From positions 1 to 24,341 of IMG/VR virus record IMGVR_UViG_3300042402_000973: a stretch of DNA of 24,341 bases. One strand, given 5' to 3'. The position numbers and the translations under genes are program-made. Origin of the DNA: a virus. How positions within the stretch are numbered: position 1 is the first letter of the stretch; each line of letters begins with the position of its first letter. The notes below the pieces were generated by a model. That model worked only from the letters and a program-made list of their open reading frames with translations. It ran no database searches and had not been told where the DNA came from. Below are positions 1 through 24,341 of this stretch, one piece after another.

Positions 1-4
1 ATCA

Positions 5-1180
5 ATGAATCAGGTTTTGCAAACTAAGACACAGGAACATCTTGATGCCGTTGCAGATACAGAAGATGCTTTAGAGTTAAAGAATAGCAAAATACAAATA
101 TATAATCAATCAATAACTGATTTAAATAATGCTATTGATGATGCATGGCGTTACTATGATGAGCAACTACAAAGAGAAATTCAGTCTGCCATTGCTCAAG
201 CAGCAGCCAACGCTGCAGCCAATCAGCCTACTCCAGAACCAACTCCAGAAACAAGCCCTGAACCAAGTCCTAAGCCTACAGAAGAACCTACAGAAGAACC
301 TACAGAAGAGCCTACAGAAGAGCCTACAGAAGAGCCTACAGAGGAACCAAGCCCTGAACCAACAGAAGAGCCAACTCCAACGCCAACTCCAAAGCCTACA
401 GAGGAAACAAAGCCTACTCCTACGCCAAAGCCATCCCCAAAGCCTACAGAGGAACCTACGGAGGAACCTACAGAGGAGCCAACTTCTGAACCTACAGTAG
501 AACCTACACCAGATCCAGAACCAACTACAGAACCAACTACGGAGCCTACGGAAGAACCCACAGAAGAGCCTGCTCCTGAACCTTCTCCAGAACCAGGACC
601 AGAACCTGATCCTGAAGAAAACCCATGGACTGAGCCAGATGTAGAAGTTAAAGATGAGGTTTTAGCAGAACTTATTCCTGAAAAGGGTACAGGAACAGCA
701 GAAGATTTATCTGGAGTTATTGCTAACCTTACAAGCAAGGACAACAAATTAGTTACACTTTCTGCTGAACAAGTCACAGCAGTAAGTCAAACCCTTAAAG
801 CATTGACGCAAGAAGCAAAAGTAGAAGTTGCAGAAGACCTTGGTATTAAGCCGTCAGAAGTTGCAGAGATTGCTGAGCAGATGAAGTCTAACCCAGCACT
901 TGCTGAAGCATTTGTTGAGTTTACTGACAGAGCAGAATCAGCAGGGGATACACCAATGCCATTTACATTAGCAGATGCAGTAACAGAAGTACAAACAGAA
1001 GCATTTTTAGCAGATCCAATTGGGGCAGTGCTTGATGTAGATGTAGCAGAATTACTATCTAATTTCTCTGAGTTAGGTAGCGATATGACAGATGATCAGA
1101 GAGAGAAGGCCCAAGAAGTCATTATTCCAGTAATCATTGTTTCACAGATTGCCAACATGATGATTGGGATGAGGAGGTAA
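5..1180 (+). CDS. Pro/Thr/Glu-repeat phage protein (5' end probably outside window)
   Basis: The frame is open to the left edge, so the first ATG at 5 may be internal and the protein partial. As read it has 391 residues. Residues 1-70 look helical or coiled-coil (acidic/amide-rich, Ala-rich end). About residues 75-215 are a low-complexity linker of PTEEP, PTPEP and PSPEP units, and the remainder is an acidic, mostly helical domain. Such Pro/Thr linkers occur in phage structural or tail-associated proteins and in secreted proteins. No enzymatic motif is visible. A strong GGAGG at its 3' end serves the next gene. A virion or tail role is inference from position next to the lysis genes. Confidence 0.7.
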   Translation: MNQVLQTKTQEHLDAVADTEDALELKNSKIQIYNQSITDLNNAIDDAWRYYDEQLQREIQSAIAQAAANAAANQPTPEPTPETSPEPSPKPTEEPTEEPTEEPTEEPTEEPTEEPSPEPTEEPTPTPTPKPTEETKPTPTPKPSPKPTEEPTEEPTEEPTSEPTVEPTPDPEPTTEPTTEPTEEPTEEPAPEPSPEPGPEPDPEENPWTEPDVEVKDEVLAELIPEKGTGTAEDLSGVIANLTSKDNKLVTLSAEQVTAVSQTLKALTQEAKVEVAEDLGIKPSEVAEIAEQMKSNPALAEAFVEFTDRAESAGDTPMPFTLADAVTEVQTEAFLADPIGAVLDVDVAELLSNFSELGSDMTDDQREKAQEVIIPVIIVSQIANMMIGMRR

Positions 1181-1182
1181 GA

Positions 1183-1389
1183 ATGAAAATAATAAAAAAG
1201 GTTGTGAAGGGATTCTTCACATGGCTTAAAGATGCAGGTTTGGAAATAATTGCTCAAGCATTTACCCTCCTTGGCTTCTTTATTGCTTGGTTAACATTAA
1301 CAGGATCAGCCAGAGACATTGTTGGTATTGCAGTATTAATAACAACAGTAATTTGGCTTATTACAATCCCGCTAAGAAAGGAGGACTAA
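1183..1389 (+). CDS. small two-helix membrane protein, possible holin
   Basis: This 68-residue protein has a basic amphipathic N-terminus (KKVVKGF) and two hydrophobic segments at about residues 20-40 and 44-62. It ends in a charged RKED tail. The start is fixed by AGGAGG about 6 bases before ATG. It lies 2 bases after the repeat protein and 2 bases before another small hydrophobic protein. The two-helix topology, size and the endolysin about 2 kb downstream fit a holin or holin-like lysis protein, but no diagnostic family motif was recognised. Confidence 0.65.
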   Translation: MKIIKKVVKGFFTWLKDAGLEIIAQAFTLLGFFIAWLTLTGSARDIVGIAVLITTVIWLITIPLRKED

Positions 1390-1391
1390 AT

Positions 1392-1676
1392 ATGGCAACT
1401 AAAAAGGTAGTAGAGCCTCCTAAGAAGGAGCACCCACAAAAGGCTTTGACAAATGTCTTGATGCGTATCGTAGCAGTGTTCGCTGCTTCTGGTCTATCAG
1501 TACTTGGTGCTGGAGCAGTAGTAGGAATTGATACAGTCCAGGCAGTTATGCTTGCGGGTCTATTAGGCGTAGCCACCGTTATTGAAAGGCTTGCAAGGGC
1601 TTTTTTGGACGATGGAAAACTCACATTGGCAGAGATCAATGATGCGTTTAAGACGGTAGACAAAAAGGCTAATTAG
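1392..1676 (+). CDS. holin-like membrane protein
   Basis: This protein has 94 residues. The start at 1392 is chosen over an upstream in-frame codon because AAAGGAGG sits at 1377-1384 and the upstream extension overlaps the preceding gene. A Lys/Pro-rich cytoplasmic-looking N-terminus is followed by a hydrophobic segment at about 24-45 and a second at about 50-68, then a charged helical tail (LTLAEINDAFKTV). Actinophages often carry such proteins near the endolysin, where they are annotated as holins. Two candidates in tandem could be a holin/antiholin pair; this is inferred from size and location only. Confidence 0.65.
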   Translation: MATKKVVEPPKKEHPQKALTNVLMRIVAVFAASGLSVLGAGAVVGIDTVQAVMLAGLLGVATVIERLARAFLDDGKLTLAEINDAFKTVDKKAN

Positions 1677-1692
1677 TCATTATTGACGATAG

Positions 1693-1722
1693 TTGACAGC
1701 CCTCTCTGGGTAATGGTATACT
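1693..1722 (+). promoter_or_regulatory. SigA-type promoter for the Ntn-hydrolase gene
   Basis: TTGACA lies at 1693-1698 and TATACT at 1717-1722, 18 bp apart. The predicted start is near 1729, giving a leader of about 25 bases with GGAG before the ATG at 1754. The promoter is embedded in an inverted repeat (1698-1706 with 1740-1748). Confidence 0.75.
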
Positions 1723-1748
1723 TGAGTATCACCTATCTGGAGAGGGCT
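1698..1748 (+). repeat. 9-bp inverted repeat around a promoter
   Basis: AGCCCTCTC at 1698-1706 is the perfect complement of GAGAGGGCT at 1740-1748. The second arm covers the ribosome-binding region of the gene at 1754, and the -10 box lies in the loop. The full hairpin can form only in read-through RNA from upstream, where it is followed by TTTG. It could act as an attenuator or weak terminator that hides the ribosome-binding site in read-through transcripts. Confidence 0.5.
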
Positions 1749-1753
1749 TTGTC

Positions 1754-2278
1754 ATGACTTGTATTGTTGCTTTACGCCATGAAGAAAAAGTTTATATGGC
1801 TGGAGATCGTGGAGCATCAGATGATGGAGTTATTCTTTCACTTGAATCACCAAAGGTTTGGAAGACTGGCCCATATTTAATTGGATACGCTGGATCAATG
1901 GACGGGGATAGAATTAGACATAATTTTAAACCAACAGCACCTAACATTAAAGATACAGATAAGTTTATGCACACAAGGTTTATTAAAGAACTTCGTGAGT
2001 TTTATAACGAGTTCTGGATTGATACTTCTAAAGACGGAGAACTAAGTTTGATTATTGGCATTCGTGGAGAAATCTATGAGCACAGTTCTGGAGATATGTC
2101 TTTATCTAAGTATTCAGTTCCATATATTTCTATTGGCTCTGGATCAGAATATGCTTACGGAGTTATGTATGCAACAGACAAACAAAAAAATGCAAGGAAT
2201 AGAGTAGTTCAGGCAGTAAATGCAGCAATTAAATTTAACCCATCCTGTATGGGACCAGTTGACATCATAAGCGCTTAG
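1754..2278 (+). CDS. proteasome-like Ntn hydrolase (HslV/T1 family)
   Basis: This 174-residue protein begins MTCIVAL. After Met removal Thr is N-terminal, as in the T1 threonine peptidases (proteasome beta, HslV). Asp18 in AGDRGAS and Lys34 in ESPKVW match the family's Asp17 and Lys33 with the one-residue Met offset. A glycine-rich YAGSMDG (compare HslV FAGG) and a C-terminal ISIGSGSEYAYG follow the fold. The length equals HslV. No unfoldase partner is visible, so it may self-assemble or work with a host ATPase. It has its own promoter and leader. The fold is well supported; peptidase activity and substrate are inference. Confidence 0.8.
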   Translation: MTCIVALRHEEKVYMAGDRGASDDGVILSLESPKVWKTGPYLIGYAGSMDGDRIRHNFKPTAPNIKDTDKFMHTRFIKELREFYNEFWIDTSKDGELSLIIGIRGEIYEHSSGDMSLSKYSVPYISIGSGSEYAYGVMYATDKQKNARNRVVQAVNAAIKFNPSCMGPVDIISA

Positions 2279-2287
2279 GGGTATACT
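2259..2287 (+). promoter_or_regulatory. leaderless promoter for the 72-aa acidic protein
   Basis: TTGACA at 2259-2264 lies inside the end of the previous gene. It is followed by a 17-bp spacer, TATACT at 2282-2287, six bases, then ATG at 2294. The expected start site coincides with the A of ATG, so the mRNA should have no leader. Confidence 0.8.
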
Positions 2288-2293
2288 TAGTAT

Positions 2294-2512
2294 ATGAACG
2301 AAGAATTTGAAGAGATCCTAAAGGACATTCAGAACATAGAGTCAGACTTTGATGAGTTTGAAATCTGGCTTGATAATGGAATTCAGCGGGGATGGATAAC
2401 AGAACCATTCTGCAATACTCATGAGGGAGATCCCTACATGACAGAAGAAGAACAGCAAGAGTGGGAAGAAGGCGGAGACCCATGCCAAGTAGTTTTAAAA
2501 ATCAAACAATAA
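2294..2512 (+). CDS. acidic phage protein of unknown function
   Basis: This 72-residue protein is strongly acidic: about a third of its residues are Asp or Glu, with runs such as TEEEQQEWEEGG. It has no membrane segment, and two Cys that do not form a zinc motif. It is expressed from a leaderless promoter just upstream. The next gene starts 17 bases downstream with its own ribosome-binding site, so the two may share a transcript. I do not recognise the family. Confidence 0.7.
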   Translation: MNEEFEEILKDIQNIESDFDEFEIWLDNGIQRGWITEPFCNTHEGDPYMTEEEQQEWEEGGDPCQVVLKIKQ

Positions 2513-2529
2513 ACAACAAGGAGAAAACA

Positions 2530-3399
2530 ATGAAAAAAGTACTACTCGCACTACTATCTATTGCACTTGCTTTTACAGCAATGCAGCCATCACAGGCACA
2601 AGATCAGAAAGTCCTAGCAATTATTGATACTGCTATTGATTCAAAGCAGTTCCCGCAGATTATTCACGAAGTATGTTTTAATACACACACACCAACTTGT
2701 CCAAATGGAAGTAAGTTTATGGAAGGTATAGGCGCTGCAAACTTATCTGTATGGCCAAAACCAAATGTATCTGGTGCTTGGCATGGCGACTGGATGGTAA
2801 AGGGAGCACTAAAGGCTGATCCTACAGTTAAGATTGTATTCATTCGATACGTTGAGGTCACTGGCTCTAACACATACCGCAATGATGCTTTGTCTTTGGT
2901 AGATGCAATTGATTGGGTATCAAAGAACGCAGAAAAATATAGCATTGATGCTTTATCAATTAGCCAATCTAACACTAACCTACCATCTTGGTGCACAGGA
3001 AACAATGTAACGGTTAATGCAGTTGCATTATTAAATAGTAAGAATGTTCCAGTTTTTGCTGCAACAGGAAATAACGCAAGAGCAGATGTTGTTGGATTCC
3101 CATCATGCGTTAGTGGAGTAATTGGCGTTGGTGCTCTAACACCAAGTAGAACTAGTTTTGAAAAATCAACAAATGGACAATCAAAGACTAATCCTGGTAT
3201 TGATATTGCTACTTTTGGAGCAGTAGAAATCCATATGGGAAATAATCTTAACGCTAAGTTTAATCTTGCTGGGTCTTCAGGAGCAAGTGTGGCTTCAGCA
3301 ACAAAATACTTAAAAAATAACACATTCAAAACTTTTCAAGAGTATTTGAGTGCTCTTCCAAAGATTATAATTAATACGGTAACATATAGTTCAAACTAA
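2530..3399 (+). CDS. secreted subtilisin-like (S8) serine protease
   Basis: This protein has 289 residues. The start at 2530 is chosen because AAGGAG precedes it and a signal peptide follows at once (KK, a hydrophobic core, and SQA before residue 25). Subtilase landmarks appear in order: Asp33 in IIDTAID, His85 in WHGDWM, an oxyanion Asn near 181 in AATGNN, and Ser250 in GSSGASVASA. The Ser block departs from the usual GTSMA. Secreted proteases are unusual phage cargo. It could process surface or virion proteins, or be a phage-carried host gene. The fold is well supported; activity is likely but unproven. Confidence 0.8.
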   Translation: MKKVLLALLSIALAFTAMQPSQAQDQKVLAIIDTAIDSKQFPQIIHEVCFNTHTPTCPNGSKFMEGIGAANLSVWPKPNVSGAWHGDWMVKGALKADPTVKIVFIRYVEVTGSNTYRNDALSLVDAIDWVSKNAEKYSIDALSISQSNTNLPSWCTGNNVTVNAVALLNSKNVPVFAATGNNARADVVGFPSCVSGVIGVGALTPSRTSFEKSTNGQSKTNPGIDIATFGAVEIHMGNNLNAKFNLAGSSGASVASATKYLKNNTFKTFQEYLSALPKIIINTVTYSSN

Positions 3400-3434
3400 T
3401 TATAAGTCCTGGGCATGACTAAAACTGCCTACCT

Positions 3435-3507
3435 TGCCCTATAACTCAGATGGTAGAGTGCCGAACTGTTAATTCGGATGTCCCTGGATCGAGGCCAGGT
3501 GGGGCAG
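3435..3507 (+). tRNA. tRNA-Asn (anticodon GTT)
   Basis: The cloverleaf is complete. The acceptor is TGCCCTA (3435-3441) with TGGGGCA (3500-3506), the D stem ACTC/GAGT with GG in the loop, and the anticodon arm CCGAA-CTGTTAA-TTCGG with GTT at 3468-3470. The T stem is CCTGG/CCAGG and the discriminator is G. The T loop reads ATCGAGG, with A instead of T at position 54. CCA is not encoded. Confidence 0.9.
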
Positions 3508-3512
3508 CATGA

Positions 3513-3541
3513 TATAATTATATAAAGATTCCTAAAGGAGG
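3513..3541 (+). promoter_or_regulatory. -10 box and ribosome-binding site of the endolysin gene
   Basis: TATAAT at 3513-3518 follows the tRNA directly. A strong AAAGGAGG lies at 3534-3541, five bases before the ATG at 3547. I see no convincing -35. Unlike many genes here, this one has a leader with a strong Shine-Dalgarno. Confidence 0.55.
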
Positions 3542-3546
3542 ATATC

Positions 3547-4185
3547 ATGGCAGCAAAAGGTAGTCTAGACGCAATCATTGAGGTTGCAAAGAAAGAAGTG
3601 GGCACAATTGAAGGCCCAAAAGATAACGAAACAAAGTATGGTGCATGGATTAAGGTTAACTTCCAGCCATGGTGCCAATCTTTTGTTTCTTGGTGTGCAT
3701 TTACATCAGGCGTAAAGTCATTCCCTAAGTCTGCATCAACAGTTGCAGCAGCAGATTGGTTTAAGAAGGCTGAGCGTTGGTCAGATGCTCGTAATGATGA
3801 TCCGCAAGCAGGAGACTGGATCTATTTTGATTTCCCCGATGATGGTGTAAATCGTATTTCACATGTTGGTCTTTGCATTAAGAACAATGGCGATGGAACA
3901 ATTCAAGTTATTGAAGGAAACACTTCAGGAACTGCAAAGGGAGACCAGCGCAATGGAGGAATGTGTGTCGAGAAGACTCGTGCATATGTAAAGAACAACA
4001 AGAAGAAGTTAGTAAATGCTGTAGTTGGTTGGGGTCGTCCAGTTTATACTGGAGAAGAGAATGCTCCACTACTAAATAAGATTGTTGCATCTGCAACAAC
4101 AGCAGCACCAGTTAAGAAGGCAGCACCAAAGCCAGCAGCAAAGAAGCCATCTGGTGGCGGAGGAAAGTCTCAGGTAGCACTATAA
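3547..4185 (+). CDS. CHAP-domain endolysin (peptidoglycan amidase/endopeptidase)
   Basis: This protein has 212 residues. Residues 5-160 form a CHAP (NlpC/P60-like) domain, with Cys43 in PWCQSFVSWC as likely nucleophile and His106 in ISHVGL as the second catalytic residue. IEGN supplies the usual polar residue, and the GDWIYFDFP strand precedes the His as in the family. The C-terminus is a Lys/Ala/Pro-rich tail ending in a Gly run, possibly a charged wall-binding extension. There is no signal peptide, so export would need a holin; candidates lie at 1183, 1392 and 9042. It overlaps the next gene by one base. Confidence 0.85.
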   Translation: MAAKGSLDAIIEVAKKEVGTIEGPKDNETKYGAWIKVNFQPWCQSFVSWCAFTSGVKSFPKSASTVAAADWFKKAERWSDARNDDPQAGDWIYFDFPDDGVNRISHVGLCIKNNGDGTIQVIEGNTSGTAKGDQRNGGMCVEKTRAYVKNNKKKLVNAVVGWGRPVYTGEENAPLLNKIVASATTAAPVKKAAPKPAAKKPSGGGGKSQVAL

Positions 4186-4403
4186 TGGAGTCAAGAAGAA
4201 AGTCATTACTAAAGACTATAAGTTGGCCATTTGTACACTTTACTTTTGTTTCTGGAATAATTTATTTTGTTCTAAAGTATTACACTGGAGAGGCAGAGTG
4301 GGAGTATGTTGGTCTATATGGACTATCATATCTAACACTAGAAATGACTTTCTTCTATCTTCATGAAAGAATTTGGGCGAAGTTTGGAAAGAAGGTAAAG
4401 TAA
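4185..4403 (+). CDS. DUF2061-like small membrane protein
   Basis: This 72-residue protein starts in the stop codon of the endolysin (TAATG). Its pattern is a basic N-terminus (RRKSLLKTISWPFVH), a hydrophobic helix at about 17-31, a second helix at about 42-58 with E..FFYLHERIW, and a basic tail. This matches the DUF2061 layout and resembles the clearer DUF2061 protein at 5775. Function is unknown for the family. The link to lysis is only positional. Confidence 0.7.
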   Translation: MESRRKSLLKTISWPFVHFTFVSGIIYFVLKYYTGEAEWEYVGLYGLSYLTLEMTFFYLHERIWAKFGKKVK

Positions 4404-4510
4404 TGAGAATTAAGATTATTAAATTTGTTGTAAAGGCTTTAGGCTATGAGTGGTCTGGAGATGAACTCAAACTGCCAGTTTGGTATGTAAAAGAAAAGAA
4501 AAAGAAGTAA
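4403..4510 (+). CDS. 35-aa basic mini-protein
   Basis: The ATG overlaps the stop of the preceding gene (TAATG). The product begins MRIKIIKFVVKALGYEWSG and ends in a Lys-rich tail (KEKKKK). It has no membrane segment or metal motif. Its reality rests on the tight start/stop coupling on both sides and on filling the gap before the next gene. Function unknown. Confidence 0.55.
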   Translation: MRIKIIKFVVKALGYEWSGDELKLPVWYVKEKKKK

Positions 4511-4514
4511 ATTT

Positions 4515-4700
4515 ATGCCAGCATATGAGTATGACTGCATGGTTTGTGCTGTAAGATACACAAAAATTCGTGGAATATCTGAAGATGATCCAGGATATCA
4601 ATGTGAGACTTGCAATAAGTCTTTAGTTCGTGTATACTCTAATATAGGAGCAGTATTCAACGGTAGTGGATTTTATTCCACTGATAACAGAAAGCGGTAG
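4515..4700 (+). CDS. FmdB-type zinc-ribbon protein
   Basis: This 61-residue protein begins MPAYEYDCMVC, the hallmark start of FmdB-family zinc ribbons. CxxC at residues 8-11 and CETC near 36-39 make a four-Cys site. It ends with the family's typical FNGSGFYSTDNR. FmdB proteins are annotated as putative regulatory zinc proteins without a firmly known role. It sits 4 bases after the mini-gene and just before another zinc protein. Confidence 0.8.
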   Translation: MPAYEYDCMVCAVRYTKIRGISEDDPGYQCETCNKSLVRVYSNIGAVFNGSGFYSTDNRKR

Positions 4701-4716
4701 TATACTTATGAGTATC

Positions 4717-4968
4717 ATGACTAACATATTGGCAAAAGAAGAAGTCCAGGAATGGACCCTTAGTCCACTAGATAGGTGTGACAGATGTAATGCAGAAGCA
4801 CTTGTAAAAGTTACGGGATTGTCTGGAGAACTAATGTTCTGTGGCCATCACTACAATAAGATCATGTCTATTCCAGACGGCTATAACAGCATGATGTCAT
4901 TTATGGTTAGCATTGTTGATGAGCGAGAAAAACTTATTGAAAATAGAGCAAAGGGAAAAGATTACTAA
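4717..4968 (+). CDS. DUF7455-like zinc-binding protein
   Basis: This protein has 83 residues. The core LDRCDRCNAEALVKV, followed by LMFCGHHYNK, resembles the actinobacterial DUF7455 zinc module (CxxC plus CxHH). A -10 box TATACT at 4701-4706 overlaps an alternative in-frame ATG at 4708, which is why I prefer 4717. The stop overlaps the next start by one base (TAATG). Bacterial relatives often lie near sigma-factor genes, so a role in host transcription is possible but speculative. Confidence 0.75.
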   Translation: MTNILAKEEVQEWTLSPLDRCDRCNAEALVKVTGLSGELMFCGHHYNKIMSIPDGYNSMMSFMVSIVDEREKLIENRAKGKDY

Positions 4969-5729
4969 TGATTATTCAGATTATTGGCCTACCTGGTTCT
5001 GGTAAAACAGAATTAGCAAAGGCTCTAAAAGAGCGTATTAATGCTATACATCTTAATGCAGATGAGGTTCGTGCAACCGTAAATTCAGATCTTGGTTTTA
5101 CACCAGAGGATCGACTTGAACAAGCACGACGCATGGGAGAGATGGCAAGACTTATCTCTAATCAGGGAGTAGCACCAGTAATCGTTGACTTTATTTGCCC
5201 AACAGACCTTACTCGTGCAGCATTCGGTAAGCCTGACATATTAGTATTTATGGACACCCTTGCTGAAGGTCGTTTTGAAGACACAAATAAAATGTTTGAA
5301 CGACCAACAGAGTTTGATGTCTCATTTATTAGTCACAACTTGGATGCAGAAGCAAAGGCATCTCACATCATTGATAAGTTTAGTCTTCACGATTGGTCTG
5401 CACCTACAACACTAATGCTGGGTAGGTACCAGCCTTGGCACGAAGGCCACCACGCCCTTTATAAGGAGGCTGGCAAGAGAACTGACCAAGTACTTCTTGG
5501 AGTCCGTAATACCTATAATACAAGTGAGAAAGATCCACTTAAGTTTGATCAGGTAAAAGAATATATTGCTAAGGATGAATTTATGGATGGAGCATTAGTA
5601 CTAAGACTACCTAACATTACCAACATTGTATACGGTAGAGATGTAGGATATAAAATTGAACAAGTAGATTTGGGGGCAGACATTCATGCTATATCGGCTA
5701 CGCAAAAACGTAAAGAGATGGGTATCTAA
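4968..5729 (+). CDS. P-loop kinase / nucleotidylyltransferase fusion
   Basis: The 253-residue protein has two parts. Residues 1-140 are an APS-kinase-like P-loop domain with Walker A GLPGSGKT at 7-14 and HLNADEVR near 28-35. Residues 148-253 are a cytidylyl/NMN-adenylyltransferase-like domain with GRYQPWHEGHH at 152-162 (the HxGH ATP motif) and ISATQKR at 242-248 (the ISxTxxR motif). Possible reactions include nucleotide-sugar or phospholipid-precursor activation, sulfate activation or NAD salvage. The substrate cannot be decided from sequence. It overlaps the DUF7455-like gene by one base. Confidence 0.8.
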   Translation: MIIQIIGLPGSGKTELAKALKERINAIHLNADEVRATVNSDLGFTPEDRLEQARRMGEMARLISNQGVAPVIVDFICPTDLTRAAFGKPDILVFMDTLAEGRFEDTNKMFERPTEFDVSFISHNLDAEAKASHIIDKFSLHDWSAPTTLMLGRYQPWHEGHHALYKEAGKRTDQVLLGVRNTYNTSEKDPLKFDQVKEYIAKDEFMDGALVLRLPNITNIVYGRDVGYKIEQVDLGADIHAISATQKRKEMGI

Positions 5730-5774
5730 GGTCTGGAACTTGATTACTAAGCCAAACAATATAGAGTGGCCGTC

Positions 5775-5978
5775 ATGAATGTATCTAAACAAAGATCAGC
5801 ATTAAAAGCAATTACTTGGCGTATAATTGGAACAGCAGATACATTTGCTATTGCTTGGCTTATAACCAAAGAGCCAGTTACAGCAGGTGCAATCGCAAGT
5901 TTCGAGGTAGTTACAAAAACAATCCTTTATTACTTCCATGAGCGTGGTTGGAATAAAGTTAAATGGGGGAGAAAATAA
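5775..5978 (+). CDS. DUF2061 membrane protein
   Basis: This 67-residue protein has a classic DUF2061 sequence: KQRSALKAITWRIIGTADT, then a hydrophobic helix, then ASFEVVTKTILYYFHERGW. The ATG at 5775 is chosen over a GTG nine bases upstream because family members begin just before the K/R-S-L-K-A stretch; neither start has a clear ribosome-binding site. It is the second DUF2061-like gene in the window (compare 4185). Its stop overlaps the nuclease start (TAATG). Function unknown. Confidence 0.8.
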   Translation: MNVSKQRSALKAITWRIIGTADTFAIAWLITKEPVTAGAIASFEVVTKTILYYFHERGWNKVKWGRK

Positions 5979-6385
5979 TGTATGAATACTATGTAAGAAA
6001 AGTAGAGAATGTCGTAGATGGAGATACCATTGATGTTCTTATTGATTTAGGGTTTGATATTCTCTTTCAGTCCCGTGTGAGATTGGCTGGTATTGATACA
6101 CCTGAGTCTCGTACAAAAGATCTTAAAGAGAAGGCTCTTGGCCTTGAGTCTAAAGAGTATCTCAAAAAGCACCTTAAGGATGCCAAGTCTGTTGTTATTA
6201 AGACTGAGAAGATGGACTCATCTGAAAAGTATGGTCGCATTTTGGGCTGGGTATATATTAATGGAGACACAGTATCTCTTAACGATATGATGATTAATGA
6301 TGGTTACGCTTGGGGATACTTAGGTGACACCAAGGTCAAAGACTTTGATGCTCTTGCAAAGGCTAGAAAAAAGTCTGGTAAGTAA
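5978..6385 (+). CDS. staphylococcal-type nuclease (SNase/thermonuclease)
   Basis: This 135-residue protein carries the family motifs VVDGDTIDV (12-20) and VRLAGIDTPE (34-43), with EKYGRILG near 83-90. Arg35, Asp40, Glu43 and Arg87 fall at the numbers used for the catalytic and Ca-binding residues of mature S. aureus nuclease. A purine-rich GGGGGAG lies about 6 bases before the ATG. There is no signal peptide, so it should act inside the cell on DNA or RNA, perhaps in host nucleic-acid breakdown. The start overlaps the upstream stop. Confidence 0.88.
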   Translation: MYEYYVRKVENVVDGDTIDVLIDLGFDILFQSRVRLAGIDTPESRTKDLKEKALGLESKEYLKKHLKDAKSVVIKTEKMDSSEKYGRILGWVYINGDTVSLNDMMINDGYAWGYLGDTKVKDFDALAKARKKSGK

Positions 6386-6386
6386 C

Positions 6387-6611
6387 ATGGGCCTTCAAGA
6401 AGAAGCAATGCTAGAGCATTTAATGCTTCAGGGTGCTTTAGAATTCCAGGGAATTGATGATGTCACTGGCGAGATGATGTATGGTATTACAGACAAGATG
6501 AAGGAAGTAAGTCCAGAAATCTATAATCAATTAAAAGACCAATATGAAAATCATATGTTTCAGTTAATTGATCAAGGCCCAACAAGGATGACTTGGAAAG
6601 TTAAAGTATGA
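6387..6611 (+). CDS. phage protein, first of a tandem paralogue pair
   Basis: This 74-residue protein begins at ATG 6387, one base after the nuclease stop. The pattern LQGALEFQGIDDVTGEM, a Y-G/N-x-TDK element and a P-E helix recur in the next gene, so the two are a duplicated pair. It is soluble, mixed alpha/beta by composition, with no catalytic motif. Its end overlaps the next start by 4 bases. Function unknown. Confidence 0.72.
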   Translation: MGLQEEAMLEHLMLQGALEFQGIDDVTGEMMYGITDKMKEVSPEIYNQLKDQYENHMFQLIDQGPTRMTWKVKV

Positions 6612-6940
6612 ATTCCGAAGACGAAGAGATAGAAAGACTTATACTTTTTGGAGCACTTGAACCAGCAGGAATAGACGAAGAAACTGGAGAGTTTTTATAT
6701 AACTTTACAGACAAACTTGCCAAGGTAAATCCAGAACTGCATAAAGATGTTTCTTTACATTTTTATAATGAGACTATGTATCTTTGGAGTCATGGCTTTC
6801 TTGATATGGACATAACATCTTCAAACCCAATAATAAACCTGGGTCCAAAAGCCTTTGATCCCCAAGCGGTCAATCTATTAGAAAAAAATAAAAGGCTGGT
6901 TTTTGAAGAAATTAGCAAAGTTCTTTCAGAAAAAAAGTGA
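6608..6940 (+). CDS. phage protein, second of a tandem paralogue pair
   Basis: This 110-residue protein starts in an ATGA overlap with the preceding gene. Its first 65 residues (LFGALEPAGIDEETGEF, then NFTDKLAKVNPEL) align with nearly the whole upstream protein. About 45 extra C-terminal residues carry an acidic/basic helix ending EISKVLSEKK. The pair probably arose by duplication and then diverged. Function unknown. Confidence 0.75.
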   Translation: MNSEDEEIERLILFGALEPAGIDEETGEFLYNFTDKLAKVNPELHKDVSLHFYNETMYLWSHGFLDMDITSSNPIINLGPKAFDPQAVNLLEKNKRLVFEEISKVLSEKK

Positions 6941-6963
6941 TACAATGAATATTGGGAGTATCT

Positions 6964-7377
6964 ATGAATAATTGGTATGGCGCTGCTGGATTAACTATAA
7001 CTATATTATTAGTTTTAGGCACATATCTTCTTTCATCAAGGCCAAAGAATAGAACTCAAATAGTAAGCCAGTCTATGCTTCTATATAGATACAGCGCTGG
7101 CAAAAAGTATTCAAGAAAACTAATTTCAAAAACACAGTCAAAAAATCATTATGACAAAACAAATGTCAAGGTAATTATTGTCGATAATAATGCCTATTGG
7201 ATTAAAGATAATATTTTTTATAAAGCACCTTTGGTAGATCAGTTGATTGATAAAGACTCTGCAGAACAAGTTGACACAATAAGCATGGATAAGGTACAAT
7301 TAGACAAGATGCTTTTTATAATGGACAAACTAAGAGAAGGGATTAACGATGATAGTAGGGGTTCAAGGGACAAGTAG
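6964..7377 (+). CDS. membrane-anchored phage protein of unknown function
   Basis: This protein has 137 residues. The ATG at 6964 is chosen because GGGAG lies at 6954-6958; a possible TTG start at 6952 would overlap that site. A single N-terminal membrane helix (about residues 5-27) is followed by a basic stretch and a soluble domain. That domain contains VKVIIVDNNAYWIKDN, FYKAPLVD and VDTISMDKVQLDKMLFIMDK. I recall similar proteins in actinophages but know no function. A -10-like TACAAT at 6941-6946 may give it a short leader. Confidence 0.75.
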   Translation: MNNWYGAAGLTITILLVLGTYLLSSRPKNRTQIVSQSMLLYRYSAGKKYSRKLISKTQSKNHYDKTNVKVIIVDNNAYWIKDNIFYKAPLVDQLIDKDSAEQVDTISMDKVQLDKMLFIMDKLREGINDDSRGSRDK

Positions 7378-7699
7378 TTTTAACAACTACAATATCTTCT
7401 TAAGATCAATGGCTGTTGCCCTTTCTGAGTTAAGAAAAGAAGACAATAACTTTTATATCTATTCTGCAGGTCCAAACAACATAAACCTTATGGCCATGGA
7501 GTTTGTTAACTTGTCTGAACGAGGAATGAAATCGAGAGGAAAGTCTATAAAGTTTTTTAAGGTTACTCAAGAATGGCTAGAAGAAAACATCAAAGATGTT
7601 AATCATTTTGCATTTCTGTCTAATCCGAAAGAACCTGTTTCAAAAATTGTTCACTCATCAAAACTAAATAACATAAATACAAACGTATACACATTTTAA
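7349..7699 (+). CDS. Rossmann-like phage protein (actinophage family)
   Basis: This 116-residue protein begins IVGVQGTSSFNNYNIFLR, a glycine-rich start like the nucleotide-binding first strand of SLOG/DprA-type folds. It continues with FYIYSAGPNNIN, NLSERGMKSRGK and FAFLSNPKEPVSK. It overlaps the previous gene by 29 bases in another frame; the match to the actinophage family supports this start. A ligand-binding (SLOG-like) role is a suggestion from the pattern, not an established function. Confidence 0.72.
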   Translation: MIVGVQGTSSFNNYNIFLRSMAVALSELRKEDNNFYIYSAGPNNINLMAMEFVNLSERGMKSRGKSIKFFKVTQEWLEENIKDVNHFAFLSNPKEPVSKIVHSSKLNNINTNVYTF

Positions 7700-7745
7700 G
7701 TTTGTATACATCAACTGTGCAAAGCACACAAGAGAACGGAACATA

Positions 7746-7958
7746 ATGAAAATAATCAATTCTTTAGATACTATGGAATCAATAGTAAAGAATAATAGAC
7801 AACTGTCTTGGGATGGTTGGACAGTAGTTGAGACCTTTCCATCAGAGAAAGCATACTACTCTAAGTTTGGCATTTACAAAAATGACAAGTGGCAGATGAA
7901 AAAGGAGTTTGTCCCTTCTAGTTTAGGATGGGAAATTCCAGACAAGTATGTGAAATAA
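7746..7958 (+). CDS. small phage protein of unknown function
   Basis: This 70-residue protein has three Trp-containing elements: LSWDGWTVVETF, NDKWQMKKEF and SLGWEIPDKYV. It is compact and soluble, with no Cys. It follows a 46-base gap containing the small hairpin TGTGC/GCACA and ends directly against the WhiB start, so the two are probably co-transcribed. Function not recognised. Confidence 0.7.
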   Translation: MKIINSLDTMESIVKNNRQLSWDGWTVVETFPSEKAYYSKFGIYKNDKWQMKKEFVPSSLGWEIPDKYVK

Positions 7959-8240
7959 ATGAACAAGCATAAGTGGAAAGACGAAGCAGTTTGTTTAGAT
8001 TACGATACAAATTTATTTTTTGATAAATATGAAGAAGACGAGTTGCTTAGGCCAGCAATAGATGCACTGTGCTCTTCATGTTCAGTAAGAAAAGAATGTT
8101 TTTCTGTTGGCATATCTGGTAAAGAGTGGGGTGTTTGGGGCGGTGTGTATTTAGAAAATGGAGAAGTCTCTAAAGAATTTTCTAGCCACAAGAGTAAAGT
8201 TGATTGGGGCAAGACATGGCAATCTTTAACAATGGAGTAA
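7959..8240 (+). CDS. WhiB-family transcriptional regulator
   Basis: This 93-residue protein has the four WhiB cysteines at 12, 38, 41 and 47 (CSSC then C), which hold a [4Fe-4S] cluster. The GVWGG turn is at 58-62 and a basic C-terminal tail (SSHKSKVDWGK) follows. WhiB proteins act with the actinobacterial primary sigma factor, and the family is essentially restricted to Actinobacteria and their phages. This is the strongest host clue in the window. It may retune host promoters or the phage's own SigA-type promoters; that target is inference. Confidence 0.9.
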   Translation: MNKHKWKDEAVCLDYDTNLFFDKYEEDELLRPAIDALCSSCSVRKECFSVGISGKEWGVWGGVYLENGEVSKEFSSHKSKVDWGKTWQSLTME

Positions 8241-8241
8241 T

Positions 8242-8481
8242 ATGTATACTGACGAAATGAAAAGAGCCTTTAGGTCTGTTTCTTGTCCTAAAAATTTTTC
8301 TTTGCAGATCATAGACAATGATCATTTTTTAACTGTTAAGGCTAAAGAAAAAGACTTTATGTCTTTGGAAACAGTTGAAATGAAAAAGGAAGCAATAGAA
8401 TATATGATTCGGGTAAAGAAAGCATTAGAGGACAACGGCGCTATAGTTCTTCTGGTTAGAGAAGGTGGTAAAGAGTTATGA
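8242..8481 (+). CDS. small phage protein of unknown function
   Basis: This 79-residue protein starts one base after the WhiB stop, with GGAG just upstream. It looks like a small alpha/beta domain: strands around NFSLQIIDNDHFLTVKA, a helix around EMKKEAIEYMIRVKKAL, and a final strand GAIVLLVREG. There are no catalytic residues that I can assign. It overlaps the next start by 4 bases. Confidence 0.72.
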   Translation: MYTDEMKRAFRSVSCPKNFSLQIIDNDHFLTVKAKEKDFMSLETVEMKKEAIEYMIRVKKALEDNGAIVLLVREGGKEL

Positions 8482-8882
8482 TAGAGTCAATTCTTGTTGG
8501 TGTCCTGTCATTCTTAGTCTTGCTGTTTTTATCTTTATATATGCTACAAAGAAAAACAAATCGTCAGATTCTTGCTAATACAATTAATCTTTTAATAATG
8601 CAGCAAGCCAGCAATGATGAAAATAAAACAGATCAAGAAAAAGCCAACGAGGATTTTTTAAAATTTGTTTCAGATTCTAGAGACTGGGCTTATCAATACA
8701 TAGAAGATTTCCAAACATCATTAAACAAATTTATTAATGATATTGAGCCTGAAATTGCCTATTTTGACGAGTATGGGATAGTTGGATCAGCATTCCCGCA
8801 CTACCACTCAATGAAGAAAATTTCTGGGGCATACAAAGAACTAAAGAAACTGTTACCAGAAGACTATGATAGAATAGTGTAA
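8478..8882 (+). CDS. membrane-anchored phage protein
   Basis: This 134-residue protein starts in an ATGA overlap. A single N-terminal membrane helix (about 4-24, ILVGVLSFLVLLFLSLYML) is followed by a charged helical domain with a RDWAYQYIEDFQTSLNKFI segment and a PHYHSMKKISGAYKELKKLL end. The likely topology is anchor plus cytoplasmic domain. Function is not recognised; holin accessory or inner-membrane adaptor roles are possible. Confidence 0.72.
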   Translation: MIESILVGVLSFLVLLFLSLYMLQRKTNRQILANTINLLIMQQASNDENKTDQEKANEDFLKFVSDSRDWAYQYIEDFQTSLNKFINDIEPEIAYFDEYGIVGSAFPHYHSMKKISGAYKELKKLLPEDYDRIV

Positions 8883-9031
8883 TGATCGTCCTTAAGCACA
8901 CCAAGAATCTTAACTTATTCATATGTGAAGAAGAGTTGTGCGAGGATGAAAGTACACAGGTTTGGGCAAGTTCTGAAAGCAGAATTGTTGACCTGTGTGA
9001 TTTACACTATAGTCAAGCAATAAATTCCTAG
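8882..9031 (+). CDS. 49-aa zinc-ribbon-like protein
   Basis: The ATG overlaps the preceding stop (TAATG). The product has Cys15, Cys20, Cys39 and His42 (LCDLH), a plausible CxxxxC...CxxH zinc site like those in several other small proteins in this window. It ends just before the AGGAGG of the holin-like gene. Function unknown. Confidence 0.6.
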   Translation: MIVLKHTKNLNLFICEEELCEDESTQVWASSESRIVDLCDLHYSQAINS

Positions 9032-9041
9032 GAGGAAAATT

Positions 9042-9308
9042 ATGAATCAACAAATCAAAAACGCACTAGCGTCATACGGAAGATCAGTACTTGGAGCAGC
9101 AACAGCAATGTATGCTTCTGGTGTAACAGATCCACAGACACTGGCATACTCACTACTTGGTGCACTTGTGCCCGTGATCTTGAGAGCAGCCAACCCTTCT
9201 GATCCAGCATTTGGAAAGATGCCTTCAGTAGATGAGGTAGACAAGGCAGTTAAGGCTGCTAAGGTTGTCAAGAAGGCTCCTGCAAAGAAAGCAGCAGCAA
9301 AGAAGTAA
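9042..9308 (+). CDS. actinophage-type holin-like protein
   Basis: This 88-residue protein begins NQQIKNALASYGRSVLGAA, with a first hydrophobic segment at about 9-27 and a second at about 33-50 (TLAYSLLGALVPVILRA). After ANPSDPAFG comes a Lys/Ala tail (KKAPAKKAAAKK). Actinophage proteins with this architecture are usually annotated as holins. AGGAGG at 9030-9035 fixes the start. A strong intrinsic terminator follows, so the long leftward gene run ends here. Confidence 0.75.
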   Translation: MNQQIKNALASYGRSVLGAATAMYASGVTDPQTLAYSLLGALVPVILRAANPSDPAFGKMPSVDEVDKAVKAAKVVKKAPAKKAAAKK

Positions 9309-9319
9309 GTAATTAGATT

Positions 9320-9352
9320 AGCAGGCTAGGGTAGTTGACTAGCCTGCTTTTC
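9320..9352 (+). terminator. intrinsic terminator after the holin-like gene
   Basis: AGCAGGCTAG (9320-9329) pairs perfectly with CTAGCCTGCT (9339-9348) across a 9-base loop and is followed by TTTTCT. The next promoter's -35 box lies in the loop and 3' arm. Confidence 0.88.
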
Positions 9353-9363
9353 TATGCTATAAT
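9335..9363 (+). promoter_or_regulatory. SigA-type promoter for hsp20
   Basis: TTGACT at 9335-9340, a 17-bp spacer and TATAAT at 9358-9363 form a near-consensus promoter overlapping the upstream terminator. The predicted start is near 9370, giving a leader of about 50 bases with AAAGGGG before the ATG at 9421. A short CCC/GGG hairpin in the leader could matter for heat control, but I cannot show an RNA thermometer. Confidence 0.8.
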
Positions 9364-9420
9364 ATTTATGCCTGCCCAAATGGGGGGTAAATTAATTTAT
9401 TCGCTTGAAAGGGGAATAAC

Positions 9421-9825
9421 ATGGTAAAAACAGCACTGGATCTTTTTAATGATCCATTCTTCAACACCTTCTCAAATTTTCAGAAGGTAACAACAGCAAC
9501 AAACTATCCACCTTATAATCAGATCAAATTAAATGATACAGAGTATATTCTGTCATTTGCTTTGGCTGGTTTTTCTAAGGATGATGTCTCAGTATCGCTA
9601 GACAATCGCAAACTTACAATCAAGGGCGAAAAGCAGGACACTGAGTTGCCAGAGGGAGCAGAGTATCTACACAAGGGCATCGCAGCCCGTAAGTTTACAG
9701 ATATCTTCACCCTTCCTGAGTTTGTTGAGGTTATTGGGGCTGAATTCAAAGACGGTATCTTAGATGTCAGACTTGAAAAGCAGATCCCAGAAGACAAACT
9801 TCCAAAGACTATTGAAATCCAATAG
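9421..9825 (+). CDS. Hsp20 / alpha-crystallin small heat-shock protein
   Basis: This 134-residue protein fits the family size. The N-terminal arm has DLFNDPFFNTFSNF. The alpha-crystallin domain from about 35 includes YILSFALAGFSKDDVSVSL, LTIKGEKQD, and GAEFKDGILDVRLEK (the A-x-x-x-n-G-x-L motif). The C-terminal tail KTIEIQ supplies the I-x-I anchor. The protein is an ATP-independent holdase. IbpA-like proteins also occur in cyanophages, where a virion-assembly or stress role is suspected. It has its own promoter and leader. Confidence 0.9.
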   Translation: MVKTALDLFNDPFFNTFSNFQKVTTATNYPPYNQIKLNDTEYILSFALAGFSKDDVSVSLDNRKLTIKGEKQDTELPEGAEYLHKGIAARKFTDIFTLPEFVEVIGAEFKDGILDVRLEKQIPEDKLPKTIEIQ

Positions 9826-9831
9826 TATAAT
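9826..9831 (+). promoter_or_regulatory. -10 box ahead of a structured non-coding RNA
   Basis: TATAAT at 9826-9831 overlaps the hsp20 stop region and predicts a start near 9838, with no gene downstream for 190 bases. No good -35 is visible. Confidence 0.45.
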
Positions 9832-9837
9832 GGATAA

Positions 9838-9951
9838 CATTCCGCTATGAGACTTTAAAAGGTTTTACAACGGATGCTCTTATGAGAAGAGAGTTAGCAG
9901 GAGTCGAATCTTCGTGGCTAATAGACCTGAGCAGTCGTCTATAAACTGCTC
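9838..9951 (+). ncRNA. candidate structured RNA ending in an H-type pseudoknot
   Basis: No convincing ORF occupies 9826-10027. Complementary segments in order are TCCG 9841-9844 with CGGA 9871-9874, CTCTT 9877-9881 with AAGAG 9887-9891, and TTAGC 9894-9898 with GCTAA 9917-9921. The last two pairs interleave: ATAGAC 9921-9926 with GTCTAT 9937-9942, and GAGCAG 9929-9934 with CTGCTC 9946-9951. That is a classic pseudoknot with 2-, 2- and 3-base loops. It could be a trans-acting RNA, a pstS leader element or part of an RNA decoy. I match it to no known class. Confidence 0.5.
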
Positions 9952-10014
9952 ATTATTCATCTTAAGTTCATCGCTAGTTTCCAGTATTTGATCGCTAATG
10001 TAGTCATTCTAAAG

Positions 10015-10020
10015 TATACT
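10015..10020 (+). promoter_or_regulatory. -10 box of pstS (near-leaderless)
   Basis: TATACT at 10015-10020 is followed by seven bases and the ATG at 10028. The mRNA should start at or within one or two bases of the start codon. No ribosome-binding site is present. Confidence 0.65.
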
Positions 10021-10027
10021 TATTAGC

Positions 10028-11023
10028 ATGAAGATTAAACTCATCATAGCAACACTAATCTCTAGTGTCTTGTTTATACCTACCGCACAAGCAGCAGATC
10101 TAACTGGCTCAGGCTCGTCATTTGCTTCTAATTTTATAGAGAAGTGCAGAGTGACATATGCTTCATCTGGTAATAACATTTCCTATACCCCAAACGGATC
10201 AAGTTCTGGAAAGAATCAATTTGCTCTAGGTTTGACTGATTTTGCTATTAGTGATGTTCCATATGGATCATCAGAAGTAAAACCAAAAACTGATTTTGTC
10301 TATGTACCAATTGTTGCTGGTCCTATTGCTATTAGTTATAAATTAGATGGCTATAAAGGTCAAATAAAACTAACCAAAGAAAATCTAGCAAAGATTTTTG
10401 CTGGTCAAATTAAAATGTGGAATGATCCACTTCTAAAGAAGAACAACCCAAGTAAACTTCCAGCAAAAAGAATAACTGTTATTTATAGAGCAGATGGATC
10501 TGGAACTTCTGAGGTTTTTACAGCCTACCTTAATACAGTTGCAAAAGATATATGGAATAAGCCTGCAAACAAATCTTTTTCTACTGCATATCCTAGCAAC
10601 ATCAATGAAAAAATAGGATCTTTTGTATCTGCATCTGGATCACAGGGCGTAGCAATACTACAGTCAAAGACAGATGGGTCTATTGCTTACAACGAAGTAT
10701 CATTCACTAAGCCTTTTGGTGTTGCCTATGTTGAAAATGGGGCGGGAAGGTTTATTAAGCCAACAGTAAATGCAGCATCAAGGTTTTTATCAGAGTTTAC
10801 AACTAACCCAAACGGAACAATTACTCCAAACTATAACAACCCTAACAAGGTAGCATACAATATTTCAACATTCAGTTATGGTATAGCAAAAGTTGGATCT
10901 AGCGATGTTGCTAAATTCTTTACATTTGCCATTACAAAATGTAAGGCTACAGAGTTTGGGTATTCTCCTATAAGTGGGAACGCCCTTAAACTTGCTAAAT
11001 CTCAAATAGCAAAAATTAAGTAG
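10028..11023 (+). CDS. pstS: PstS-like periplasmic phosphate-binding protein
   Basis: This 331-residue protein has an N-terminal signal peptide (KIK, a hydrophobic core, AQAA cleavage near 22-23). The mature start, DLTGSGSSFASNF, is the PstS phosphate-binding loop. Further landmarks are TDFAISDVPY, LTKENLAKIFAGQIKMWNDP, and ITVIYRADGSGTSEVFTAYL (second phosphate loop with R and GSGT). It would capture phosphate for a Pst ABC transporter. No transporter genes are here, so it would use the host system. Phage pstS genes are known from cyanophages as auxiliary genes. There is no lipobox Cys. Confidence 0.9.
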   Translation: MKIKLIIATLISSVLFIPTAQAADLTGSGSSFASNFIEKCRVTYASSGNNISYTPNGSSSGKNQFALGLTDFAISDVPYGSSEVKPKTDFVYVPIVAGPIAISYKLDGYKGQIKLTKENLAKIFAGQIKMWNDPLLKKNNPSKLPAKRITVIYRADGSGTSEVFTAYLNTVAKDIWNKPANKSFSTAYPSNINEKIGSFVSASGSQGVAILQSKTDGSIAYNEVSFTKPFGVAYVENGAGRFIKPTVNAASRFLSEFTTNPNGTITPNYNNPNKVAYNISTFSYGIAKVGSSDVAKFFTFAITKCKATEFGYSPISGNALKLAKSQIAKIK

Positions 11024-11029
11024 TACAAT
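11024..11029 (+). promoter_or_regulatory. -10 box of the 84-nt structured RNA
   Basis: TACAAT at 11024-11029 overlaps the pstS stop. A start seven bases downstream falls at 11036, the first base of a 12-bp stem. No clear -35 is visible. Confidence 0.5.
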
Positions 11030-11035
11030 ATAGTT

Positions 11036-11119
11036 GTCCCACACAGGACCTTAGTGATGGATTAGTTACCCATTGGATAGAGACCGTGGCGCAAGTCAGG
11101 TGAATTGCCTGTGTGGGGC
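11036..11119 (+). ncRNA. candidate 84-nt structured RNA closed by a 12-bp stem
   Basis: Bases 11036-11047 (GTCCCACACAGG) pair with 11108-11119 (CCTGTGTGGGGC) over 12 bp with a single G-T wobble. Inside, ACCT pairs with AGGT, ATGG with CCAT and GAC with GTC, giving a multi-branched shape. The predicted start site falls on the first base of the stem. There is no T run, so it is not an ordinary terminator. It lies between pstS and an HNH gene that has its own -10. I recognise no known RNA family. Confidence 0.55.
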
Positions 11120-11133
11120 CTAACATTTGGCGG

Positions 11134-11139
11134 TATAAT
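11134..11139 (+). promoter_or_regulatory. -10 box of the HNH gene (near-leaderless)
   Basis: TATAAT at 11134-11139 is followed by seven bases and the ATG at 11147. No ribosome-binding site lies between them. Confidence 0.6.
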
Positions 11140-11146
11140 AATATCA

Positions 11147-11419
11147 ATGACTGACAAAGAGTTAGACCATTATAATAAGCAGCAGTATAAGAAGATGCTT
11201 GCTAAGATAAAAGAAGATTCTGGCTGTGTGGACTGTGGAATAAATAATCATATTATATTAGATTTTGACCACATAAGAGACAAAAAATACAATGTATCAA
11301 GGATGATCCATGATGGTTTTTCATGGAAGGCTATAAAGAAAGAGATTGAGAAGTGTGAAGTGGTTTGTGCCAACTGCCATAGAATAAGGACCCATAACAG
11401 ACTAAACGGCATGATATAA
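11147..11419 (+). CDS. small HNH endonuclease-like protein
   Basis: This protein has 90 residues. The start at 11147 is preferred because of the -10 box seven bases upstream; an in-frame start at 11105 would lie inside the structured RNA. It has CVDCG then LDFDHI (the HNH His pair region), and CANCHRIRTHNR (second CxxC followed by His). This is the compact zinc-bound HNH layout seen in free-standing phage homing-type enzymes. There is no separate DNA-binding domain apart from a Lys/Arg-rich middle. It could be a mobile nuclease or a packaging-type HNH protein. Confidence 0.8.
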   Translation: MTDKELDHYNKQQYKKMLAKIKEDSGCVDCGINNHIILDFDHIRDKKYNVSRMIHDGFSWKAIKKEIEKCEVVCANCHRIRTHNRLNGMI

Positions 11420-11420
11420 T
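11415..11420 (+). promoter_or_regulatory. leaderless -10 box of the 371-aa protein
   Basis: TATAAT at 11415-11420 overlaps the HNH stop codon. It is followed by exactly six bases and the ATG at 11427. Confidence 0.65.
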
Positions 11421-11426
11421 GGTTGT

Positions 11427-12542
11427 ATGCCATATAAAGTAGGTGCTAAAGGAAGTTACGGTTGCTCAGGATACCCTGCAGTAAAAGAGGGTGGAGAGGT
11501 TATGGGATGCCATGACACAAGAGCAGAAGCAGCAGCACAAATATATGCAATTAATCGTAGCGAAGGAAACATAGGTAAAGCAATGCCAAACTTAAAAGAA
11601 GGCGATTTTGCCATGACAGCACACGGATCTGATGAAGAGGTCCATGTTGGTCAAGTAGTACATGTGATGCGTGAAGGTATGCTTGGTGTTCCTGGGGGAG
11701 AATATTCTCTTGAAGCAACTGCAGAAAATCCAGCAGTTCTTATTCAATTATTTGAACAAGAAGAGAGTGGATTCTGGGAAGCAACAAACCTTTACACAGG
11801 TTGCATGATGGCCTTAATGATTCCTATTGATCCACTACCACAAGAGCCAGAGGATGCAGAAGTTGCTATGGCAATGTATGATGCATCAATTGGTAAAGCA
11901 TATGAAGGTTGCGGATGTCCAATGTGTAAAGAGTTAAATGTAACATGCGAAGAATGTCCACAGTGTCAGGCTGGAGATATGAAGTCAAACTGTTGCGGAA
12001 ATGTTAATAAGCAAGCACCATGCTGGGATGGTTATGTACAGCGTGGAATGAAGCCAGGGGATAATGGTAAGCCAGTTCCTAATTGTGTGCCTGCAGCAAA
12101 AGCAGACGACCTATGGGAAGACGATGACACAGTTGAATACGAAACAGACTCAGTGTCAAAGGCTGAAGGATACTCTCCACCAGCAGGAGCAAGATCTGCT
12201 GCTCGTAGAGCAATTAAGTTTAAAGAAGATGGAAAGGCTAATGGTGCAGGAACCGCAGTTGGCTGGACTCGTGCAGGGCAGTTAGCAAGAGGAGAAACAT
12301 TATCTCTTAGTACTGTTAAGAGAATGTTCTCATACTTCTCACGTCATGAAGTAGACAAGAAGGGCAAGGACTGGGGTAACTCAGCAAACCCATCTAACGG
12401 ATACATTATGTGGTTAGCATGGGGTGGAGATGCAGGATTCTCTTGGTCAAGAGGAATTGTTAATCGTGAAAAGGATAAGGCATTGTTTGCTGACTTTGGT
12501 AAGGATTATACAAAGGTACAAACAGAAAGACACTCACTATAA
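11427..12542 (+). CDS. modular Cys-rich phage protein, possibly virion or prohead associated
   Basis: The 371-residue protein has three parts. An N-terminal module contains GAKGSYGCSGYPAVKEG and MGCHDTRAEAAAQIYAIN. A middle beta-rich part is followed by a Cys-rich stretch at about 155-200 (CGCPMCKE, CEECPQC, CCGN) able to bind zinc. The C-terminal module has SAARRAIKFKEDGKANGAG, LSLSTVKRMFSYFSRHEVD and MWLAWGGDAGFSWSR. I recall both end modules in phage head-gene polyproteins of the XkdF/prohead-protease type, but I cannot name the function and see no protease catalytic set. Expression appears leaderless. Confidence 0.65.
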   Translation: MPYKVGAKGSYGCSGYPAVKEGGEVMGCHDTRAEAAAQIYAINRSEGNIGKAMPNLKEGDFAMTAHGSDEEVHVGQVVHVMREGMLGVPGGEYSLEATAENPAVLIQLFEQEESGFWEATNLYTGCMMALMIPIDPLPQEPEDAEVAMAMYDASIGKAYEGCGCPMCKELNVTCEECPQCQAGDMKSNCCGNVNKQAPCWDGYVQRGMKPGDNGKPVPNCVPAAKADDLWEDDDTVEYETDSVSKAEGYSPPAGARSAARRAIKFKEDGKANGAGTAVGWTRAGQLARGETLSLSTVKRMFSYFSRHEVDKKGKDWGNSANPSNGYIMWLAWGGDAGFSWSRGIVNREKDKALFADFGKDYTKVQTERHSL

Positions 12543-12670
12543 TGCCAAAGAAAAAAGCATCAGCGTTTAATCCTATTCAGATTAAAGATGGTTGGATTGT
12601 TAGACTGTATAAAGATGGTCGCATCAAGTCTAAGATTGCACCGTACGAAGTAAAGCATCCTAAAAAGTAA
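12542..12670 (+). CDS. 42-aa basic protein
   Basis: The ATG overlaps the upstream stop (TAATG). The product is Lys-rich, with IKDGWIVRLYKDGRIKSKI looking like a beta hairpin followed by KHPKK. It is the last gene of the + strand block, facing the convergent carbamoyltransferase. Function unknown. Confidence 0.55.
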   Translation: MPKKKASAFNPIQIKDGWIVRLYKDGRIKSKIAPYEVKHPKK

Positions 12671-12734
12671 TATTAGGTAGTTTTAAGTCATACCCAGGAC
12701 TATTTAAAGTTGGGGGTCTAGTGTTGCAACATAG

Positions 12735-12763
12735 GCCATATTTGTTTCCCGACAAATATAGGC
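12735..12763. other. hairpin in the convergent intergenic region
   Basis: GCCATATTTGT (12735-12745) pairs with ACAAATAT plus GGC (12752-12763) with one bulged A, around a 6-base loop. It lies between convergent genes, where a bidirectional terminator is expected. Neither strand has a T run after it, so the role is uncertain. The rest of 12671-12793 shows nothing clear. Confidence 0.35.
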
Positions 12764-12793
12764 TAACTAAACCCTTAATTCTATTATATCATC

Positions 12794-14227
12794 TTACTTA
12801 CATATTGTAAAGTTATATTCTTTTTCCCATTTAATAATGTCAGTTTCATCATTAAGTAGTGGCTGTCCTTTTATATTTAAACTAGTATTTAGTAAAACTG
12901 GCACCCCAGTTTCGAGATAAAACTTATTTAAAACCCTATACAGACCACGATGCTGATGTCTGTTTACTGTCTGAACTCTTGATGTTCCATCAGCATGAAC
13001 AACCGACGGTATCTTATCTGGCTGAAGACATTTAACTGTATACTGCATATAAGGGCTTGCAAAGTCCATATCAAACCATTTAGACGCACACTCTTCTAGG
13101 ACTACTGGAGCAAATGGTCTAAATAACTCTCTTTGTTTGATTAAATTAACTTTGTCTTTAATTAGTGGATCCCTTGGATCTGCAAGAATGCTTCTATTTC
13201 CCAATGCTCTTGGACCGTATTCTGCTCTACCTGTTGCTACTGCTACGATTCCATCTTTAAATATACCGTCCACAATTTGCTGAACAGGATACTCTCCTCC
13301 AAGATCATAACCAAGATATGGAGTCTTCCAGTCAAGGTGTTTTCCGTATAAGGCTGCTGCTGCACCTAAAGAACTACCAGCATCTCCAGGGTTAGGCATG
13401 ATCCAAATCATATCAAATATATTCCATAGCAGTGTATTTGCTGAAGAGTTAAGTGCACACCCACCCATAAAAACTAAATTCTTTTTTCCAGTAATCGAGT
13501 ATGCCATATGCATAAACTCGTTAAGTCTTTGCTCATAAACAAATTGAACCGCTGCTGCAATATCAAACTTATCTTGCTCTGATTCTATAGAACCCCAATC
13601 AGTTATTCCCTTATGAAAGTTATATTTTTGCTTATTTGTATTTGGAAAGTATTCATTTACTTTTCTGTAATGTTTGGTCCAGTCTCCATAAGCAGCCATG
13701 CCCATCATGATGTACTCTTCTTGATTGGGCATAAGTCCAATTAGTTGTGTAAATGCAGAGTAGAACAAACCAAAACTAACTGGATAGTTTTGTTTATACT
13801 TTAGTTTAATTCTTTCTCCTTCACCAACCCAAATTGTTGAGGTATTAAATTCACCAATTGCATCGAGAACAACAATGCATGCATCGCTAAAAGCACTTGT
13901 ATAGTATCCTGCTGCTGCATGAGAATAGTGGTGCCCAAAATTTTTTCTTGGCAAATCTCCAAGTTCTGTTGTTTCAAACCATGGTTTGTCGCCACCAAAC
14001 CCACCTCTAGTCTTTACTCTAAGTCTCTTAAGTAAAGGCTTTTCATAGTATGCTATTTGATCTGGATACCCATACTGCAATGCATCTTTAATTAATTCTT
14101 TATTAGTAAACCAGTCATTTTTTTGTTTGCTATATCTTTCTGAATGACCTGCAAAAAGTATTTCTCCATTCTTGATTAAGGATACAGATGCGTCATGAGT
14201 AGTTTCGTTTATTCCAAGAATTATCAT
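12794..14227 (-). CDS. NodU/TobZ-type carbamoyltransferase
   Basis: This 477-residue protein is a little shorter than typical family members. The N-terminal ASKHA/Kae1-like domain begins ILGINETTHDASVSLI. It has GHHYSHAAAGYY (His99, His100 and His103, metal and carbamoyl-adenylate site), VVLDAIGEF and MGGCALNSSANT. The C-terminal Carbam_trans_C domain holds GRAEYGPRALGNRSILADPR and RHQHRGLYRVL. The enzyme would transfer a carbamoyl group from carbamoyl phosphate to a hydroxyl on a sugar or metabolite. Its start overlaps the upstream SGNH gene by ATGA. Homologues occur in some large phages. Confidence 0.88.
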   Translation of the reverse strand: MIILGINETTHDASVSLIKNGEILFAGHSERYSKQKNDWFTNKELIKDALQYGYPDQIAYYEKPLLKRLRVKTRGGFGGDKPWFETTELGDLPRKNFGHHYSHAAAGYYTSAFSDACIVVLDAIGEFNTSTIWVGEGERIKLKYKQNYPVSFGLFYSAFTQLIGLMPNQEEYIMMGMAAYGDWTKHYRKVNEYFPNTNKQKYNFHKGITDWGSIESEQDKFDIAAAVQFVYEQRLNEFMHMAYSITGKKNLVFMGGCALNSSANTLLWNIFDMIWIMPNPGDAGSSLGAAAALYGKHLDWKTPYLGYDLGGEYPVQQIVDGIFKDGIVAVATGRAEYGPRALGNRSILADPRDPLIKDKVNLIKQRELFRPFAPVVLEECASKWFDMDFASPYMQYTVKCLQPDKIPSVVHADGTSRVQTVNRHQHRGLYRVLNKFYLETGVPVLLNTSLNIKGQPLLNDETDIIKWEKEYNFTICK

Positions 14228-15174
14228 TTTATTAGTTCTTTATAAAATTCTTCTGCAATGTGTATATGTTTGTGAACCCCACAGTGTGCATGCTCTGGTC
14301 CGCTTTCTATATCTTGTCCTGAACCAAAATATTTATTATCTATGTTTTCATAGTTTGTGTGACATTGTTCTGGAATTCCAGTATCAACAACAAACTCTTT
14401 GCTGTTTATAAAATTAGTAAAAGGTAGGTTTTCTATCTGACTAAAAACATCTAAAACGGGAAAATTCCAAGTTGACCAAATTAGTTTAATTTCACTTGCA
14501 GCACAATACTGTTCTAGCATATGTATTGCCCTCATTGAAAAAAATAGAGAAAACTCCATTGGTAGAATATCATTGTAGTCATATGGAATTTTTAAGTATT
14601 GCGGTCTATCTGAAATCTTTTCATTTGTATATCTTTCTAGGTGAATGCTTTCTATAAATTTGTTTTTTTCTATATCTTTTGTAACACCAATCAGACCCTT
14701 TTTAGTAGGAACAATCATTCTAAATGGATCTGGAAAAAGGCAGATAATAGTTTTTGGGTTTCCAAATTCTTTAAAATAAGCAAACATTTGAAAAACTAAT
14801 TCCTGTATGGATGATCCAGGATGAGAAAGATTATGTACATTTTTATTAGTCATTTTTTCTAAAATTTTAGGCCAAGAGGCATCGCTAGGAACACCTAGCC
14901 CGTAAGTATTAGAGCAACCAACAGCAAGTATTTCAGCAGCACCATCCCAATCTTTACACCTAAATCCAAAATTATTTGTTACATACTCAGTGTTTGTATC
15001 TACAACTATACCTGCTCTGGCCTTAAACCCAAACCTTTTAGAGTTTTTATCTAAATAGCCAAGAGGCATGTGCAAGTAGTTATTAACATAGTAGTCTGTA
15101 TTTTCTTGATAGTCTGGGTGGTTCCCTCCACTACCATGGCTTCCACCATCAACCATCGCATATAGAGGATTCAT
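14224..15174 (-). CDS. SGNH/GDSL-hydrolase-like protein
   Basis: This protein has 316 residues. NNFGFRCKDW leads into ILAVGCSNTYGLGVP, in which Ser88 of GCSNTYG takes the nucleophile place of the GDS block (Asp replaced by Cys). LSHPGSSIQEL resembles the Gly block and ICLFPDPFRM the Asn block region. The C-terminal HAHCGVHKHIHIAEEF carries candidate catalytic His residues. The family members are esterases or acyltransferases on sugars and lipids. Its overlap with the carbamoyltransferase suggests joint modification of a glycan. The start follows a 28-aa ORF in TAATG coupling. Confidence 0.72.
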   Translation of the reverse strand: MNPLYAMVDGGSHGSGGNHPDYQENTDYYVNNYLHMPLGYLDKNSKRFGFKARAGIVVDTNTEYVTNNFGFRCKDWDGAAEILAVGCSNTYGLGVPSDASWPKILEKMTNKNVHNLSHPGSSIQELVFQMFAYFKEFGNPKTIICLFPDPFRMIVPTKKGLIGVTKDIEKNKFIESIHLERYTNEKISDRPQYLKIPYDYNDILPMEFSLFFSMRAIHMLEQYCAASEIKLIWSTWNFPVLDVFSQIENLPFTNFINSKEFVVDTGIPEQCHTNYENIDNKYFGSGQDIESGPEHAHCGVHKHIHIAEEFYKELIK

Positions 15175-15260
15175 TAATAAATATACCTATCTTTATTTTT
15201 TTTTCTAAAAATACTTTTTATTTTAAAAAAAACGGTATGGATGTAATACTTTGTTTTCAT
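15174..15260 (-). CDS. 28-aa basic leader ORF
   Basis: This short ORF starts exactly six bases after TATAAT (15267-15272 on this strand) and its TAA overlaps the ATG of the SGNH gene. The peptide is aromatic and basic (MKTKYYIHTV, then FRKKNKDRYIY). It may serve only to bring ribosomes to the next gene. Its reality rests on the promoter spacing and the coupling. Confidence 0.45.
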   Translation of the reverse strand: MKTKYYIHTVFFKIKSIFRKKNKDRYIY

Positions 15261-15266
15261 TATTCT

Positions 15267-15272
15267 ATTATA
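15267..15272 (-). promoter_or_regulatory. leaderless -10 box upstream of the 28-aa ORF
   Basis: TATAAT on the - strand, immediately after the tRNA-Arg gene, lies six bases before ATG 15260. The usual -35 place falls in the tRNA T arm and does not match. Confidence 0.5.
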
Positions 15273-15273
15273 G

Positions 15274-15346
15274 CACCTCTGGCAGGAATCGAACCTGCGA
15301 CGCTTGGCTTAGAAGTCCAACGTTCTGTCCACTGAACTACAGAGGT
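15274..15346 (-). tRNA. tRNA-Arg (anticodon TCT)
   Basis: The acceptor ACCTCTG pairs with CAGAGGT. The D stem is GTTC/GAAC, the anticodon arm TTGGA-CTTCTAA-GCCAA, and the T arm GCAGG-TTCGATT-CCTGC. The discriminator is G. It reads AGA, a codon common in these genes. Confidence 0.92.
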
Positions 15347-15350
15347 TTAG

Positions 15351-15421
15351 TAGGCCTAGAAGGTAATGCTCCTTCTTCTCAGGATTAAAAGTCCTGAGCA
15401 TCACTTTAATGCTTTAGGCCC
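15351..15421 (-). tRNA. tRNA-Lys (anticodon TTT), atypical D and T loops
   Basis: The acceptor GGGCCTA pairs with TAGGCCT. The D stem is GCAT/ATGC, the anticodon arm CAGGA-CTTTTAA-TCCTG, and the T stem GAAGG/CCTTC. The T loop is AGCATTA instead of TTCRANN, and the D loop TAAAGTG lacks GG, so the normal elbow contacts cannot form as usual. The stems are intact, which argues against simple decay. Confidence 0.8.
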
Positions 15422-15425
15422 ACGG

Positions 15426-15499
15426 TACATCTGGTAGGACTTGAACCTACGGCTCTCTGCATATAAGGCAGGTACTCTAACCAACTGAGTTACAGATGT
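15426..15499 (-). tRNA. tRNA-Ile (anticodon TAT)
   Basis: The acceptor ACATCTG pairs with CAGATGT. The D stem is ACTC/GAGT with GG in the loop, the anticodon arm CCTGC-CTTATAT-GCAGA (outer C-A mismatch) and the T arm GTAGG-TTCAAGT-CCTAC. It would read AUA directly, whereas most bacteria use a lysidine-modified CAT tRNA. Confidence 0.88.
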
Positions 15500-15509
15500 A
15501 TAAAAATGT

Positions 15510-16160
15510 TTATAGGCTTCTTAAATTAAGTCTTCCATCATGAAAAGCACAAAGAAGATCTAAAGACATGTCTTTGTGATATTTTTCATAAAGTTCTGCT
15601 CTAGTGCCCATAAAACTGCTTTCTTTAAAGTTCCACTCTCCGCTCATTGCCTTAACTATTTCTTCTGATATCTTGTTATGCTTTTTACCTAAAAATGCTG
15701 CATTGGATATCCAGTATCCAGATTCAGTTCCTGACAAAAGCCTGTTAAGCGAGTCTTCCGTTGACTCTGGCTGGTAGTTTGTTTCTGGATTCATTCCAAA
15801 CTTATAAACTGGCGGAATACAGATCATTTCTTTATCAGTATTATTTTCAATAATTTTATCTACAGGAAACAGGCACACAGAGTCCATATCTGCCCACAAA
15901 CCACCATATTCATATACCATTACTTCTCTATAGACATCTGCCTTGCTAAGCATGTTTGGCTGTCTATCAAAGCATTCCAACAACTTATAGTTTGTTGATA
16001 TTTTTTCTATTTCATTTCTAATTTGGCTATTGGGTATATATCTATATTCCCAATTTGGGTTCATTACTTTCCAGGTATCACTTGTTTTCTTGTAAAGTTC
16101 TGGCAGTTCATCATATTCCCATTGATGTGTTTGCCAAATTATTTTTTGAAACTCTTTCAT
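15510..16160 (-). CDS. DXD-type glycosyltransferase (capsular polysaccharide / GT32-like)
   Basis: This protein has 216 residues. The start at 16160 has GGAG 7 bases upstream and is preferred to an in-frame ATG at 16199. It begins FQKIIWQTHQW, as in Och1/GT32-like enzymes (IPKIIHQ-W). It carries ADVYREVMVYEYGGLWADMD at 74-93, the nucleotide-sugar and metal DXD motif. FLGKKHNKISEEIVKAM follows. It transfers sugar from a nucleotide donor. It lies between tRNA genes, upstream of the SGNH and carbamoyltransferase genes, so all three may act on the same glycan. Confidence 0.85.
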   Translation of the reverse strand: MKEFQKIIWQTHQWEYDELPELYKKTSDTWKVMNPNWEYRYIPNSQIRNEIEKISTNYKLLECFDRQPNMLSKADVYREVMVYEYGGLWADMDSVCLFPVDKIIENNTDKEMICIPPVYKFGMNPETNYQPESTEDSLNRLLSGTESGYWISNAAFLGKKHNKISEEIVKAMSGEWNFKESSFMGTRAELYEKYHKDMSLDLLCAFHDGRLNLRSL

Positions 16161-16194
16161 GTAAACTCCTTTAATTTTATAAAATAAAACTTTG

Positions 16195-16269
16195 TACACC
16201 AGGTAGGACTTGAACCTACGAATAGCCGAATTATGAGTTCGGTGCCTTAACCAACTTGGCTACTGGTGC
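16195..16269 (-). tRNA. tRNA-Met-type (anticodon CAT)
   Basis: The acceptor GCACCAG pairs with CTGGTGT. The D arm is GCC/GGC with TTGG in the loop, the anticodon arm CCGAA-CTCATAA-TTCGG and the T arm GTAGG-TTCAAGT-CCTAC. The first acceptor pair is G-T, so it is not a typical initiator. It may be elongator Met, or an Ile tRNA if the C is lysidine-modified. Confidence 0.88.
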
Positions 16270-16275
16270 TAGACC

Positions 16276-16419
16276 CTACTTGATTAATATGCCTACAAGC
16301 ATTCCGATAATAAAAGATCCAAAAGCAACAGTTGAGTAGTAATATCTTTTCATATGCTGTTTAATAATATAACGCTTTAAATCTTTTGATATATTTTTTA
16401 AATCATCTTCATTTACCAT
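16276..16419 (-). CDS. 47-aa single-helix membrane protein
   Basis: The ATG at 16419 has GGAG about 7 bases upstream. A charged N-terminus (MVNEDDLKNISKDLKRYI) is followed by one membrane helix near residues 29-46 (VAFGSFIIGMLVGILI). It lies 6 bases from the tRNA gene. Function unknown. Confidence 0.6.
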   Translation of the reverse strand: MVNEDDLKNISKDLKRYIIKQHMKRYYYSTVAFGSFIIGMLVGILIK

Positions 16420-16433
16420 GATAAACTCCAGAC

Positions 16434-16595
16434 CTATTTGGATATTGTGTTTATTACTCCAAGAAGTAGTTCTTCTCTTATTCTTTTCTGCTTTCGTTCA
16501 AACTTAGAAAGATGTGGTTTTCCTTGTACTCTCTTCTTGTTTTTGTCTGCTCTCTTAATTTTGTGCTGAGATACTTTTTCGTTTGACTGTTTCAT
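16434..16595 (-). CDS. 53-aa highly basic protein
   Basis: The start overlaps the upstream zinc protein's stop (ATGA). The product is Lys/Arg-rich (HKIKRADKNKKRVQGKPHLS, then FERKQKRIREELL) and ends GVINTISK, suggesting a nucleic-acid-binding peptide. It contains no Cys. Function unknown. Confidence 0.6.
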   Translation of the reverse strand: MKQSNEKVSQHKIKRADKNKKRVQGKPHLSKFERKQKRIREELLLGVINTISK

Positions 16596-16729
16596 TTTGA
16601 CCCCTGATTTTCTGCTACGTTATCACATGGACAAATAATTGATTCTGGAAGTTCGTGTACTCTTGTTATGATCGTAATCATTGTTTCACAAGAGGCACAC
16701 TTATAAATCTTTTTAACTCTCTTATTCAT
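16592..16729 (-). CDS. 45-aa zinc-ribbon-like protein
   Basis: The start at 16729 is preferred to an in-frame ATG at 16777 because a complete promoter ends exactly six bases before it. The product has YKCASCE, then IICPCDN, a CxxC...CxC arrangement fit for one zinc. It overlaps the next gene by 4 bases. Confidence 0.65.
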   Translation of the reverse strand: MNKRVKKIYKCASCETMITIITRVHELPESIICPCDNVAENQGSK

Positions 16730-16735
16730 ATTATA

Positions 16736-16764
16736 ATCATACCATTCTCTATAGTGTAAGTCAA
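16736..16764 (-). promoter_or_regulatory. leaderless promoter of the 45-aa zinc protein
   Basis: On the - strand TTGACT (16759-16764), a 17-bp spacer, TATGAT (16736-16741), six bases, then ATG 16729. The -35 lies in the end of the upstream HAD gene. Confidence 0.75.
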
Positions 16765-17210
16765 TTCTTATTCCCATCCCAAGTTCCTATCTTTGTTGTA
16801 GGAATCTTATTATCTTCCCACAATCTTATCACGTTGGGATTATCATCTACTGCATGTGTAACATCCCATAGTTGTGTAATCTTATCAAGTATATCTTTCT
16901 TTGCCTCATAGTCTGGTCTGTTGTCGTCATCTGCCCTCATAAACAAGCCGTGAGATCTAATATTATTTTTAGCAAGCCACATAGAAGTTAGACCACGATA
17001 CTTTTCTTTGCGAGACGTAACAACTAATATAGAATGCCCGTCACTAACAGAATTATTAAGCATTTCAACTACCTCTACATTTGGCAGGGCATCTATAGAA
17101 GCACCATGAAAGGCATCGTAGTCCCTATTAGAGCCACGAACATAGTGAAGGTAAGGATCTACATTGGCCAATGTTCCATCGACATCGTAGATGTGTGCTG
17201 TAGGCTTAAT
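16761..17210 (-). CDS. HAD-family phosphatase (polynucleotide-kinase 3'-phosphatase-like), apparent ATT start
   Basis: The HAD motif I DVDGTL lies at residues 9-14 of the frame from 17210. The first ATG/GTG/TTG in this frame, a TTG at 17171, falls within that motif, after the nucleophile Asp. A TGA at 17229-17231 limits the upstream frame, leaving ATT at 17210-17208 as the best start; it overlaps the upstream stop (ATTAA). Other motifs are VVTSRKEKYR (motif II), K in EAKKDIL (III) and AVDDNPNVI (IV). This matches the phosphatase half of T4 Pnkp. It probably repairs RNA or DNA 3' ends. Family confidence is high; the start is inferred. Confidence 0.78.
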   Translation of the reverse strand: MKPTAHIYDVDGTLANVDPYLHYVRGSNRDYDAFHGASIDALPNVEVVEMLNNSVSDGHSILVVTSRKEKYRGLTSMWLAKNNIRSHGLFMRADDDNRPDYEAKKDILDKITQLWDVTHAVDDNPNVIRLWEDNKIPTTKIGTWDGNKN

Positions 17211-17295
17211 CTTGGTTAACCCTGTATGTCATAATAAAGTAACATGCTACGTAACCTGCAATAAATGCTGGTATTAAAAAGAATAAACTAATCAT
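17206..17295 (-). CDS. 29-aa membrane peptide
   Basis: The ATG at 17295 overlaps the upstream stop (ATGA), with AGGTGG before it. The peptide is one hydrophobic helix (SLFFLIPAFIAGYVACYFI) with a short polar tail. Its TAA overlaps the apparent ATT start of the HAD gene, so it may exist partly to couple translation. Confidence 0.55.
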   Translation of the reverse strand: MISLFFLIPAFIAGYVACYFIMTYRVNQD

Positions 17296-17465
17296 TCAAA
17301 ATCCACCTGTCTCTCAAATAAACTACTCATATAATTGCCATCTCCTCTTGCAACCTTTGCTGCTGCAATACGCATACCTAAAGCATTTGTTACCGCAGTC
17401 TCAATAGGGATTAACTCTATAGCCTTTGCTATTTCTTCTCTTAGTGTCATTTCATCTATACTCAT
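17292..17465 (-). CDS. 57-aa soluble protein
   Basis: It starts six bases after a full promoter. The peptide is an amphipathic helix pair (MTLREEIAKAIELI and LGMRIAAAKVARG) ending FERQVDFE. There are no metal or membrane motifs. It heads a short coupled set with the membrane peptide and the HAD gene. Confidence 0.65.
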   Translation of the reverse strand: MSIDEMTLREEIAKAIELIPIETAVTNALGMRIAAAKVARGDGNYMSSLFERQVDFE

Positions 17466-17471
17466 AACTCA

Positions 17472-17500
17472 AGTATACCTTAAGATGAACTAGTTGTCAA
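17472..17500 (-). promoter_or_regulatory. leaderless promoter of the 57-aa gene
   Basis: On the - strand TTGACA (17495-17500), a 17-bp spacer, TATACT (17472-17477), six bases, then ATG 17465. The -35 overlaps the stop codon of the glutathione-peroxidase-like gene. Confidence 0.85.
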
Positions 17501-17925
17501 ACAATATCTGATACTTGATGAGAACTAGGATAATGAGTAATTGACCCATCAGAAGATATTAAGAATTTTTCAAAGTTCCAGCCAATGTTTGTAACACCAG
17601 AATTTTCCTTTAAATAGTTATAGATTGGATGTGCGTTAGGACCATTGACCTCTACCTTTTGAGAAATAGGAAATGTTATTCCGTATACATTTGTACAGAA
17701 TGTTTTAATTTCTTCTGTTGTCCCTGGCTCTTGGTTACCAAACTGATTACATGGGAAACCAATAACAACTACGGAATCGCTTTGTATTTTTTGTAAGTCC
17801 TCATACTGTTTTGTATAACCACAATGGCTTGCAGTATTAACTATTAATATGTTTTTACCCTTAAAACTTTCCAGTTTTATTTCATTGCCAGAGTTGTCAA
17901 TAAATGACAAATCATATATACTCAT
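17497..17925 (-). CDS. glutathione-peroxidase family protein (Cys type)
   Basis: This 142-residue protein has NTASHCGYTKQY with peroxidatic Cys35, then GFPCNQFGNQEPGTTEEI (Gln of the catalytic set), and NIGWNFEKFLI (Trp/Asn). It is slightly short, ending soon after SSHQVSDIV. Bacterial Cys-GPx enzymes usually reduce peroxides with thioredoxin. It lies 18 bases after a second, larger GPx-like gene, suggesting co-transcription. The role would be peroxide protection during infection. Confidence 0.88.
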   Translation of the reverse strand: MSIYDLSFIDNSGNEIKLESFKGKNILIVNTASHCGYTKQYEDLQKIQSDSVVVIGFPCNQFGNQEPGTTEEIKTFCTNVYGITFPISQKVEVNGPNAHPIYNYLKENSGVTNIGWNFEKFLISSDGSITHYPSSHQVSDIV

Positions 17926-17943
17926 GATTGCTTTCGCTTTCTG

Positions 17944-18732
17944 TTAGTTAGATAGAACTAAGTTGGGGTTAATGCGTGATCTTTCGCCAGCCATAAGTCT
18001 TTCAATATGGTCACGAATAACAGCGTTCTCTTCATTAAAGATGTATTCGGATCTATCTGGACCCATTACAGCAAAGATGCCTTGTGCTGCAAGATCTTCC
18101 TTAAGAGTACGCTCTACATCCCAGTTTAGAGTTGTAGCAGGATAGTGCTTAACTACATAACCATCTTTGTCAATTAAATACTTTTCAAAGTTAGCGTTCA
18201 TCATAAATCCACCATCATGCTGATTTAAATAGCGTGACTCGTAATCTGTTTTTTCAATAATACCTTTTTCAATTTTATCTGCAGCAAGTGCTTCAATCTG
18301 CTTAGAGATTTCTAAATAAAGTTCGTGTCTTTCTCCAAATGGTTGACCATTTCCGTTAAGTCCTGGACCTTTTCCAAGCCATGGGGCTTCTAATGGAATT
18401 TCTGCGGGGTTAGAAACAATCATCTCTGAGAATGGGAATGTAACACCATACACATCTTCTCCATAGTTCTTTGAATCAAGACCACACTCAATACCTTTTG
18501 ACCATTTACCTTTTGTAATGCTTGGGCCACAGAAGTCATTAGTAGGAATTGCTACAACAGTAAAGTCTTCTCCTGCCATATCTTCCTGTATCCACTCAAT
18601 GGACTCCATTTGACCAGCGTTACCACAACCCACGGTTGTGTTGATGAGCAAAACTGCTTTGCCCTTAAATTGTTGAAGAAAGTTTGGAGTGCCTTCGGCA
18701 GAGTCCAACTCAATGTCATATATAGATTTCAT
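17944..18732 (-). CDS. divergent, expanded glutathione-peroxidase-like protein
   Basis: This 262-residue protein has the GPx scaffold: NTTVGCGNAGQ with Cys36, AIPTNDFCGP in place of FPCNQFG, VYGVTFPFSEM, and MNANFEKYLIDKDG replacing WNF. The catalytic Gln and Trp are changed, and about 60 extra residues around NPAEIPLEAPW to LNQHDGG sit before the last core strand, plus a C-terminal helical tail. Activity may differ from peroxidase. AGGAGG precedes the start, with TATAAT at 18762-18767 upstream. Confidence 0.78.
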   Translation of the reverse strand: MKSIYDIELDSAEGTPNFLQQFKGKAVLLINTTVGCGNAGQMESIEWIQEDMAGEDFTVVAIPTNDFCGPSITKGKWSKGIECGLDSKNYGEDVYGVTFPFSEMIVSNPAEIPLEAPWLGKGPGLNGNGQPFGERHELYLEISKQIEALAADKIEKGIIEKTDYESRYLNQHDGGFMMNANFEKYLIDKDGYVVKHYPATTLNWDVERTLKEDLAAQGIFAVMGPDRSEYIFNEENAVIRDHIERLMAGERSRINPNLVLSN

Positions 18733-18775
18733 TTAATATACCTCCTAAAGGTTATAATGATATTATAACACTCTT

Positions 18776-19459
18776 TTAGCAGTCGTCTGCAGTGCTTTCT
18801 GGTGCAGACTCAATGTCTATAAACGAGTTTCCATACAGTGTGTGCCTTGAGTTAGGTCCAAGAACCTTGTTTACTCTATGCTTGTACTTGTCTCCACCAG
18901 GAATTACGGCCAACATTCCAGACTTTGGCTTTATCTTAATTGGTAGGTTTCCAAACTCTAATTCCCCGCCATCAAAGTCATCATTAAGATAAAGACTAAA
19001 TGAGGCATTTATATTGCTTTCTGCTCCAGGATCTTCATGCCAGTACATTGCGAAGTCAATATCTTCTACAGCAATCCCATACTCTGCTAAAGCAGCCCCA
19101 TTTGCATTTTCTTTAATCTCTTCATCCGTCATATATTTAAATGTTTGCAGCGTAGCATGTCTTTTGTATGTTGGAGGTAAGACAGAATCAAGCCTGTCCC
19201 AAATTCCGTCGGGATCAGAAAATACAGGAAGATCAATAACTTCTGAATCTTTGTTTGGAAAAACAATATTGCCAGTATCATCGTACTTAGGAACAATATT
19301 TAAAAATTTGTTTAAAATATTTGAGTATGGCGATCTCATAGTTGGGTACCATCCGTTAAGGTCATCTGTATGAGTTTTAAACCAGTCTAATTCTTCTTGT
19401 GTAAGAAAGTTTTCAATGATCCAAACCTTTTTATCTTCATCTAAGTATATTTTTTCCAT
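18776..19459 (-). CDS. 2OG-Fe(II) oxygenase (paralogue A)
   Basis: This protein has 227 residues. The start at 19459 is chosen because a -10 lies six bases upstream. The double-stranded beta-helix residues are His141 and Asp143 in YWHEDPG, His194 in YKHRV, and the 2OG-binding Arg205 in NSRHTLYG. FDGGELEFGN and SGMLAVIPGG are typical strands. It would hydroxylate a protein, lipid or small molecule using Fe(II) and 2-oxoglutarate. The protein at 21030 is a clear paralogue sharing GWYxTMRSPY and an acidic Cys-terminal tail (ADDC here). Confidence 0.85.
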   Translation of the reverse strand: MEKIYLDEDKKVWIIENFLTQEELDWFKTHTDDLNGWYPTMRSPYSNILNKFLNIVPKYDDTGNIVFPNKDSEVIDLPVFSDPDGIWDRLDSVLPPTYKRHATLQTFKYMTDEEIKENANGAALAEYGIAVEDIDFAMYWHEDPGAESNINASFSLYLNDDFDGGELEFGNLPIKIKPKSGMLAVIPGGDKYKHRVNKVLGPNSRHTLYGNSFIDIESAPESTADDC

Positions 19460-19465
19460 ACCTAT

Positions 19466-19471
19466 ATGATA
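19466..19471 (-). promoter_or_regulatory. leaderless -10 box of oxygenase A
   Basis: TATCAT on the - strand lies six bases before ATG 19459. There is no good -35. It sits just after tRNA-Glu, so read-through from the tRNA is an alternative. Confidence 0.45.
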
Positions 19472-19482
19472 CCACAAATTTG

Positions 19483-19554
19483 TAGCCCCACAGGGACTTG
19501 AACCCTGTTCACCAAGATGAAAGCCTGGTATCCTAACCCATGGACGATGGGGCC
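19483..19554 (-). tRNA. tRNA-Glu (anticodon TTC)
   Basis: The acceptor GGCCCCA pairs with TGGGGCT. The D stem is GTCC/GGAT, the anticodon arm CCAGG-CTTTCAT-CTTGG and the T arm CAGGG-TTCAAGT-CCCTG. The discriminator is A. Confidence 0.92.
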
Positions 19555-19559
19555 AATTT

Positions 19560-19766
19560 TTATATATCCATTATATAGTATGTGCCCCATAGTTTATATG
19601 GTTTGTTTAAAATTACCCACATTTTCCCGTGGTACTTATAACGCCAACCATGATCACCATCTTCATCAAGACACATAGCCTTAAACAAATGGTTACCAGC
19701 AAAGCCACCACATATATTTCCAATAAATCTCAGTGGAACTATCTTAGTCTTTTGATGCTTTATCAT
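19560..19766 (-). CDS. 68-aa phage protein of unknown function
   Basis: The start at 19766 (MIKHQKTKIV) is preferred to a GTG at 19862 because the longer form would overlap two coupled mini-genes. The product has CGGFAGNHLFKAMCLDEDG, GWRYKYHGKMWVIL and a C-terminal WGTYYIMDI, suggesting a small beta-rich domain. It overlaps the previous mini-gene by 23 bases, which weakens the call a little. It ends the chain, 5 bases before tRNA-Glu. Confidence 0.6.
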   Translation of the reverse strand: MIKHQKTKIVPLRFIGNICGGFAGNHLFKAMCLDEDGDHGWRYKYHGKMWVILNKPYKLWGTYYIMDI

Positions 19767-19830
19767 CTTTTTCCCACACCTTCTTTCCGTCTTTGTATAC
19801 TGGCCAATAGCCCAAGGCTCTCCAGTCCAT
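19744..19830 (-). CDS. 28-aa mini-protein
   Basis: The product begins MDWRALGYWPVYKDGKKVW and ends in an acidic/basic tail. The Trp/Tyr-rich start looks like a real short fold motif. It lies 10 bases after the preceding ORF and overlaps the next. There is no ribosome-binding site, so the support is context only. Confidence 0.45.
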   Translation of the reverse strand: MDWRALGYWPVYKDGKKVWEKDDKASKD

Positions 19831-19840
19831 CTTCGTAATC

Positions 19841-19942
19841 TTAGGCTCTCTTGGCACACCACACCTTGTAATCACTCATAGTTTGATGAGTATCCCAGTA
19901 CTCAATGTTTTCTTTATCCATTTTGCAGGTAGGACAGATCAT
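19841..19942 (-). CDS. 33-aa Cys-containing mini-protein
   Basis: The start overlaps the upstream stop (ATGA). The product begins MICPTCKMDKENIEYW and ends VWCAKRA, with CxxC at 3-6 plus one later Cys, a partial zinc knuckle. Function unknown. Confidence 0.5.
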   Translation of the reverse strand: MICPTCKMDKENIEYWDTHQTMSDYKVWCAKRA

Positions 19943-20049
19943 TGTCTGTGCCGTTTCTTATTACCAAACTTAGATTTAACATCAGCCTTAGCCTGATTAA
20001 CTATGGCGTTCGTAATGTCTTCTAAATTAAACTCTTCTTCAGTATCCAT
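19939..20049 (-). CDS. 36-aa mini-protein
   Basis: The start overlaps the upstream stop (TAATG) and its stop overlaps the next start (ATGA). An acidic first half (MDTEEEFNLEDI) is followed by a basic tail (KSKFGNKKRHRQ). Function unknown. Confidence 0.5.
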   Translation of the reverse strand: MDTEEEFNLEDITNAIVNQAKADVKSKFGNKKRHRQ

Positions 20050-20144
20050 TAGTCAATCCTATCTAAATCTTCAAGGCTATTAATACCATAAAGATTAATC
20101 ATTTCTTCAACAGTAAACTCTAAGTCAAACTCTGCTTCGTTCAT
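20049..20144 (-). CDS. 31-aa acidic mini-protein
   Basis: This product is very acidic (MNEAEFDLEFTVEEMINLYG). The start overlaps the upstream stop (ATGA) and its stop overlaps the next start (TAATG). GGAG lies about 10 bases upstream. Function unknown. Confidence 0.5.
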   Translation of the reverse strand: MNEAEFDLEFTVEEMINLYGINSLEDLDRID

Positions 20145-20287
20145 CTAAACAACTCCACTCCTATGTACCACTTTAAAAAGTATATACCCAACTCCCACTC
20201 ATTGGCAATAGGATATCCCCAATTGTATAAATAAAACCCAATAGAGTAACCAGCAGTCTGTGTACCACGATTAACTTTAATTCTCAT
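20141..20287 (-). CDS. 48-aa aromatic-rich protein
   Basis: GGAGGG precedes the ATG at 20287, which overlaps the upstream stop (TGATG). The product has many Tyr and Trp (YSIGFYLYNWGYPIANEWEL, then YFLKWYIG). It looks like a compact beta protein rather than a membrane helix. Function unknown. Confidence 0.6.
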   Translation of the reverse strand: MRIKVNRGTQTAGYSIGFYLYNWGYPIANEWELGIYFLKWYIGVELFR

Positions 20288-20493
20288 CAGTACCCTCCAA
20301 GACATTCGTTGCGTGTGTGAAACAATCTAATCTTTGTCATAATTTTGCGGGATGGAGCATAAAGATCATCCTTACAAGCACTACACTTATAAGACCATTC
20401 CCCAGTAAAGAAGTCATGCACATAGCCTTTAGCGTTAGCATACTTCTTGGCTACGAAGGTTTGAAAAGGATCAGGAATCTCCATGTTAATCAT
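20287..20493 (-). CDS. 68-aa zinc-ribbon-like protein
   Basis: The start at 20493 is chosen for its ATGA overlap with the upstream stop; a TTG 12 bases earlier is less likely. SYKCSACKDDLY gives CxxC, and FHTRNECLGG supplies His and Cys. The basic stretch SRKIMTKIRL could contact nucleic acid. Function unknown. Confidence 0.65.
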   Translation of the reverse strand: MINMEIPDPFQTFVAKKYANAKGYVHDFFTGEWSYKCSACKDDLYAPSRKIMTKIRLFHTRNECLGGY

Positions 20494-20771
20494 CGACGGG
20501 ACCAAACTAAGCCAAGGAACTTATGCCAAGATAACTTATCCGACTCTAAGTCTTTCCAGTGCCTATAAGACTTAATATAAACAACAGAGTATGCGATAGC
20601 AGCAAAAATAAAACCATATTGCTTGGTACTTACTGCATAGTATATCCACATGGCCTCATTAAGAGTAGCCCAGATCCATCCCCATATATGCTTTCTACCA
20701 ATAAAATATATTGCAGCAACACCGCTTAGGGCAAGCACCCATGAGGCATAGTCGTTAATCCATTGTTCCAT
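20490..20771 (-). CDS. three-helix membrane protein, weakly PnuC-like
   Basis: This 93-residue protein has hydrophobic helices at about 8-24, 31-48 and 52-70. WGWIWATLNEAMWIYYAVST and YGFIFAAIAYSVVYIKSYRHW resemble the repeated Trp/Asn-rich helices of PnuC-type vitamin carriers, but it is only about half their size. It would have to form oligomers to transport. It heads the mini-gene chain with a near-perfect leaderless promoter. The transporter assignment is tentative. Confidence 0.65.
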   Translation of the reverse strand: MEQWINDYASWVLALSGVAAIYFIGRKHIWGWIWATLNEAMWIYYAVSTKQYGFIFAAIAYSVVYIKSYRHWKDLESDKLSWHKFLGLVWSRR

Positions 20772-20777
20772 ATATTT

Positions 20778-20806
20778 AGTATACCTTAAAGTAAGGGTTT
20801 AGTCAA
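20778..20806 (-). promoter_or_regulatory. leaderless promoter of the mini-gene chain
   Basis: On the - strand TTGACT (20801-20806), a 17-bp spacer, TATACT (20778-20783), six bases, then ATG 20771. The -35 lies in the last codons of the upstream gene. Confidence 0.85.
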
Positions 20807-21029
20807 TTTGCTTGCCCTTGGTTTTTACCCAAGTGCCTATTTTGTTTGTGTTTACTTTTTCTCTTAATATTTCTGCAAAATCAGTAATTATTTCAGATCC
20901 AAGATACTCTTCGCCTGTTTCTAAATCAGTTAGTTTCCATTTTTCAGGGGCTTTAGTGTGAATAATTAAATCAACTGGCTTATCAAAAGAGTCAACCTCT
21001 GAACCATCTTTAAGTATTCTTTTATTCAT
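20799..21029 (-). CDS. 76-aa phage protein of unknown function
   Basis: The gene starts directly after the stop of oxygenase B. The product looks like a small beta-rich domain: WKLTDLETGEEYLG in the middle and a basic end (TWVKTKGKQID). There is no metal or catalytic motif. Translational linkage suggests it works with, or merely travels with, the oxygenase. Confidence 0.68.
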   Translation of the reverse strand: MNKRILKDGSEVDSFDKPVDLIIHTKAPEKWKLTDLETGEEYLGSEIITDFAEILREKVNTNKIGTWVKTKGKQID

Positions 21030-21800
21030 TTAGCAATCTTCATCTGTAGAGGTATACTTTCCATCTATACTGTCCCAGCACCTTCCATAAATTGTGTGAC
21101 GATTACCATTAGTGACTTTGGTGACTCTATGCTCAAACTCTTTGTATAGAGGAACATTAACAAGCATCCCTACTTCTGGCTTTATAGAATATTCTTTATT
21201 TTTAAATTCTAAAATACCTCCATCAAAATTGTCATTTATATAAACACTAAATGATGCAGATATTTTACTTTCACTGATAATTTTTTTATTATCTGTCTTT
21301 GAGTTTTCTACAATTGTTTTTTGCTGCTCTTCGTCATCGCTATCGTCTCTTTCGTAATGCCATCCCATTGCATAGTCTACATCTCTTCTTCCAAGTTCTC
21401 TAAAAATTTGCTCATCAGAAACTTCAAAAAAAGACTGAAGGGCACCAGCACCACCGAAATATTTTGGAACAACAGATTCTATTCTTTTTTCTATAAAAAT
21501 AACTGGGTCTCTGTATCTAGTACTCGAACCACTATTAGGAACAAGCATTCTTCCATTTTTGTCATATTCTGGAATATACCCCAAAAACTTATTCTTAGTG
21601 TTCCTGCCGTATGGGGATCTCATTGTGTCGTACCATCCAAATGGATCGTTTGCTTCTTCGTTTAGCCAATCTAGTTCTTCATCTGACAGAAAGTCTCTGA
21701 TTACCCATAGGTCTTTTTCTATGTATTCTTTTCTTGGCTCCCAAATTTCTGACAATCTCAGTATGTCTTGCTCTTTATATTCTTCTTTGTTATATTTCAT
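21030..21800 (-). CDS. 2OG-Fe(II) oxygenase (paralogue B)
   Basis: This 256-residue protein is paralogous to the one at 18776 over its whole length (DLWVIRDFLSDEELDW, GWYDTMRSPYG, FDGGILEFKN, VGMLVNVP). The iron ligands are His148 and Glu150 (GWHYERD; HxE instead of HxD) and His224 in FEHRV; Arg234 binds 2OG. An acidic insert of about 30 residues at 151-180 follows the first ligand pair. Both paralogues end in an acidic Cys tail (TDEDC here). Substrate unknown. AGG-rich sequence precedes the ATG. Confidence 0.82.
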   Translation of the reverse strand: MKYNKEEYKEQDILRLSEIWEPRKEYIEKDLWVIRDFLSDEELDWLNEEANDPFGWYDTMRSPYGRNTKNKFLGYIPEYDKNGRMLVPNSGSSTRYRDPVIFIEKRIESVVPKYFGGAGALQSFFEVSDEQIFRELGRRDVDYAMGWHYERDDSDDEEQQKTIVENSKTDNKKIISESKISASFSVYINDNFDGGILEFKNKEYSIKPEVGMLVNVPLYKEFEHRVTKVTNGNRHTIYGRCWDSIDGKYTSTDEDC

Positions 21801-21824
21801 ATGTCCTTGCCTCTTTCTTTTATG

Positions 21825-21950
21825 TTATGAGACAAGACCCATAGATAGATGGTCTAAGCAGACATCTGCAACTACATAGTCGGCATGATCGACCACAATA
21901 TCGTAATGTGTTGCGTCCTTGTTGCAAAAAAAACACTTAGATTTATTCAT
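21825..21950 (-). CDS. 41-aa zinc-finger-like protein
   Basis: A promoter ends six bases before the ATG at 21950. CFFCNKDATHYD gives CxxC at 6-9 and VCLDHL gives CxxH at 31-34, a plausible treble-clef-like zinc site. It lies upstream of oxygenase B. Confidence 0.65.
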   Translation of the reverse strand: MNKSKCFFCNKDATHYDIVVDHADYVVADVCLDHLSMGLVS

Positions 21951-21956
21951 CTATTG

Positions 21957-21985
21957 ATTATATCATGTTTTAAAGTTCGGCGCAA
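21957..21985 (-). promoter_or_regulatory. leaderless promoter of the 41-aa zinc protein
   Basis: On the - strand TTGCGC (21980-21985), a 17-bp spacer, TATAAT (21957-21962), six bases, then ATG 21950. The -35 is weak. Confidence 0.6.
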
Positions 21986-22023
21986 AATAGAAGTTATAAA
22001 CCTTCCTATGCCCTACACGGGCA

Positions 22024-22269
22024 CTATTGGTTACTATCCTCATCTTGCTTCCAAACCTCAAAGCATTTGCTACACTGAATGCCTACATCACGCATATACC
22101 ATTTATGGTCACATACACCAATGACAGTATGGTCTTGCCAGCCCTTGTTCCTCTGCTGTATTTTAAACTTTCCATCAGGATCATGGACATGGCACAAACC
22201 ATTTTTGCGAAAATCCTCAACATCTATGCTGCAAGGGGTTTTCTTTTTGGTTAGTGCTTTACATCTCAT
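22024..22269 (-). CDS. 81-aa double zinc-motif protein
   Basis: The product begins MRCKALTKKKTPCS and continues GLCHVHDPDGKF, the common phage/actinobacterial pattern RC-A-T-K-G-x-PC ... LCxxH (a DUF5763-like zinc site). A second site may be made by VCDHKWYMRD and IQCSKCFEVW. It is transcribed from a consensus leaderless promoter that overlaps the divergent GIY-YIG promoter. The role is probably nucleic-acid or protein binding. Confidence 0.72.
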   Translation of the reverse strand: MRCKALTKKKTPCSIDVEDFRKNGLCHVHDPDGKFKIQQRNKGWQDHTVIGVCDHKWYMRDVGIQCSKCFEVWKQDEDSNQ

Positions 22270-22275
22270 AAATCA

Positions 22276-22304
22276 AGTATCTCAGATTTTGCGGGGGATG
22301 TCAA
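22276..22304 (-). promoter_or_regulatory. leaderless promoter of the double zinc-motif gene
   Basis: On the - strand TTGACA (22299-22304), a 17-bp spacer, GATACT (22276-22281), six bases, then ATG 22269. Confidence 0.8.
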
Positions 22305-22305
22305 G

Positions 22306-22311
22306 TATAAT
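22306..22311 (+). promoter_or_regulatory. leaderless -10 box of the GIY-YIG gene
   Basis: TATAAT lies six bases before the ATG at 22318. It starts one base beyond the opposite-strand -35 (22299-22304), so the two polymerases could not bind together. Confidence 0.7.
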
Positions 22312-22317
22312 AGACAT

Positions 22318-22641
22318 ATGACCCTACTATATATACTATACAGTCCTGTCTATAAGGCTGTCAAGATAGGTATATCAGATGTGTCAGGTAGAAGGTTTGC
22401 AAGCCATAGGACCAAGGGTTGGATATTGATCAAGTATTGGGCATTTTCCGAACGGGATAAGGCAAGAGCAATAGAAACCATAGTAGTACAAACCCTTACT
22501 AATAGATATGGCCATTACCTCAGTAAGGAAGATATGCCACAAGGGGGATATACGGAGACATTTGATGCATCGAAGATAAGCCGAAAGGCCTTGATCCGTA
22601 TGGTCAATAGGGCTATAAAGGAATCGCAAAGCGATACGTAA
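22318..22641 (+). CDS. GIY-YIG superfamily nuclease-like protein
   Basis: This 107-residue protein has YILYSPVYKAVKIGIS, the GIY...YIG pair in the form YIL/KIG used by T5orf172/MUG113-type members. GRRFASHRTKGW supplies the catalytic Arg, and a late GGYTETF gives the acidic metal ligand. The helix between contains ERDKARAIETIVVQTL. It has a nuclease core without an added DNA-binding domain. It is the only + gene in a - strand stretch and converges on the cupin-like gene at 22649. Confidence 0.8.
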   Translation: MTLLYILYSPVYKAVKIGISDVSGRRFASHRTKGWILIKYWAFSERDKARAIETIVVQTLTNRYGHYLSKEDMPQGGYTETFDASKISRKALIRMVNRAIKESQSDT

Positions 22642-22648
22642 TCTTTAT

Positions 22649-23149
22649 TTACCGTGGTTTTATAGCCATGTTAAGAATACCCATTCTTGGACCTTCTCCC
22701 CATACCTCATGAGTAATTTCATTAGATAGGAAAAGTATATCCCCAGGATTGAGAGTTATTACTTCCTCTCCCAATTTCCAAAATGATTTGCCAAGTACTT
22801 GGATATAGGAAGCATCACTTACATCTCTATGTGCGCTTACAGTTCCACCATCTAATGATATGACTGGCCCATCCATGTGCCATACAGCCTTACAGTTACA
22901 GCGACCAGCAAACCAGTCATCATAATAGGTACATTCCTCAAAGAAGTCTGAACCAAAGTCTTTGTTTAACTTTTCAAAGAAAGGTCTTAGGTCTGGAATG
23001 TCATCAAATAGTCTACGGTTTTTTATCTTAAACCATAGTGTGTTGGGTCTTTGTGATCCTTCTGAGTTTTTGTATAGGATATTTAATGTTGTTTGCCAGT
23101 CTGTATTGATAGGGAAGTAGTTTTCTATGAGTTTATAGTTGTCTATCAT
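22649..23149 (-). CDS. cupin / 2OG-Fe(II) oxygenase-like protein
   Basis: This 166-residue protein has AHRDVSDASYIQVLGKSFWKL, with a HxD at 107-109. ITLNPGDILFLSNEITHEVW follows, with His147 and PGD as in cupin/JmjC-like dioxygenases, and Arg155 after it. An earlier WHMDGP (91-93) is a second HxD candidate, so the true iron ligands are unsure. The WxL/PGD pattern argues for a small-molecule or protein hydroxylase fold. It lies 3 bases after the membrane peptide gene and is probably co-transcribed with it. Confidence 0.7.
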   Translation of the reverse strand: MIDNYKLIENYFPINTDWQTTLNILYKNSEGSQRPNTLWFKIKNRRLFDDIPDLRPFFEKLNKDFGSDFFEECTYYDDWFAGRCNCKAVWHMDGPVISLDGGTVSAHRDVSDASYIQVLGKSFWKLGEEVITLNPGDILFLSNEITHEVWGEGPRMGILNMAIKPR

Positions 23150-23152
23150 TGT

Positions 23153-23239
23153 TTATCCACCCATACGGACCTGTTGTAGGTAAGCCATATAGTTTAGAAA
23201 TATGAATAGGCCAAGCATTATAATGAGAAAAGGTTTCAT
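23153..23239 (-). CDS. 28-aa membrane peptide
   Basis: TATAAT on the - strand lies six bases before ATG 23239. The peptide is one hydrophobic helix (FLIIMLGLFIFLNYMAYL) with a short QQVRMGG tail. It precedes the cupin-like gene by 3 bases. Confidence 0.5.
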   Translation of the reverse strand: MKPFLIIMLGLFIFLNYMAYLQQVRMGG

Positions 23240-23245
23240 GGTTTA

Positions 23246-23251
23246 ATTATA
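23246..23251 (-). promoter_or_regulatory. leaderless -10 box of the 28-aa peptide/cupin operon
   Basis: TATAAT on the - strand, six bases before ATG 23239. A DnaA-box-like TTATCCACA lies at 23256-23264, between this and the divergent promoter. Confidence 0.6.
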
Positions 23252-23255
23252 GCAG

Positions 23256-23264
23256 TTATCCACA
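23256..23264 (+). promoter_or_regulatory. DnaA-box-like site in a divergent promoter
   Basis: TTATCCACA, identical to the E. coli R1 box, between the - and + leaderless promoters. A related TTATCCACC lies at 23153-23161, over a stop codon. Binding here could link these genes to replication. Confidence 0.55.
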
Positions 23265-23283
23265 TTCTTGACCAGGGATATGC

Positions 23284-23289
23284 TATACT
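23284..23289 (+). promoter_or_regulatory. leaderless -10 box of the prolyl-hydroxylase-like gene
   Basis: TATACT, six bases before the ATG at 23296. TTGACC at 23268-23273 is too close to act as a normal -35. Confidence 0.6.
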
Positions 23290-23295
23290 TTTTAT

Positions 23296-23832
23296 ATGAA
23301 GACTTTACAAAATGGCATAAGTCCAGAACTATGTAAAGAACTTTATGAGTGGGCAGGAACATATATATACGGAAAATCTACACATCCATTGGGTTTTCCT
23401 AATCCAGTTAAAACAACTACCAACTCTTCCTGGAATAACTCTATCATCAAAGACAGTAAGCCAGTTATCATATACTTTCCACCTGACGAGATTGCCTTAA
23501 AGGTCAAAGAAGAACTGATGGTATTGGGCTTAGTTGATATGACAGAGAATCTAAGCACTATGGTTTATGTATGGACTTCAGGCTCTTACATACCTATGCA
23601 CGAGGATGGCTTCTCGGATACGGATAGAAAGGTTTTTACTGCCTATCTTAATGAGAAGTGGTCAATACAAGATGGTGGCACACTTAACTACTTTGACAAA
23701 GATGATCAGCAGTGGAAGGTCTTAGTTCCAGAGCAAGGCATGTTAGTTTATAATGACAACAATGAAAAACACTATACGACTGTATCAAATGATGGCAAAT
23801 TACGTGTTTCACTTCAGATGTTTACATATTAG
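23296..23832 (+). CDS. 2OG-Fe(II) oxygenase, prolyl-4-hydroxylase-like
   Basis: This 178-residue protein has His102 and Asp104 in YIPMHEDGFSD, FTAYLNEKWSIQDGGTLNYF (typical P4H strand with GG-L), GMLVYNDNNEKHYTTV with His159, and Arg170 in KLRVSLQMF. All four cofactor residues are present. It is unrelated in detail to paralogues A and B, so it is a separate acquisition. It is the last gene before the origin-like region. The substrate is unknown; phage members have been linked to protein or nucleic-acid modification, without proof here. Confidence 0.83.
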   Translation: MKTLQNGISPELCKELYEWAGTYIYGKSTHPLGFPNPVKTTTNSSWNNSIIKDSKPVIIYFPPDEIALKVKEELMVLGLVDMTENLSTMVYVWTSGSYIPMHEDGFSDTDRKVFTAYLNEKWSIQDGGTLNYFDKDDQQWKVLVPEQGMLVYNDNNEKHYTTVSNDGKLRVSLQMFTY

Positions 23833-23924
23833 TTATCCACAGCCTGATATGCTAAAAATGTCATAGTTATCCACAAGTTATCCACAGATTAATCTTACTG
23901 ATAATATTATTAGACAAGGTAGAA

Positions 23925-23950
23925 GTGGAGTAAAGTGGAGGATAGTGGAG
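23925..23950 (+). repeat. 10-bp-period direct repeat (GTGGAG x3)
   Basis: GTGGAG recurs at 23925-23930, 23935-23940 and 23945-23950, exactly one helical turn apart, within the unit (A/T)AGTGGAG. The spacing suits cooperative protein binding on one face of the helix. Confidence 0.75.
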
Positions 23951-23984
23951 TATAGGGCCCTTTTATAGAAGGCGTTCGTAATGC

Positions 23985-24217
23985 CAAACCCCAAACCTTC
24001 CTATCCCCAAACCTTCGTAGCGGGATTGTATCACAAACCTTCATATCTGTCAAACCTTAATATGCATGGTTTGGGCATTATACATCGTAAACGATGGTTT
24101 GTCAAGCCCATTTTATGCAAAAAAAATATCCCCAAACCAGGGGAAAATTTGCCAATATCGTAATCTTTTTTATTAAAACTATTATGGTTTTTCTAGAAAC
24201 CAGGAGATAATGGTTTG
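23985..24217. repeat. CAAACC / GGTTTG iteron cluster (9 copies)
   Basis: CAAACC starts at 23985, 23992, 24008, 24034, 24051 and 24133; GGTTTG starts at 24068, 24096 and 24212. Four + copies extend to CAAACCTT, and the first two of these to CCAAACCTTC. Spacing is irregular (7-79 bases) and orientation switches, unlike a CRISPR. Confidence 0.75.
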
Positions 24218-24241
24218 TTATTTACCATAGGGTTAATTGTG

Positions 24242-24247
24242 TATACT
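24242..24247 (+). promoter_or_regulatory. -10 box of the GC-rich hairpin RNA
   Basis: TATACT at 24242-24247. A start seven bases downstream falls at 24254, the first base of a GC-rich stem. No matching -35 at 17 bp. Confidence 0.45.
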
Positions 24248-24253
24248 TTGAGT

Positions 24254-24304
24254 CCCCGCTTGCAGCGTCCTTAACAGGATTATTAGTCATCGTTGGGGCG
24301 GGGG
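24254..24304 (+). ncRNA. candidate GC-rich hairpin RNA at the origin edge
   Basis: CCCCGC 24254-24259 pairs with GCGGGG 24298-24303, CAGCG 24263-24267 with CGTTG 24291-24295 (one wobble), and TCCT 24268-24271 with AGGA 24276-24279. This gives one long bulged hairpin in strongly A+T-rich surroundings. No ORF is visible to the window end. It could be a regulatory or primer RNA of the origin, or the leader of a gene beyond 24341. Confidence 0.5.
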
Positions 24305-24341
24305 CAGAAGGAAAGAAAGCCTTAAGAGTAACAATAGAATA

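Follow-up and report, generated by a model that had tools for sequence, protein, structure and literature searches.

The REP/BIME elements of enterobacteria are intergenic, multi-copy chromosomal hairpins credited with halting 3' to 5' decay and thereby stabilising the upstream mRNA. The frameshift pseudoknots of poleroviruses and the viral exonuclease-resistant RNAs, both from eukaryotic RNA viruses, serve recoding or stop 5' to 3' nucleases and are mechanically resistant; in some viruses, knots stimulate stop-codon readthrough. Among phages, the pseudoknot in the 5' leader of T4 gene 32 is the autoregulatory operator of a single gene (PMC3014915). In Enterobacteriales, the STAXI motif (RF01728) consists of tandem knot repeats with UUCG loops (PMC2864571) and occurs on mobile DNA, close to genes for SSB and antirestriction proteins.

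Here we describe a pseudoknot of 26-29 nt, carried mainly by phages, that resembles each of these systems in part. Like REP/BIME, it is a gene-independent, intergenic, multi-copy RNA structure, but those are hairpins of Enterobacteria, whereas the knot was not found in E. coli. With the RNA virus elements it shares a very compact build, a first loop of 1-2 nt and an A-rich last loop, and with the T4 gene 32 element an H-type fold with a short first loop; unlike the latter, it has other stem lengths and is a general element, mostly located 3' of genes. STAXI is likewise a pseudoknot-based RNA motif, but the knots here are single and lack UUCG, E. coli yields no match and RF01728 is absent from the Rfam scans, so this identity was rejected. 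Like intrinsic terminators, the knot follows stop codons, has a U-rich tail and is interchangeable with a terminator at one junction; it differs from them in being a pseudoknot with conserved loops, behind which lie genes and tRNAs that are needed.

Rfam 15 scans at gathering and relaxed thresholds returned nothing on the knot (only tRNAs, GP20-b and DUF805b were found), in agreement with an earlier reading of this DNA from its letters alone (the sequence-only reading), which had matched the element to no known class. BLAST of the whole element against INPHARED gave no match, and the literature searched, the coverage of which was incomplete, held no description of the knot, a prior description elsewhere being possible. 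We conclude that the RNA class is new and that the job proposed for it below is of a known kind.

The cassette between hsp20 and pstS

The window, that is, the whole stretch of DNA analysed, is a 24.3-kb (24,341-nt) IMG/VR fragment of a freshwater phage. The cassette lies between hsp20 (9421-9825) and a gene for a PstS-like binding protein (10028-11023), the product of which has PF00011 and PF12849 matches. Its features are:

9826-9831, plus strand: -10 box TATAAT, immediately after the hsp20 stop codon (9823-9825); predicted promoter of the ncRNA cassette, with the RNA start expected at about 9838
9838-9954, plus strand: predicted type A ncRNA of about 115 nt, consisting of P1, P2, P3 and P4 followed by the 3' pseudoknot
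9841-9874, plus strand: 5' domain, predicted fold, with P1 (9841-9844/9871-9874) around P2 (9848-9855/9860-9867)
9877-9891, plus strand: hairpin P3 (CTCTT/AAGAG), with two-sided changes C-G, U-A, G-C
9893-9922, plus strand: hairpin P4 (9893-9898/9917-9922, inner 9900-9903/9910-9913), abutting the pseudoknot, with two-sided changes from U-A to C-G and from A-U to G-C
9923-9951, plus strand: H-type pseudoknot with stems S1 (9923-9926/9937-9940) and S2 (9929-9933/9947-9951, optional sixth pair 9934-9946) and loops L1 (CU, 9927-9928), L2 (9934-9936) and L3 (AUAAAC, 9941-9946)
10015-10020, plus strand: possible -10 box TATACT, read from the sequence, at which pstS may have its own promoter; its mRNA, with the ATG at 10028, would be leaderless

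The sequence-only reading had placed a -10 box at 9826-9831, exactly where TATAAT occurs, and had proposed two interleaved 6-bp helices (ATAGAC 9921-9926/GTCTAT 9937-9942 and GAGCAG 9929-9934/CTGCTC 9946-9951) with loops of 2, 2 and 3 bases; all twelve pairs are indeed Watson-Crick. The first helix holds only in its inner part. Its outer pairs (9921-9922/9941-9942) can form, but the conserved S1 has 4 bp; these pairs take bases from the conserved UAAAC loop region and are in competition with the covarying helix P4, and their equivalent in the wider family lacks covariation (51/209 Watson-Crick vs 60 expected). By chance, a shuffled strand is expected to hold 0.2 such pairs of perfect, interleaved 6-bp helices joined by short loops, which makes the fold only mildly unusual, and the region 9832-10027 folds with an ordinary minimum free energy (z -0.50); a single sequence is thus weak evidence, and the comparison of homologues decides. 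The likeness to riboswitches, tmRNA pseudoknots and ribozymes suggested in the same reading extends to shape and to nothing beyond it. A tRNA-like or tmRNA identity, hinted at by GGAGTCGAATC in P4, was rejected: neither ARAGORN nor Rfam finds one at 9838-9951.

A predicted autonomous small-RNA gene

A search for hsp20 relatives yielded 80 loci for comparison of the cassette. Positions 9826-9954 of the window align in more than 50 loci at 85-97% identity; the similarity mostly stops at the end of the pseudoknot (9954), and the rest of the pstS leader (9955-10027) is unconserved. The cassette, a -10 box followed by about 115 nt with the pseudoknot at the end, is carried by 62 distinct phage sequences, essentially all of which retain TATAAT or TACAAT at the -10 position within varied upstream contexts. 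All end in the 3' knot and have one of several middle parts, and most share the same P1 (UCCG/CGGA). Among the 44 type A sequences, P1 is invariant, the changes in P2 are mostly one-sided, and those in P3 and P4 are two-sided. In type B cassettes (e.g., L018 and L050), the 5' domain TTCCGTCATGATACATGCAGTTGC...GCAACCYTATTGCTGAGTACGGA is nearly invariant across about 50 nt; judging from this conservation, the loop could be a ligand or protein site.

The position of the cassette varies: it occurs after hsp20, before hsp20, and before an HNH gene or pstS. In some loci (L030, L040, L074, L181, L036), a convergent conserved gene ends 5-10 nt past the knot, with no sense gene downstream and no other terminator between the knot and the opposing stop codon; in others (L053, L058, L069, L033, L196), the upstream gene is divergent and no sense mRNA precedes the cassette. 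A leader fails to account for the former set and a 3'-UTR for the latter, whereas a stand-alone ncRNA fits both. From these comparisons, we infer that 9826-9954 is an autonomous small-RNA gene, presumably transcribed from its -10 box, and not the pstS leader. The earlier suggestion of phosphate control from the place before pstS was not borne out, as the cassette also stands beside hsp20, an HNH gene and others; the pseudoknot is neither unique nor bound to pstS, and a cis-regulatory riboswitch in a pstS leader was rejected because constant linkage to pstS or a pathway is lacking.

One contig binned as Chitinophagaceae (L264) carries a cassette of the window type together with an hsp20 gene and is probably a mis-binned freshwater phage.

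The window also contains a second, highly conserved structured RNA of about 85 nt (11035-11120, plus strand), with a long closing stem CCCACACAGG/CCTGTGTGGG and its own TACAAT box. It precedes a small HNH endonuclease gene (ORF 11105-11419), the likely leaderless start of which lies within the RNA region. This RNA has no Rfam family and was found in 95 loci, usually with the same HNH gene behind it in the listed examples; the two may form a mobile RNA-HNH unit.

Structure and covariation of the knot family

The consensus of the pseudoknot is NNNC-CU-NNNYA-N-GNNN-N-UAAAC-UGNNN, with a length of 26-29 bases (example, AGACCUGAGCAAGUCUAUAAACUGCUC); the knot at 9923-9951 is a 28/29-nt variant of the 26/27-nt consensus of the family. 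A 26-base pattern derived from the knot has numerous matches in viral contigs and, in GTDB genomes, occurs 67 times (about 9 expected by our own estimate), nearly always with the same spacing and mostly in intergenic regions.

For the covariation test, each stem in turn was left free in the search pattern, so that pairing was not selected. With S1 free, Watson-Crick pairs were found in 208/209, 207/209 and 138/209 matches, against 121, 106 and 66 expected; with S2 free, the corresponding counts were 155/183, 181/183 and 181/183, many of the copies being related, such that these counts are not independent events. Across 61 distinct knots, 95.4% of the cells are paired, two-sided cells number 105 vs 29 after shuffling, and the covariation score is 0.563 vs 0.186 for shuffled sequences, the signal being lost when the partners are slid. 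Thus, as judged by sequence comparison, both stems covary strongly across hundreds of copies. The absence of compensatory changes in homologues would have spoken against the sequence-only reading; they are present in both stems, and the comparison supports its structured RNA with a genuine H-type pseudoknot, the linked promoter being a predicted one. The invariant parts (C-CU, A, G and UAAACUG) were mostly fixed by the search patterns; when the loops were left free, CU appeared in 117/131 matches.

Spread across phages and hosts

The pattern occurs 87 times in 44 phage records, with up to 7 copies per record, whereas the reversed pattern does not occur. The carriers are phages of Firmicutes, Actinobacteria, Cyanobacteria, Alphaproteobacteria and Bacteroidetes, including Staphylococcus B166, Lactobacillus Lj771, Arthrobacter Amigo, Roseobacter SIO1, Lentibacter ICBM2, Synechococcus S-H35 and crAss cr7_1/cr124_1; Bacillus is also among the host groups, B. 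megaterium phage Page being a carrier. All plasmid matches (n=17) come from Firmicutes or Capnocytophaga. BLAST of 5,426 E. coli genomes (28 Gb), which is sensitive to near-consensus copies only, gave no knot match, and matches in E. coli phages (GJ1-like) proved to be chance, the knot being absent on inspection.

In two Nautiliaceae sequences (L234 and L236), the knot lies between feoB-like and porin-like genes, apparently in the chromosome and not in a prophage. In an Ignavibacteria chromosome (L259) with a CRISPR array at locus positions 36-6716, 4 of the 97 spacers contain the knot, all in the sense orientation, and several other spacers resemble terminator hairpins; acquisition of RNA-derived spacers by a reverse transcriptase was dropped as support, as no such enzyme was found in the genome.

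Placement relative to genes and tRNAs

The window holds two more copies of the knot and, upstream of hsp20, a terminator in the place that the cassette takes in relatives:

3405-3430, plus strand: second knot copy AGTCCTGGGCATGACTAAAACTGCCT, 5 nt past the stop of the gene at 2461-3399 and 4 nt before tRNA-Asn (3435)
12675-12701, minus strand: third knot copy AGTCCTGGGTATGACTTAAAACTACCT, at the end of another cassette of -10 box and hairpin, behind a carbamoyltransferase gene; kept in L008, L016, L039 and L079
12783-12788, minus strand: -10 box TATAAT of this third cassette
9320-9353, plus strand: intrinsic terminator, AGCAGGCTAG/CTAGCCTGCT followed by a T-rich stretch, upstream of the hsp20 promoter; relatives have a knot cassette there

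By simple ORF calls, the distance from the upstream stop to the knot is at least 5 nt with few exceptions (typically 5-9 nt, mode 6), and that from the knot to the next start mostly exceeds 15 nt (mode 20-25 nt), a spacing that leaves room for a folded knot between a ribosome terminating on one side and one initiating on the other. At 18 non-redundant places, the knot precedes a tRNA by 3-9 nt, and at one more by 14 nt; only 2 knots stand right after a tRNA, both within one tRNA array (L410). A relative (L170) has AGTCCTTGGTATGACTTAAAACTACCA 4 nt upstream of its tRNA-Asn, and the order of stop, knot and tRNA recurs in the annotated phages Amigo and crAss cr124_1. Clustering of the flanking proteins gives 102 unrelated clusters on the upstream side and 114 on the downstream side; given this diversity, the location mostly 3' of genes and no tie to an SSB leader, an operator of the T4 gene 32 type was rejected. 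The commonest recurrent site is that between a minor head or portal gene and a scaffold gene. The placement is gene-independent and intercistronic, as a REP-like 3' stabiliser requires.

In the 9 nt behind the knot, G falls to 4.6-9% vs about 20%, and U makes up about 40%; the tail is U-rich even without a nearby gene start, albeit less so than in ordinary terminators. At the junction upstream of the hsp20 promoter, the knot cassette is present in 16 distinct sequences and a hairpin terminator in 5, and 1 has neither. In L108, L109 and L124, the knot lies a few bases behind a -10 box.

Elsewhere (L254, 4290-4482), a GP20-b RNA (RF03003) and a scaffold gene are immediately preceded by two tandem knots, each of which has a T run behind it. 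The annotated tmRNA of crAssphage cr7_1 (L440, 2130-2486) is of the permuted kind (RF04321, 66 bits), and a knot lies in its intervening segment, 4 nt before the coding piece.

A proposed 3'-end barrier and the competing explanations

In most contexts, the knot is the last structure of the upstream RNA: it follows stop codons, precedes RNase P sites, closes ncRNAs or takes the place of a terminator. A barrier to exonucleases at the 3' end, acting in the manner of REP elements, is the simplest account. We put the probability that the knot is such a module, which defines 3' ends and stops exonucleases, at roughly 0.5; its structure, spread and placement are observed, and the function is proposed from them. 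Transcripts would run through the knot and then be cut or trimmed behind it, ahead of a tRNA by RNase P and otherwise within the G-poor, U-rich stretch of about 9 nt; 3' to 5' exonucleases would then stall at the tight knot, and a stable mRNA or ncRNA capped by it would remain. After cleavage by RNase P, the remaining tail of 4-7 nt would be too short for a 3' exonuclease to load. Counted against the 3'-end model are the two knots inside the L410 tRNA array, as are the copies behind -10 boxes, which would form the 5' end of an mRNA, are unexplained by it and favour a 5' role in those cases. Furthermore, the tail is such that 3'-end formation is not obvious from sequence, and the model leaves unexplained why a sequence-conserved knot is used instead of a plain hairpin.

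The main rival is an intrinsic terminator or attenuator of a knot type, in which a coaxial 9-bp knot and a weak A/U hybrid of about 9 nt halt or pause RNA polymerase. It draws on the position behind stop codons and before new promoters, on a U-rich, G-poor tail of hybrid length and on the alternation with a hairpin terminator at one junction; nevertheless, we consider it unlikely, because the tail reaches only about 40% U, tRNAs as well as scaffold and capsid genes that need transcription lie directly behind the knot, and a plain hairpin would suffice and would work in E. coli too, which yielded no copy of the motif.

Next in rank, and doubtful as a general role, is a stabiliser at the 5' side that blocks 5' to 3' decay by RNase J and shields the RNA behind it. 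The promoter-adjacent copies would fit, as would the knots that Firmicutes phages place before their highly needed scaffold and capsid genes; RNase J scores above the family cut-off in 37/49 genomes with the motif, and several of the others contain fragments of it or full-length matches with lower scores. However, the knot is closer to the upstream stop than to the downstream start, lies before tRNAs and not after them, and occurs without any sense gene behind it. It is also present in crAss phages and in Bacteroidetes genomes, the 2 tested of which have no RNase J above the cut-off, which weakens a dependence on this enzyme.

Still less probable is a binding site for a protein or ligand, whether it acts as a riboswitch or as an operator of translation, and phosphate control of pstS falls under this heading: the loop bases CU and UAAAC are conserved, and the knot of T4 gene 32 has this operator role (PMC3014915). 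Against this, the knots have no downstream gene in common, they lie too far from the start, and at too variable a distance, to mask the ribosome site, and knots also precede tRNAs and convergent genes. Finally, recoding, in which the knot would promote readthrough of the stop 5-9 nt upstream, was rejected as very improbable along with frameshifting, since, although the spacing and compact fold resemble known stimulators, the upstream stops are mostly UAA, further in-frame stops sometimes follow immediately, slippery sites are lacking, and the cassette and tRNA contexts offer no suitable reading frame.

Implications for phage biology

The 3'-end barrier extends to a broader proposal, which we advance tentatively and hold at somewhat below even odds: an undescribed class of 26-29-nt pseudoknots, found in unrelated phages of many phyla and missing from those of Gammaproteobacteria, would form a cap at the 3' ends of mRNAs and small RNAs of phages and block the host's 3' to 5' exonucleases, also at the ends that RNase P makes before phage tRNAs. 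The finding raises the question of why no knot has turned up in phages of E. coli and related bacteria. If the knot is a 3'-end cap, it would be a compact, portable part for stabilising mRNA, and it would account for the way in which phages that lack terminators between genes and tRNAs keep their messages intact.
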